Shown here in pieces: positions 1 to 64,000 of a DNA stretch of 64,000 nt; within the stretch, counting starts at the first letter, position 1; the number at the start of each line of letters is the position of its first letter. The stretch lies in NCBI RefSeq assembly GCF_013128195.2, contig NZ_CP053452.2, positions 7,874,001-7,938,000 of the forward strand, given 5' to 3'. Made by a program: the position numbers and the translations under genes. This DNA comes from Frigoriglobus tundricola. Lineage in GTDB: Bacteria > Planctomycetota > Planctomycetia > Gemmatales > Gemmataceae. The notes below the pieces were generated by a model. It was not told the DNA's origin, did not search any database, and was given only the letters and a program-made list of their open reading frames with translations.

Positions 1-39
1 GACACGAAACACCGAACACACCCAGTGAAGGAGCCGCCG

Positions 40-3795
<3,756 letters not shown>

Positions 3796-3805
3796 TTTTC
3801 GCCGT

Positions 3806-3990
3806 CCTCAGCCCGAAGGGCTGAGGCGACAGAGCCCGGGGCACGGCCCCGGGTTTCCGTCGGTTGATAGTGCAGCCCGAAGGGCTGCGACACGCTGAGT
3901 GCGGATGTCCCAGCCCTTCAGGCTGGAAGCCAATAACGCCAACCACCCCGGGCGATGCCCCGGGCGAAGTTGTCCCAGCCCTTCGGGCTG
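3806..3990. repeat. cluster of six short palindromes in the rpoB-rpoC spacer
   Basis: Six small inverted repeats follow one another: CCTCAGCCC-GAA-GGGCTGAGG (3806-3826), CCCGGGGC-ACG-GCCCCGGG (3835-3853), GCAGCCC-GAA-GGGCTGC (3872-3888), CCAGCC-CTTCA-GGCTGG (3910-3926), a CCCGGG near-palindrome (3946-3964) and CAGCCC-TTC-GGGCTG (3976-3990). Two motifs alternate, an AGCCC/GGGCT hairpin and a CCCGGG hairpin. None is followed by a T-run, so they resemble dispersed REP-like elements more than an intrinsic terminator. They may still affect the RpoB:RpoC ratio or mRNA stability, which is inference. Confidence 0.85.
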
Positions 3991-4051
3991 AAAACCGGTG
4001 GAAGCCGGATCGAATACCGAACACGACTCCTGCCGCAAAGGGGAATCGCAT

Positions 4052-8464
<4,413 letters not shown>

Positions 8465-8470
8465 GGCAGC

Positions 8471-8547
8471 GGGCGGTGAACAGTGGGGAGTGGACTTGGA
8501 CTGAAGAGAAAATGGCCAAAGTCTTTACTGCCCACTGCTCACCGCCC
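8471..8547. repeat. long imperfect inverted repeat between rpoC and rpsL
   Basis: A 21-base arm at 8471-8491 (GGGCGGTGAACAGTGGGGAGT) pairs with 8527-8547 with 19 of 21 matches, leaving a 35-base A/G-rich loop. It starts six bases after the rpoC stop. There is no T-tract after the stem, so it may be an mRNA 3' structure or a dispersed repeat rather than a terminator. Confidence 0.7.
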
Positions 8548-8644
8548 ACTTTTCCTGCGTAGGGGGCTTCCCGACCGCGTGTGAACCGCTAACATACTTA
8601 TTCCCGTTCGGCGAACCGCCGGACGGCCGAGCAGGAATTGATGA

Positions 8645-9019
8645 ATGCCGACGATTAACCAGTTGATCAAGGCCCCGCGGGTGCCGCAGCGGTCCAAGCC
8701 CAAGCACCCGGCCATGCAGGGGTGCCCGCAGAAGCGCGGCGTCTGCACCGTCGTGAAGACGATGACCCCGAAGAAGCCGAACTCGGCGCTCCGGAAGGTC
8801 GCCCGTGTGCGCCTCTCCAACGGGATCGAAGTGACGGCCTACATCCCGGGCGAAGGCCACAACCTGCAAGAACACTCGATCGTGCTCGTCCGCGGCGGCC
8901 GCGTCCGCGACCTGCCGGGCGTGCGCTACCACATCGTCCGCGGCGTGCTCGACGCCCAGGGCGTGACGGACCGTAAGCAGGCCCGGTCGAAGTACGGCTC
9001 GAAGAAGGAAGGCAAGTAA
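8645..9019 (+). CDS. rpsL: 30S ribosomal protein S12
   Basis: Decoding-centre protein of the small ribosomal subunit, 124 residues, the usual bacterial length. MPTINQLIK at the start, [17 protein letters not shown] and [10 protein letters not shown] followed by [17 protein letters not shown] identify S12 without doubt. The lysines of PKKPNSA and the Asp of RVRDLPG are the unmodified streptomycin-sensitive type. The start is the ATG at 8645, just after an out-of-frame ATG at 8641. It heads the str cluster rpsL-rpsG-fusA, with a repeat-filled 117-base gap before rpsG. Confidence 0.98.
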
Positions 9020-9023
9020 ACCC

Positions 9024-9129
9024 GTTCCAGGTTCCAGAGTTTCAGGAGTTCCAAGTCGGAACGCGAACTCTGGTTTTTTAACTTTGGAACTCTGGAACTC
9101 TGGAACTCTGGAACTCTGGAACTTGGAAC
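9024..9129. repeat. GGAACTCT tandem repeat forming a hairpin, rpsL-rpsG spacer
   Basis: The 8-base unit GGAACTCT occurs four times perfectly in a row (9086-9117) and then degenerates (GGAACTT GGAAC to 9129). The reverse-complement motif occurs upstream, so 9024-9045 pairs with 9108-9129 at 20 of 22 positions. The loop contains TGGTTTTTTAACTTT. The whole spacer could fold into one long stem just before the rpsG ATG at 9137. Whether it attenuates or stabilises the str message cannot be told from sequence. Confidence 0.85.
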
Positions 9130-9136
9130 ATTAAGA

Positions 9137-9613
9137 ATGGGCTCCAAAACACGCACGGCCAGTTACGACAAGCTCGCGCCGGACACCCGGTACGGTTCGC
9201 TCCTGCTGAGCAAGTTCATCAACTGCCTCATGCACGACGGCAAGAAGTCCGTCGCGACGCGGGTGGTGTACGACGCGCTCGAGCAGATCAAGAAGCGCAT
9301 GCCGGACGCCGACCCGGTCGTGGTCTTCACCGAGGCGCTCAACAACGTCAAGCCGTCCCTGGAAGTGCGGTCCCGGCGCGTCGGCGGTGCCAACTACCAG
9401 GTGCCGATGCAGGTGAAGCCGAAGCGGGCCGAGAGCCTGGCGATCAGGTGGATCCTGGCCGCCATCCGCGCCAAGGCCGGGCGGCCCACGCACCTGCGCC
9501 TCGCCGAAGAACTCATGGCCGCCTACCAGCGCCAGGGCGAGGCGATGAGCAAGCGCGAGCAGACGATCAAGATGGCCGAGGCGAACAAGGCGTTCAGCCA
9601 CTTCGCGTGGTGA
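9137..9613 (+). CDS. rpsG: 30S ribosomal protein S7
   Basis: Primary assembly protein of the 30S head, 158 residues, normal family length. Family features include LLSKFINCLMHDGKKS, a central VRSRRVGGANYQVPMQV stretch (canonical form PxVEVRSRRVGGxTYQVPxEV), the RAxxLAIRWI helix and the C-terminal KMAEANKAFSHFAW. The ATG at 9137 follows the GGAAC repeat array directly. Second gene of the str cluster. Confidence 0.98.
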   Translation: MGSKTRTASYDKLAPDTRYGSLLLSKFINCLMHDGKKSVATRVVYDALEQIKKRMPDADPVVVFTEALNNVKPSLEVRSRRVGGANYQVPMQVKPKRAESLAIRWILAAIRAKAGRPTHLRLAEELMAAYQRQGEAMSKREQTIKMAEANKAFSHFAW

Positions 9614-9630
9614 CGTGAACGGGCAATTCG

Positions 9631-9688
9631 AGGTGGTCAGCGACAGGTGCCGTGAACCCGGTGCCGGTTGCTGACCACCTTCCTTTTG
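9631..9688 (+). terminator. hairpin with T-rich tail after rpsG
   Basis: AGGTGGTCAGC at 9631-9641 is perfectly complementary to GCTGACCACCT at 9670-9680 and is followed by TCCTTTTG. The 11 bp stem with a 28-base loop and T-rich tail looks like an intrinsic terminator or attenuator. It would separate rpsG from the EF-G gene, which starts about 90 bases downstream. Confidence 0.55.
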
Positions 9689-9775
9689 ATTCGGGTCAGT
9701 ACACACAGGGCTTCCGCCCTGTGGGCTCTCCGTAAACTGAGAAGTACACACTGCCCACAGACCACCGGTGCCGTC

Positions 9776-11896
9776 ATGGCCAAGGACAAGGGATTCGACC
9801 TGACCCGCGTGCGCAACCTCGGCGTCATTGCGCACATCGACGCGGGCAAGACCACGACCACCGAGCACCTGTTGTACTACGCCGGCGCCAAGCACAAGCT
9901 CGGCGGCGTCGATGAGGGTACGACCGAGACCGACTACGACCCCGAGGAACAGGCCCGGGGCATCACCATCTACTCGGCGTGCGTGCCGTTCGAGTGGGCC
10001 GGGCACACGATCAACCTCATCGACACCCCCGGCCACGTCGATTTCACCGCCGAGGTGGAGCGCAGCTTGCGCGTGCTCGACGGCGCCGTGGTGGTGTTCG
10101 ATGGGCAAAAGGGCGTGGAAGCGCAGTCCGAAACCGTGTGGCGGCAGGCCAACAGGTACGGCGTGCCGCGGATGGTGTTCGTCAACAAGATGGACGTCGT
10201 CGGCGCGAACTTCGCGCAGACGCTCCAGTCCATCCGCTCGCGGCTCACGCCCAACCCGGATGAGCAGGGGCGGCCGGTGCCGATTGTCATCCCGATCGGG
10301 TCCGGTGGGCCGGCCGACAGCCGCACGCCGTTCAGCGGCGTCATCGACCTGATCGCGATGAAGGCGAAGTTCTTTGATGCCGGCGACTACGGCAAGACGG
10401 TGCGGGTGGCGGACATCCCGGAGGAGAATCTTGACGAAGCCCAGGAGTACCGCGAGAAGTTGTTCGACGCACTGACGGCCCACGACCCCGAAGACCTCAT
10501 CACGTCTGCGGTTCTGGAGGGTCAGGAGCCCGACCCGGTAAAGGTCCGCCGACTGGTGCGCGAACAGTGCCTCGCGGGGAAGATCTACCCCGTGTTGGCC
10601 GGGAGCGGGCGCGAGCACATCGGCATTCAACCGTTATTGGACGCCGTCACGCTGTACCTTCCGAGCCCGCTGGACCGGCCCCCGGTGACCGGGACCGACC
10701 CCAAGGGAAAGAAGGAGCAGAAGCGGAAGCCGGACCCGAAGGAGCCGTTCTGCGGGCTGGTGTTCAAGGCGTCGTGGCACCCGAACGGCAACCGGTTCTT
10801 CATCCGGGTGTACTCGGGCGTGATGAAGCCGAACATGCGGGCGTACAACCCCGGCAAGGACGTGAAGGAGAACGTCGCGAAACTGTTCCACGTCCACGCC
10901 GACCCGGCCCGCGGCCTGGAGGAGGTGGAGAGCGGCCCGGCCGGCGACATCGTCTGCGTCGTCGGCCTCAAGGACACCGTGACCGGGGACACGCTCTGCG
11001 AGACGGCCCACCCGATCCTGCTGGAAGCCATCACGTTCGCCGAAGCGGTGGTGAGTCAGTCGATCGAGCCGGAGAGCGGGGCGGACAAGGACAAGCTCGC
11101 CCTCGCCCTGGAGGTGCTCCAGCTCGAAGACCCGACGTTCAAGCTCAAGGTGAGCGAGGGGCAGACCGTCATGAGCGGGATGGGGACGCTCCACCTCGAG
11201 GTGAAGCGGCACCGGCTCGAACGCGACTTCCGGCTGAAGGTGCGGGCGTACCCGCCGCGGGTGAGCTACCGCGAGATGCTCAAGGTGGCGCGGACGGTCG
11301 ACGTGGTGCTCGACAAGCTCGGCGACAAGCCGGCGTTCGCGGGGCTGAAGGTGTCGTTCACCAACTTCAAGAGCGAGAAGCCGGTCGCGGTGTTCACCGC
11401 GGTGAACACGGACGCGAACCCCGTTCCGGTGGCGTTCCTCGCGGCGGCGGAGAAGGCGCTCCATGACGCGCTCCAGACGGGCGAACTCGGCTACCCGATG
11501 ATGAACGCGCAGGCCCGGATCATCGACGTCAAGTTCGACCCGCAGTTGTCCACGGAGGACGCCTTCGTCGCCGCGGCGATCCGCGCCTACCGCGAGGGCA
11601 CATCGGGCAACGTGCAGTTGCTCGAACCGATCATGAAGGTGACGGTCACGACGCCGAATCAGTTCGTCGGTTCGATCCTCGGCGACCTCACCCGGCGCGG
11701 CGGTCAGATCGACGCGCAGGAGACGAGCCCGACCGGCGACATGGCCGAACTGATCGCCCGGGTTCCGCTACGCGAACTGTTTACCTATGCGAATGAAGTG
11801 CGGAGCCTGAGTCAGGGGCGCGCGGCGATGGGGATGGAACCACACAGCTACGAGCCGGCCCCGGACGAGGTCCTGCGGAAGCTGATGGGCGAGTGA
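9776..11896 (+). CDS. fusA: elongation factor G (divergent type)
   Basis: Translational GTPase of the EF-G family, 706 residues, adjacent to rpsL and rpsG as in the str operon. The G-domain motifs are intact: AHIDAGKT (19-26), RGITI (61-65), DTPGH (83-87), NKMD (137-140). The start is the ATG at 9776 (MAKDKGFDLTRVRN); the frame extends upstream without family similarity. Two features differ from housekeeping EF-G. Switch I reads GGVDEGTTETDYDPEEQ instead of GEVHDGxxTMDWMxQE. Domain IV (around residue 500) lacks the SGGxGQYGHV strand and has a run around DKLGDKPAFAG instead. The C-terminal LRSLSQGRAAMGMEPHSYE matches EF-G domain V. It could be the main EF-G of this lineage or a paralogue occupying the str position. 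Confidence 0.9.
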   Translation: MAKDKGFDLTRVRNLGVIAHIDAGKTTTTEHLLYYAGAKHKLGGVDEGTTETDYDPEEQARGITIYSACVPFEWAGHTINLIDTPGHVDFTAEVERSLRVLDGAVVVFDGQKGVEAQSETVWRQANRYGVPRMVFVNKMDVVGANFAQTLQSIRSRLTPNPDEQGRPVPIVIPIGSGGPADSRTPFSGVIDLIAMKAKFFDAGDYGKTVRVADIPEENLDEAQEYREKLFDALTAHDPEDLITSAVLEGQEPDPVKVRRLVREQCLAGKIYPVLAGSGREHIGIQPLLDAVTLYLPSPLDRPPVTGTDPKGKKEQKRKPDPKEPFCGLVFKASWHPNGNRFFIRVYSGVMKPNMRAYNPGKDVKENVAKLFHVHADPARGLEEVESGPAGDIVCVVGLKDTVTGDTLCETAHPILLEAITFAEAVVSQSIEPESGADKDKLALALEVLQLEDPTFKLKVSEGQTVMSGMGTLHLEVKRHRLERDFRLKVRAYPPRVSYREMLKVARTVDVVLDKLGDKPAFAGLKVSFTNFKSEKPVAVFTAVNTDANPVPVAFLAAAEKALHDALQTGELGYPMMNAQARIIDVKFDPQLSTEDAFVAAAIRAYREGTSGNVQLLEPIMKVTVTTPNQFVGSILGDLTRRGGQIDAQETSPTGDMAELIARVPLRELFTYANEVRSLSQGRAAMGMEPHSYEPAPDEVLRKLMGE

Positions 11897-12268
11897 CCGA
11901 GAGCCGCCAGAGGGTGTTGGGGATGGAAGTCTCCGGCTATCGCCGGTGACCCTTTCCTGGTCCAAGAGAGCGGCATAGCCCAGAAACCCCGAGCGCTGCC
12001 CTGGGCTGAGGAATCTCACCCCGTTCGGGGTGCCGATTTTCTGGCCGACGGCAGTCTGAGAGTTCTCAGGATTTCTGGGCCGTGCCTTGTGCCGACGACG
12101 ATTTTTGAATTGACTTCACTTCGGTCTAATGTGAACATCTGATTAACGCCGGCAACGGCCCTGTTCCCGCCCGCGCCCTCTCCATCTGTGGCCCGCCTAC
12201 TCCAACACGCCGGCGCGGTTCCTGACGTCGAACCGGATCTCCCTTCTGCCTCGTTCGAGGGATGTGTC
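11897..12268. other. 372-base gene-free interval after fusA
   Basis: No coding frame here has a convincing start, codon pattern or family match. A small hairpin CACCCC-GTTC-GGGGTG (12017-12032) followed by CCGATTTT could terminate fusA transcription. The part from about 12090 to 12150 is more A/T-rich than its surroundings and would be the natural place for a promoter of the DUF1501 gene. I could not find a well-spaced -35/-10 pair. Confidence 0.5.
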
Positions 12269-13564
12269 ATGCTGCGGTTCCTCGGCTCGGCCCATCGGTT
12301 CTGCGACGGCGCCACCCGGCGCGACTTCCTCCAGATCGGGGCCTTCGGCGCCGGTCTCACGCTCGCCGACATGCTGCGACCGCACACCGCGCGAGCCGCC
12401 GGCTCGGACACCAAACGGGCCAGCAAGTCGAAGAAATCGGCGATCATGATCTACCTGCCGGGCGGCCCGTCGCACCTGGACATGTACGACCTCAAGCCCG
12501 ACGCCCCGGCCGAGTTTCGCGGCGAGTTCAAACCGGTTCAGACGAACGTGCCGGGAGTGGAGGTCTGCGAACACTTCCCGATGCAGGCGAAGATGTGGGA
12601 CAAGTTGTGCTGCGTGCGCTCGATCGTGTCGGTCGAAGAGCACTCCGATTCGCTCGTGATGACGGGGTACCCGGACCGCGTGAACCGGCTCGCCGATCAC
12701 CCGTGCTTCGGGTCGGTCGTGTCGAAGGTTCGCTCGGGCGACGGCGGCGCGGTCCCGACATTTGTGAGCCTCCGCGGGATGAGCCGCGGCACCGAACCGG
12801 GCTACCTCGGCATCGCGCACCGGCCGTTCACGCCGGGCGGACCGGGCAACGCCAATCTCCGGCTCGCCACCGGCGTCACCGCCGGTCGGCTCGACGAGCG
12901 GAAGAACCTGCTCGACGCGTTCGACGACACGCGGCGTGAGATCGACGGCTCGGGCACGATGGCCGGTATCGACGCCTACACAGAAAAGGCCATCGAGATG
13001 GTCACCGCGGGCGTTGTCCGCGACGCACTGGACCTCAAGAAGGAAGACCCCAAGGTCGTTGAGCGGTACAAGGGCGTGGAAGCGTTCCTGACTGCGCGGC
13101 GGTTGGTCGAGGCCGGGGCCGGCTGTGTCACGCTCAGCATCGGCGGCTGGGACACCCACGGCCAGAACTTCCAGACCCTCAAACGGCAACTCCCACAGGT
13201 GGACCGGGGCGTCGCGAACCTGATTTCCGACCTGCACGACCGCGGCATGGCCGACGACGTGGTGACGGTCATGTGGGGCGAGTTCGGCCGCACCCCGAAG
13301 GTCAACTCCAACGCCGGTCGGGATCACTGGTCGCCGGTCATGAGCGCACTGGTTGCCGGGGGCGGTTTGAAGATGGGGCAGGCCGTCGGCGCCAGCACGT
13401 CCAAGGGCGAGCGGCCGAAGGACCAGCCGCTCAGTGTCCCGCGCGTCCTCGGCACCATTTACCGCGCGCTGGGCATCGATCCGAGCATGACGTTTAACAA
13501 CGGGGCCGGTCGCCCGATGTACGTCCTCGACGACCGCGAACCGGTGAAAGAACTGATCGACTGA
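12269..13564 (+). CDS. DUF1501 family secreted protein
   Basis: Member of the DUF1501 family (alkaline-phosphatase/sulfatase-like fold, abundant in planctomycetes, function not established), 431 residues. The ATG at 12269 follows GAGGGA at 12257-12262. It gives an N-terminus with a twin-arginine-type signal, TRRDFLQIGAFGAGLTLADML and a hydrophobic segment. Family motifs are visible: IMIYLPGGPSHLDMYDLKP near the start of the mature part, LSIGGWDTHGQNF, and VVTVMWGEFGRTPKVNSNAGRDHW towards the C-terminus. A DUF1549/DUF1553 protein lies 1.3 kb downstream on the same strand, the partner usually encoded with DUF1501, although two lipoprotein genes intervene here. Confidence 0.93.
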   Translation: MLRFLGSAHRFCDGATRRDFLQIGAFGAGLTLADMLRPHTARAAGSDTKRASKSKKSAIMIYLPGGPSHLDMYDLKPDAPAEFRGEFKPVQTNVPGVEVCEHFPMQAKMWDKLCCVRSIVSVEEHSDSLVMTGYPDRVNRLADHPCFGSVVSKVRSGDGGAVPTFVSLRGMSRGTEPGYLGIAHRPFTPGGPGNANLRLATGVTAGRLDERKNLLDAFDDTRREIDGSGTMAGIDAYTEKAIEMVTAGVVRDALDLKKEDPKVVERYKGVEAFLTARRLVEAGAGCVTLSIGGWDTHGQNFQTLKRQLPQVDRGVANLISDLHDRGMADDVVTVMWGEFGRTPKVNSNAGRDHWSPVMSALVAGGGLKMGQAVGASTSKGERPKDQPLSVPRVLGTIYRALGIDPSMTFNNGAGRPMYVLDDREPVKELID

Positions 13565-13700
13565 TACGCAATCGTGTTGATTCGTGACGGGTCGGTTCGT
13601 CTTCTGTGACCGCCCTCTGCAAGGCCGGAGCGACACGATTCCCGGAGCACCGGCCTCACAGAGGCCGGCTACAGAACGCCATCTACAGGATCCGGTATGA
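13562..13700. repeat. palindromic MITE-like element, copy A
   Basis: About 139 bases that begin on the TGA stop of the DUF1501 gene with TGATACGCAATCGTGTTGAT and end with ATCTACAGGATCCGGTATGA (13681-13700). The ends are imperfect inverted repeats of each other (14 of 20). The middle holds a hairpin CCGGCCTC-ACA-GAGGCCGG (13650-13668) followed by CTACAG. A second copy with the same ends and the same central GAGGCCGGCTACAG core is at 46395-46507. No transposase is encoded within it. Confidence 0.65.
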
Positions 13701-13798
13701 GCGGGGCCTTTGCACAGGCGTGACGGTGAGCGTAAAGTATATGTAGGCTTCCCCTTGCACGATTGAGCAGGGGGGCACGCATTCGAGAGCCGCTGTCC

Positions 13799-14242
13799 AT
13801 GCCCGCTGTTCGGTTGCTGCAATACGCTCTTGTCACCGCCATCATTTGCTGTGCCCTCGGTTGTGGCGCGTCAAACAACAAGGGGCGCATTGAGGGCAAG
13901 TGGAAGATCGTTTCAGACGACCCTCAGCTTCGGGATACCGTTCTCGCGTTCGGGGACGATGGTTCCGTGACGATGGAGCGCCCCACAACCCCGGAGGCGC
14001 CGCCGAGCGGAGACAAACGGTCTGAACCGATCGGCTGGCGGTACAAGCTCTTGGCTGGCGACGGTGCTGACTTTTACGCTCTGCCCCCCGATGCGACCGT
14101 TCGTGCCGGTTTGTTCCCCGCGCCGAACGGTGTGGTGCGCGCAACCATTCAGATCGAATCGACGACCGGCGGAAAGTACGAGGAGCGCGCGATGATTTTG
14201 ACCGCTGCCGACCGAATGTTAAAGTTGACCTGGTTACGTTAA
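13799..14242 (+). CDS. small lipoprotein, IEGKWK paralogue 1
   Basis: Predicted 147-residue lipoprotein. The ATG at 13799 (MPAVRLLQYALVTAIICC) is chosen over the in-frame 13763 start because it places a clean signal peptide and a lipobox ALGC at the N-terminus. The mature part starts ASNNKGRIEGKWKIVSDD, nearly the same as the next gene, so the two are a tandem duplication that has diverged. The rest reads like a small beta-rich domain (LAFGDDGSVTMERP, GWRYKLLAGDGADFYALP). The layout resembles the small paralogous lipoproteins known in Gemmata (TIGR03066/TIGR03067-type), recognised from memory. No function is known. Confidence 0.8.
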   Translation: MPAVRLLQYALVTAIICCALGCGASNNKGRIEGKWKIVSDDPQLRDTVLAFGDDGSVTMERPTTPEAPPSGDKRSEPIGWRYKLLAGDGADFYALPPDATVRAGLFPAPNGVVRATIQIESTTGGKYEERAMILTAADRMLKLTWLR

Positions 14243-14284
14243 CCGAGGGCAGTTCGAAGCTCACCGCTCCGAAGGAGTATTTGC

Positions 14285-14764
14285 ATGTCGTACTCGTTAC
14301 GCCGGTTCGCCCCGGTCGTGGTCCTCGCCTGCGTGGGACTGACCGCTGGGTGCGAGTCGAACAACAAGGGTAAGATCGAAGGCAAATGGAAGATGGTCTC
14401 GTTGCCCGAGAAGGTGACGAAAGATAAGGGCGGCATTGACGATTTGGCCAAACTCGGGATGTACGTCTACTGGGAGTTCAAACCGGACGGTGTACTCACG
14501 TTCGGGGTCGGGGCAGATCGACCGGAGACGCTTGAGCTCGTGAAGAAGGGCGCTCCGAACCAGAAGTTCGTTTGGGACGCTAAGTACAAGCTTCTCTCGG
14601 GTGACCTGGTCGAGCTGTACGACATACCGAAAGACATGCAGCAGTCCGGCGGCGGGGGCATGTTTGGCTCGAAGGATCGAGGGCGGGCGAAGGTCAAGAT
14701 CACGGGTGACGATATGACCATGACCGACGATACAGGCACTATGAAGCTGGTCCGGACCAAGTGA
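14285..14764 (+). CDS. small lipoprotein, IEGKWK paralogue 2
   Basis: Predicted 159-residue lipoprotein starting at an ATG preceded by GAAGGAG. It has a signal peptide MSYSLRRFAPVVVLACVGL and a lipobox TAGC, then ESNNKGKIEGKWKMVSLPEK. It shares SNNKGxIEGKWKxVS and the later YKLLSGD(L/G)xExYxLP pattern with the preceding gene. A Gly-rich loop (QQSGGGGMFGSKDRG) lies near residue 125. The gap to the first paralogue is 42 bases and both are on +, so they are probably cotranscribed. The role is unknown; an envelope-anchored lipocalin-like binding domain is one possibility. Confidence 0.82.
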   Translation: MSYSLRRFAPVVVLACVGLTAGCESNNKGKIEGKWKMVSLPEKVTKDKGGIDDLAKLGMYVYWEFKPDGVLTFGVGADRPETLELVKKGAPNQKFVWDAKYKLLSGDLVELYDIPKDMQQSGGGGMFGSKDRGRAKVKITGDDMTMTDDTGTMKLVRTK

Positions 14765-14802
14765 CTCTGCCGCACGGCCGGCGTTCGAGACATCCCACCA
14801 GA

Positions 14803-14840
14803 GCGGCCTTCCCGCCACGTTTCACCGGCGGGAAGGCCGC
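14803..14840 (+). terminator. perfect 14 bp hairpin before the DUF1549 gene
   Basis: GCGGCCTTCCCGCC (14803-14816) and GGCGGGAAGGCCGC (14827-14840) are exact complements around a 10-base loop. The hairpin sits between the lipoprotein stop (14764) and the next ATG (14869). It lacks a T-run, so it is either a processing or stability structure or a weak terminator separating the lipoproteins from the DUF1549 gene. Confidence 0.6.
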
Positions 14841-14868
14841 GCTCGCACACACCACGGGGCACCTCATC

Positions 14869-17343
14869 ATGATCCGCCCGCTCCTCGCACTTCTTTCCTT
14901 CGCTGCGTTCGGCGCGGCAGCTCGGGCGGCCGAATCGCCGGTCTCCGCGGTTGAAGCGCACCCGACCGCGCTCGTACTCAAGGGTACCGACGACGCCCCG
15001 CAACTCGTCATTACGGGTACGCGAGCCGATGGCCGAACGATCGACCTGACCGGCGTGGCGACCTACGGAGTAACCGATTCGAAGGTCGCGCGCGTCGAGC
15101 CGACCGGGCGCGTGGTCCCGGTCGCCAACGGCACCGCGGAAATCATTGTGAGTGTCGAAGGTAAGACGGTGAAGGTGCCGCTGCGGGCCGAAAAGATGGA
15201 GGCGCCGCTGCCGCTGAACTTCGCCAACCAGGTGAACCCGATTTTCACCAAACTGAGTTGCTCGTCCGGCGGGTGCCACGGGAAGATCGCCGGGCAGAAC
15301 GGCTTCCGGTTGTCCCTTCTCGGATTCGACCCCCCGTTCGATTACGACAATCTCTTGAAAGAAACGCGGGGCCGCCGCGTGTTCCCGGCCGCGCCGGAGC
15401 GCAGCCTGTTGCTCACGAAGGCGACCGGGGCCGTACCGCACGGCGGCGGGAAGAAGATGGACCCGGCCGGTGAGGAGTTCAAGATCGTCCGCCGGTGGAT
15501 CGCGTCCGGCGCGCCCTACGGCACCCAGTACGACCCGACCGTCGCGAAGATCAGCGTCTTCCCCGAACACCGCGTTGTGGGCCGGCAGGGCCGGCAGCAG
15601 CTCGCGGTGTACGCGCACTACTCCGACGGCTCGGTGGAAGACATCACCCGCCGGGCGCAGTACGAGAGCAACGAGACGGACATCGCGACCGTGACCGAGG
15701 CCGGCGTGGTGAACACCCTCGGCATCACCGGGCAGGCGGCCGTAATGGCCCGGTTCAACGGCCACGTGACCGTGTTCCGCGCCACCGTGCCGCGGGCCGG
15801 CGCGGCGGCGGCGTTCGACTTCAAGGAACAAACCGCGGTGGACACGTTCACCGCCCGCAAGTGGCGGGAACTCGGCATCGCGCCGTCGGGGCTGTGTTCC
15901 GACGAGGTGTTCGTCCGCCGCGTGTACCTGGACGTCACGGGCACCATCCCGGACGCGAATACGGTCACGGCCTTTGTCGCCGAGACGGACCCGGCCAAGC
16001 GCGACAAACTGGTGGACGCGCTCCTCGATTCGCCCGAGTACGCGTACTACTTCGCGAACAAGTGGGCCGACGTCCTCCGCGTCAAGCGCCGCCAGCAGCC
16101 GAACCGGGCCTTCGGCACGTTCGCGTTCCACACGTGGATCCGCGAGGCCGTCGGGAGCGACAAACCGTACGACGAGTTCGTCCGCGAGATCCTGGTGGCC
16201 GTCGGGGACGAGTCCAAGGCGCCGCCGACGGTGTGGTACAAGGAGGTGAAGACGCCGGAGAACTTCGTGGACGACGTGAGCCAGGTCTTCCTGGGGCAGC
16301 GGCTGGCGTGCGCGCAGTGCCACCACCACCCCTACGAGAAGTGGTCGCAGGACGACTACTGGGGCATCGCGGCGTTCTTCGGCCGGGTCGGCTTCAAGGC
16401 CGTACCCACGCCCGGCGTCTCCAACCAGAACCAGCAGAACCAGAAGCAGCTCCTGTTCGTGCGCAATACGGGTGCCGTGCAGAACAAGCGAACGGGGCAA
16501 CCGGCGCCGATGAAGGCGCTCGACACCGACCCGATGACGGCCGGCACGGACGAGGACCCGCGGGCGAAGTTCGCCGACTGGATGACCTCGCCCAGGAACC
16601 CGTTCTTCGCGCGGGCGGTGGCGAACCGGTACTGGGCGCACTTCTTCGGCCGCGGCATCGTGGACCCGATCGACGACATGCGCGTGACCAACCCGCCGTC
16701 GAACCCCGAACTGCTCGACGCCCTGGCGCGAACGCTGGTGGAGAACAAGTACAGCCTGAAGGCGCTCGTCAGCACGATCTGCAAGAGCCGGACGTACCAG
16801 CTCGCGGCGGAGCCGAACGAGTTCAACACGGGCGACAAGCAGTCGTTCGCGCGGTACTACCCGAAGCGGCTCCAGGCCGAGGTGCTGTTCGACGCGGTGG
16901 CGAAGCTGACCGACAGCCCGACCGCGTTCCCGGGGCTGCCGGGCGACAAGTTCGCACCGAACCGGGCCATCATGCTCCCGGACGAGTCGTTCGCGTCGTA
17001 CTTCCTGGACGTCACCGGCCGCCCGCAGCGGATCAGCGCGTGCGAGTGCGAGCGCGTGAACGAGGCGAGCCTCGCGATGACGCTGCACCTGCTGAACAGC
17101 CAGGAGGTTCAGGACAAGATCGCGCGACCGGGCGGCCGCGCCGACCGGCTCGCGAAGGACCCGCGTCCGGACGCCGAGAAGGTGACCGAACTCTTCCTCC
17201 TCGCGACCGGGACCCGGCCCTCAAAGGAGAAACTCAATCTGGCCCTGGAGCACGTCACCAAACACGAAAAAAATAAACGGCTCGCTTACGAGAACATCAT
17301 CTGGGCGCTGTTGAACACGAAGGGGTTCCTCTTCAACCAGTGA
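14869..17343 (+). CDS. DUF1549/DUF1553 (PSD1-type) secreted cytochrome-like protein
   Basis: Planctomycete-type exported protein of 824 residues. The ATG at 14869 gives a signal peptide (MIRPLLALLSFAAFGAAARA) and is preferred to the open frame extending to 14761. After a Big_2-like Ig domain (about residues 25-110) comes a CSSGGCHGK motif, that is C-x4-C-H, then a region with a second Ig-like segment. DUF1549 begins near AVDTFTARKWRELGI and contains CAQCHHHPYEKW (a C-x2-C-H haem-type site). DUF1553 follows with FARAVANRYWAHFFGRGIVDP and ends LLNTKGFLFNQ. The family is thought to be c-type-cytochrome-related, with function unproven. Its usual partner, DUF1501, is encoded upstream at 12269. Confidence 0.92.
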   Translation: MIRPLLALLSFAAFGAAARAAESPVSAVEAHPTALVLKGTDDAPQLVITGTRADGRTIDLTGVATYGVTDSKVARVEPTGRVVPVANGTAEIIVSVEGKTVKVPLRAEKMEAPLPLNFANQVNPIFTKLSCSSGGCHGKIAGQNGFRLSLLGFDPPFDYDNLLKETRGRRVFPAAPERSLLLTKATGAVPHGGGKKMDPAGEEFKIVRRWIASGAPYGTQYDPTVAKISVFPEHRVVGRQGRQQLAVYAHYSDGSVEDITRRAQYESNETDIATVTEAGVVNTLGITGQAAVMARFNGHVTVFRATVPRAGAAAAFDFKEQTAVDTFTARKWRELGIAPSGLCSDEVFVRRVYLDVTGTIPDANTVTAFVAETDPAKRDKLVDALLDSPEYAYYFANKWADVLRVKRRQQPNRAFGTFAFHTWIREAVGSDKPYDEFVREILVAVGDESKAPPTVWYKEVKTPENFVDDVSQVFLGQRLACAQCHHHPYEKWSQDDYWGIAAFFGRVGFKAVPTPGVSNQNQQNQKQLLFVRNTGAVQNKRTGQPAPMKALDTDPMTAGTDEDPRAKFADWMTSPRNPFFARAVANRYWAHFFGRGIVDPIDDMRVTNPPSNPELLDALARTLVENKYSLKALVSTICKSRTYQLAAEPNEFNTGDKQSFARYYPKRLQAEVLFDAVAKLTDSPTAFPGLPGDKFAPNRAIMLPDESFASYFLDVTGRPQRISACECERVNEASLAMTLHLLNSQEVQDKIARPGGRADRLAKDPRPDAEKVTELFLLATGTRPSKEKLNLALEHVTKHEKNKRLAYENIIWALLNTKGFLFNQ

Positions 17344-17713
17344 ACGTCGTGCGCGTCGTTCGGCTCCGCCGTTGATTCCTTTCGTTTACTGCGAGCGCGT
17401 CGGGACTTGAGGGCCTGTCTTCAGAAGTGCGGGGCGCCATCAGTTGCACTCAAAACAGGGCGCTGTCGGGCCATTTCCCGACAGCGCCCGATTTTGGGGC
17501 GGGGTGTCCGGTTCTCCGATCGCATTATCAGTCACCATTGGTCCGCGGGGGCGATCACTGATCCGACGCTCTTACTGTCTCGCGTGATCTTCGATCATAT
17601 TTCGTCTACACCCCATCTCGATTCGACAAAACTTCTCTCAAGTGTGTTGCCCGGCCGCGGGGGCAACCTAGGGTTCGCTGTCGTCGCCCACCCAAGCCCG
17701 CGGAGGACGCCAA
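17344..17713 (+). terminator. intergenic interval with an intrinsic terminator at 17458-17494
   Basis: In this 370-base gene-free stretch the clearest feature is GGGCGCTGTCGGG (17458-17470) paired with CCCGACAGCGCCC (17477-17489), a perfect 13 bp stem with a CCATTT loop followed by GATTTTG. It is a credible terminator for the DUF1549 gene. The remaining part up to 17713 is relatively A/T-rich (around 17570-17640) and probably carries the promoter of the pilin gene. No clear -35/-10 pair was found. Confidence 0.7.
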
Positions 17714-17902
17714 ATGAGCTGCCTGCTGAAGTTCGGTGTTAACTTTCTGAAAGCCGAGGACGGCCCGACGGCTGTTGAGTACGCCGTGATGCTCGCCCTG
17801 ATCGTCGTGGTGAGCATTGCCGCCATCACGTCACTCGGTGCGAACGCGAACTCGACCTTCTCCTTCGTCGGCTCGTCCGTCAAGCCGAAGACCGGGAGCT
17901 GA
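17714..17902 (+). CDS. Flp/Fap-type pilin
   Basis: 62-residue type IVb (Flp) pilin precursor. Residues 1-17 form a short positively charged leader ending EDG. A prepilin-peptidase site is expected after Gly17, followed by PTAVEYAVMLALIVVVSIAA with the conserved Glu five residues after the cleavage point and a single hydrophobic helix. The Tad secretion/assembly genes that would build a pilus are not in the window, so this is a solitary pilin here. It is flanked by terminators and likely has its own transcription unit. Confidence 0.9.
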   Translation: MSCLLKFGVNFLKAEDGPTAVEYAVMLALIVVVSIAAITSLGANANSTFSFVGSSVKPKTGS

Positions 17903-17928
17903 CCACACCCGACAGCCCAACGGTTTCC

Positions 17929-17953
17929 CGGCCGGGGCTACCCGGCCGTTTTT
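17929..17953 (+). terminator. intrinsic terminator of the flp pilin gene
   Basis: CGGCCGGG (17929-17936), loop GCTA, CCCGGCCG (17941-17948), then TTTTT. It lies 26 bases after the pilin stop codon and has the classical form of a rho-independent terminator. Confidence 0.85.
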
Positions 17954-18157
17954 CGTTTCTGAGTGACGCATCTCCGATCCCTTTCGTGACCACCACTCGG
18001 GCACTCCCGCCACGTCGAGCGAACCCGTTCTCAGCTTGAAGTGCATCGATTGTTCCCTCCGGCCCTCCTGCAAGGTCTGAGAACTTTGTCAGAAAGGGCG
18101 TGTTGGAACGGTCCGCTGCGGGGAGTTTCAGGGTAGAACATCCCGGAGGCTCCTTCC

Positions 18158-21100
18158 ATGACCCGGCCCGCGCGCTTCATCCAACTGGCTCTGAGCCGTG
18201 ACCGGAGCACGGGTACTCCTCCGGCCGATACGGATCTGCTCCGTCGGTACGCGGTCGAACGGGACGAGGCCGCGTTCACCGAACTCGTCCGCCGGAACGG
18301 GCCACTCGTTCTGCGTGCCTGCCGACACATACTCGGAGAGGCTCACGCGGACGATGCCTTCCAAACCGTGTTCCTGCTCCTGGCGCGATCCGCCGACCGC
18401 CTGACGCGTACCGGGGCACTGGCCGGGGTGGTTGCACGCCGCGGCCGTTCGGATCGCGCAACGCGCGCGCGGCGAGGACCGACGGCGCCAGCGTGAGGCG
18501 GCCCGGCCCGTGCCGCCGGCAGCCGACGAGCGGACCTGGAACGAGGTCCGAGAAATTCTGGATGCCGAGATCGCGGCGTTACCGGAGCGCTACCGGTTGC
18601 CCCTGGTTCTGTGTTACCTCCAGGACGCGACCCACGATGAGGCGGCCCGGCAAATCGGCTGCCCGGTCGGCGTGCTGCGCGGGCGCCTCGACCGGGGCCG
18701 CGAGCGGCTCCGCCGGAGGCTGGCGCGGTACGGTCTGCCGCTGGCGGCTCCGATCCTGGTTGTCGGAGTCCCGTCGCCGGTGCCCGCCGCACTCGCGGCG
18801 CGCACCGTCCTTGTCGCGATGACGCGCGCGGAAACGGCCCCATCCGCTCTTGTTGCTTTTGGGCGTCTGGCCCTTCGGTGGCGAGCGGTATCTGTCGCTC
18901 CCGTCGTTGCCCTAGTGGCCTTCGCAATTGGCGCTGCCATTCAGCCGAACGACGCCCCGCCCGCATCGGCCCCACTACCGCACGCTCCGGGGGCCGTCAC
19001 GGCGGCGCCAGAACCCGCGGTCGATGCGCTCGGAGACCCGCTCCCGCCCGGGGCCATTGCCCGGCTCGGATCAGCCCGCTTTCATCACGGGGACAACGTC
19101 CAGCGGGTGATCGTCGGCGCGGACGGGAAACTGGTCGCGTCTGAAGCGTGGGGCTACAAGATGTGGGCCGCGGACACGGGGAAAGCGGTCCCGCTCTGGG
19201 GCGGGCTGAAGAAGCGCGTCCTTGAAGGCGACTGGGTCGTGCTCGTGCCCGCCGGCGAGGGGCTGGCCGCAGTCGTACAAGAGCAAACCGGCACTCGGCT
19301 CGTCGATCCGACTACCGGCGCACGGCTCCGGACACTTCCCCCGATCAAACCCTTTCCGCTGACGCCCGGCATCGCTCCGAACGGAAAGACCCTCGTTGCG
19401 GTCCATCAAGTGCGGGCGCCTGGAGATAACCGGTCCACCCTGCGCGTGTGGGACGCCGGCACGGAACAGTGGACCGACCTCGACCGTGCGCCCGGCAACC
19501 CGCACCAGAACGCATTCTATTTCTCGGCCGACTCCAAGACCCTCGCTTACCACATGCTCGACGGCGCGGTTGACGTCTGGGACCTGTCCGCGGGCAAATG
19601 CGTGTTGCGGCTTCCGGCGACCCGGCCGCAAGCACTGGAGCCCGTCGCCCTCTCAGCGGACGGGGGGCTCCTCGCGCGGCACGCGGCGGCGAAGCTCCAG
19701 GTCTGGAACGTCAAGACGGGGAAAGAGCTGCCCGCGATGGCCGATCCGCCGGAGCTGTTTGGGTACGGAGAGTTGGCGTTCTCGCCCGATAGCAAAGTTC
19801 TCGTTGGGACCAAGGATCAATTCACCATCCGGCTCTGGGACGTGGTCGCGGGAAAAAAACTGAGGGACATCTCAAGCCACAGCAGCATGTTGAGGAGCGT
19901 CGTCCTCAGCAGCGATGGGAAGAGATTGTATGCGGCGGACGGGAACGGGGTGTGTGTTTGGGACCCGGCGACCGGAAAGCCGCTCGACGACACCGGCGGG
20001 CACCGTTACACGATCGCCGCCGCGGCGTGGTCCCCGGACGGAAAGCAATTAGTGTCTGGCGGGGGGTACACCGATAACATCGCGCGGGTGTGGGACCCGA
20101 ACACCGGGCGCAAGATGAGTGAACTCGTGGGACACAAGTCCGGTGTCGAGAGTGTCGCTTACAGCCCCGACGGCGCGGTGCTAGCCACCGGCAGCCAGGA
20201 CGGAACCGCCCGCCTGTGGGACCCGACCACAGGAAAAGAGTTGCACTCGTTCGCTGCCAGAGATGGGATGGTGTACGCGCTCGCCTTCACGCCGGACGGG
20301 CGGTTCCTGGTCACCGGCGGGCGGAAGGCCCTGCACGTGTGGGACGTGGCCGAGCGCAAGGAAGCGCGATCCCTTCCGACCACAGGGCTACTGGTGACCC
20401 AGATCACGTTCCTCCGAGGCAACCGGTCGGTATTGGTACTCGACAACAAGAGCGGAGCCCGTCTGATTGACTTCGCCACCGGGCGTGAGGACGTACAACC
20501 GATGGCGGGGGCGGAAGGGAGAGCAGCAATACCCGTTTGGTCCGGCAACGGCCATCTTGCGAATGTCGATATGGACGGGACGACCCATGTGATTGATGCG
20601 TCCACGGGACGAGAAATTCTGGCATTCTCTGGACCGGCTCGTGATCCCGACCAACCACATTACAGGGGCATCATGGGCCTGACCGTAGCACCGGACGGCC
20701 GCACGGTCGCTTTGGCCCACCGCCGCAGCGTGGTGCGGGCACACGAAATCGCGACTGCCGTCGACCGTCTCGGTGAGGTGCGGGTGTACGAGGTCGCCAG
20801 CGGCACCGAACGGTTACGGTTCGCCGGGCACGTCGACGACGTTATGGGCGTGCGGTTCTCCCCGGACGGCACCCGGCTCTGCTCGTTCGCGGCCGATCGC
20901 TCGCTCCTGATCTGGGACGTGACGGGCGCCCGTCTGGCCCCGGCACCCGCGCCATCGGGTGCGGACGCGGCCTGGGCGGATTTGATGTCCGCTGATGCCG
21001 GGAAAGGGTTCGCCGCGATCCGGTCCCTCGTTGCTGATCCGCCTACCGCCCTTCTGTTGGTGAGTGCGGGAGTGAAACCGGCCCCTGCAGCGGACCCCAA

Positions 21101-21452
21101 AGTCGTGGCCGAGTTAATTGCAAAACTGGGCAGCGACGGGTTCGCGGAGCGTGAGGGCGCATCGAAGGAACTTGCCGCGCTCGCACCGACCGCGATCAAG
21201 CAACTACGCGATGCGGCCGGTAAGTCGGACTCGCCCGAGGTGCGTAAGCGGCTCACCGAACTCGTGTTGGGGGCCAGTGGTCCGAAACTTTCGGGCGATC
21301 GCCTGCGGGCGGCACGGGCCGTTGAGATCCTGGAGCGGATCGGCACATCCGAAGCCCAGAAGGTGTTAGCCGGTCTGGCCGCGGGGGCGCCAGGGGCCAT
21401 GTTGACCGAGGACGCGGTGGCCGCCCTCGCCCGAGTGAAACGCAAGAAGTGA
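18158..21452 (+). pseudogene. ECF sigma factor fused to WD40 repeats, broken by one extra G
   Basis: Planctomycete-type fusion of an ECF sigma-70 factor and a WD40 propeller. Translation from the ATG at 18158 (GGAGG at 18145-18149) gives sigma region 2 (DEAAFTELVRRNGPLVLRACR, HADDAFQTVFLLLAR). It then leaves frame at the GGGG run 18425-18428. Removing one G joins it to the frame ending at 21452: LAGWLHAAAVRIAQRARG, sigma region 4 (LPERYRLPLVLCYL, HDEAARQIGCPVGVLRGRLDRGRERLR), a membrane helix (VAPVVALVAFAIGAAI), WD40 repeats and a helical C-terminal domain (ELIAKLGSDGFAEREGASKEL). The repaired product is 1097 residues. Such fusions are thought to link envelope sensing to transcription. It ends one base before the convergent TauE gene. 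Confidence 0.88.
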
Positions 21453-21453
21453 G

Positions 21454-22227
21454 TCACAGAACCCCGCTTGCCAGACCCATCGCGACCAGCAAGAGCATCG
21501 CGGCCACGATAAGTTGGACGCCGCGCAGCGTGACCTTCTTCAAATACCGGGCGCCGAGAAACGCGCCCGCGAACGCCGACAGCACGGCCGCGGCGAGGAG
21601 CGCGTAATCGAGATCGCCTCCGGTAGCCAGGACCGCGGGCACGTACACGCCGAGGCGGGTGAAGTCGATCAGGCACGCGACTACGACGCCCGTCGCGACG
21701 AACGCCTCCTTCGACAAGCCCGCGCGCAGCAGGAACGCCGACCGCAGCGCGCCCTGCATCCCCGACAGCCCGCCGAAGAAGCCGCTCAGCGCGCCGCCGA
21801 GGGGCAGGTATTTGGAGGAGAACGTGAGATCGCGGGTGTACGGAATCAGATCGATCAGCGCGAACACCGCGAGGAGCCACCCCATCGCGAACTTCACCGG
21901 TGCGACGCGAAACTCGCGGCCGAAAAGCGTGTAGCTCGCGAGCGGTGGGAGTTCGGTCAGTTGCAGCAGAACCCACGCCCCGACGAGCGCGGCGAGGATC
22001 GCGGGCGCCCCGAACCGTTGGACGGCCCGCCGGTCGGCGTGACGGCCGACGAGAGCGAGCTTGAACAGCCCGTTGAGGAAGTGGACGATGGCGGTGAGAG
22101 CAACAGCGCGTTCGACGGGGAAGAACAGCGCGAACGCCGGGAGCAACAGTGTCCCGAGGCCGAACCCCGAGAAGAGCGTCAGGCCGGAAGCCACAAAGGA
22201 GACCGAGCAGACGACGAGGTAGGTCAT
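21454..22227 (-). CDS. TauE/SafE (DUF81) family permease
   Basis: Integral membrane protein of 257 residues of the TauE/SafE sulfite or organosulfonate exporter family. It is almost wholly hydrophobic, with about eight predicted helices. Family-like stretches are [33 protein letters not shown] in the first half and [39 protein letters not shown] in the second. The start is the ATG at 22227 ([11 protein letters not shown]); the longer frame upstream runs through the divergent dipeptidase and is not credible. The substrate cannot be read from sequence. It is convergent with the sigma/WD40 gene and divergent from the dipeptidase gene, 129 bases away. Confidence 0.9.
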
Positions 22228-22356
22228 CGCGTTGACCGTGCGAGGCAATCGGATTCGGGCGCTGCAAATTCTACCTCTTTCGTATCGTGTTTGCCCCGGA
22301 CGCCGCGCTCCGGTATCGTGACGGCACCCTCTCCGCCACGCACCCGAGCACCCCCC

Positions 22357-23625
22357 ATGCGCTATCCCGTCCTCGTCTCGCTCGTCCTCTGCGCACTCGC
22401 TGTCGGGTCGGCCGCTGAGCCCCCGACCGGAGGCGCGCCGAAAACCATCGTCGTTTCGGAAAAGGCGCTCGCCATCCACCGCGAGGCGCTCCTCATTGAC
22501 GGCCACAACGACCTGCCGTGGGCGCTCCGCGAGACCGACGGCCCCGGTTTCACGTCCGTCGACCTCAACAAGCCGCAGAAGCGGTTCCACACCGACATCG
22601 CCCGGCTGAAGAAGGGCAACCTCGGCGCCCAGTTCTGGAGCGCGTACGTGCCCGTCGATTACGCCCGCAAGGGCACCGCGGTGAAGGTCACTCTCGAACA
22701 GATCGACGTGGTCCACGAACTCGCCCGCCGCTACCCCGATGCCTTTGAAATGGCCTATAGCACCGAAGACATTCTCCGGGTCCGTAAGGGCGGCAAGATC
22801 GCGTCCCTCATCGGCATCGAGGGCGGCCAGGCCATCGACAACTCGCTGGCCCTGTTGCGCTGCTACTACAAGCTCGGCGTGCGGTACATGACGCTCACCC
22901 ACTCGGAGTCGCTCGACTGGGCCGACTCGTGCTCCGACGAGCCGAGGGCCAACGGCCTCACGCCGTTCGGCGTGAGTGTGGTTCACGAAATGAACCGGCT
23001 CGGCATGCTCGTCGATCTGTCACACGTGTCGCCCGACACGATGCGGGCCGCTCTGAAGGCCACGAAGGCGCCGGTCATCTTCTCGCACTCGTCCGCCCGT
23101 GGCGTAGCCGATCACGTGCGGAACGTGCCGGACGACGTGCTGAAGCTGGTGAAGGAGAACCGCGGCGTGGTGATGGTCAACTTCTTCAGCGGCTTCGTCA
23201 ACCCGGACGGCGCGCGGGCCATGAAGCTCATGTTCGAGAAGGGCCGCGAACTGAAGAAGCAGTTCCCCAACGACGACGCCAAGTACCGGGACGCGTTCCG
23301 GGCGTGGGCGAAAGAGAACGACTACCCGGCCGGCGACGTGGGCCAGATCGTCGACCACATCGACCACATCGTGAAAGTCGCGGGCACCGACCACGTCGGC
23401 ATCGGCTCGGACTTCGACGGCGTGCCGAAGCTGCCGAAGCAGATGGACGACGTCTCCTGCTACCCGCTGCTCACGCAGATCATGCTCGACCGCGGGTACA
23501 CGAAGGAGCAGATCCACAAGGTGCTCGGCGGGAACCTGATGCGGGTGTTCGCCGACGCCGAGAAGGTGAGCCGCGACTGGACCGCGCCGGCAGCGGCGGA
23601 TCGGGCGCCCGGGGCGCGGCCATGA
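22357..23625 (+). CDS. membrane dipeptidase (peptidase M19)
   Basis: Renal-dipeptidase-type metallopeptidase of 422 residues that would hydrolyse dipeptides, including D-amino-acid ones, in the periplasm. The ATG at 22357 gives a signal peptide ([20 protein letters not shown]). Zinc-ligand motifs of the family are in order: [47 protein letters not shown] and GIGSDFDGV. The last residues end [13 protein letters not shown], as usual, with a short Ala/Pro tail. Its TGA overlaps the ATG of the next gene (ATGA at 23622-23625), so it is translationally coupled to the oxidoreductase-CutC gene. Confidence 0.95.
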
Positions 23626-25463
23626 CCCCGCGGGTCGCGATCATCGGCGGGGGGCTGGCGGGACTGACCGCCGCGCACCGGCTGCTGGCGCGAAACATTG
23701 AAGTCACGGTGATCGACAAGGGGCGGCACGGTGGCGGTCGGATGTGCACGCGCCCGGTGGTGCTCCCGGACGGGCGCACCGCCCGGTTCGACCTGGGACC
23801 GCCGCTCCTGTACACGCGGGTGCCGGGCGATCCAGGCGCGACGGCGCACCGCGTGATCGATCTCGACAACGAGCTCCCTGGCCCGTCCCTGTTCACGTCG
23901 CGTCCGGTCGGCCGGATCGGCGCGCCGGGCGAGGGGGCCGGCCCCGCGCCGATCACGGGCCTCACCACGACCGGCGGAATGCGCGAACTCCCGTTCCGCC
24001 TCATCGCAGCCGCGAGCGGCGCGCTCCACTTTCAGGATCACACGCTCGTTGAGCGGCTGGAACGCACCGAACTCGGGTGGCGCGTTCACACTCGATCGCT
24101 CCGCGACGGGTTCGAGTCGGTCGCGAGCGCGAACGCCCTGATCCTCACACCGCCGGTGCCCCAGACACTCGAGCTCCTTCAGAACAGCAACATCGCCCTA
24201 CCCGATGCGCTCCGCGACGACCTGCGGGGCGTGGCGTATTCGCGGTGCATCGCCGTTTACGGCACGTTCGATCCGGTGGAACCGCTCCACCCCGGCGGCG
24301 TGTGGCTGGGCGACGGACCCGTCGAGTGGATCTGCGATAATCACCGGAAGGACGTGTCCGCCGTTCCGGGATCGATCACGGCGCTGACGTCACCGGCGTG
24401 GGCCGAGGAGCACTGGGACGTCCCGGACGAACTCCTCCTGGAACTGCTCCTACCGCGCCTGAGCGCCTGGGTCGGGAGCCCGACAGGTCCCGGGAGCGTC
24501 TGGGTTCACCGGTGGAGGTGGGCGCGGCCGGTCTCACCGGTTCGGGCGCCCTGTGCGGTCCTCCGCGACCACGCCGCGGTACTCGCCGGTGACGGTTTCG
24601 CGGGCCAGCACGCGGACGCGGTCGATGCGGCGGTCACGTCCGGCGAGGCCGCCGCGCACCGCACGGGCGGGTTGCTCACCGCCCTGGCGCGTCGGGACAC
24701 CCGCTATTCCGTCCCTCGTCCGCCGAGATACACGCTCGAGATCGCCGTTTCCACGCCGGCGGAAGCCGCGCTCGCGGTCCGCGCCGGCGCCGACCGGTTG
24801 GAACTGTCGTGCGCCCTGGAGGTCGGTGGGCTGACGCCGTCGATCGGGCTGTTTCGGGCGGTCCGCGAGTGGGTGGAGGTGCCGGTGTACGTGATGCTCC
24901 GGCCGCGCGCCGGCGGCTTCATGTACCGGCACAGCGAACTCGAAATCATGTGGGCGGACGCGGAGGCGTTCCTGTCGGAAGGGGCCAGCGGCATCGTATT
25001 CGCCGCCTTGAAAGACGACGGGGCCATCGATCACGTGCGCTGTCGCCAGTTCGTCGAACGGGCGGACGGCAAGGCCGTATTTCACCGCGCGTTCGACTTT
25101 CTCTCCGACCCGCTCGCCGCCCTCGACGAACTGATCGAACTCGGGTTCGAGCGCGTGCTGACGAGCGGCGGGGCGAGTACGGCCGAGACCGGAACGAACC
25201 GCCTGGCGGCGCTCGTTCAGCACGCGGGCTGGCAGATCGAGGTGCTACCGGCGGGTAGCGTCCGGCCGCACAACGTGGCCGACCTCGTCCGCACGACGCG
25301 GTGCGATCAGGTGCACTCCGCGGCCCGGGTGCCGGCGGACGATCCGCTCCTGTCGGCGCACCCGCGGCTCGCGCGGGGGCTCGGCGCGCCGGGCGAGTTG
25401 GACGAGCGACTCGTCCGCGGCCTGCGGCACGAACTCGACCGGCTGGCCGGGTCGCTATCATGA
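23622..25463 (+). CDS. fusion of FAD-dependent oxidoreductase (renalase-like) and CutC
   Basis: 613-residue protein in one uninterrupted frame with two unrelated halves. Residues 1-360 are an FAD/NAD(P)-binding amine-oxidase/renalase-like domain: dinucleotide-binding [26 protein letters not shown], and a C-terminal FAD-contact segment [27 protein letters not shown]. From about residue 368 the sequence is a CutC family protein (TIM barrel linked to copper homeostasis): [69 protein letters not shown]. No ATG or good alternative start lies at the boundary. Start and stop both overlap neighbours by ATGA. It may be a natural fusion, or two genes joined by an indel such as those seen elsewhere in the window. 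Confidence 0.85.
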
Positions 25464-26773
25464 CCGGCATGGCCGTTGACCCGCCGCTGGAAGGCTTTCT
25501 CAACACCGTCCGCCGCAGCCGGCTGTTCGACCCAGCCGACCTCGACCGCCTCGCGGCGCGGTTGCGCCCCGCTTCGGCACGCCAGTTCGCCGACGGACTC
25601 GTCCGCAGCGGCGAGCTCACGCACTACCAGGCCGACAAGCTCCTGAACGGCCGCTGGCAGGGGCTCGTTATCGGCCCGTACAGCATCCTCGCCCCGCTCG
25701 GCCGCGGCGGCATGGGGACCATCGTCTACCTCGCCCACGACCGGCGCATGGCCGAGGCGCTGGGCGATTCGGTGCTGGTCGCGCTCAAGCTCCTGCCGCA
25801 CCGCAAGGCCGAAGCGGACCCGAAGGTGCTGGCCCGGTTCCGCCGCGAGATGGTGTTCGGGTACCGGGTGAAGCACCCGAACGTGGTCCGGACGTTCGCG
25901 GCCGGCGACCTAGACTCCGTTCACTACCTCGCACTCGAGTACGTGCCCGGCAAGACGATCCGCCAACTGGTGAACGAGAGCGGACCCCTCGAAGTGGGGG
26001 ACGCCGCCCGGATCTTTGCTGACGTGGCCGCCGGGCTGGCCCACATCCACGCGGCCGGTCTCGTCCACCGCGACGTGAAACCGGCCAACGTGATCGTCCG
26101 CCCCGACGGGCGCGCGGTCCTCGTCGATCTCGGTCTCGCGTTCGCACCAAAGGAGCCGCTCCCCGACGATCCGGCCATCGCCGGGGGCAAGGGGTACGTC
26201 CTCGGCACGATGGATTACCTGGCCCCCGAACAGGCGCGGGACGCCACGGGGGTCGGGCCGGCCGCCGACCTCTACGGGTTAGGATGTGCGCTGTATTTCG
26301 CGCTGACGGGTGCGCCGCCGTTCCCCGCCGAGGGCACCAAACGGAAGATCCACCGGCACCGACACGACCCGCCGCCGCTCATTCCGCACGGCCCCCCGGA
26401 GTTCGCACAGTTGGTGTCTGCACTCATGGCGAAGGAGCCCGCCGGGCGCCCGAAGAGCGCTGCGAAGGTGAGCGACCGGCTCCGGGCGTGGGCGAAGCCG
26501 GCCCGCCCCCGCCCGGGGACCGATGCGGTCGCCGCGGTCGATGCTCCGGGACTGGACGCGGACCTCTGGGAGGTCACCCCGGGTGAAGAACTGGCCGGAG
26601 CGGACCGGTCCCCAGACGAGAAACCGTTTGAGGAGTTGGAAGAGAGCGCCGCCGGCAAACGAGCGGCGCGCCCGGACCCGTCGGCCGGGGCCCTCGTCGG
26701 CTGGCTCCTGGTGGCGGGTCTTGTCGGGCTGATGGGGCTCATTCTGCTCGTGGCGGTGCTCCGCCGGTTGTGA
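25460..26773 (+). CDS. serine/threonine protein kinase with C-terminal membrane anchor
   Basis: Hanks-type kinase of 437 residues. A short N-terminal segment typical of planctomycete kinases (SGELTHYQADKLLNGRWQGLVIGPYSIL) precedes the kinase domain: Gly-loop LGRGGMGTIVYLA (80-92), VALK with Lys110, Glu130, catalytic HRDVKPAN (203-210). The metal-binding motif is DLG at 223-225 instead of DFG, and APEQ follows as activation-segment end. A Pro/acidic linker leads to one membrane helix at the very C-terminus (GWLLVAGLVGLMGLILLVAVL), so the kinase domain is cytoplasmic. The ATG at 25460 overlaps the stop of the CutC fusion; a second ATG at 25469 is possible. Coupling to dipeptidase and CutC genes suggests cotranscription. 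Confidence 0.93.
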   Translation: MTGMAVDPPLEGFLNTVRRSRLFDPADLDRLAARLRPASARQFADGLVRSGELTHYQADKLLNGRWQGLVIGPYSILAPLGRGGMGTIVYLAHDRRMAEALGDSVLVALKLLPHRKAEADPKVLARFRREMVFGYRVKHPNVVRTFAAGDLDSVHYLALEYVPGKTIRQLVNESGPLEVGDAARIFADVAAGLAHIHAAGLVHRDVKPANVIVRPDGRAVLVDLGLAFAPKEPLPDDPAIAGGKGYVLGTMDYLAPEQARDATGVGPAADLYGLGCALYFALTGAPPFPAEGTKRKIHRHRHDPPPLIPHGPPEFAQLVSALMAKEPAGRPKSAAKVSDRLRAWAKPARPRPGTDAVAAVDAPGLDADLWEVTPGEELAGADRSPDEKPFEELEESAAGKRAARPDPSAGALVGWLLVAGLVGLMGLILLVAVLRRL

Positions 26774-26819
26774 CCTTCGCGGCGGACTGGTACGATGCTC
26801 CGACGAGGGGCGCGCATTC

Positions 26820-27383
26820 ATGCAGAAAGTGAAGTACTACAAGCGGCACCGAATGGAACTGCCGCTCCGCCACCCGCCCCGGCCGGCAGAGCTGCCAACG
26901 GGGTTCCGGTGGGTGCCGTGGGACGAGAGCCTGCTCGCGCTCCACGCGGAGATCAAGTTTCTCAGCTTCCAGGGCCACGAAGACGCGCTCGTCTTCCCGA
27001 GCCTGGGGTCCCGCGCGGGGTGCCGCGATCTGATGGCCGCGATCCGCTGCCGGCCCGGTTTCTGCCCGCAGGCGACGTGGCTGATTGCAGGGGCGGACGG
27101 GTGCGTGGGCACCATTCAGGGGCTGCGCGACGATATCGGGTTCGGCGGGATCCAGAACCTCGGCGTGGTGCCGGAATACCGCGGGTTGGGGCTCGGCCGG
27201 GCGCTCCTGATGCAGGCGCTGGTCGGGTTCGCGGCGGTCGGCGCGCCGCGGGCGTTTCTCGAAGTCACCGCGACGAACGAACCGGCGGTGCGCATGTACC
27301 GGAGCGTCGGCTTTCGCGCGTACAAAACGTTGTACCGGGCCGTGGAATTGCCGCACCCGGACGCGGTCGGCGTTGGGCAGTGA
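26820..27383 (+). CDS. GNAT family N-acetyltransferase
   Basis: 187-residue acetyltransferase. The acetyl-CoA-binding motif A is seen as NLGVVPEYRGLGLGRALL, followed by the motif B helix and NEPAVRMYRSVGFRAYKTLYR, the usual C-terminal strand. The basic N-terminus (MQKVKYYKRHRMELPL) and WLIAGADGCVGTIQGLRDDIGFGGIQNL fit the fold. The substrate is unknown. It lies 46 bases after the kinase gene and 130 bases before the M16 gene, all on +. Confidence 0.92.
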   Translation: MQKVKYYKRHRMELPLRHPPRPAELPTGFRWVPWDESLLALHAEIKFLSFQGHEDALVFPSLGSRAGCRDLMAAIRCRPGFCPQATWLIAGADGCVGTIQGLRDDIGFGGIQNLGVVPEYRGLGLGRALLMQALVGFAAVGAPRAFLEVTATNEPAVRMYRSVGFRAYKTLYRAVELPHPDAVGVGQ

Positions 27384-27512
27384 CACTCCCGTCCGTAGAA
27401 TGCGGACGTGGCACGCCGTGATCGAACGGCCTTCGCGCTCTGGTTCCGCGGCCCATCAAGAGTCGCCGGGCCGGTTCCGTCCGCGCCGCTCCAGTACGAA
27501 CAGGTGAATCGC

Positions 27513-28748
27513 GTGGGACAACAGGTCTACCAGCACACCCTGTCCAACGGCCTCGTGTTGCTCGCCGAACGGATGGACCACGTGCGGTCGGCGGCGATCA
27601 ACTTCCTGGTTCCGGCCGGGTCGGCCTTTGATCCGCCGGGGCAACTGGGCGTCGCCAGCGTGCTGGCCGAGATGATCACCCGCGGCGCCGGTGAGCGCGA
27701 CAGCCGCGACCTCTCCCTCGCCCTCGACAACCTCGGCGTGGACCGGGACGAGAGCGTCGGCGCGGTGAACATGCGGTTCTGGGGCTCGACCCTCGCCCGC
27801 AACGTGCCGGCGGCCCTCGACATCTACGCCGACATCGTCCTCCGGCCGCACCTGCCGGACGCGGAACTGGAACCGGTTCAGGCGCTGGCGCTCCAAGACA
27901 TTCAGAGCCTCGAAGACTCCCCGCAGACGAAGGTGATGGTCGAACTGCGGCGCCGCTACTACCCGGCGCCGATCAACAAGGACCGGCGCGGCGTGGCCGA
28001 GGACATCGAGGCCCTCACCATCGACGCGGTGCGGGTCCACTTCCGCCGGTTCGTGCGGCCGAACGGGGCGATCCTCTCCGTGGCCGGCAACATCGAGTGG
28101 GAGCCGCTCAAGGCCCAGGTGGAGCGCCTCTTCGCTCGCTGGGAGCCGGGTTCCGGCGCCGAGGTCCGACCCGAGCCGCACACCGCGGCGTCCGCGCACA
28201 TTCACAAGGACACGCAGCAGACGCAGATCGCGCTCGCGTTCCCGAGCGTGCCGGTCACCGACCCGGACTACTACAACGCCCGCGCCGCGGCGTCGGTGCT
28301 GTCCGGCGGGATGAGTTCGCGCCTCTTCACCGAGGTGCGCGAGAAGCGCGGGCTGTGCTACTCGGTGTACGCGTTCCACGAGACGTTCAAAACCCAGGGC
28401 ACCATGCTCGCCTACGCCGGGACGCGGGCCGAGCGGGCACAAGAAACGCTCGACGTGACGCTGGCCGAACTGAAGCGCCTCAAGGACGGCATCGAGGCCG
28501 ACGAGATCGACCGCGTGAAGGCGGGGCTGAAGTCCTCGCTCATCATGCAGGAGGAGTCCACCGGGGCGCGGGCCGGGGCGATCGCGACCGACTGGTACTA
28601 TCTCGAGCGCGTCCGCTCGTTCGATGAGATCCAGGCCATCATCGACGGCCTGACGCCCGATTCCGTCCTCGGCTATTTGAACCGCTGCCCGGTGCGCGAC
28701 GTGACGCTCGTCACGCTCGGCCCGGCCCCGCTGACGCTGCCCGGGTGA
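27513..28748 (+). CDS. M16 peptidase subunit lacking the zinc motif (R/Y half)
   Basis: 411-residue insulinase-type (M16) protein. The start chosen is GTG 27513 (GQQVYQHTLSNGLVLLAERM), with AGGTGA at 27502-27507; GTG 27408 or 27504 are possible longer starts. Where active M16 proteins carry HxxEH this one has GVASVLAEMITRGAG, with no histidine, so it cannot bind the catalytic zinc. The C-terminal half keeps the substrate-binding Arg/Tyr region SSRLFTEVREKRGLCYSVYAFHE. The sister gene at 29062 has the opposite arrangement. In characterised bacterial M16B heterodimers one subunit supplies zinc and the other the R/Y pair, so these two probably form one enzyme. Confidence 0.92.
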   Translation: MGQQVYQHTLSNGLVLLAERMDHVRSAAINFLVPAGSAFDPPGQLGVASVLAEMITRGAGERDSRDLSLALDNLGVDRDESVGAVNMRFWGSTLARNVPAALDIYADIVLRPHLPDAELEPVQALALQDIQSLEDSPQTKVMVELRRRYYPAPINKDRRGVAEDIEALTIDAVRVHFRRFVRPNGAILSVAGNIEWEPLKAQVERLFARWEPGSGAEVRPEPHTAASAHIHKDTQQTQIALAFPSVPVTDPDYYNARAAASVLSGGMSSRLFTEVREKRGLCYSVYAFHETFKTQGTMLAYAGTRAERAQETLDVTLAELKRLKDGIEADEIDRVKAGLKSSLIMQEESTGARAGAIATDWYYLERVRSFDEIQAIIDGLTPDSVLGYLNRCPVRDVTLVTLGPAPLTLPG

Positions 28749-28805
28749 CCGGCGTTCGGCGCTGGCAGCACCGCACCCAATCCCGTTTCCACAAGGCTCC
28801 GGACC

Positions 28806-28943
28806 ATGACAGAACGAACGGTATCGGTGGTGAAGGAACCCGACGAGATCGTCGGCCCGCTGGTGTTCGTGTACCTCGGGGGCGTGCTGACGTGGCTCTC
28901 TGCCGTCATCGCGTGGGTGTTCTACTTCCGCGGGTACGCCTGA
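28806..28943 (+). CDS. 45-residue single-span membrane protein between the M16 genes
   Basis: Short reading frame starting ATG at 28806 and ending TGA at 28943. It begins MTERTVSVVKEPDEIVG, followed by one clear hydrophobic segment PLVFVYLGGVLTWLSAVIAW, then VFYFRGYA and stop. The acidic/basic N-terminus, a 20-plus residue helix rich in Val, Leu and Trp, and its position between two cooperating peptidase genes on the same strand argue for a real gene. I do not recognise a family. It may anchor or modulate the M16 complex (inference). The upstream spacing from the first M16 stop is 57 bases. Confidence 0.55.
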   Translation: MTERTVSVVKEPDEIVGPLVFVYLGGVLTWLSAVIAWVFYFRGYA

Positions 28944-28970
28944 TTCACGGACCGGTTGAGGGCCGCGACA

Positions 28971-29008
28971 TTTTTGTGGCACGGGCTTTTCAGCCTGTGC
29001 TTCAAGAC
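28971..29008. repeat. dispersed GTGGCACGGGCTTT repeat, partial copy
   Basis: TTTTTGTGGCACGGGCTTTTCAGCCTGTGCTTCAAGACG. The same element, in fuller palindromic form, lies at 38147-38214 (TTTGTGGCACAGGCTTTC ... GCTTCCAGGCG), so it is a dispersed repeat. It sits upstream of the second M16 gene. Confidence 0.65.
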
Positions 29009-29061
29009 GACACGCCGGGCCGGACCACATACAAGTTGCCGCCCCCGCCTTGAGGGTTCGT

Positions 29062-30315
29062 ATGCCTTTTCACACGCACAAGCTGCCCAACGGCCTGCAA
29101 CTGATCGGCGAGACCAGCCCGTCGGCGCGGTCGGCCGCGGTCGGGTTCTTCGTCCGCACCGGGTCGCGCGACGAGACCCCGGCCGAGTCCGGCGTGTCGC
29201 ACTTCCTCGAACACATGATGTTCAAGGGCACGCCGCGGCGCACCGCGTTCGACGTGAACCTCGACTTCGACCGGATCGGGGCGAGCTACAACGCGTACAC
29301 GAGCGAAGAGAACACCGTGTACTACGCGGCGCTCCTGCCGGAGTACCTGCCGCGGGGGATCGACATCCTCGCGGACATCCTGCGGCCGAGCCTGCGCGAC
29401 GAGGACTTCACGACCGAAAAGAACGTGATCCTCGAAGAGATCGACATGTACGAGGACCAGCCGGGGTCGGTCGCGTGGGACCGCGCCCGGCGGATCTACT
29501 ACGGGACCCACCCGCTCGGCAACTCGGTCCTCGGCACGAAGGAGAGCGTCGGGGCGCTGACCCGCGACCAGATGCACGCGTACTTCTCCCGGCGGTACGC
29601 GGCGAACAACATCGTCGTCTCGGCCGCGGGGAACTACGACTGGAACACGTTCGTTCGGCTCATCACCGACGCCTGTTCGGGGTGGAACACGGACACCGTG
29701 GGCCGCGAGAACCGGACCGAGTGGCCCGGGACCGGCGGCCGGCACCTGCTCACCCGCGAGAAGGTGCAGCAGGAGTACGTGATGTTCATGGGCGGCGGGC
29801 CGCCGGCGCACTCGAAGATGCGCTACGCGGCCGACACGCTCGCGCTGGCCGTCGGCGACGACTCCGGCAGCCGGCTGTACTGGGCACTGGTCGATCCCGG
29901 CCACGCGGACTCGGCCGATTGCAGCTACGTGGAGAACGACGGCAGCGGGGCCGTGTACGCGTCGCTCAGTTGCGAGCCGGAGCACACCGAGGAGAACACC
30001 GCGAAGGTGCTCGAGGTGTTCGCGGGCGTTCAAACGGGCGGGATCACCGAGGCCGAACTGCATCAAGCGAAGAGCAAGATCCTCTCGCGCGTGGTCCGCG
30101 GGAGCGAGAAGCCGATGGGGCGGATGCAGGCGATCGCGGCCGCGTGGTCGTACACCGGCGAGTACCGCGACGTGGACACCGAACTCGCGAACTTCGAGGC
30201 GGTGACGCTCGCCGACGTCCGCGCGTACCTGGACGCCTACCCGATCGACCGCACCACCGTCGTCGCCTTCGGCCCGCTCAAGGAGATGACGGGGCTCGAA
30301 GGCAAAGTGGTGTGA
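29062..30315 (+). CDS. M16 zinc peptidase subunit with HxxEH motif
   Basis: 417-residue insulinase-family metallopeptidase. The ATG at 29062 (MPFHTHKLPNGLQLIGE) is preferred over TTG 29050. The inverted zinc motif HFLEHM (within ESGVSHFLEHMMFKGTPRR) and the downstream glutamate ligand region (TTEKNVILEEIDMYED) are present, so this is the catalytic half. The segment that carries the substrate-binding Arg/Tyr pair in other M16 proteins is altered here (SGSRLYWALVDPGHADSADCSY). That complements the upstream M16 subunit, which has R/Y but no zinc site. The two genes plus the small membrane protein between them look like an operon. Confidence 0.95.
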   Translation: MPFHTHKLPNGLQLIGETSPSARSAAVGFFVRTGSRDETPAESGVSHFLEHMMFKGTPRRTAFDVNLDFDRIGASYNAYTSEENTVYYAALLPEYLPRGIDILADILRPSLRDEDFTTEKNVILEEIDMYEDQPGSVAWDRARRIYYGTHPLGNSVLGTKESVGALTRDQMHAYFSRRYAANNIVVSAAGNYDWNTFVRLITDACSGWNTDTVGRENRTEWPGTGGRHLLTREKVQQEYVMFMGGGPPAHSKMRYAADTLALAVGDDSGSRLYWALVDPGHADSADCSYVENDGSGAVYASLSCEPEHTEENTAKVLEVFAGVQTGGITEAELHQAKSKILSRVVRGSEKPMGRMQAIAAAWSYTGEYRDVDTELANFEAVTLADVRAYLDAYPIDRTTVVAFGPLKEMTGLEGKVV

Positions 30316-30323
30316 GTTCTGTT

Positions 30324-30389
30324 CCCTGGGACCGCGGCCGTCTCGGCCGCTCTTGCGAAGAAGCGGCCGAGACGGCCGCGGTCCCAGGG
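30324..30389. terminator. perfect 28 bp inverted repeat between convergent genes
   Basis: 30324-30351 (CCCTGGGACCGCGGCCGTCT and eight more bases) is an exact reverse complement of 30362-30389, with a 10-base loop. It lies between the convergent M16 and patatin genes, where it would act as a bidirectional transcription terminator. The length and GC content also fit a mobile palindromic repeat. Confidence 0.8.
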
Positions 30390-30409
30390 GACGCCACCGA
30401 GGTTCCGCC

Positions 30410-31839
30410 TCACTTTTCGGTCGCGCCGGGAGCGCCGGGATCGGCTTCATCCCCGGTGTGCCGAGCGGCTCCGGCTTGGTCGTGTCCACGGTCGGGCCGA
30501 CCTGGTGCACGGTCAGGACGGTGCCGGCCCGTTCGCGGACGCTTTCTCCGGGTTCGGCGCCTGGCGCGGTGTTCCGCCACGCCTTTCCGCTGAGCGCCAG
30601 CCGGCGCCCCTCCTCGTACATCCGGGTCATCGGTTCGGCCTTGAATTCGGCGGCCGACTTGGGGGCGTCGAACTCGGCGGGGATCGCCGTCAGGTGGTAA
30701 TCCATTCCCGCGAACGCGCACGAGGTGTAGATGCGCAACAGGTCGCCGCGGGTCTGGGCGTAGATGACGGCGGACACGCTCGTTCCCGCGATCCCCAGCG
30801 ACCACGGCTTGAGCGGGGCCGGGTCGGCGTACAGTTTGCCCGCGACCACGCACCACACCTGCGTCCCGACGAGCGGCGACACGCCGTTCCGCGCGTCGGG
30901 CGGCGTGTACGGCGGGCGCAAGAAGATGCCCTGGCTCACCCCGCCGTCGCCGTGCCGCTCCACCAGTTGCCGGCCGTCAACCGTGACCGGAATTTCGCTG
31001 GGCGGGAAGAAGCCGGGGATGGCCGACGACCCCAACAACACCCGCTTGATGAGTTCCCTTCCGCCGTACCCGTCCCGACAGGCGATCGCGCCGAGGTCCC
31101 ACACCACGAACCGCTTGCCCTCCAGTTCGGTGGTTCCGACGTACAGCCGGCGCCCCTTGCGGTGTTCGACCGCCAGTTCGCTGATCAGGTCGGGCGTGAG
31201 GACCGCATCGATCTTCTTCGCCAGCGGCGCGTTGTCGGCGAGCGCGTCGGCGAACAGGCCGCGGACCGGGCGGTTGATGAAGATGTCCCGGGGGCGGATG
31301 TCGGTGTAGAACCGCTTCATGTCCTCGTCGTACTTCGGCCCCAGAAACGCCAGCGGGGCGATCAGCGCCCCGGTGCTGATGCCCGTTACGGTGTCGAACT
31401 GGGGCCGGGTGCCCGATTCCGTCCAGCCCACCAGCAGGCCGGCCGAGAACGCGCCGTACGACCCGCCGCCGGACAGGCACAGCACGTTTTTCGGCGGCCG
31501 GTTTTTGCGATCCGGGTCGGCACGTTCGGCCCGCTCGACCAGCACCTGCTTCAGTTCGCTCCCGACCGCGATCAGACTGTTGACGTTCAGCGACCGGTCC
31601 GCGTTGGCCTGGGCTTCCGGGTCGATCAGGTCGCGTGTGTTCAGCCCCACCTTTGCCGGTGTCGGCTTGCCCCAGAGCTTGTCGTGGAAGGCGTTGCAAC
31701 CGACCGACGCGGCCAGGGCGGCGGTCAGGAGTGCGAAAAAGAAGAAGCGGTATTGCGGACGGGCCGACGCTGTCGTGAACGACGGTACTGAAGGTGAGCC
31801 GCTCGAATGAGGCGTTCGGTCGAACACGGGCCTCTCCAC
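30410..31839 (-). CDS. patatin-like phospholipase lipoprotein (3' end uncertain)
   Basis: Patatin-family lipid acyl hydrolase, apparently envelope-anchored: hydrophobic stretch YRFFFFALLTAALAASVG ending in Cys48. The start is GTG at 31839; no better start was found. The catalytic elements are the oxyanion loop LSGGGSYGAFSAG (124-129 core), nucleophile GISTG with Ser155, and the dyad Asp298 in HGDGGVSQG. The reading frame has no stop where the protein should end; it runs on to 29002 antisense to the M16 gene. A one-base shift within the last residues (GGCGCG around 30424) would lead to ATEK-stop at 30410, giving 476 residues. I therefore set the end at 30410 and regard the run-on as an indel effect. 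Confidence 0.82.
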
Positions 31840-31870
31840 GGATGCAGCGTGACGCGAGTGCGTTTAGTCA

Positions 31871-31903
31871 GATTGCGCCGGTCCATAGCGAACCGGCGCA
31901 ATC
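31871..31903 (-). terminator. perfect 12 bp hairpin after the WD40/PPC gene
   Basis: GATTGCGCCGGT (31871-31882) pairs exactly with ACCGGCGCAATC (31892-31903) across a 9-base loop. On the minus strand it lies 130 bases after the WD40/PPC stop and just before the patatin start. There is no T-run, so it is a possible rather than certain terminator. Confidence 0.5.
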
Positions 31904-32033
31904 CCATCAAGGCGACTCGGGCCGTCTGTCGCATCTCGTGAACGGGACTGCCGTTGTGGCGAAGGGATATGCGGTCGTTTTCTCCCGTTGGCCTCGTCAG
32001 AAACGTTCGAGTTCCGTCGAACGCTAATGAAGG

Positions 32034-35000
32034 TCACTTCTCGACCCGCAGCGTGAGCGGCTTCGCGGCGAACTCGCCGTCTGCGCCCTCGCGACGCGCG
32101 AACACCACGATCGGGCGGTCCATCGGTTTTACCCACGGCTCGGCGTACAGCACCACTTCGCGACTCGTCTCGCGCTCTGTGACGAGGATGCCGTTCAGCC
32201 CGACGTTGAGTACCCGCACGCCGTGGGGGAGCCCCTTCACTTCGAGCGGCACGCGGCCGGCAAACTTCCCCTGCCGGGCGATGTCCACCGTGAACCGCGT
32301 CTCCTTGCCGGGTTGGAGCCGGACCGTTTGTTCGCGCACGGTCGTGGCGATTTCGCCCGTGCCGATCCGCATCGGCAGTCGCAGCGGGATTTCGTGCGTG
32401 ACCTCCTTACCACCGATGGTTGCGGACGCGACCAGTTTCACGTCGGGTTTCGTCGGCAGCGCGGCGTTCGCCTCACCGTAGAGGCCGAACGCGGTTTCGT
32501 TCTGGCCGGCTTCGACGAACGTCGCCGGGGCGGTGAACCCGGTCGGAACGTCCTTGAGCGCCACGTCGACCCGACCGTCGAACCCGTCGGTGCGGCTCAC
32601 GGTCACGTCGATCGGGACCGCGCCGCCGCTCAAGAGACTCGGGCTGTTCACGTTCGCGGTGATCGTGAACCCCGGCCGGGGCGGGCGCACGGTGACCCGA
32701 AAGGCGTGCGCCGGGCCGAACGCGCCGCGGGCATCGGAGACGCGCACCTGGTACGTGCCATCGGCCGGGGGATCGAAGTGGAGGCAGCTGTCTTTGCCGT
32801 ACCCGGGGCCGCCGTCGTCGTTCCGGTAGTTCAGGGTGAACACCGGCATCCCGTTGGGCGGAAAGGTCTTGCCCGGCGGGTGCAGTTCCACCTTGTACAT
32901 GGGCAGACCCATGCTGTGGTGCGCCGGCGTGGTGCCGAGGAACCCGACCCGGCGCCCGGCGGTCTGGTAGAACTCGCAGTCGTCGTCCGGCCCCTTGGGT
33001 AGCTCCAGTATCCGCATCAGATCGCCGTTCACGAACAGGTAGTCGTCGATGCCCAGCTCGTTCCACGCGTCGAGGCGAATGCCGGGGCTGCCGGAGTCGT
33101 GGTCGCGGAACGTGACGTGCGTCTTGGCGGTGCAGCGGAGCGTCGCGACCGGGACCGGTTTGCCCGCGGGGTCGAGGATCTCGATGACGGAATCCACCGG
33201 CGACCCCGCGCGCCGGGCCAGCACCTCGACGATCAATCGCTCGCCGCGCTTCGCCGCGAAGTGCGCGGTCTGCGCCTCGTTCGGCTTGGTCAAGATGCCA
33301 TCGGCGGAACCCGGCACGCGGATGTCCCCGCCGGTCGCCGGGTCGAGTACGACCGCGGGGAATTCGGACACCGTCACCTCGGCCTTCCCCACCGCGCCCG
33401 TCACCGTGTCGGGCAGCGCCACTGCGACCTTGGAGCCGGGGACCGCGTCGGCCGGTACGCTCACTTTCGTGGTCACGCCGACGGTGGCCCCCGGTGCGAG
33501 GTTGACCCCGCTCACGTGAACGCTCGCCGTGCGGCCGCGCTGCACGGCGAGCGGGAACACGCCGGTCACGACCGGCACGTCACCGATGTGGAGCCGGTAG
33601 GTGAAGTTCGGACCCCCGCGGAACTCGCGGTCCCGGATGCCGATCGCGTAAGTGCCGGGCCGGCGCACGGTGTAGCCGAGCGCCGTTGTGCCGTCCGCGA
33701 GTACCGTTCCGGCGTCGTCGGTCAGGACGAGTGCGGAGTCGAGTTTCGAGCCGACTTCGGCCGCGACCGTCTGCACGCCGATCTGATCTCCGGCGTTCGC
33801 CACGAACCGGAAGTAATCCACATCGCCCGCGCGATCCACCACGCCCAGGACCGTCACCGGCAGTTTAACCGGCATCGCCGTGCGGGCGGAGTCGGTGTTC
33901 CCGACCTCTTGCACGGCGGCGTACCGGTCGATCGCGAAAGCCGCCTGAGTGGATTTCCCGCCGGCCGAGGTGAAGGTGAACGGGACCGCGCCGACCGGCG
34001 CCGCCGCGCCGATGGTCACATCGAGTTCCAGCCGCGCGGGGTCCCACCCGACGGGCGCGAGCCGGACCCGCACGTCAGGCACGTTCGCCGTGATGGCCGT
34101 CACCTGACCGAGATTGGTTCCGGAAACCCGAACGCGCACGGTCGTCCCGCGGGTCGCGCCGCTCGGCGAGAGCGTCTCAACTTTCGGCTGATCGGCACGC
34201 GAGGCATCGACCGCGTTCCCTTTGGAGGCGCCTTTCGCCGCCAGCGGCTCCGCGACGGCCTTACCGGCGGCCGTGTCGATGACGACCGCCGCGCCGTCGA
34301 AGCGGGCGAGCGCGAACTGCTTCCCGTCCGGGCGGAGCGCGAAGTCGAGAATCGCATCGGGTTGGGTGGCGTACACCTTTCGCTCGGCGAGCTTCCCCGC
34401 GTCCCACGATTTCACGATGCGGTCTTCGCCGGCCGTGTAGAGCACACTGCCATCAGCAGAGTACGCGAGTCGCCACACGGGCTTCTCGTGCGCGAACGCG
34501 GTGCCGACGAGCTTGCCGCCCTCGGCGTCGGCCGCCCACACGCGGAGGCTCTTGTCCACGCCGGACGCGGCGAGGTGCTTCTTGTCCGGGCTCCACGCGA
34601 CCGCGTACACCCAGTCGGTGGCGTCACTCAGGGTGTAGAGCCGTTTGCCGGTTGCGGTGTCCCACACCTTCACGGCGCGATCCGCACCCGCCGACGCGAG
34701 GAGTTTACCGTCGGGGTGGAACGACAGCCCGTAGATCGCGTCGCTGTGGTCCTTGAGCGTGAGCCGCGGAGCCTTGGCGAGCTGGGCGTCCGGGGACAGG
34801 TCCCAGAGGTGAATCACGCGATCGTATCCGGCGGTCGCGAGCGTCCGCCCGTCGGGCGAGAACGCCAGCGCGTAAATCGCATCGCGGTGGGCCTCGATCG
34901 CGACGCGCGGCCCCGAGCCGGAGCCGGCGATCGGATGGAGCCCGAGCAATCCGCTTTTACCCGCGTCCCCGTGTGCGACAGCGATCCATCTCTGGATCGG

Positions 35001-35207
35001 GTGAAATGCGAGTGCCGTCAGCCGGCCCGGTACGGAGATCGGAACGCCGATCTCCGCGCGCGGCGCATCAAAGAGTCGGACTTCGCCGGGCAACCCGAGA
35101 GCGAGGTACTCGCCGTTCGGGGAGTACGCAATCGCCGTCACTGCTGGCGGCGCGGCCGTGGCGACCGCGGGGACGACGAGCAGCACGGCAGCGAGAACAC
35201 GCGACAT
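32034..35207 (-). CDS. secreted WD40-repeat / PPC-domain protein
   Basis: 1057-residue exported protein with a signal peptide (MSRVLAAVLLVVPAVATAAP). Residues about 22-335 are a WD40 propeller with repeats such as YALAFSPDGRTLATAGYDRVIHLWD and YGLSFHPDGKLLASAGADRAVKVWD. After a linker come an IPT/TIG-like domain, a PPC (pre-peptidase C-terminal) domain (VDYFRFVANAGDQIGVQTVAAE), a second long beta-rich region with another PPC-like stretch (AHFAAKRGERLIVEVLARRAG), and C-terminal Ig-like modules. It has no enzyme motif I can identify. It is last in a minus-strand set with DUF1501 and DUF1549/1553 genes, a common planctomycete arrangement. It probably binds or presents something at the cell surface. 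Confidence 0.92.
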   Translation of the reverse strand: MSRVLAAVLLVVPAVATAAPPAVTAIAYSPNGEYLALGLPGEVRLFDAPRAEIGVPISVPGRLTALAFHPIQRWIAVAHGDAGKSGLLGLHPIAGSGSGPRVAIEAHRDAIYALAFSPDGRTLATAGYDRVIHLWDLSPDAQLAKAPRLTLKDHSDAIYGLSFHPDGKLLASAGADRAVKVWDTATGKRLYTLSDATDWVYAVAWSPDKKHLAASGVDKSLRVWAADAEGGKLVGTAFAHEKPVWRLAYSADGSVLYTAGEDRIVKSWDAGKLAERKVYATQPDAILDFALRPDGKQFALARFDGAAVVIDTAAGKAVAEPLAAKGASKGNAVDASRADQPKVETLSPSGATRGTTVRVRVSGTNLGQVTAITANVPDVRVRLAPVGWDPARLELDVTIGAAAPVGAVPFTFTSAGGKSTQAAFAIDRYAAVQEVGNTDSARTAMPVKLPVTVLGVVDRAGDVDYFRFVANAGDQIGVQTVAAEVGSKLDSALVLTDDAGTVLADGTTALGYTVRRPGTYAIGIRDREFRGGPNFTYRLHIGDVPVVTGVFPLAVQRGRTASVHVSGVNLAPGATVGVTTKVSVPADAVPGSKVAVALPDTVTGAVGKAEVTVSEFPAVVLDPATGGDIRVPGSADGILTKPNEAQTAHFAAKRGERLIVEVLARRAGSPVDSVIEILDPAGKPVPVATLRCTAKTHVTFRDHDSGSPGIRLDAWNELGIDDYLFVNGDLMRILELPKGPDDDCEFYQTAGRRVGFLGTTPAHHSMGLPMYKVELHPPGKTFPPNGMPVFTLNYRNDDGGPGYGKDSCLHFDPPADGTYQVRVSDARGAFGPAHAFRVTVRPPRPGFTITANVNSPSLLSGGAVPIDVTVSRTDGFDGRVDVALKDVPTGFTAPATFVEAGQNETAFGLYGEANAALPTKPDVKLVASATIGGKEVTHEIPLRLPMRIGTGEIATTVREQTVRLQPGKETRFTVDIARQGKFAGRVPLEVKGLPHGVRVLNVGLNGILVTERETSREVVLYAEPWVKPMDRPIVVFARREGADGEFAAKPLTLRVEK

Positions 35208-35228
35208 GGTGCGAACCTGCGAAGAGGA

Positions 35229-35597
35229 TTAACGGAAGAGGGCCATCGCGGACCCGGCCGCCGCCAACAACGTGACGAAAACTACAAGAGCGCTCGAACA
35301 CCCGGCGCACCCCTCCCCGCATCCACACAGGACTTCGAGTGCGGTGCCCACACCTTCGACCGCCGCTTCGACCGCCGCTCCGGCCACGTCGGCCGCTCCG
35401 CGGATTGCACCGGCGGCGAGGTCGCCCCCGAGATTCGACTCCTCAACACCCGCGTCGATCAGGTCGCCGCTATCGCGCCAATCGGCCCCCTGTATTTTGC
35501 TCTCCTCTTCCGCATCCTGCTTCGGCGGTGGCTCCGAGGGGTTCGGGAGCGGGTTGTTCGCGGGAATCGGGTCGGGTGGATCGTCGGAGGTAGCCAT
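35229..35597 (-). CDS. small Cys-rich membrane protein
   Basis: 122-residue protein of unknown family. The N-terminal half is Pro/Asp/Glu-rich (PPDPIPANNPLPNPSEPPP), followed by an Ala/Gly helix-prone part with GAIRGAADVAGAAVEAAVEG, a compact cysteine cluster CGCGEGCAGC, and a C-terminal membrane helix (ALVVFVTLLAAAGSAMALF). It starts 13 bases after the DUF1549 stop and ends 21 bases before the WD40/PPC start, so it is embedded in that operon. The four closely spaced cysteines next to the membrane suggest a metal or disulfide function, which is inference. Confidence 0.7.
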   Translation of the reverse strand: MATSDDPPDPIPANNPLPNPSEPPPKQDAEEESKIQGADWRDSGDLIDAGVEESNLGGDLAAGAIRGAADVAGAAVEAAVEGVGTALEVLCGCGEGCAGCSSALVVFVTLLAAAGSAMALFR

Positions 35598-35610
35598 TGG
35601 GCGTCTCGGG

Positions 35611-38094
35611 TCAGTGGTTGAACAGGAACTCGCGGCCCGTGAGGACCGCCCACAAGAAATCTTCGACCCCTTCGCGGCGAGATTGCGCCCCGCCCTTTGC
35701 CGCTTCGGTCATGATCGCCAGAAACCGCTTCCGCTCGGTGTCAGTGGGCTCGCGCGACAGGGCTAGTCTGAAGGTCTGGGCCACGATCTGCTCGTCGGTC
35801 CACCCGACCGTGATCCACTTCGCGACGACCGAGTTCTTGTCGCGCAACTTGTCGTTGAGTGTGTAGCCGTTGTTGAGGTGAAGCGCCTGAGTGACGCTCG
35901 CGTCGGAGGTGCGCTCACACGCACACGTCTGCACGCGCTCGGCGCGCCCGAAGGCGTCGAGAAACTGCGAGGTGACGAGCGAGTCGGGCACTTGCGTCGC
36001 CCGCGTGCCGGCGGGGTACGCGCTGATTGGCGTGCTGGCGTCGCCGGCCGCAGAGTTGATCTTGTCGAACGGCGTCGGCACGCCGGTCACGTCGGAGTAC
36101 GCATCAAGAATCACCTCGCCCGGGAGCCGGCGGAGCAGGAAACGGGAGTAGAACCGGTCGTCGCTCGCGCTCTCGGGTCGCGCCCGCGAAGAACGCTGGT
36201 AGGCGGCCGAGTTGAGGATCACGCGCATCAGGTGCTTCACGTCGTACTTGTGCTGAACGAAATCGGCCGCGAGCGCGTCGAACAGTTCGCGGTTGGAGGG
36301 CGGGTTCGTCTCACGCAGGTCGTCCTCGGCCTCCACCAGTCCGCGGCCCATGTAGTTCCGCCACACGCGGTTCACGAGCGCCTTGGCGAAGTACGGGTTG
36401 TCCGCGGCGGTGAGCCAGTCGGTGAAGTACGCTCGCCTGTCGGCGGGCGCGTCGAGGGGCAGCGGCTTGGAGTCGAACGGCGTCGGCGGCATCGCGACCC
36501 CGCGCCGCAGGTGGAGCGCGTCGCCTTCGGGCCGGCTCTGCACGAGTACCTCGCCGCCGCGGTCGCCGTTTTTCAGCCCCACGCGGGAGAACAGGTTCGT
36601 GAACGCCCAATACTGGTCCTGGGTCCATTTCTCCAGCGGGTGGTTGTGGCACTTCGCGCACCCGACCGACATGCCGAGGAAGGTGAGCGAGGTCGCTTCG
36701 GCGAGTTCGCTCACGTCCTTGTGCAGCACGAAATAGTTGCCCGCACCATTGGTGAGGGTGCTCCCGCTCGCGGTCAAGATGTCGCGTGCGAAGGCGTCCC
36801 ACGGGCGGTTGTCGGCCACGCTCTGCCGGATCTTGCGGTAGAACGCCCACATCGCCGGTTGCGGCAGCTTGCGGCTGGACACGAGCAACAGATCGGCCCA
36901 CTTCTGCGCCCAGTAATCAACAAAGGCCGGGTGATCGAGCAGCGTGTCGATGAGCTTCGCGCGCTTCTTCGGATCGCTGTTCGCGAGGAACGCGGCAACC
37001 TGCTCTGGAGTCGGCAGGATGCCACAGGTGTCGAGGTACGCGCGGCGAATGAATTCCGCGTCGCTGCACGGGTCGGCCGGCGGGAGTTGCAGGAGTTGGA
37101 GCTTCTTGAGGACGAACTCATCGACGAAGTTGTTCCGCGGTGATTTCGCGAACACCTCGGTGTTCACGTCGTTAGGGAAGGGGGTGGTGACCGTCAGCGT
37201 CGTCACTTTCGTCCCGAAGCCGACCGTGATTGCTGCTTCGCCGTTACCAACGGGTGTGATGACGCCGTCCTCGCTGACGCGCGCGACCAGCTCCTCGCTC
37301 GACCCGAACCGCGCCCAGCGGGTCACGTCCTCGCTCGTGCCGTCGGAGTAGGTGGCTCGCACAATCGCGCGGAACGTGTGCTTCTTGTCTTTCGGGTTCA
37401 CAAGAATCGCGGGCGGGAACACGTCCAGCCGTTCGAGCGTGGCGTCGTTAGCTTTCGGCCCCGGTGCGCCGGCCGCTATCCATTCGAGCAGCACCTTAAA
37501 GTGCGGCGAATCCTCGGTGAACCGGGTACCGCCGCCGTGGGGCACCGCGCGCGTGGCCTTGGCGAGTGCAAGACTAATGGCCGGCTTGGTGAGATCGACG
37601 CGGCGGCCGAGCGCCTGCCGGGTCGTGACGAACCAGTCGGTCTCGGGGTCGTAACCACGGAGCGAGAGTTTGAAGCCGCCCTTACCAGCCAGCGCGCCGT
37701 GACAGGCGCCGGCGTTGCACCCAGATCGTGTCAGAGTCGGGATGACGTGATTGCGGAAGCTCCAGTCGCCGGGTTTCTCGCCGATGACCGTCATCGGAAC
37801 CGTCACGCGCGTTGAACCGACGGTGACGGTGACCTTCGCTTCTCCCGCGCCCACAGCGAGAATCGCACCGGTCGCGTCCACTTTGGCGCTCGCCTCGCTC
37901 GAGGACGCGAACGTGGCGCTGGCGGTCACGTCGCGTACGGCGCGGCCGTTCTCCTCCTCGACAACCACGAGTTGCTGAGTGCGGTTCGGGCCACTGAGTT
38001 TGATATCAGCCGGGTACACGCGCAAATCGGCCGCCGGAGCGGTTGGCGCGACCGCCCACAGCGCGAGAACGCAGAACGTGTATCGGAGGTGCAT
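35611..38094 (-). CDS. DUF1549/DUF1553 (PSD1-type) secreted cytochrome-like protein
   Basis: 827-residue homologue of the protein at 14869, in the opposite strand. It has a signal peptide (MHLRYTFCVLALWAVAPTAPA), a Big_2-like domain, and a C-x4-C-H motif in SGCNAGACHGALAGKGG. It then has DUF1549 (FVDEFVLKKLQLLQLPPADPCSDAEFIRRAYLDTCGILP) with the C-x2-C-H site CAKCHNHPLEKW, and DUF1553 (FAKALVNRVWRNYMGRGLVEAEDD) ending TGREFLFNH. It lies directly downstream of the DUF1501 gene, its expected partner, separated by 151 bases containing a dispersed repeat. Its likely site is the periplasm; the chemical role is unproven. Confidence 0.93.
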   Translation of the reverse strand: MHLRYTFCVLALWAVAPTAPAADLRVYPADIKLSGPNRTQQLVVVEEENGRAVRDVTASATFASSSEASAKVDATGAILAVGAGEAKVTVTVGSTRVTVPMTVIGEKPGDWSFRNHVIPTLTRSGCNAGACHGALAGKGGFKLSLRGYDPETDWFVTTRQALGRRVDLTKPAISLALAKATRAVPHGGGTRFTEDSPHFKVLLEWIAAGAPGPKANDATLERLDVFPPAILVNPKDKKHTFRAIVRATYSDGTSEDVTRWARFGSSEELVARVSEDGVITPVGNGEAAITVGFGTKVTTLTVTTPFPNDVNTEVFAKSPRNNFVDEFVLKKLQLLQLPPADPCSDAEFIRRAYLDTCGILPTPEQVAAFLANSDPKKRAKLIDTLLDHPAFVDYWAQKWADLLLVSSRKLPQPAMWAFYRKIRQSVADNRPWDAFARDILTASGSTLTNGAGNYFVLHKDVSELAEATSLTFLGMSVGCAKCHNHPLEKWTQDQYWAFTNLFSRVGLKNGDRGGEVLVQSRPEGDALHLRRGVAMPPTPFDSKPLPLDAPADRRAYFTDWLTAADNPYFAKALVNRVWRNYMGRGLVEAEDDLRETNPPSNRELFDALAADFVQHKYDVKHLMRVILNSAAYQRSSRARPESASDDRFYSRFLLRRLPGEVILDAYSDVTGVPTPFDKINSAAGDASTPISAYPAGTRATQVPDSLVTSQFLDAFGRAERVQTCACERTSDASVTQALHLNNGYTLNDKLRDKNSVVAKWITVGWTDEQIVAQTFRLALSREPTDTERKRFLAIMTEAAKGGAQSRREGVEDFLWAVLTGREFLFNH

Positions 38095-38146
38095 GTCTGG
38101 CCCGGTTGTATGGGTGGCGCATATCCGATCCGGGTGGAGGCGTTTT

Positions 38147-38214
38147 TCTTTGTGGCACAGGCTTTCTAGCTTGCGCTTCCAGGCGCACAGCCTGGAAAGC
38201 CTGTGCCACGAAGA
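38147..38214. repeat. dispersed palindromic repeat, GTGGCACAGGCTTTC type
   Basis: GTGGCACAGGCTTTC (38152-38166) is repeated inverted as GAAAGCCTGTGCCAC (38195-38209), with further near-matching TTCTT/AAGAA outside and a second hairpin (CTTCCAGGCGCACAGCCTGG) inside. A related partial copy lies at 28971-29008. It separates the DUF1501 and DUF1549 genes. Confidence 0.75.
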
Positions 38215-38245
38215 ACCAGTGCCGCCCGCTCAACCGGATCATGGA

Positions 38246-39613
38246 TTAGAACAACTCGGCGATCGGCTTCAGCGCGTAATCGACCATCGGCATCGGGCGG
38301 TTCTGCGGGCCGGGCAGTTCCTTGTGCGGATCGAGCCCCAGCCCCTTGTAGATCGTCGCGGCGATCTCGCCCGGCGTGACCGGCCGCGTCTTCGGGGCGT
38401 AGCCCTGTTCGTCCGTTTCGCCGACGACGCGCCCGCCCTTGATCGGACCGCCGCCCATGACGACCGTCCAGGCGCCCGGGTGGTGGTCGCGCCCGCCCGC
38501 CGGGTTCACCTTCGGCGTCCGGCCGAACTCGCCCAGCGCGACCACCATCGTGTTCGACAACAGCCCGCGGGTGTCCAGGTCCTCGAGCAGCGCCGAGTAC
38601 GCCTGATCGAAGTTCGGCGCGACCTCCTTCGACATCTGAACGATGTCGGTAAACGGCTTGGACCCGTGGATGTCCCAGGTCACCTCGTCGAACACCGTCT
38701 CGAACATGTTGACCGTCACGAACCGCACCCCGGCTTCGATCAGCCGGCGGGCCATGAGGCAGCACTGGCCGAACCGGGTGCGGCCGTAGCGCTCGCGCGT
38801 CTTCTCCGGTTCCTTTTCGAGGGCGAAGGCTTCCCGCGCCTTGGCGCTGGACATCAGTTTGTACGCGAGTTTGAAGTTGTCGTCGAGTTGTTTGACCTGC
38901 TCGCTTTGCTCGAACGCGTTCGTCGCCCCGTCGACCGCGTCGCGGAGCTTCTGGCGCCGCTCGGCGCGGATCGCGGAGATGTACTCGGGCGGGAGCAGGT
39001 CCGGCACCTTGAAGCCGGGCGCGTTCGGATCGGCGTTCAAGATGAACGGGTCGTGGGGCTTGCCCAGGTAGCCCGCGGTGTGCCCGTGCGGCAAGTTGCC
39101 GCCGGTCCGTCCGATCGGCTTGGGGAGCAGGACGTGCGCCGGGAGTTCGCCCCGCCCGCCCTTGAGATAGCCCAGTGTGCACCCGACGTGCGGGTGCTCC
39201 ACGCCGCCCGTGAACAGCCGGCCCGTCTGCATCATCTGGTGGCCGGTGTCGTGAACGGCGGTCGCCGTGTGATAGACGCTGCGCACGAGTGAGAACTTGT
39301 CCGCGTGATTTGCCATCCGTGGGAAGATTTCGCTGATCTCGAGCCCGCTGACGCGCGTCTTGATCGGCCGGAACGGCCCGCGGATCTCGGCCGGGGCGTT
39401 GGGCTTCAGGTCCCAGGTGTCCAGTTGGCTCGGCCCGCCCACGAGGAACAACATGATGCCGTTCACATCGTCATCGGTGCCGGTTGCGGCCTTGGCCCGC
39501 TGGAGGTCAGGTAACGTCAGGCCGAGCGGGAGAAGCGCCCCGGCATGAAGGAAGTCGCGGCGCGACAGACCATCACAGAACGTGGCGGGGCGGTCGGCGT
39601 CCAGCCTGATCAT
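38246..39613 (-). CDS. DUF1501 family secreted protein
   Basis: 455-residue DUF1501 protein, homologous to the one at 12269. It has a twin-arginine-type N-terminus (LSRRDFLHAGALLPLGLTLPDL) and family motifs GIMLFLVGGPSQLDTWDLKPNAPAEIRGPF, then FGQCCLMARRLIEAGVRFVTVN, TWDIHG, TMVVALGEFGRTPKVNPAGGRDHHPGAW and the C-terminal PVTPGEIAATIYKGLGLDP. It is the first gene of the minus-strand operon DUF1501, DUF1549/1553, small membrane protein, WD40/PPC. Its own promoter should lie in the A/T-richer 39614-39841 stretch. Confidence 0.95.
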   Translation of the reverse strand: MIRLDADRPATFCDGLSRRDFLHAGALLPLGLTLPDLQRAKAATGTDDDVNGIMLFLVGGPSQLDTWDLKPNAPAEIRGPFRPIKTRVSGLEISEIFPRMANHADKFSLVRSVYHTATAVHDTGHQMMQTGRLFTGGVEHPHVGCTLGYLKGGRGELPAHVLLPKPIGRTGGNLPHGHTAGYLGKPHDPFILNADPNAPGFKVPDLLPPEYISAIRAERRQKLRDAVDGATNAFEQSEQVKQLDDNFKLAYKLMSSAKAREAFALEKEPEKTRERYGRTRFGQCCLMARRLIEAGVRFVTVNMFETVFDEVTWDIHGSKPFTDIVQMSKEVAPNFDQAYSALLEDLDTRGLLSNTMVVALGEFGRTPKVNPAGGRDHHPGAWTVVMGGGPIKGGRVVGETDEQGYAPKTRPVTPGEIAATIYKGLGLDPHKELPGPQNRPMPMVDYALKPIAELF

Positions 39614-39712
39614 GGGTGCGACTCACGAAGAGGCGGTGAGCTATAACTCCTTTCTAACTAACCGATTTGCTGCTTGTGAGCAACGAGAAAGACGGTTGTT
39701 CCGAATAGAAGA

Positions 39713-39819
39713 GACGAGAGCCGCAGATCAACGCAGAAGAACGCAAATCAGAGAAAGAACAGAATGGATTGTTCTTCTTCCGATCTGAATTATTCAGCAG
39801 TTGAACTGCGGCTCTCGTC
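39713..39819. repeat. inverted repeat with CCGCAGATCAACGCAG core, A/T-rich spacer
   Basis: GACGAGAGCCGCAG (39713-39726) pairs exactly with CTGCGGCTCTCGTC (39806-39819). The left arm runs into CCGCAGATCAACGCAGAAGAACGCAAATCAGAG, where an AACGCA(G/A)A motif recurs at about 12-base spacing. The stretch is clearly lower in GC than the surroundings. It lies between the convergent 3' end of the sigma54 regulator and the 5' end of the DUF1501 gene, both on minus. I recall similar CCGCAGAT...ACGCAGAT repeats in other planctomycetes. Confidence 0.65.
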
Positions 39820-39841
39820 GTCTTCAGCGTGAATTCGCGGC

Positions 39842-41293
39842 TCACTCCTCGTCCGCCTTAAACTCCTTCTTGTCAATGCCGTACTGCGAGATCTTGTCGG
39901 TGATGCTGCGGCGCGAGAGCCCGGTGATCTTCGCGCACTTGCCGACGTGGCCGCGGGTGCGTCGCAGCGCGCGGCTGATGTACCTCTTCTCGAACGCCGC
40001 GGTCAGTTCGTTGAGTTGTTCGGGCAGCTTGCGGGACAGATCGACCTGGAACGGGTGCTTCTGCCCGTCGGGCCGGCGCCCAACATCGGAGGGCAGGTCC
40101 TTCGGCCGGATGATCCCGTCGCGCGCCGTGACGCAGGCGCGCTCGATCGCGTTTTCGAGCTGCCGAACGTTCCCCGGCCAGGGACACTTCGTGAGCACGT
40201 CCATCGCCTCCACGCTCACGGTCGGCGGTTTCTGATTGGGGCGGCCGAACTTCTGGCAGAAGTGGCCGACCAGGACCGGGATATCTTCGGGGCGCTCGCG
40301 GAGCGGCGGCAGATCGATCCGTACGACGTTGAGGCGGTAGTAAAGGTCCTCGCGGAACTTGCCGTCCTTGACCATCTTCTCCATATCCTGGTGCGTCGCC
40401 GCGACCACGCGCACGTCCACCTCGATGGGTTCCACGCCGCCGACCCGCTCGAACTTCCGCTCTTGGAGAACGCGGAGCAGCTTGATCTGCATCGACATCG
40501 GCACGTCGCCGATCTCGTCGAGGAACAGGGTGCCTTGGTGGGCCAACTCGAACCGCCCGATCCGCTTCTTATCGGCCCCGGTGTACGAGCCCTTTTCGTG
40601 GCCGAACAGTTCGCTTTCCAAAAGGTTTTCGTTGAGCGCGCCGCAGTTGACGGCCACAAAAGGGCCGGGCCGGACCGCCGCCGATGCCTGGTGAATCGCC
40701 CGCGCGACTTGCTCTTTACCGGTGCCGGTTTCTCCGCGAATGATGACCGTCGAGGAGGTGTCCGCGATGTGGCTGATCAGTTCGAACACGTCGACCATTT
40801 TCGGGCTGCGGCTCAGCACGTTCTGGAACACGTGCCGGTCACCCAACTGCTGCCGCAGCGCCGTCACTTCGTCCTGGAGCGCGCGCTCGCGGAGCGCCCG
40901 CTGGACCAACAAGCAGAGGTGTTGAGGGTCCGACGGCTTGGTCAGGAAGTCGTAGGCGCCCATCCGCATCGCCTCGACCGCCTCCTTGATGCTGCCGTGG
41001 CCGGTCGTGACGATGACCGTCACCGGTATGTTCTCGGCCTGGATCGCCTCGATCAGCTTCATCCCGCCCACCTTCGGCATGCGAAGGTCCGTGATGACGA
41101 GGCTGTACGTTTTCTGACGCAGGAGCGCCAGGCCGCTCGCGCCGTCCTCGGCGGTATCGACTTCGAGCCCCAGGCTCACCTGGAGCAGTTCCTGGAGCGA
41201 GGCGCGGGTGTCCTCCAGGTCCTCGACCACGAGAACCCGTTGCGTCGAAGCCGCGGGCGGCACGGAAGATGCAAGAATGTTTTCATTCACCAT
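39842..41293 (-). CDS. sigma54-dependent response regulator (NtrC family)
   Basis: 483-residue transcription activator. The ATG at 41293 (MVNENILASSVPP) begins right before the receiver domain; the longer frame to 41506 has no family similarity and overlaps the divergent kinase. The receiver carries the acidic pair Glu24/Asp25 and phospho-acceptor Asp69 in LVITDLRMPKVGG. The AAA+ domain shows Walker A GETGTGKE, the sigma54-contact loop GSYTGA (GAFTGA in most), Walker B LFLDEIGD, R-finger region and PWPGNVRQLENAIERA. The C-terminus is a Fis-type HTH (CAKITGLSRRSITDKISQYGI). It is divergent from the large sensor kinase gene 97 bases away, suggesting they belong together. Confidence 0.95.
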   Translation of the reverse strand: MVNENILASSVPPAASTQRVLVVEDLEDTRASLQELLQVSLGLEVDTAEDGASGLALLRQKTYSLVITDLRMPKVGGMKLIEAIQAENIPVTVIVTTGHGSIKEAVEAMRMGAYDFLTKPSDPQHLCLLVQRALRERALQDEVTALRQQLGDRHVFQNVLSRSPKMVDVFELISHIADTSSTVIIRGETGTGKEQVARAIHQASAAVRPGPFVAVNCGALNENLLESELFGHEKGSYTGADKKRIGRFELAHQGTLFLDEIGDVPMSMQIKLLRVLQERKFERVGGVEPIEVDVRVVAATHQDMEKMVKDGKFREDLYYRLNVVRIDLPPLRERPEDIPVLVGHFCQKFGRPNQKPPTVSVEAMDVLTKCPWPGNVRQLENAIERACVTARDGIIRPKDLPSDVGRRPDGQKHPFQVDLSRKLPEQLNELTAAFEKRYISRALRRTRGHVGKCAKITGLSRRSITDKISQYGIDKKEFKADEE

Positions 41294-41390
41294 GCGCGGG
41301 ATTCCGGTTGGTGTCAGTCGTAAACACCATTGTATCGCAGGAGAGGGCGAGAGCGGAACCGGTCTGCCCACAGGTTCTTTCAGGTGAGCC

Positions 41391-44300
41391 ATGTTCGACG
41401 TGTTGTCCGGCCTATTCGATCCGACCGGATTCCCCCCGCGGAGGTACTGTGGCACCGGATGGACGGCGGGACTCATCTGGGTCCACATCACCAGCGACCT
41501 GTTCATCTGGCTGGCGTACCTGTCGATCCCGCTCGTGCTCTTCTACTTCACCCGGCGGCGGGAGCTGCCGTTCCCTCGGCTGTTCGCTCTGTTCGCGCTG
41601 TTCATTTTGGCGTGCGGTACCACCCACCTGATCGACGCGCTCATGTTCGACTACCCCGTGTACCGGCTCGCGGGGCTGATGAAGGCGATCACCGCGGTCG
41701 TCTCCTGGGCGACCGTTCTCGCGCTGGTTCCGCTGGTTCCGCGGGTCATGGAACTATTGGCTCAGGCCGACCGGTCCGGGGCGGGCACGAAATCGCACCG
41801 GCCGCTGGCGGCCCCGCGGTCGTTGCGGCTCCGTGATTATATCGTCGGCGTCCTGGCCGCGGTGCTGGCGATTCTCGTCCGGGCCGCGCTCGATCCGATC
41901 CTCCAGGGGGACCACATCTTCGTCGTGGCGCTCCTGGCGGTGGTGTACGTGAGCTGGCAGCACGGCTTCGGTCCCGGGATCGCGTGCCTGGTCATCGGCG
42001 TGGGCGGGTACACAACGCTGTTTGTCCCGAACGGACGTTTGATTTTCGACATGAGCACGGGTGAGCACCTGGCGCTCGGCCTCTTTTTCTTCTGCGGCGT
42101 GGCGTGCTCCGCGCTCGGGCAGTCCCAGCGATTGGCGCAGCGGCGCGCGCGGGTCGCGCTGGCGGCGTCGGTCGCGCGGCGGGACGAACTGGAGTCCGAG
42201 GTCGAGCGCCGGCGGGGGGTGGAAGCGGCGCTGCGGCAGCGCGAGACCGAGCTGGTCGCGGCGCAGCGGGAAACCGCCGAGGCGCTCGCCCGGCTGAACG
42301 CGTTCCTGGACAACGCGCCGATGGGGATCGCGTTCTTCGACCCGGACCTGCGGTTCGTGCGCCTCAACCCGTACCTGGCCGCGGTCAACGGTAAGCCGGT
42401 CGAAGAACACACCGGGCGGGCGCTTCGGGACGTGTTGCCCGACTTCCCGGCCGACGTGCTGGCGGCGTACCGCCGCACCGCGGCCCCGGACGGCGTGTCG
42501 TTCACCGCCCAGCTCCGCGGCCCGGACCGGCGGTTCCCGGGCGAAACGCGGGTGTGGCAGGTGACCGCGTTCCCGGTCCGCGAGGCCACCGGGCACACGC
42601 TCGGGGCCGGCGTGGTGGCGCAGGACGTGACGGACCGGCTGAGGGCTGAGGAGGAGGTGCGGCGCAGCGAGCGCAACCTGGCCGACTTCTTCGACAACGC
42701 CAACGTCGGGCTGCACTGGGTCGGGCCGGACGACACCGTGCTGCGGGTGAACAAGGCGGAACTGGAGATGCTCGGGTACACCCGCGACGAGATCGTCGGC
42801 CGCCCGATCGCGGACCTGCACGCCGACCCCGCGGTGATCGGCGACATGCTGGGCCGGCTCCGCCGCGGGGAGCGGCTGGACAACTACCCGGCCCGGTTGC
42901 GGTGCAAGGACGGTAACACGCGGGAGGTGCTCGTCTCCTCGAGCGTGCTCTGGGAGGAGGGGCGGTTCGTTCACAGCCGGTGCTTCACGCGCGACGTGAC
43001 CGAGGTGAAGCGCGCGACCGACGAACTGGCCGAGCGGGCGCGGACCGCGACGCTGCGGGCGGACGTCGCGGCGGCCCTGGCCTCCGGGGACGAGACGCGC
43101 GTCGCCCTCCAGGCGTGCGCCGAGACGCTGGTCCGGCAGGTCGGCGCGCGTTCGCGCGGGTCTGGACGACCGACCCGTCCGGGCGCTGGCTCGAGCTGCA
43201 GGCCAGCGCGGGGATGTACACGCACACCGACGGGGCGCACGGCCGCGTGGAACTGGGGCGGTTCAAGATCGGCCGGATCGCCGAGGCGCGGGCGCCGCAC
43301 CTGACCAACGACGTGTGCAACGACCCGAACGTGAGCGACCCGGCGTGGGCCGCGCGCGAGGGCATGGTCGCGTTCGCGGGCTTCCCGCTGGCAGTGGAGG
43401 GGCGCACGCTCGGGGTGCTGGCCCTCTTCGCCCGGCACCCGCTCTCCGCCGCCCTCATGGCCGACCTGGGGCCGGTCGCCGCGAGCGTCGCCCAGTACCT
43501 CGACCGCCGGCGCGCCCTGGACGCGGTGCGCGAGAGCGAGGAGCGGTACCGGGTGCTCACCGAGGCCGTTCCGCACGTCGTGTGGAACGCCGACACCGCC
43601 GGAGACGTGACGTACTTCAACCGCCGGTGGGTGGAGTACACCGGCCTGCCCATCGACCGCTCGTTCGGCCGGGGGTGGCTCGACGCCGTGCACCCGGACG
43701 ACCGCGCCCGCGTGCGCGCGGCGTGGCGGGCGATGGTGACGGGCACCGGGGCGGACCGCTTCGGCCACGAGTTCCGCCTGCGGGACGCGCGCTCCGGCGG
43801 GTACCGGTGGTTCCTGAGTGCCGCCGTTCCGCTCCCGCTCGCGGACGGGCGCGTGGACTGCTGGATCGGGTCGATGGCCGACATCCACGAGCAGAAAACG
43901 GCGGCCGAGGCGGTCCGCGAGAGCGAGGCGTTCCGCCGCAGCGCCTTCGAGAACAGCCCGGACTGCCTCAAGATCCTCGACACCGACGGCCGGGTGCTGG
44001 AGATGAACGAGGGCGGGTGCCGGCTCATGGAGGTGGACGATTTCGGAGCGGTCCGCGGCACCCCGTGGCCGGACCTGTGGCCGGCGGCCAACCGCGACAC
44101 CGTTCGGGACGCCCTGGCCAGCGCGCGGGCGGGGCGGGTGGGGCGGTTCCAGGGGTTCTGCCCCACGCTCAAGGGCACGCCGAAGTACTGGGACGTGTCG
44201 GTGTCCGGCGTCCCCGGCCCGAACGGGCGCCCGTTCCGCTTGATCGGCGTGTCGCGCGACGTCACGGAGGAGCGGCGCGCCGAGCAGCGCGTGCGCGAGA

Positions 44301-45937
44301 GCGAGCTGATGCTCCGGCAGCTCGCCGACTCGATGCCCCAGATCGTGTTCGCGGCGCGCCCGGACGGGCACGTCGACTACTACAACCGGCGGTGGTACGA
44401 GTACACCGGGTTCCCGGACGACGGGACCACCGGGGACGCAAGTTGGGCACCGGTCCTCGAACCGGACCAGCTCGAAGCGGTGTCGGAGCGGTGGTTCGAA
44501 TCGGTGCGCACCGGCGAGCCCTACCAGTGCGAGTACCGGCTCCGCCGGGCCGACGGGGAGTTCCGGTGGCACCTGGGGCGGGCGCTCCCCGTCCGCGACC
44601 TGCAGGGCGACATCGTCCGCTGGTACGGCACGAACACCGACATCCACGACGCGAAGCTCGCGGCCGACGCCCTGCTCCGGAGCGAGCAGCGGTTCCGCAC
44701 GCTCACCGAGGCCGTGCCGCAGATCGTGTGGACGGCCGACCGGGCGGGCGAGGTGACGTTCTTCAACCGCCGGTGGGACGAGTACACCGGTACCCCGCTC
44801 GAGGTCGGCCGCCGGCGCGGGTGGGAGGGCGGGCCGGTGCACCCCGAGGACGCCGACCAGCTCCGGGCGCGCTGGCAGCTCAGCGTGGCGCAGGGGGCGG
44901 ACGGGTTCTCGAGCGAGTTCCGCCTGCGGCGGGCGGCCGACGGCGCGTACCGGTGGATGCTGTCGGTGGCGATCCCGCTCCGCGCCGATACCGGGGCCGT
45001 AACGGGCTGGGTGGGCACGCTCACCGATATCGACGACCAGAAGCGCCAGACGCAGGTGCTGGAACAGATGGTCCGCTCGCGGACCCTGGAACTGGAGAGC
45101 GCGAACGCCGCGCTGTTCGACGAGGTCGAGGAGCGCAAGGCCGCCGAGGAACAGGTCCGGGCGGTGGCCGCGGAGCTGGCCCGGAGCAACGAGGAGCTGG
45201 AGAAGTTCGCCTACGTCGCGTCCCACGACCTCCAGGAGCCGCTCCGCAAGATTCAGGCGTTCGGCGACCGGCTGAAGACGAAGTGCCGCGACGCGCTCCC
45301 GGACAACGGCAAGGAGTACGTGGACCGGATGCAGGTCGCGGCCGGGCGCATGCGGCGCCTCATCGATGACCTGCTCATGTTCTCGCGGGTCACGACGCAG
45401 CGGCGCCCGCTGGTCCGGGTGGACCTGGGCAAGCTGGTGCGAGAGGTCGTGTCCGATCTCGACGTCCGGATCGCCCAGACCGAGGGCTCGGTCGCGATCG
45501 GCGGGCTGCCGGAAGTGGACGCCGACGTGACCCAGATGCGCCAGTTGTTTCAGAACCTGATCGCCAACGCCCTCAAGTTCCACCGCCCCGGGGTGCCGCC
45601 CGTGGTCGAGATCGCGAGCGAGCCGGTCCGCCGGGGGGCCGGCGCGGACGCGGGCGAGCCGGTTCCCATGTGCCGCGTCACGGTGCGCGACAACGGGATC
45701 GGGTTCGACGAGAAGTACCGGGACCGGATTTTCGCCGTGTTCCAGCGGCTCCACGGGCGCGATCAGTACGAAGGGACAGGTGTCGGGCTCGCCATTTGCC
45801 GTAAAATTGTCGAGCGGCACGGCGGCACGATCACCGCTCACAGTCGCGAGGGGAGCGGGGCCACGTTCGTGATCGATCTCCCCGCCCCCCAAGCCACCAC
45901 CCCCGAGGGGACGCTCGAAAATGCCCGATCGGAATAA
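41391..45937 (+). pseudogene. ethylene-receptor-like multi-PAS sensor histidine kinase, frameshifted
   Basis: A 1515-residue sensor kinase when one base is restored in the GGCGCGCG run at 43143-43150; as given, translation from 41391 ends at 43304 and the second frame runs to 45937. Residues 30-120 resemble the plant ETR1 copper/ethylene domain: SDLFIWLAYLSIPL with Asp36, Tyr43, Ile46 and Pro47, ACGTTHLID with Cys75 and His79 (the ETR1 Cu ligands), and MKAITAVVSWAT with Lys98. A DUF4118-like membrane region follows (about 143-245), then two PAS domains. The frameshift falls in a GAF domain; four more PAS domains follow (43.5-45.05 kb), then HisKA (FAYVASHDLQEPLRKI) and HATPase (NLIANALKFH, DNGIGF, GTGVGLAI). 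The last codons overlap the response regulator gene by 17 bases. Confidence 0.88.
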
Positions 45938-46397
45938 ACCCATCACGATCCTGATGGCCGACGACGATCCGGACGACCGGCAACTGACCCGTGAGGCGTT
46001 CGAGGAGAACCACCTCGCCAACGACCTGCGCTTCGTCGAGGACGGCGAGGAACTGCTCGACTACCTGAACCGCCGGGGGAAGTACGCGGCCCCGGGCGCG
46101 GCGCCGGTCCCGGGCCTGATCCTGCTCGACCTGAACATGCCCCGTAAGGACGGCCGCGAGGCGCTCCAGGAGATCAAGTCCGACCCGCGCCTGCGGAACA
46201 TCCGGGTCGTCATCCTGACGACGTCCAAGGCCGAGGAGGACGTGGTCCGCAGCTACGACCTGTCGGCCGCGTCGTACATCACCAAGCCGGTCACGTTCGA
46301 GCGGCTCGTCGAGGTGGTGCGGGCGCTGGGGAAGTACTGGCTGGAGATCGTGGAACTGCCCCCCGACGGCAACGGGGGCGCCGACCCCGGCCGCTGA
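45921..46397 (+). CDS. Rcp1-like single-domain response regulator
   Basis: 158-residue receiver-only protein of the Rcp1/CheY-like type that partners large multi-PAS kinases. Acidic pocket ADDDPDD (residues 13-19), phospho-acceptor Asp70 in LILLDLNMPRKDG, Thr/Ser in VVILTTSKAEEDV, and Lys in SYITKPVTFERL are all present. It has no output domain, so it works as a phospho-relay or protein-contact regulator. The start at 45921 lies within the last codons of the kinase gene, so the two are translationally coupled. Confidence 0.95.
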   Translation: MPDRNKPITILMADDDPDDRQLTREAFEENHLANDLRFVEDGEELLDYLNRRGKYAAPGAAPVPGLILLDLNMPRKDGREALQEIKSDPRLRNIRVVILTTSKAEEDVVRSYDLSAASYITKPVTFERLVEVVRALGKYWLEIVELPPDGNGGADPGR

Positions 46398-46507
46398 TAC
46401 GCGATCGTGCTAATGAGTGCGAGTGCCGGTGGGCGGTGCAGGGGCTTGTTCTGCAGCCGGCCGCTGTGAGGCCGGCTACAGGAAGAAATCACAACGATCC
46501 CGTATGA
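46395..46507. repeat. palindromic MITE-like element, copy B
   Basis: 113 bases from TGATACGCGATCGTGCTAAT (starting on the TGA stop of the response regulator) to ATCACAACGATCCCGTATGA (46488-46507). The two ends match as inverted repeats at 15 of 20 positions. The central hairpin is AGCCGGCC-GCTGTGA-GGCCGGCT (46455-46477) followed by ACAG. Copy A is at 13562-13700 and also begins on a stop codon. Confidence 0.65.
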
Positions 46508-46550
46508 CCGGTGGCGCGGGTCCCGCTCGAACAGGGAAGGGGTTTCGTCT

Positions 46551-47717
46551 GTGGACGTGCAACTGGAATCGGTCCGTGTGCTGTTGATCGACGACGACGA
46601 GGACGACTTTCTCCTCACGCGCGAGTTGGTGTCCGACATCCCCGGCGGCCGGTTCCGCCTGGACTGGACGCCGACCTACGCGGCCGGGGTCGAGGCGGTC
46701 TGTGCGGGCGGGCACGACGTCTTTCTCGTCGATTACCAGCTCGGGGCCCGGACCGGGATCGAGCTGCTCCGCGAGACGCGCGAGCGCGGGCGGTCCGGTC
46801 CCGTCATCCTGTTCACCGGCCAGGGGCACTCGCGCACCGACATGGAAGCGCTGGACGCCGGCGCCGACGACTACCTGGAAAAAGCCGGGCTCACGCCCGC
46901 CCTTTTAGACCGGTCCATTCGGTTCGCCCTGGTCCAGCACCGCGCGTCGGCCGTTTTGGAGCGGAAGGTGAAAGAGCGAACCGACGAACTCGCCCGAGCC
47001 AACGCGGCCCTGCGCGACGCCGACCGGCGCAAGGACGAGTTCCTCGCCACGCTCGCGCACGAGCTGCGCAACCCGCTCGCCCCGATCCGCAACGCGCTGG
47101 AGATCCTCCGGCTGGCGAACGACACCGGCGACACGGTCCGCCGCCAGCGCGAGCGCCTGGAGCGGCAGGTGGCCCAGCTCGTGCGGCTCGTGGACGACCT
47201 GCTCGACGTGTCGCGCATCACCTCGGGCAAGCTCCGGCTCACCACCGAGCCGCTCACCATTCAAGAGGTAATCGAGGCGGCACTGGACATGAGCCGGCCG
47301 CAAATCGAGAAGGCCAAACTGACCCTCACGGCCGAGGTGCGGCAAGAACCGGTGAAGCTCACGGGCGATCGGGTGCGGCTGACCCAGGTGTTCACCAACA
47401 TCCTCAACAACGCCGCCAAGTTCACCGAGCCGGGCGGCCGGGTGTGGCTCTCGGTCGCCCCGGCCCCCGGGGCGGTCCGGGTCAGCGTCCGGGACACCGG
47501 GGTGGGCATCCCGGCGGACGTGTTGCCGGTCGTGTTCGCCCTGTTCACGCAAGTGGACCGCTCGCTCAACCGCTCTCAGGGCGGGCTGGGCATCGGTCTC
47601 GCACTCGTTCGGCGGCTCGTGGAGATGCACCAGGGAACGGTCACCGCGGAGAGCGACGGCCCGGGGAAAGGGGCCACGTTCACGGTGACACTCCCCACTG
47701 CACTGGAAGTGGCGTAG
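46551..47717 (+). CDS. receiver-histidine kinase hybrid, cytoplasmic
   Basis: 388-residue protein with an N-terminal receiver domain (acidic IDDDEDD at 13-19, phospho-acceptor Asp61 in VFLVDYQLG). A coiled-coil linker (VKERTDELARANAALRDADRR) follows, then HisKA with His170 in FLATLAHELRNPLAPI and HATPase (NILNNAAKF, VRDTGVGIP, GGLGIGLALVRRLVEMHQG). No membrane helix, so it probably receives a phosphoryl group from another kinase and passes on the signal. The start is GTG at 46551, after GGGAAGGGG. It follows the Rcp1-like regulator and the palindromic element on the same strand. Confidence 0.94.
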   Translation: MDVQLESVRVLLIDDDEDDFLLTRELVSDIPGGRFRLDWTPTYAAGVEAVCAGGHDVFLVDYQLGARTGIELLRETRERGRSGPVILFTGQGHSRTDMEALDAGADDYLEKAGLTPALLDRSIRFALVQHRASAVLERKVKERTDELARANAALRDADRRKDEFLATLAHELRNPLAPIRNALEILRLANDTGDTVRRQRERLERQVAQLVRLVDDLLDVSRITSGKLRLTTEPLTIQEVIEAALDMSRPQIEKAKLTLTAEVRQEPVKLTGDRVRLTQVFTNILNNAAKFTEPGGRVWLSVAPAPGAVRVSVRDTGVGIPADVLPVVFALFTQVDRSLNRSQGGLGIGLALVRRLVEMHQGTVTAESDGPGKGATFTVTLPTALEVA

Positions 47718-47866
47718 TCTCCCCCCTTGACGCGCCCGCAGCGCTGCCGCACTGGCAGCTCATTTCCCCTTGCGTGGCACCAACTTGCCGCGTGATTCGG
47801 CACCTCTGTTGCGTTGTTGCCGGCCGATTCCGTTCCGGTTCTGGCACCCATTTGAGGGACCGTGAT

Positions 47867-49690
47867 ATGGCCTCGGATTGGCAGCGGGCGCTCATCGCCC
47901 TTTCCGCGACCGTTGTCGGGACTGTTGTCGTTGCCGTGCTGTACTGGGCGCGATCGATCTTCGTGCCCATTACGATGGCCGTCTTCCTGGCCTTCGTCCT
48001 CGCGCCCGTCGTCGGGCGGCTCCAGCGCCGGGGGCTGGGGCGGACCGCGGCGGTGATCGCGGCCGTCGGTCTGGTCGTCTTCGGCTCGTTCGGGATCGGC
48101 GCGGTGATCGTGCAGCAGGTCTCGCAACTGGCCGACACCCTGCCGGACCGCCGGGAGGCGATCAAAGAAAAGGTCGCGACCGCGAAATCGTGGATCGTGG
48201 GGGACGGGAGCGGGAGCCGGTTCGGCCAGCTCGTTGACGACATCAACAGCGTCATCGCCCCGCCCCCGGCGAAGCAGGAGCGGGTGGTGGTGGAGTCGGC
48301 CCCGTCCTTCGGCGGGCGGGTGGACAACTACCTGGGGCCGGCCGCAGAGTTCGCCGGACAGGCGGCGTTCACGTTCATCCTCACCGTGTACATGCTGCTG
48401 CGGCGTGAGGACCTGCGGAACCGACTCATCCGCTTGCTCGGCGCGGGCAAGGTGACGACCACGACCAAAGCGGTGGACGACGCCTCCCAGCGGATCAGCA
48501 AGTACCTGCTCAGCCAGTTGATGGTGAACAGCGCGTTCGGGGTGGTCATCGCGCTCGGGCTGTTCGCGCTCGGGGTGCCGTATTCGGTCCTCTGGGGGTT
48601 CATCGCCACGCTCATGCGGTACGTGCCCTACATCGGTACGTGGGTGGGCCTGATCCCGCCCGTGCTGTTCTCGTTCGCGACCGCGCCGCCGTGGGGCGGC
48701 GGGTGGGGGCAGCCGGCGGCCGTGCTGGTGCTGTTCCTCGGTCTCGAAGCGTTTTGCAACAACGTCGTCGAGCCGCGCCTGTACGGTCAGAGCATGGGCC
48801 TGTCCGAAGTCGCCCAGCTCGTCTCGGCCGCGTTCTGGGCGTTCCTCTGGGGACCGATCGGGCTGATCCTGTCCGGTCCGCTCACAGTTTGTCTCCTCGT
48901 CCTCGGCCGGCACGTGAGCCGGTTCGACTTTTTCGTCGTGCTGCTCGGCGACGAGCCGGCGCTGGAGCCGCGGGTCGCGTTTTACCAGCGGCTCGCGGCC
49001 CGCGACCAGGACGAGGCCGCTGAGGTGGCCGTTGAAGAGGCCGGCCGGACCAGCCCGGAAGAGGCCCTCGATACGGTCATCATTCCCGCGCTCGGTCTGG
49101 CGCGCCGGGACTGTGAAGCCGGCGATCTGGAAGCCGCGGACCTGAAGTTCGTGGCCAACGCCGCGCGAGAAGTGGCGACCGAGGTCATCGATCTGCGCGG
49201 CCCGTCCCCCGTCGGACCGGACCCGACGCGCGAACGGGTCCGGGTGCTGTTGAGCCCCGCACGGGACGAGACAGAACACGTCGCCGCGGAACTGCTCGCC
49301 CTGACGCTCGATCCCGCCCGGTGGGAAGTGAAGTTGGCCGGGGATGAGACGCTCGCTTCCGAACTCGTCGATCGTGTGGCCGAGTTCCGGCCGGCGGTGA
49401 TCGTGATCGCGGCGATGCCGCCCGGGGGGCTCTCACACGCCCGGTACCTGCTCGCACGCCTCCGTCAGCGGTTCCCCCACGTGAAGCTGCTCGTGGGCCG
49501 CTGGGGCGGCGGGGACGACGTACCGGAACCGCGCGAGGACACCATCAAGAACACCGACGGTGTGGACCGCACCCTCGCGGGAACGCGCAAGCGGCTCGCC
49601 GAGCTGCACCCGATCCTCCTCGCGCCGGAAGGTAAGGCGTTCGCCGAACGAACGAACAAAAAGGAACGGGTTGGCACGGGGGGTGCATAA
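47867..49690 (+). CDS. AI-2E family transporter with C-terminal Rossmann-like domain
   Basis: 607-residue membrane protein. The ATG at 47867 follows GAGGGA at 47854-47859. Residues about 10-370 are the AI-2E/PerM/UPF0118 permease domain (RSIFVPITMAVFLAFVLAPVVGRL, FTFILTVYMLLRREDLRNRLIRL, PYSVLWGFIATLMRYVPYIGTWVG, VVEPRLYGQSMGLSEVAQLVSAAFW). The C-terminal 220 residues are soluble: a helical linker, then an alpha/beta segment (RVRVLLSPARDETEHVAAELLALTL to PHVKLLVGRWGG) like B12-binding or receiver-type Rossmann folds, but without a clean DxHxxG cobalamin signature. Such an extension is not part of ordinary family members. Transported substrate unknown. Confidence 0.88.
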   Translation: MASDWQRALIALSATVVGTVVVAVLYWARSIFVPITMAVFLAFVLAPVVGRLQRRGLGRTAAVIAAVGLVVFGSFGIGAVIVQQVSQLADTLPDRREAIKEKVATAKSWIVGDGSGSRFGQLVDDINSVIAPPPAKQERVVVESAPSFGGRVDNYLGPAAEFAGQAAFTFILTVYMLLRREDLRNRLIRLLGAGKVTTTTKAVDDASQRISKYLLSQLMVNSAFGVVIALGLFALGVPYSVLWGFIATLMRYVPYIGTWVGLIPPVLFSFATAPPWGGGWGQPAAVLVLFLGLEAFCNNVVEPRLYGQSMGLSEVAQLVSAAFWAFLWGPIGLILSGPLTVCLLVLGRHVSRFDFFVVLLGDEPALEPRVAFYQRLAARDQDEAAEVAVEEAGRTSPEEALDTVIIPALGLARRDCEAGDLEAADLKFVANAAREVATEVIDLRGPSPVGPDPTRERVRVLLSPARDETEHVAAELLALTLDPARWEVKLAGDETLASELVDRVAEFRPAVIVIAAMPPGGLSHARYLLARLRQRFPHVKLLVGRWGGGDDVPEPREDTIKNTDGVDRTLAGTRKRLAELHPILLAPEGKAFAERTNKKERVGTGGA

Positions 49691-49757
49691 AGGATCGGTG
49701 TCGGCGGATGGAACTGTTCCAACCGGACACCCGATCCCAGTACCGGAGGTATGACTC

Positions 49758-50165
49758 ATGGCTGATATCAAAGACCGGATGAAGAACGGCATCGATAACG
49801 CCGCAGACGCAGCGAAGAACACGACCGACAAGGCGGCCAACACGGCTCAGAACGCTCGGACCGAAGGCCAGGGTCTGGTGGATCGGGCCAAGGAAACGGC
49901 GCACGGGCTGATGGACCGCGCCGGCGACGTAGCGGGTCAGGCCCGCGACAAGGCCCAGGAGTGGGTCGGCGAAGCGCGTGACGTGGCGCAGCACGCGGGC
50001 GAGAAGGCCCAGCGCTGGGCCGGCGACGCCTACGAGGCCACCGCCGACCAGGTGGGCGACTTCGGCCGTGAAGTGACGAACCTCGTGCGCAAGCACCCGC
50101 TGCCGGCACTGCTGATCGGGTTCGGTGTGGGTCTGCTCCTCGGGCGCACGGCCCGCTCGATCTGA
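49758..50165 (+). CDS. LEA/apolipoprotein-like helical protein with C-terminal membrane helix
   Basis: 135-residue, low-complexity amphipathic protein. Repeating 11-residue-like units are rich in Ala, Lys, Asp, Glu and Gln (MKNGIDNAADAAKNTTDKAAN, DVAGQARDKAQEWVGEARDV), as in LEA/YtjH-type and DUF883-like stress proteins. The C-terminus has KHPLPALLIGFGVGLLLGR, a short membrane helix typical of ElaB/YqjD-like ribosome- or membrane-associated proteins. A good GGAGG precedes the ATG (49758). It is followed by a strong terminator at 50193. The likely role is desiccation/osmotic or membrane stress protection. Confidence 0.85.
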   Translation: MADIKDRMKNGIDNAADAAKNTTDKAANTAQNARTEGQGLVDRAKETAHGLMDRAGDVAGQARDKAQEWVGEARDVAQHAGEKAQRWAGDAYEATADQVGDFGREVTNLVRKHPLPALLIGFGVGLLLGRTARSI

Positions 50166-50192
50166 GCACCTCTGCTCAACTGATTCCGACTC

Positions 50193-50220
50193 GCGGCCCC
50201 GGACAGATGTCCGGGGCCGC
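50193..50220 (+). terminator. terminator-like hairpin after the LEA-like gene
   Basis: GCGGCCCCGGA (50193-50203) and TCCGGGGCCGC (50210-50220) form a perfect 11 bp stem with a 6-base loop, 27 bases after the stop codon. There is no long T-run after it, but the position fits a transcript end. Confidence 0.65.
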
Positions 50221-50312
50221 GGTGCTTTCCAGCGGTAAATGCTGCAAACTACAACCGGGCACACGCTTTGCGTTCTGTACGGTGCCCACCGGCTCCGGAG
50301 GCGAGGATTCTG

Positions 50313-50768
50313 ATGCTGACGCCGCACACGCCCCGCAAGTCGCGATACGCCCCCGCGGTTGTGACGAAGAACGACCTGCTCGAACTCCTAAATGACGACT
50401 TCACGCGCGAGTGCAAAGCCGTTTACGCACACGCCGTCTTCGCCGAGCGACTCAAGGGTGCGGACGACGAAGCCGCGGCAGAAGTGTCCCGCCGCGGGCA
50501 GGAGAACGTTCTCGCCGCACTTGCGCTCTGCCAAATCATTTACGACTACGGCGGTACGGTCGCTCACCGCCTGGACGAGCTGAACGCGGTTCTGAACGCC
50601 GACCGCGTGGCCGAACCGGTCTGGCTGGCGGACACGCTCCGCCGCTTACACGAACGCGTCGGTCAACTGCGTGCGGCCGGTGAACCGGGCCTCGCCAAGC
50701 GCCTCCGCCGGATCATCACCGCGAAGCGGAGTGCCTTACCGCTGTGCGATCTCGTTCCGCAACGCTGA
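50313..50768 (+). CDS. ferritin-like four-helix protein, possibly metal-site degenerate
   Basis: 151-residue protein. The ATG at 50313, after GGAGG (50297-50301) and GAGGA, is preferred to the in-frame upstream start at 50268. Helix 1 reads LLELLNDDFTRECKAVYAHAVFAERLKG and helix 2 EVSRRGQENVLAALALCQIIYDYGG, the pattern of planctomycete ferritin-like proteins (family members usually have E-E-L-A-H-A in helix 2). Here the His position reads Leu, so the di-iron site may be lost. It lies among other four-helix and stress proteins. The perfect hairpin at 50781 ends its transcript. Confidence 0.75.
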   Translation: MLTPHTPRKSRYAPAVVTKNDLLELLNDDFTRECKAVYAHAVFAERLKGADDEAAAEVSRRGQENVLAALALCQIIYDYGGTVAHRLDELNAVLNADRVAEPVWLADTLRRLHERVGQLRAAGEPGLAKRLRRIITAKRSALPLCDLVPQR

Positions 50769-50780
50769 GCGGGACCGCGG

Positions 50781-50830
50781 GAACAGGACGGCGGGCCGGA
50801 CGTTAAGACGTCCGGCCCGCCGTCCTGTTC
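50781..50830 (+). terminator. perfect 23 bp hairpin terminator
   Basis: Positions 50781-50803 (GAACAGGACGGCGGGCCGGA then CGT) and 50808-50830 are exact reverse complements around a 4-base TAAG loop. It starts 12 bases after the ferritin-like stop. The length is unusual for a simple terminator and also fits a palindromic repeat. Confidence 0.75.
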
Positions 50831-51034
50831 GCTGGAGCCGCTTCATCTATTTTCCGAAACGATGGAGCGGATCACCAGCGAGGAATGAATTGCATCGGGT
50901 CAGTTGTGCCGGCCGTTCCGCTCGTGGACCCGGTCCGATCATGTGTTTCGAGCACATGCGGCGTCGGAGTCAGAGAAATGAAACCGCCCCGGTCGATGCC
51001 GGGGCGGTGGGAAGTCAGTCGCGCGATCGTGTAC

Positions 51035-51433
51035 TCACCGCGCCGGCGACACCTGAACGGGTCCGGCCGGGACGACCGGGGCCGCGGCCGGCGCGACCGG
51101 CTGTGGGGGCGTTCCCGCAACAGGCGCGACAGGGGCCATGAGCGGCAGTTGACCGGCGGCAGTTTGTCGGATCGCCGCTTCGGCGCGGACCGCTTCAGGC
51201 GGGGGCATTTCCGCTTGCCGCGCCGCGCGCCCGAGCGGGCCGAGGGTCAAGCCCAGGAACAGGAACGTGACGCCGCTCAGGAAGAAGCCCGCCACCCAGA
51301 ACCACTGCGTCCGGCTCATCTCAAAGTCGCGCGTGCAGTACCAGACCAGGGTCCACACGCAGAGCAGCGTGCCGCCGGTCACATACGCGAGTGCCGTGCG
51401 CGGACCGAACGCGGGGCTGGAAAGGATGGGCAT
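51035..51433 (-). CDS. small membrane protein with two helices and a Pro/Ala tail
   Basis: 132 residues. Two hydrophobic helices are seen (TALAYVTGGTLLCVWTLVWY and TQWFWVAGFFLSGVTFLFLGLTLG), separated by a short charged loop (TRDFEMSR). They are followed by a charged stretch and a low-complexity Pro/Ala/Val tail (MAPVAPVAGTPPQPVAPAAAP). The start is ATG 51433 with GGGAGAA upstream on the minus strand. I do not recognise a named family. It stands alone on minus, divergent from the lipoprotein at 51604, which may share a promoter region. Confidence 0.75.
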   Translation of the reverse strand: MPILSSPAFGPRTALAYVTGGTLLCVWTLVWYCTRDFEMSRTQWFWVAGFFLSGVTFLFLGLTLGPLGRAARQAEMPPPEAVRAEAAIRQTAAGQLPLMAPVAPVAGTPPQPVAPAAAPVVPAGPVQVSPAR

Positions 51434-51603
51434 GGTGTTCTCCCGTGAGAGGTATGGTGTGGGCGCGGGCGCCCGTCTTTCAAGTCACACGCAGTGTTTG
51501 CAATGTGCGTGCCGCTTGTGCCCCGGTCTGGCACAGCGATTGCGTAACCAGACACTACCCGGCACATCTTCCGGGCTACCATATGACAGAACGAGGAACG
51601 ATA

Positions 51604-52041
51604 ATGCGACTCTGGATTCTCCCGATCGCCGCGCTGGCGGGCTTCACACTTGGTTGCAACAAGAGCCCCGAGGGCGGGGCCACGGGGCACAGCACGACCC
51701 CCAGCGGGTCGACCGGCACGTTCAAACTCGAACTCCCCGGTGCGCTCACGGCGAAGGACGTGAAGCAGGGCGACAAGCACTCTTTCGACGCGAAGGTCGA
51801 TCGGAGTTCGGGCTTCCAGAAGGACGTGACGCTCAAGGTCGAGGCCCCGTCGAAGATCGAGGTCACGCTGGACAAGGACACTGTGAAGGCGAGCGATGCC
51901 GACACCAAGTTCCACATCACCGTGGCCGTCGCGAAGGACGCCCCGATCGGTAAGCAAGTGATCAAAGTCACCGGCACCCCGGCCGCCGGGGGCGGTGCGC
52001 CGACGACCGGCGAATTCGAGATCAACGTGACCAGCAAGTAA
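51604..52041 (+). CDS. small lipoprotein with beta-sandwich-like domain
   Basis: 145 residues with signal peptide MRLWILPIAALAGFTLGC (lipobox TLGC) and an ATG at 51604 preceded by GAGGA (51592-51596); the longer frame from 51391 is rejected. After a Gly/Ser/Thr linker the mature part (FKLELPGALTAKDVKQGDKHSF, FQKDVTLKVEAPSKIEVTLDKD, FHITVAVAKDAPIGKQVIKVTGTP) reads like one Ig-like or NPCBM-associated beta module as found in subtilase-linked and planctomycete secreted proteins. Function unknown; probably outer-envelope anchored. Confidence 0.85.
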   Translation: MRLWILPIAALAGFTLGCNKSPEGGATGHSTTPSGSTGTFKLELPGALTAKDVKQGDKHSFDAKVDRSSGFQKDVTLKVEAPSKIEVTLDKDTVKASDADTKFHITVAVAKDAPIGKQVIKVTGTPAAGGGAPTTGEFEINVTSK

Positions 52042-52078
52042 TCGACGACCCGCGGCCCGACCCATTGGGCCGCAGCTC

Positions 52079-52111
52079 GACCCCGCCGGCCGAAATACGG
52101 CCGGCGGGGTC
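52079..52111 (+). terminator. perfect 14 bp hairpin after the lipoprotein gene
   Basis: GACCCCGCCGGCCG (52079-52092) and CGGCCGGCGGGGTC (52098-52111) are exact complements around AAATA, followed by ACTTTCG. The stem ends 19 bases before the next ATG, so it may also lie in the leader of the DUF2383 gene; the SD GAGGAG follows directly. Confidence 0.7.
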
Positions 52112-52130
52112 ACTTTCGAGGAGAGCTGTT

Positions 52131-52592
52131 ATGAACACCACGATGTACGACCCGCTCACCAGCGACACGACCGCCCTGAACGCGCTGCTCCGCGGTGAGA
52201 TGGCGGCGGTCGAGGCGTACACCCGGGCACTGGGGTTGTTCGGTGACGACGAACTGATCGGCGACCTTCAGAAGATACGTGACGACCACAGCCGGGCGGT
52301 TCGTCTGCTCCGCGACCGGGTCGTTCAACTCGCCGGAGTTCCGGCCGAGAGCTCGGGTGCGTGGAGCGCGTTCGGTGCGGACGCGAGCGCCACAAAGGTC
52401 ATCGGGCCGACCACCGCGCTTGCGGCCCTGCGCCAGGGCGAGGAACACATCATCAGTGAGTACGAAGCGGCACTGACGGATGCGGAGATCAGCCCCGACT
52501 GCCACCCCATGATTCAGACGGACCTGCTGACACCGACTCAAAAGCACGTCGACGAGTTGAACCGGCTCCTCGGTGGGCAGAATCGTTGGTGA
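52131..52592 (+). CDS. DUF2383 / PA2169-type ferritin-like protein
   Basis: 153-residue protein of the DUF2383 type, predicted four-helix bundle related to ferritin-like folds. Helix motifs are LNALLRGEMAAVEAYTRAL, LQKIRDDHSRAVRLLRDRVVQLAG and LRQGEEHIISEYEAALTDAEI with EExHxxxEYE, followed by QKHVDELNRLL. The ATG at 52131 has GAGGAG in front. Genes of this sort are common in stress-related sets, and another ferritin-like gene lies 1.4 kb upstream. The iron site is plausible (Glu/His present) but unproven. Confidence 0.85.
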   Translation: MNTTMYDPLTSDTTALNALLRGEMAAVEAYTRALGLFGDDELIGDLQKIRDDHSRAVRLLRDRVVQLAGVPAESSGAWSAFGADASATKVIGPTTALAALRQGEEHIISEYEAALTDAEISPDCHPMIQTDLLTPTQKHVDELNRLLGGQNRW

Positions 52593-52818
52593 CGATGATC
52601 CCGATCTACTTCCTGTGTCGTACTAATGCGGTTGAACGACCCACATCTGATCCGAACGACCGGTTGATCGCCCAAACGGCCGCGGCTCCCGGCCCCATCG
52701 CGGACCCGTACCACGAAACACTCTCTGTGGTGCCGGGTAACGGGGCGTGTGCGAAAGTGTTTTTCCCGGCCATCCACGTGTGAAGCGGGTCGTTGTCAAA
52801 TGTGAAAAGGAGTTCCTC

Positions 52819-53337
52819 ATGTATTCCTTCCCCCTCGGCGGAGCGAATCGAACTGTTCGGACGCCGGGACCCGGTTTAATCGGCGTCGCGGTCATTGTGG
52901 TCGCGTGCGCCCTGGTACCGGCAGTCGGATGGCTCGTTTCCGCGCCGGCCGCGGGCACGTGGTACGAGGGGCTCGTGAAGCCGAGTTGGACGCCGCCCGA
53001 ATGGGCGTTCGGGCCGGTGTGGAGAGCGTTGTATGCGATGATGGCCGTCGCCGCCTCCATTGTGTGGTTGTCGCGCCGCCGCGACGACGTGTGCTGCCCG
53101 CTCAGCGCGTTCGCGGTTCAACTGGCGCTCAACCTCGCGTGGAGCGTGTGCTTTTTCGGGTTGCGCAGCCCGCTCCTGGGCTTTTTGGACGCGTGCCTGT
53201 TGTGGGTCGCCGTGTCTCTGACCACAGCGGAGTTCTTTCTCGTGTCACGTCCGGCCGGCTGGCTCATGGCCCCCTACTGGCTCTGGGTCACGTTCGCGGC
53301 TGCGGTTAACGGCGCGATCCTGATCCTCGGAGGCTGA
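52819..53337 (+). CDS. tspO: TspO/MBR family protein
   Basis: 172-residue tryptophan-rich sensory protein with five predicted membrane helices. The start is the ATG at 52819, preceded by AAAAGGAG (52805-52812), giving MYSFPLGG; the upstream frame to 52747 is not needed. Family signatures include WYEGLVKPSWTPPEWAFGPVWRALYAMMAVAA, LALNLAWSVCFFGLRSPLLGFLDA and the C-terminal helix LMAPYWLWVTFAAAVNG. TspO proteins bind porphyrins and lipids and are induced by stress in several bacteria. It stands last in the stress-related stretch. Confidence 0.95.
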   Translation: MYSFPLGGANRTVRTPGPGLIGVAVIVVACALVPAVGWLVSAPAAGTWYEGLVKPSWTPPEWAFGPVWRALYAMMAVAASIVWLSRRRDDVCCPLSAFAVQLALNLAWSVCFFGLRSPLLGFLDACLLWVAVSLTTAEFFLVSRPAGWLMAPYWLWVTFAAAVNGAILILGG

Positions 53338-53678
53338 GCGAGAGTTAACTTGACGCGTTCGAGAGTGACACATTTTCCCACATCGGGGAGTTGTGGGTGG
53401 TCCGACTGATGTGACTGCGGGGGCGCCGAGAAGCGCCGAGAACCGCGTCACGCCGTCCGGGCCGATCGTCGGATGAGTCACTATCTCCGACAGCGACGGA
53501 GATGGCGCGGGGGACCGCTGCGAGAAGAACCGGTGTGTGACTCCCCTGGTGCGGCCACCGACTGTCGGAGACCGCCGGCTACCCGAAAATGGCCCACCTT
53601 GTGTCACTCCAAGGACGTCGAGGACCGGCACAAAATCCTATTCCATTTCATCCGCAACAAGGACAATTGTCGGGGCGA
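53338..53678. other. 341-base gene-free interval between tspO and ugd
   Basis: No supported gene. The interval lies between two convergent units (tspO on +, ugd on -). It has a short tandem GCGCCGAGAA/GCGCCGAGAA at about 53427 and a small palindrome ATCTCCG-ACAGCGA-CGGAGAT near 53490. Neither looks like a strong terminator. Confidence 0.5.
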
Positions 53679-55007
53679 TTACTTCCGCCCGCCGCGGCCG
53701 ATCCCGTAGTAGGTGAAGCCGAGCGCCTCCATCGGCCGGGGCTCGTACACGTTGCGGCCGTCGAACACGACCCGGCCGGTCAGGAGCCGCTTCATGACCT
53801 CGAAATCCGGGTTGCGGAACTCGGGCCACTCGGTGACGACCACCAGGGCGTCGGCCCCCTCGAGGGCGCCGTACGGGCGGTCGGCGTAGTACAACGTGTC
53901 GCCGTAGAGCGCGCGGACGTTGGCCATCGCTTCGGGGTCGTGGACCCGGACCCGGACCCCGGCCCCCAGCAGCGCGTCGATGAGGGCCAGCGCGCGCCTC
54001 CCGGATGTCGTCGGTCCGGGGCTTGAACGCCAGCCCCCAGAGGGCCAGGGTCCTCCCCGCCAGCGCCGCCCCGAAGTGCTGCTGGATCTTGGTGAACAGC
54101 ACCTGCTTCTGCGCGTCGTTCACCGCGTCCACGGCCTGCATGAGCTTGAGCGGCAGGGCGGTCCGCCGCCCCATCGCGATGATCGCCTCCACGTCCTTGG
54201 GGAAACACGACCCCCCGTACCCGGGGCCGGGGAACAGGAACGGGAACCCGATCCGCTGGTCGTGCCCGATCCCCTTGCGGACGTCGTTGATGTCCGCGCC
54301 CAGGCGGTCGCACAGGTTGGCCATCTCGTTGATGAAGCTGATCTTGGTGGCGAGCATCGCGTTGGCCGCGTACTTGGTCATCTCGGCCGACTCGGGGGAC
54401 ATCACCAGGAACGGCCGCTCGGTCCGCAGGAACGGCGCGTACAGCTCGCGCAGCACCTCGCTCACTTCCGGCCGGCGGGTGCCGACGACCACCCGGTCCG
54501 GCCGCATGAAGTCCTCGATCGCGGCCCCTTCCTTCAGGAACTCGGGGTTGCTCGCCACGTCCACGTGCGGGGCCCCGGCCGCCGCCAGCCGCTCGGCCAC
54601 CTGCGCGTTGGTGCCCACCGGGACGGTGCTCTTGGTGACCACCACCCGCGCCCCCGGCGGGCCCGGCGGGGCGTCCCGCAGCGCCGCCCCGATCGCGTCG
54701 GCGACCGCGAACACGGCGGTCAGGTCGGCGTCGCCCGCGTCCGACTGGGGGTGCCGACGGCGATGAACGCGAGCCGCGCGCCCCGGACCGCGGCGGCCAG
54801 GTCGGTCGTGAACGCGAGCCGCCCGTCGCGCGCGTTGCGGGCCACGAGTTCGGCCAGGCCGGGCTCGTAGATCGGGATCCCGCCCCCGTGAAGGAGGGCC
54901 ACTTTGTTCGGGTTGTTGTCCACGCAGGTAACGTCGTTGCCGCTCTCCGCGAGGCAGGTGCCGGTGACCAGTCCGACGTACCCGGTACCGATGATCGCGA
55001 CTTTCAT
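53679..55007 (-). pseudogene. ugd: UDP-glucose 6-dehydrogenase, two frameshifts
   Basis: UDP-glucose/GDP-mannose dehydrogenase that oxidises UDP-glucose to UDP-glucuronate for polysaccharide synthesis. The ATG at 55007 starts [23 protein letters not shown] (NAD-binding). Translation leaves frame at a GGGGG run (54747-54751): GTPS should read GTPQSDAG, so one base is missing. It resumes with [39 protein letters not shown], and the active-site region [14 protein letters not shown] second shift at about 53992-53998 lies in a CGCGCG run (two bases missing), restoring [20 protein letters not shown] and then [12 protein letters not shown] to the stop at 53679. With these three bases restored it is 443 residues, the usual family length. 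Last gene of the minus-strand polysaccharide set. Confidence 0.9.
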
Positions 55008-55184
55008 GCTGCGCTGTGCTCCGAGCGGGGCCGAACACGGGCCGTCGCGGCGCGAGCGGCGTGTGGGCTCGGGCGAGCGGCGCGCCGCCGCGGCCCGAGC
55101 GGCAAAATGGGAATTTAGGAGGCCGGTGCCCGTTCCGTCAACGCCGGTCAACGGACCCGGCCCCGAACGGCGCGGGCCGCCGCG

Positions 55185-56354
55185 TCACCGGGGCGCGCCA
55201 CTCGTGACCACTTGCGGCCGCGCGGGGATCAGGTTCAGGCGGCTCAACAGCGGTCGCACATCGTCCAGGAATCGCCGCTCGCGGAAGTAGTCGTGGAGCG
55301 CGGCGAAGGCCCGGCGGGTGATCGCCTCGCGCTCGGCCGGGTGCTTCAGATAGTGGTCGATCTTCTCGTCGAAATCGCTCAGGTCCCACCCCAATGGGAC
55401 ATACGTTTCGTGGGGGACGAACACGTTCGGGTAACAGTCCAGGTGGGACACGTCCGGTTTGAGCAGCAGGCTGCCGGTGAACATGGCCTCGAAGTCCCGC
55501 CAGCAGATCTCCCCGTAGCCGAACGGGCTGAAACAGATTTTGGACCCGTACAGCTCGGTGAAGAACTCTTTACGGGAGACGCGCCCTTGAGATATGACCT
55601 TGAGGTCGTTGGCGCGTCGATTCACTTTGTCCAAAGATTCTTGACGCATCCGCTCGTACCAGTCGCTGCCCTTAACGGCGATTCGGGCGTGCAAGTCCAC
55701 CGGCCGGTGGGCCGCCGCCGGGTACGCGGACAGGAAGCGGGGCAGCATGTAATCGGAGAACGCGAAGTGCGTTCCGAGTACGAGCTTGTCGCGGAACCGG
55801 TCGGGGACCCGGAAGTGCGTTTCCGGGTGGTCGAGGTGGAAGCGCCGCGAGTAATAGTCGGTGAGGTTCGTGTCGCCCCGGGTCGCGCGCCCGTACTCGG
55901 CGAAGTCGCTCAGCGTCTGCTTCTTGAGGTACACATCGATGTGGTCACCGAGGGCCTCGGCGTACCGCAGGTCGGTGGGGGCGAACCAGTCGAAGTACGC
56001 GACACGGGCGGTTGGCCAAACGGTCCGGATTTTTCGGGCGAGCGCTTCCATTGCCTGCGGGCCGAGGGAGAACCACGTCTGAAAGCACACCGCGTCGACG
56101 GCCGCCCCGCCCCCGTACGGGTGGCGGTCGCTCTCGAAGCGGTCCAGCGGCAGTTCGCGGAGTTCGATGTGGTCGCGGGCGGCGAGGTCGCTCTGGTGAA
56201 AAAAGAACGGGAACAGTTGGGCGTGACAGATCGGATCGCGGCAGCTGATCATCAGCAGCCGCTTCCTGCCCCGTTTCCGGGAGAACGGCCACAAAAAGTG
56301 CGCCCGGTCCACCGTCGCCCGGTGCAGGCGCCATCGCCAAATCGACACGTTCAT
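55185..56354 (-). CDS. glycosyltransferase (CgeB/GT group-type)
   Basis: 389-residue protein with a start at ATG 56354. It is not close to a well-known family, but the C-terminal part has SPFGYGEICWRDFEAMFTG followed by SLLLKPDVSHLDCYPNVFVPHETYVPLGWD, the pattern of CgeB/spore-maturation and group-1-like transferases with a nucleotide-sugar domain. It is flanked by FkbM methyltransferase and ugd genes, which supports a polysaccharide role. The N-terminus is basic with no signal peptide, so it is cytoplasmic. Acceptor and donor cannot be read from sequence. Confidence 0.75.
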   Translation of the reverse strand: MNVSIWRWRLHRATVDRAHFLWPFSRKRGRKRLLMISCRDPICHAQLFPFFFHQSDLAARDHIELRELPLDRFESDRHPYGGGAAVDAVCFQTWFSLGPQAMEALARKIRTVWPTARVAYFDWFAPTDLRYAEALGDHIDVYLKKQTLSDFAEYGRATRGDTNLTDYYSRRFHLDHPETHFRVPDRFRDKLVLGTHFAFSDYMLPRFLSAYPAAAHRPVDLHARIAVKGSDWYERMRQESLDKVNRRANDLKVISQGRVSRKEFFTELYGSKICFSPFGYGEICWRDFEAMFTGSLLLKPDVSHLDCYPNVFVPHETYVPLGWDLSDFDEKIDHYLKHPAEREAITRRAFAALHDYFRERRFLDDVRPLLSRLNLIPARPQVVTSGAPR

Positions 56355-56390
56355 GCCGTACCGTCCTCGGTTGCCTTCACCGTGCCGCCG

Positions 56391-57329
56391 TTACGCGAGG
56401 AGCGCGCTCACCCGGTCGCGATTGGGGGACGTCGTGGGGACCCAGAGCACGTTCCCCGAGTGGCTCTGGGGGGTGGCCGGTCTCAGCGCCAGGGCGTGTT
56501 TGCCCACCCCGCGCCGGGACAGTTGCATGGAAAACGGTTGGTACCCGCACCCCGCCATGAGATCGAATAACTCCTCGGGCGTCCGGTGCGCCCGGGCCAG
56601 GTGCCCCGGGACCACCTCCGCGAGAACCAGGGGGCCGGTCCTGCGGAGCGTTTCGTTCAGCCCGGTCAGAACCTGGCACTCGTACCCCTCGACGTCGATC
56701 TTGATGAGTGCCGGGGCGCGGGCGTCGGACTCGAGTGCGCGGTCCCCGATCCGAACGGGCACGTCGAACCGTTCGACGGCCGGTTCGCCCGACGCACCCG
56801 CCCCCGGTGCGATCTCGATCGGCGTCAGCGTGCCCTCGCCGCTGTTATATGCGGGCACGCTCAGGACCAAAGTGCTTTCGACGTCGGCCAGGGCCACGGG
56901 GTGCAGCCGGAGGTTGCCGATCGAATTGGTCCGGACGCTCGCCCGGATGCGCTCCGCACAGCGCGGGTTGGGTTCGAACGCGTCCACGACGCCCGCGGGT
57001 CCGGTCAGCCGGGCCGCGAGCAGCGAGAGCATGCCGATGTTCGCACCGATATCGACGAACCGGTCCCCCGGCCGCAACACGCGCATGAGAAGGAGTTGGG
57101 ACTCGAGGTCGTAGAAGCGGCCCAGGAAGTAGGTCGCGCGCTCGGACCACCGCGACGGGTCGAGGACCATCTCGTACCCGTGCAGTTTGCCCCGAATGGT
57201 GAGCATCGGGTGCCCGGCCCAAGAGGGATCGTTGCGGTAGTCGCCGACGAACCGGGAGTACAGCTTCCCCCAACCCGGCAGCTCGGCCCGCACGTAAGGC
57301 CGAACGAGCCACGACAGGAACGGATTCAT
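56391..57329 (-). CDS. FkbM family methyltransferase
   Basis: 312-residue SAM-dependent methyltransferase of the FkbM type. ATG at 57329 with AAGGGG upstream on minus; the longer frame to 57704 is rejected. The SAM-binding motif is FVDIGANIGMLSLLAARL, followed by VDAFEPNPRCAERIRASVRTN, and the FkbM signature LIKIDVEGYECQVLTGL. FkbM proteins add methyl groups to sugars in extracellular polymers. The gene is 36 bases upstream of the glycosyltransferase, so both are probably cotranscribed. Confidence 0.93.
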   Translation of the reverse strand: MNPFLSWLVRPYVRAELPGWGKLYSRFVGDYRNDPSWAGHPMLTIRGKLHGYEMVLDPSRWSERATYFLGRFYDLESQLLLMRVLRPGDRFVDIGANIGMLSLLAARLTGPAGVVDAFEPNPRCAERIRASVRTNSIGNLRLHPVALADVESTLVLSVPAYNSGEGTLTPIEIAPGAGASGEPAVERFDVPVRIGDRALESDARAPALIKIDVEGYECQVLTGLNETLRRTGPLVLAEVVPGHLARAHRTPEELFDLMAGCGYQPFSMQLSRRGVGKHALALRPATPQSHSGNVLWVPTTSPNRDRVSALLA

Positions 57330-57745
57330 ATGTGAGGCCCCTTCACGACAACAGCTCTTGATCATGCCGCGGAAGTGCGATTGCCGCGCCGCGTCAGACG
57401 CCCACACCGGTGCGCGTGCCGGGACGCGAGGGCTTGACTCGGCGCCACGTTCTGTTGTTGAACTTATGCGTTGACATTCTTTGTGTTCAGCGGGAAACGC
57501 GGCGATCGGCAGGGCAGACGAGAACGGGCCGGCTCGGCGGGAGGTTGGCGTCCGCGTGCTCGCCGGTCCGGACGGGCGCTGCTGTGCCGTCGTTGCGTCC
57601 CCGCTGTCCGGCCCGCGGCGGTTCCGCCGCGGACCCCAGAACCAAGGAGAACGGGTGCTCCGCCGACCGATACAAGGCGTTCGCACGGCGGCCGACCGCC
57701 GCACGCGTGGGCGAGATGGTTATCCCGAAGAGATCATTGAGCCGT
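57330..57745. other. 416-base gene-free interval upstream of the FkbM gene
   Basis: This separates the TPR gene from the FkbM gene, both on minus. The clearest structure is CCGCGGCGG-TT-CCGCCGCGG (57613-57632), a perfect 9 bp stem that may end the TPR-gene transcript on minus. The stretch 57450-57495 is A/T-richer and probably contains the FkbM promoter on minus; no convincing box pair was found. No open frame here has family similarity. Confidence 0.5.
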
Positions 57746-60700
57746 TCATTTACCCGCTTGCAAGGTCTGACCCAGTTCCGCAAACAGTTGTTGCTCGGCG
57801 GGGAGCAGCAGGCTCCCGTCAGGCCCGAGCTCTTTGGCGCGGGTCAGGGTTTGTTCGGCCTCTTTCCGCCGGCCGTCCGCGCGGTACGCGGCGGCCAGGT
57901 GTAGGCACTTTGCGGCCGACGGCTTTTGCTCGACGGCTTCTTTCAGGGCATCGATCGCGTCCTTCGCGCGGCCGGTCTTGAGATAGAGCAGCCCGCGGGT
58001 ATCGAGCAGGCCCGCGGTCGTTCCGCCGCGTTCCGCCGCCTCCTCCAAGTACCGCTTGGCATCTTCCGTGTGGTTGTCGAGGACCAGCATGTACGCCAGA
58101 TTGCCCCGGGCGTCGGCGTTGTTGGGGTCCTCGTCGGCGATGTCCTTGAACACTTTCGCGGCTTCGGCGTAGCGGCCGCGCCGGGCGTGAACGAGAGCGG
58201 CGAGCTTCTTGGTGGTCGCGGACGGCGTCGCGCCTTTGAGAAGCCTCTCCACCTCCGCCGCGAGGGCATCGAGTTGAGCCCCGTCGAGCGGGGGCTGGGC
58301 GTAGCCGTAGGCGGCCGTGACGAGCGCCGCCGCGGCCGCCGTGGCCCCGGCCTTCGCTTCGGCCGCGCGGCAGCGCTCGATCGCCTCTTTGATCTTGCCG
58401 CGGCGCGCGAGGAACCCGGCGAGTGCCAATTCGTCCGAGCCCGCGTGGAGCGGGCTCTCGGACGCCGCGCTGTAGAGTTTGCCGGCCAACTCAACCAACC
58501 GGGGCTCGTCGCCGGCTTCTCGACCGAGTTCGTCTGCCAGACCGGCCGCGAACCGCAGGCGGTTCAGGTTCGTTTCGCCGGCCGCCGCGTCGCTCAGAGG
58601 CTTGGCCGCTTTGGCAATAAATTCGACGGCATCACCGTAGGTCCCCCGCTTGACGTACAGCGCGGCCCGGAGCCGGGAGGTGTTCGGCTCGTCCCGTGCG
58701 ACTTTGATGAGCTGGTCGAGCCACTCTTCGGCGTCCGGGGCGCCGCGCCGGACGAGCCGGTCGACGAGGAATCGCAGACTGGTCAGTTTGTTCTGCTCGG
58801 TCCCTTCCTGCACGAACTTGACGAGAAGGGCGCGGCCCTCAGCCCAGGCCCCGGTGTCAACAAGTAAACGGGCGACCAGAAGTTCAGCGGCCGAGTCGAA
58901 CGGTCGCAGCTGGTTATTCTGCCGGTCTCGCAAGGTCTTTAGCAGATCGAGGGCGTCTCTCCGGAACTCGAGGCGGGTGGCAAGAATCTGGGCCTTCACA
59001 AAAGTGTCCTCGGGACCGTTGCCCGGCGCCGCGATGGCTGTGTCGGCCAACTGGATCGCCTTTTTGAAAGAGTCGTAGTCCCCGCTGGACGCGAGCGCGA
59101 CGGGGATTCGTCGGCGCACCCAGGCCGCGTCGTCCGGCTCGAGAGCGGGGGTGGCCGTGAGGCTCCGTTCGAGCAGCGGGACCACCTTGGTGAGCGCACC
59201 CGTTCGCTCATAGAAACCGACCACTCGCCGGAGGACATTGATGTCGCTCGGCTGCGCGGCGAGCGCGCTAGAGTATTCGGCGCCAGCGCTGGCCACATCG
59301 CCGAGGAGCTCGTGGCACTGGGCCAGGTCCACACCCTTGAGGCGGTCGCCGGCCTTATTGAACGCCTGTTGCGCCTCTAGGCGCCGACCGGCCCGAAGGT
59401 GCCAGTCGATGAGCACGATCCACGGTTCGGCGCGCGTGCCGGCGTACTTGATCGCCTTGTTGTATTCGTTGAGGACTTCCTCCTTCGGCCGGCCCGCAGC
59501 AGTGAGAATGGCGGCGTGCCAGATGTGGTCCCGGTACTGCTCGTCCTCGCTCTGGTTCGACTGGGAGCGAATGTACCCTTCTGCGAGCGCGACGGCTTCG
59601 TTCAGCCGAGAGTTGTAGAGCGAGAATTCGGCCGCCATTTTCTGGTACTTGGGGTCCGACTCAGACGGAAGGTTTTTCATCAGATCGTTGGCGAGGTCCA
59701 GCCGGCGGTTCGCATAGAGGAACTCGACAATTCGGCGACGAACTTCCGCCCGCCGCTCCCCGAGCTTTACCGCTTGCACGTACTCCTGGATCGCCTTCTC
59801 TGTGTGGTTCTGGGCGCGGTAAATCTCCGCTCTGAGCAGACTGACTCTCGCCCAGCGATCCTGTCGGGCGGCTTCGGCTTCGTTCAGGTGACCGAGGGCC
59901 TCAGCGAAGCGCGTTTGAACGGTTTGTTTCCCAACCCGGTCCGCGAGCTCGTAGGCGCGCCAGATGAGGAGCGCCTTGGCGTAGTGAGCGAACGGGCCTT
60001 GCTCGCCCCGGCCCTCGGCCGTGCCGATCCCTCGGGTCGCTTCCTCTATTCCTGTCAGGTCGTTCGCACGCGCCGCGAGATCGAACATGCGGAACTGAAC
60101 ATAGAGGTTCCGGGGTTGTAGCCGGGCCACCTGCTGCCGCCACTTTCGGGCCGCCGAGAACTGCTTTTGAAGGGTACACGCTTCGGCAAGAGCGGTAGCC
60201 AATCGCACCCGGGTCGGCCCCGAGAGCCGGTCGTTGCCGGTGCGGCTGAAAAGATCTTCCGCGGTTTTCACGGTTTGGTCAAAAGACGGATAGTCCTGTT
60301 TTATTAATGCCAGACGAATTACGACCGATTCGGCTGTCGGCACTCGGGTCGCCTGGTCGAGGTCGTTGAGCAACTCTAGCGCCTGGTGGGCCTCGTTGTG
60401 ACGCCCGAGCAGCCGGGCTAGCGCCAGAGCAACAGCCTGCTCGTCGGCCTCCGGTGTTGTGACCCGGTCGGGGGCTTTCGCCCCGCGTTCGGCCCTAAGG
60501 GCTCGGAGCTTGTCCTCGAGCCGATTTCTTGCCAGTGATGACACATCGGCTCGGTCAGTAACCATTAGCCGAGCCGTAAGTGACGAAGAAACGGGACCGG
60601 GCGCCCAGCCAAAAGCAGAACAGATCAAACCCAGTCGGTATGGGGTGTCACCGATCGCGTCGTCGATTTCGCTCTGTAACACGACCAGACCCGCCGAGTC

Positions 60701-62359
60701 GGGCACCGCCTTCGTAGCCGCGTCACGTGCTGTTCTCAGTTTGCCCGTTTCGCGAGCGAGGTCTTCGCTGGTACGAAGCCTGTCCTTGATCGAGAAGAAA
60801 TAGCTGGCTCGAAGTTGCAGGTACATCAACCAGCTCGAGCCCGGAACCGGACGGGTCGTCGTCAACTGCTCGTAACACCGGAGCGCTTCGTCGAGCTGCT
60901 GCTGAGCAACGAGATCGCGTTGCTCCCGTGCCAGGAGACACCGCACGACCCCCGCAACGGCGTCCGGTCGGTCCGGTTCGACCGCCAGGACCCGCTTAAA
61001 CTGGTCCAGGGCGTCGTCGGTCTCCCCGAGACCTTCGAGGCACTTGCCCAGCAGGAGGTCCGCTTCCAGGGCCAAGCTCTGGGTCGTAATCGTGTGGCGG
61101 GTGGCCCGCAGTGTGTCGCGGGCCCCTTCCCAGTTGTCCTCGAGCATCAGGAGCCGAGCGTTGAGGACGGGCAGGTCCTCGGGCGCGGGTGCCAACCGAG
61201 CGAGCGCCGCGATCGCTCGACTCGCTTCTGGTACGAGCCCCGAATTCAGTGCCAGGCCCGCCTGTGCGATTAACAGTTGTGAATTCTGAGGGGACCGCCG
61301 GGTGGCCTTCCGCAGAATGTCTATAGCTTCTGTCGGCGAACCGAGACGCGCTTCGAGTTTCGCGAGTTCGAAGGAGATCCGTCCGTCGCCGGCCGCTGTT
61401 TCGGCGGCGTGTTTGAGTGCCTTCAAGTGCCCACGGGCTTCATCCCACTTGCCGTGGCTGGCGGCCACTTTTGCCGCAAGGAGTCGCACCTCGGCGGATG
61501 ACGGATCCAGTTGCAGAGCCGCCTCGATCTCGGGGTCCGGGTTGCTCAGGGGGCGGAGCCGGAAGACCCAACTCGAGGAACTGGCGGTATCCGATTCGCT
61601 TTGGAGCAGGTACTCGGCCCGTATCAGACGCGCCTTAGCCTGCCGCACCCGGTCCTCACCAGGATTGGACGTTGCGGCCCCGAGATTGGCGGAAACCGCA
61701 TCGAGCATGACACGGTCGGCGTCGTCCCGACGGCGCGCGGGGATGTCTGTACCGCGGACGGCGGGGTCGCTGCCCATGTGGCGCAACAGCCATGCAAGCT
61801 GTTTATAAGCCGACACACGGAGGGGATCGAGCGCGATCGCGCGGCGGTAACTCGCTGCGGCACTTGAGAGGTCCTTTTCTTGTTCCTGGCACTCGGCCAT
61901 GAGTTGCACATCGCCGGCGTCGGACTTCTCGACTGCACCCTTGCCCGGGCCCTCCAGCAGGTGGTGCAAGTGCTTCCGCGCCTCCCTGAGCCGTCCGTCG
62001 CCCGCGTAGAGCCGCGCGAGGCGGCGACGGGCTTCGACCTGATCCGGATCCGCTTCGAGAACCTGTTCGTACGCGGCGGCGGCGGCGAGCCGGGCTTTGG
62101 AGTCCCGAGCGAGAGCTGCGGTGATCTCGGCGTACTTGAGCCGGGCGGCGGTGTCGCGCGGGTTCAAGTCGAGGTACTCAGCGAGCAGCCACTGGGCGCG
62201 ATCCCCGCGCCCCTTGACCTCGGCGGCCTGTGCGAGTTCGAGCAGGCCCGGACCGGACCGCTTGACCTGCCAGCGGTGGACGAGAACGACGGTTACGGCC
62301 GCCACAAAGGCGGCCCCGAGAACGACCGCCGTCAGGCGCACGTTCAGGCGCTCGCGCAC
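57746..62359 (-). CDS. giant TPR protein with N-terminal membrane anchor
   Basis: 1537-residue tetratricopeptide protein. GTG at 62359, preceded by GGAAGGAG at the right distance on the minus strand, is favoured over the ATG at 62467. An N-terminal membrane helix (LTAVVLGAAFVAAVTVVLVH) follows. Nearly all the remainder is TPR-like helical pairs, for example QWLLAEYLDLNPRDTAARLKYAEI, AAASYRRAIALDPLRVSAYKQLA, and a C-terminal block ANARGNLAYMLVLDNHTEDAKRYL-type (written DARGNLAYMLVLDN in the protein). It lies just after an EpsI-like gene, so it may be the scaffold or periplasmic TPR component of an exosortase-linked exopolysaccharide system, as in PEP-CTERM loci (inference). Confidence 0.9.
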   Translation of the reverse strand: MRERLNVRLTAVVLGAAFVAAVTVVLVHRWQVKRSGPGLLELAQAAEVKGRGDRAQWLLAEYLDLNPRDTAARLKYAEITAALARDSKARLAAAAAYEQVLEADPDQVEARRRLARLYAGDGRLREARKHLHHLLEGPGKGAVEKSDAGDVQLMAECQEQEKDLSSAAASYRRAIALDPLRVSAYKQLAWLLRHMGSDPAVRGTDIPARRRDDADRVMLDAVSANLGAATSNPGEDRVRQAKARLIRAEYLLQSESDTASSSSWVFRLRPLSNPDPEIEAALQLDPSSAEVRLLAAKVAASHGKWDEARGHLKALKHAAETAAGDGRISFELAKLEARLGSPTEAIDILRKATRRSPQNSQLLIAQAGLALNSGLVPEASRAIAALARLAPAPEDLPVLNARLLMLEDNWEGARDTLRATRHTITTQSLALEADLLLGKCLEGLGETDDALDQFKRVLAVEPDRPDAVAGVVRCLLAREQRDLVAQQQLDEALRCYEQLTTTRPVPGSSWLMYLQLRASYFFSIKDRLRTSEDLARETGKLRTARDAATKAVPDSAGLVVLQSEIDDAIGDTPYRLGLICSAFGWAPGPVSSSLTARLMVTDRADVSSLARNRLEDKLRALRAERGAKAPDRVTTPEADEQAVALALARLLGRHNEAHQALELLNDLDQATRVPTAESVVIRLALIKQDYPSFDQTVKTAEDLFSRTGNDRLSGPTRVRLATALAEACTLQKQFSAARKWRQQVARLQPRNLYVQFRMFDLAARANDLTGIEEATRGIGTAEGRGEQGPFAHYAKALLIWRAYELADRVGKQTVQTRFAEALGHLNEAEAARQDRWARVSLLRAEIYRAQNHTEKAIQEYVQAVKLGERRAEVRRRIVEFLYANRRLDLANDLMKNLPSESDPKYQKMAAEFSLYNSRLNEAVALAEGYIRSQSNQSEDEQYRDHIWHAAILTAAGRPKEEVLNEYNKAIKYAGTRAEPWIVLIDWHLRAGRRLEAQQAFNKAGDRLKGVDLAQCHELLGDVASAGAEYSSALAAQPSDINVLRRVVGFYERTGALTKVVPLLERSLTATPALEPDDAAWVRRRIPVALASSGDYDSFKKAIQLADTAIAAPGNGPEDTFVKAQILATRLEFRRDALDLLKTLRDRQNNQLRPFDSAAELLVARLLVDTGAWAEGRALLVKFVQEGTEQNKLTSLRFLVDRLVRRGAPDAEEWLDQLIKVARDEPNTSRLRAALYVKRGTYGDAVEFIAKAAKPLSDAAAGETNLNRLRFAAGLADELGREAGDEPRLVELAGKLYSAASESPLHAGSDELALAGFLARRGKIKEAIERCRAAEAKAGATAAAAALVTAAYGYAQPPLDGAQLDALAAEVERLLKGATPSATTKKLAALVHARRGRYAEAAKVFKDIADEDPNNADARGNLAYMLVLDNHTEDAKRYLEEAAERGGTTAGLLDTRGLLYLKTGRAKDAIDALKEAVEQKPSAAKCLHLAAAYRADGRRKEAEQTLTRAKELGPDGSLLLPAEQQLFAELGQTLQAGK

Positions 62360-62441
62360 AGTATCGCTCCTTCCGAACGAGAACGACCCGGTGGGGTGAG
62401 GGATCGAGCGTTGTGGCTCCGGACCCGGGTAATACGGGACC

Positions 62442-63098
62442 TCAATGCGCGCCGGACAGGGCGGCATTGAGCCGGGGCAACAGGGCCGACAGGAACTCGA
62501 CAGCCGGGTCGCCGTCGAGCGGCTCGTCGGGCGAGGCGAGTTCGCGCTGGACGTAACACTTGTAGATCACCGGCGTTCGCTTGAACGCCTTCAGCGGTAC
62601 GTCGGGGGTCTGCCAGGCCCCGCCGTCCGACAACGCCCAGAGCACCCGGAGGTGTTCCGAGGAGCCGGCTTTGCTCTTGCTGAAAGTCGAGGCCGTGAAC
62701 TCGGCCGGTGCCCCCTCACCCGCGGACAGAGGGACGCGCCGGTCCGACGTGGGGCAGCTGTAGCCGTGGGCCTGGTAGCAAACGCGCGGCGTGTGAACGG
62801 CGAGCCCCGCTGTCGGTCCGCAGTTCACGAGCACCTTCACTTCCGTTTTGTTGAACCGGTTCACGAACCGAAGCACCTCGCCCTTGCCGATCACCTCTTC
62901 CGGGAGCGGGAGGGGGTCTTCTCTTTCATCGAGCGGCCGCCGGTCCCAATCACCCACGTCTTCGATCCGCCGAAGGTCATTGAGCCGCTCGGCTTGAACG
63001 CCCGAGTCGGACCACGAGTGCCATCGGAAGGACCAGAGCCCGTGAAGCGTCCCGTTCACGAGCAGGATGGCGGCGGCGGCGGCGGCGAGGCGGACCAT
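62442..63098 (-). CDS. exosortase-associated EpsI-like protein (DUF3485)
   Basis: 218-residue protein with an N-terminal membrane helix (MVRLAAAAAAILLVNGTLHGLW) and a periplasmic domain. The EpsI signature appears as VHTPRVCYQAHGYSC, preceded by VKVLVNCGPTAGLAV. In other bacteria EpsI is fused to, or encoded beside, an exosortase and extracellular polysaccharide genes. No exosortase is in the window; it may lie beyond the right edge. The gap to the TPR gene is 82 bases. Confidence 0.8.
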   Translation of the reverse strand: MVRLAAAAAAILLVNGTLHGLWSFRWHSWSDSGVQAERLNDLRRIEDVGDWDRRPLDEREDPLPLPEEVIGKGEVLRFVNRFNKTEVKVLVNCGPTAGLAVHTPRVCYQAHGYSCPTSDRRVPLSAGEGAPAEFTASTFSKSKAGSSEHLRVLWALSDGGAWQTPDVPLKAFKRTPVIYKCYVQRELASPDEPLDGDPAVEFLSALLPRLNAALSGAH

Positions 63099-63227
63099 GG
63101 CATCTCAACTCAAATCGGGGCGGAGAAAAAGGCGTGACGGGCGGGCGCAATTCCCAAGCGGTCCGGTCGTGGCGCGGGCCGGAATGTTCGCGACAGCAAA
63201 ACCGGCCCGGGCGCCCGGATTCGTGAA

Positions 63228-64000
63228 TCACAGCGGCTGGCCGGTCTCGACCACGGTCGCGACCGGGACGATGGAACGGCCGTACCCCGGCGCATACGCG
63301 TGTGACTGCGGGACGCCGTTCACGACAACTCCCAGAAATGGCATGCGGTGTTCGCGTAGCCGCTCGTAACCGGCGTGGACCTCGGCGACCCGGCTGATGC
63401 CGGGGCGGACCGAGTAGAGGAGCCCGTCCACGCACCCGGCCACCATCATCGCGTCCGGGACCAGCATGAGCGGGCTGGAATCGATGACGATGAAGTCGTA
63501 CCGCCCGCGCAACTCTTCGATCAGGCGCTGAACGGCGCCGGGCGAGGCGAGCCCCGCGGCGGCCGCCTCCGACATCTCGCCCGCGGCCAACACGTCCAGG
63601 CACTCGGCCGCGGTCGGCCGGATCACGGCCTCGACGCGGGCCGTTCGGGAGAGGACTTCACACACGCCCGGGGTCTGCGCCACACCGAACAGGCGGTGGA
63701 GCGACGGGGCGCGGAGGTCACAATCGACGATCAGGGTCCGGCACCGGGCGCGGGCGAGGCTGGCGGCGAGCGCGGTGGCCAAAGTCGTCTTGCCCTCTCC
63801 CGCGCCGGAACTGGCGACCATGAGCACCGTGCCCTGCGGTGCCGAGTGCAAGTGGAGCAGCGTGGTCCGCAGCGCGTCGACCGATTCGGCGAGGCTGCGG
63901 GCGAGCGACGCGGACTGCGCCCCGGACAGCTTCGGCAGCGCCCCGATCACCCGCAGACGGAGCCCCTTCGAAACGTCGGCCGGGCTGTGGATGCGGTTCC
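63228..64000 (-). CDS. polysaccharide BY-kinase/Wzc-like protein, partial at the window edge
   Basis: The C-terminal part of a Wzz/BY-kinase-type protein; the frame continues past position 64000 (upstream SPADVSKGLRLRVIGALPKL has no start of its own) and the N-terminus is outside the window. The kinase/ATPase domain has Walker A SSGAGEGKTTLATALA, Walker A' LIVDCDLRAPSLHRLFG and Walker B FIVIDSSPLM. A short C-terminal tail has tyrosines (AYAPGYGR) but no dense Tyr cluster. In family members this domain controls export and chain length of exopolysaccharide, consistent with ugd, FkbM and glycosyltransferase genes downstream. Confidence 0.9.
   Translation of the reverse strand, partial: NRIHSPADVSKGLRLRVIGALPKLSGAQSASLARSLAESVDALRTTLLHLHSAPQGTVLMVASSGAGEGKTTLATALAASLARARCRTLIVDCDLRAPSLHRLFGVAQTPGVCEVLSRTARVEAVIRPTAAECLDVLAAGEMSEAAAAGLASPGAVQRLIEELRGRYDFIVIDSSPLMLVPDAMMVAGCVDGLLYSVRPGISRVAEVHAGYERLREHRMPFLGVVVNGVPQSHAYAPGYGRSIVPVATVVETGQPL

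What the first reader, a model, noticed from the sequence alone, without database searches (positions are those of the whole stretch)
23622..25463. FAD-oxidoreductase fused to CutC
One open frame joins a renalase-like flavoprotein to a complete CutC domain, and no start codon exists at the join. I know of no described protein of this kind. The frame is linked by ATGA overlaps to a dipeptidase and a Ser/Thr kinase gene, so it may be a real enzyme combining oxidation and copper- or sugar-related chemistry. Because other genes here are indel-affected, the fusion could be artefactual.
Basis: partly seen in the sequence, partly recalled or inferred. Interest (0 to 1): 0.55.

Follow-up and report, generated by a model that had tools for sequence, protein, structure and literature searches.

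The report
Conserved renalase-like–CutC fusion protein
A Gemmata-group bacterium makes one protein that joins a renalase-type flavin enzyme to a CutC barrel; the join is real and shared by relatives, but what the combined enzyme does is still unknown.

Summary
The frame at 23622-25463 encodes one 613-residue protein: an N-terminal FAD domain (residues 1-~356) whose nearest solved relatives are renalases, and a complete C-terminal CutC barrel (~370-613). It is no indel artefact. The fusion, with no stop across the join, is in 14 of 19 genomes of the window's genus and 1 of 6 of a second genus. It was not seen in the listed matches of at least 302 class genomes outside the family, nor in 391 other phylum genomes at E 1e-60. 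Both domains and the linker are under purifying selection. In 12 of 12 type A loci it stands between an M19 dipeptidase and a Ser/Thr kinase, mostly with RTGA overlaps. Relatives carry a solo cutC at the same place. Trees favour one fusion, a duplication, and later loss of the FAD half. The human CutC copper-site cysteines (numbering recalled) are replaced, while the most conserved family residues stay. Best reading: a lineage-specific bifunctional redox/CutC enzyme, not a copper protein; substrate unknown. New domain pairing of two known families.

The parts
23622..25463 (+). Fusion gene, 613 aa: renalase-like FAD domain + CutC TIM barrel
23622..24689 (+). Renalase-like FAD domain, residues 1-356 (GGGLAGL dinucleotide motif, residues 9-15)
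   Evidence: profile to 3qj4 E 4e-19 and 4zcc 6.1e-19; VIA Z 33.1 to 4zcc, model 3-356
24690..24731 (+). Inter-domain linker, residues 357-370; in the model a helix 333-358 runs into it
   Evidence: dN/dS 0.05-0.23 over a 19-codon stretch, 7 pairs
24732..25460 (+). CutC domain, residues 371-613
   Evidence: PF03932 E 4.1e-58; human CutC 3iwp, profile E 6.4e-71
24672..24674 (+). In-frame TTG just before the join; not a conserved start
22357..23625 (+). M19 dipeptidase; its stop overlaps the fusion's start (ATGA)
   Evidence: PF01244 E 2.2e-112
25460..26773 (+). Ser/Thr protein kinase; its start overlaps the fusion's stop (ATGA)
   Evidence: PF00069 E 2.3e-37
26820..27383 (+). GNAT acetyltransferase; follows the kinase in 4 of 12 type A loci and in several solo-cutC relatives, so only partly conserved as neighbour
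   Evidence: PF00583 E 1.2e-13
27408..28748 (+). M16 peptidase-like gene; found here in the window, in G020 and in solo-cutC relatives
29050..30315 (+). Second M16 peptidase-like gene; found here in the window, in G020 and in solo-cutC relatives

Best explanation
This is a genuine single-polypeptide, two-domain protein, found only in two genera of the Gemmata family as far as I could search. Shown: the frame, the two domains, conservation, selection, overlap with the neighbours, and the solo-cutC state in relatives. Inferred from trees: a renalase-family FAD domain was fused once to the 5' end of a cutC that already stood between a dipeptidase and a kinase; the fusion duplicated into type A (this locus) and type B, and the FAD half was lost again in G092 and probably in G021. 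Inferred mechanism, not shown: the FAD domain takes a hydride from a small metabolite and passes electrons to O2 or another acceptor, as renalases do with NAD(P)H isomers, and the CutC barrel carries out a non-redox step with its conserved Glu/Arg/His/Asp residues on a linked metabolite; fusion keeps the two at 1:1 and close together. Because CutC persists where the FAD half is gone, CutC is the core activity and the FAD domain an accessory.
For: 14 of 14 fused proteins in A1 read from FAD into CutC without a stop, and so do 16 of 16 join segments. In the listed matches of 95 family genomes and 397 class genomes, those spanning both domains lie only in genera g1 and g37. NG86 dN/dS over 7 pre-chosen type A pairs of 55 possible: FAD 0.20-0.34, linker 0.05-0.23, CutC 0.13-0.30. 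RTGA overlap with the dipeptidase in 11 of 12 type A loci, G018 undetermined. Solo CutC at the same locus in G015, G016, G019, G021, G023, G087, G091, G092. CutC tree, 43 rows: all 16 fused rows lie in one 19-row clade, 99/94*, with solo G092, solo G021 and G024; FAD tree, 40 rows: types A and B together, 93/90. Fold: renalase Z 33.1, rmsd 2.3 over 321 residues; Foldseek human CutC E 4.3e-19. Renalase chemistry: abstract and passages of PMC7660482.
Against: No substrate is shown for either half. Two type A copies (G009, G088) have broken frames inside the FAD half, and G024 holds a decayed type B copy, so the FAD half is dispensable in places. Most solo FAD rows carry Gln in a G-x-Q motif (20 of 24 in one alignment; 3 of 6 further solo rows in A4) and the fusions do not, so renalase activity itself may be changed. 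No FAD gene stands beside cutC elsewhere, so nothing outside this lineage supports a functional link. The fusion may have arisen more than once: by hand count, 1 gain + 2 losses against 3 gains + 1 loss, a narrow margin. The AU test does not force the G021 loss (p 0.455). GNAT and M16 genes do not follow the kinase within about 4 kb in 6 of 12 type A loci, so the wider neighbourhood is not fixed.
Confidence: 0.6

Rival explanations
1. Assembly or sequencing indel: two adjacent genes were joined by a missing or extra base near 24690-24740.
For: Two other type A copies do show frame breaks within the FAD half, so indels occur in this group's data.
Against: 11 type A and 3 type B proteins read through the join, as do the join segments of G009 and G088 type A; the linker is conserved and under purifying selection.
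Confidence: 0.01
2. The fusion is tethering only: two enzymes share one chain because fusing them fixed co-expression or stability, with no shared pathway.
For: FAD half lost in G092 and probably G021, decayed in G024, while cutC goes on in G092 and G021; no adjacency of the two families in 53 other FAD loci.
Against: Kept under purifying selection, in both domains and the linker, in 11 intact type A copies 62-69% identical to the window.
Confidence: 0.3
3. A copper-homeostasis protein in which a flavin reductase reduces Cu(II) for a Cu(I)-binding CutC.
For: The family name; human CUTC binds one Cu+ per monomer weakly, its depletion raises copper sensitivity in cells and in C. elegans, and that review holds that it is involved in Cu homeostasis (PMC11083455, passages).
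Against: The human Cys31/Cys52 positions (numbering recalled) are Ala375 and Ser396; 0 of 16 fused rows have Cys at the first and 2 of 16 at the second, while 33 of 47 solo rows have both. In E. coli the copper sensitivity of cutC mutants was put down to the sRNA MicL (PMC6538781, passages).
Confidence: 0.05

Closest known systems
Renalase family (human renalase 3QJ4; bacterial renalase 4ZCC/3KKJ)
   Same: Full-length match of the FAD domain by profile (E 4e-19, 6.1e-19) and fold (the five renalase rows have Z 31.7-33.1); similar size, FAD dinucleotide motif.
   Different: Fused to CutC; the G-A-Q motif of most solo relatives is G-P-P in all 11 type A rows that cover it; the SKPGR-type loop of many bacterial relatives reads DNxxKxVS-like, close to a loop shared by planctomycete solo FADs.
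CutC family (PF03932; human CUTC 3IWP, Shigella 1TWD)
   Same: Whole barrel, E 4.1e-58, 6.4e-71 to 3iwp with the profile; the family residue in 24 of 24 columns conserved in at least 41 of 43 rows.
   Different: N-terminal FAD domain; both human copper-site cysteine positions substituted, whereas 33 of 47 solo rows keep both.
Solo CutC at the orthologous locus (G091, G092, G021 and others)
   Same: Same dipeptidase and/or kinase neighbours; in G092 and G021 the same RTGA overlap with the dipeptidase.
   Different: No FAD domain.

Membership tests
Renalase | Sequence homology over the full renalase length | tested here: met
   hmmsearch with A2: 3qj4 4-341 E 4e-19; 4zcc 1-350 E 6.1e-19
Renalase | Renalase fold | tested here: met
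   VIA Z 33.1, rmsd 2.3, 321 aligned to 4zcc_D; the next family listed has Z 29.4
Renalase | FAD dinucleotide-binding motif GxGxxG and GGR | tested here: met
   GGGLAGL at 9-15 and GGR at 38-40
Renalase | Oxidation of 1,2- and 1,6-NAD(P)H | not testable with these tools
   activity known from PMC7660482, abstract and passages; needs an assay
CutC | PF03932 match above the curated cut-off | tested here: met
   196.6 bits against 23.3
CutC | Most conserved family columns (E, R, GGxTP, RxR, HRAFD, R, T, G; taken to line the barrel pocket, which was not tested) | tested here: met
   24 columns conserved in at least 41 of 43 rows; the window has the commonest residue in 24 of 24
CutC as a copper-binding protein | Copper-site cysteine pair of human CutC (numbering recalled; not universal, so no condition of CutC membership) | tested here: not met
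   Ala375/Ser396; both Cys in 0 of 16 fused rows and 33 of 47 solo rows
CutC as a copper-binding protein | Role in copper tolerance | not testable with these tools
   needs a deletion mutant; disputed for E. coli, supported for human and worm

The most novel reading that the evidence does not exclude
The fusion is a bifunctional enzyme whose flavin half makes, or removes, the substrate or product of the CutC half, so that it exposes the unknown catalytic reaction of CutC, a family reaching from bacteria to humans and still named for a disputed copper role.
Probability: 0.3. Interest if true: 0.65.

Novelty: new variant of a known kind. Interest (0 to 1): 0.42.

Why it matters
CutC reaches from bacteria to humans, but to my knowledge (recalled) no enzymatic reaction is established for it, and its copper role has been questioned. 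A conserved fusion to an enzyme of known chemical class is a handle: it says which kind of chemistry to test beside CutC, and gives natural single-domain forms (G092, G021) and unfused cutC at the same locus as controls.

Tried and rejected
Artefact by indel: rejected on relatives. Separate translation of CutC from an internal start: no start is conserved; 2 of 16 segments (G010 and its close relative G009/L056) have no ATG/GTG/TTG between the AGD and GGLTP motifs, and the window's TTG position holds TTG in 6 of 16. Copper role: see rivals. 'Asp to Gly in RPRxGDF is special to the fusion': rejected, 18 of 27 solo rows of the tree have Gly there too. 'Gly-Pro-Pro is special to the fusion': not exclusive, the solo FAD of G135 also has it. 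Large open frames around other CutCs: of those printed, G119 and G175 look by eye like spurious high-GC upstream frames, not fusions; those of G104, G125 and G148 were not read. CutC in viral contigs: 48 pattern matches, none confirmed. Literature: 0 held papers have both 'renalase' and 'CutC'; 'CutC' with 'Gemmata' gave 12 papers, 10 listed, none opened, none on this by title. Searches were seen as listings only, apart from the three papers whose passages I read. Tree rows were chosen by hand: 20 distinct solo CutC rows were left out of the CutC tree and later counted for the cysteines only; of the 55 loci nine solo FADs went into the FAD tree.

Full report
Observation. The frame 23622-25463 on the + strand is one open frame of 613 codons. 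It is single-copy in its 9.86 Mb genome: the own-genome DNA search gave this place and one 27-base match. Pfam finds CutC at residues 371-568 (4.1e-58) and a flavin amine-oxidase-type domain before it. By eye no purine-rich ribosome-binding site precedes that TTG (sequence).

Is it real? A six-frame search of 95 genomes of the family gave matches in 75; many are only weak dinucleotide-motif hits, and the list was cut. In the window's own genus (g1, 19 genomes; it holds Gemmata sp. IIL30, because contig G009:C13 and the record in L056 have the same length, 167106, and the same match) the fusion is present in 14: 11 intact type A copies including the window, G009 (type A with frame breaks inside the FAD half but an open join), and type B in G021 and G022. 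G024 holds a decayed type B copy: a frame-broken FAD remnant and a CutC part with an in-frame TGA. G015, G016, G019 and G023 have CutC alone. In g37 (6 genomes) only G088 has the fusion, one type A copy with a broken FAD frame and one type B copy; G087, G089, G091 and G092 have CutC alone, and G090 had no match at 1e-20. Fourteen aligned fused proteins (A1) run through the join without a stop; 16 of 16 join segments do. NG86 dN/dS for 7 pre-chosen pairs, of 55 possible among 11 intact type A genes, is 0.20-0.34 (FAD), 0.05-0.23 (19-codon linker stretch) and 0.13-0.30 (CutC).

How far does it reach? With profile A1 at E <= 1e-20, 155 of 397 class genomes had a match; in the listed matches those spanning both domains were all in genera g1 and g37 (at most 95 of the 397 are of the family). 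In 392 phylum genomes at E <= 1e-60, five matched: the window and four with CutC alone; a weaker, very divergent fusion would be missed at that threshold, and the two samples overlap. Searches centred on other phyla could not be run. Among 55 named loci found by one FAD pattern, two carry CutC beside it: L056 (Gemmata sp. IIL30) and L057 (a Gemmataceae MAG). So restriction to this family is supported for Planctomycetota only.

Locus and history. Twelve of 12 type A loci in g1 have dipeptidase - fusion - kinase; the type A copy of G088 has the dipeptidase but no kinase hit. GNAT follows in 4 of 12 (window, G014, G017, G020); in 6 (G009, G010, G011, G012, G013, G025) it is not within the roughly 4 kb fetched beyond the kinase, and in G018 and G026 the contig ends. 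The dipeptidase stop overlaps the fusion's start as RTGA in 11 of 12; in G011 the GTG lies one codon before the homology start, and in G018 my script did not find the dipeptidase stop. By eye, the fusion's stop overlaps a possible ATG or GTG kinase start in 12 of 12. At the same locus relatives carry solo cutC: G091 with dipeptidase, kinase, GNAT and both M16 genes; G092 with the dipeptidase directly before it (ATGA); G021 likewise (GTGA); G015 with dipeptidase, GNAT and M16; G016 and G023 with kinase, GNAT and M16; G019 with the kinase (contig end); G087 with kinase and GNAT. The CutC tree (43 rows) puts all 16 fused rows in one clade of 19 rows (99/94*), which also contains solo G092 (sister of G088 type A, 100/99*), solo G021 (long branch) and decayed G024. 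Holding the fused rows with G024 apart from all solos is rejected (AU p 0.002), and so is letting in G021 but not G092 (p 0.002); letting in G092 but not G021 is not rejected (p 0.455). The FAD tree (40 rows) joins types A and B (93/90) next to one long branch, G113. The simplest story is one fusion, one duplication, and loss of the FAD half in G092 and probably G021; several fusions cannot be excluded.

What the domains are. The FAD profile finds human renalase (4e-19, positions 4-341) and bacterial renalase (6.1e-19, 1-350) as its best full-length solved relatives. The AlphaFold2 model (17-row alignment of which only three rows cover CutC; mean pLDDT 78.2, pTM 0.76; ten-residue blocks of 42-72 after residue 510) matches renalase with VIA Z 33.1, rmsd 2.3 over 321 residues, and Foldseek gives renalase 1.2e-23 and human CutC 4.3e-19. 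How the two domains face each other was not examined. Among renalases the fusions group with solos that carry a DNxxKGxS-type loop; the G-A-Q motif of most solos (Gln in 20 of 24 solo rows, and in 3 of 6 further ones in A4) is G-P-P in the 11 type A rows that cover it. What that Gln does was not established here. In CutC, 24 columns are conserved in at least 41 of 43 rows and the window has the commonest residue in all 24; the two human copper-site cysteine positions (Cys31 and Cys52 by recall, fitted to the alignment) are Ala375 and Ser396. Both cysteines are kept in 13 of 27 solo rows of the tree and in 20 of 20 solo rows left out of it, and in 0 of 16 fused rows.

Function. Renalases oxidise 1,2- and 1,6-NAD(P)H (PMC7660482, abstract and passages). 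Human CUTC binds Cu+ weakly and is thought not to be a chaperone, though the same review holds it to be involved in copper homeostasis (PMC11083455, passages); E. coli cutC copper sensitivity was put down to MicL (PMC6538781, passages). With the cysteines gone and the most conserved polar residues kept, a catalytic rather than copper role fits the fused CutC better. I propose a bifunctional enzyme, flavin oxidation next to a non-redox CutC step; that the two steps share a metabolite is inference, at about even odds with simple tethering.

Novelty. No held paper contains both 'renalase' and 'CutC', and the CutC-Gemmata listing shows nothing on it by title. Automatic domain databases were not searched. 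I rate it a new variant (new domain pairing) of two known families.

Noticed in passing
window 18432-21452 (+): One 1006-aa frame that looks like a sigma-factor-type region (by eye; recalled, not among the 25 Pfam rows shown) followed by WD40 repeats (Pfam WD40 6.4e-41).
   Followed up: partly
L051 5601-6776 (G024): Decayed type B fusion: frame-broken FAD remnant, then CutC with an in-frame TGA, 63% identical to the G022 copy.
   Followed up: yes
L043 (G009) and L044 (G088): Type A copies with frame breaks inside the FAD half, in or near the same variable stretch (about residues 50-112); draft-assembly error or real decay was not settled.
   Followed up: partly
L047 and L154 (G021): One genome carries a type B fusion and, at the type A locus, a solo cutC coupled to the dipeptidase by GTGA.
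   Followed up: yes
window 25460-26773 (+): The coupled kinase ends in a hydrophobic, probably membrane-spanning segment (by eye).
   Followed up: no
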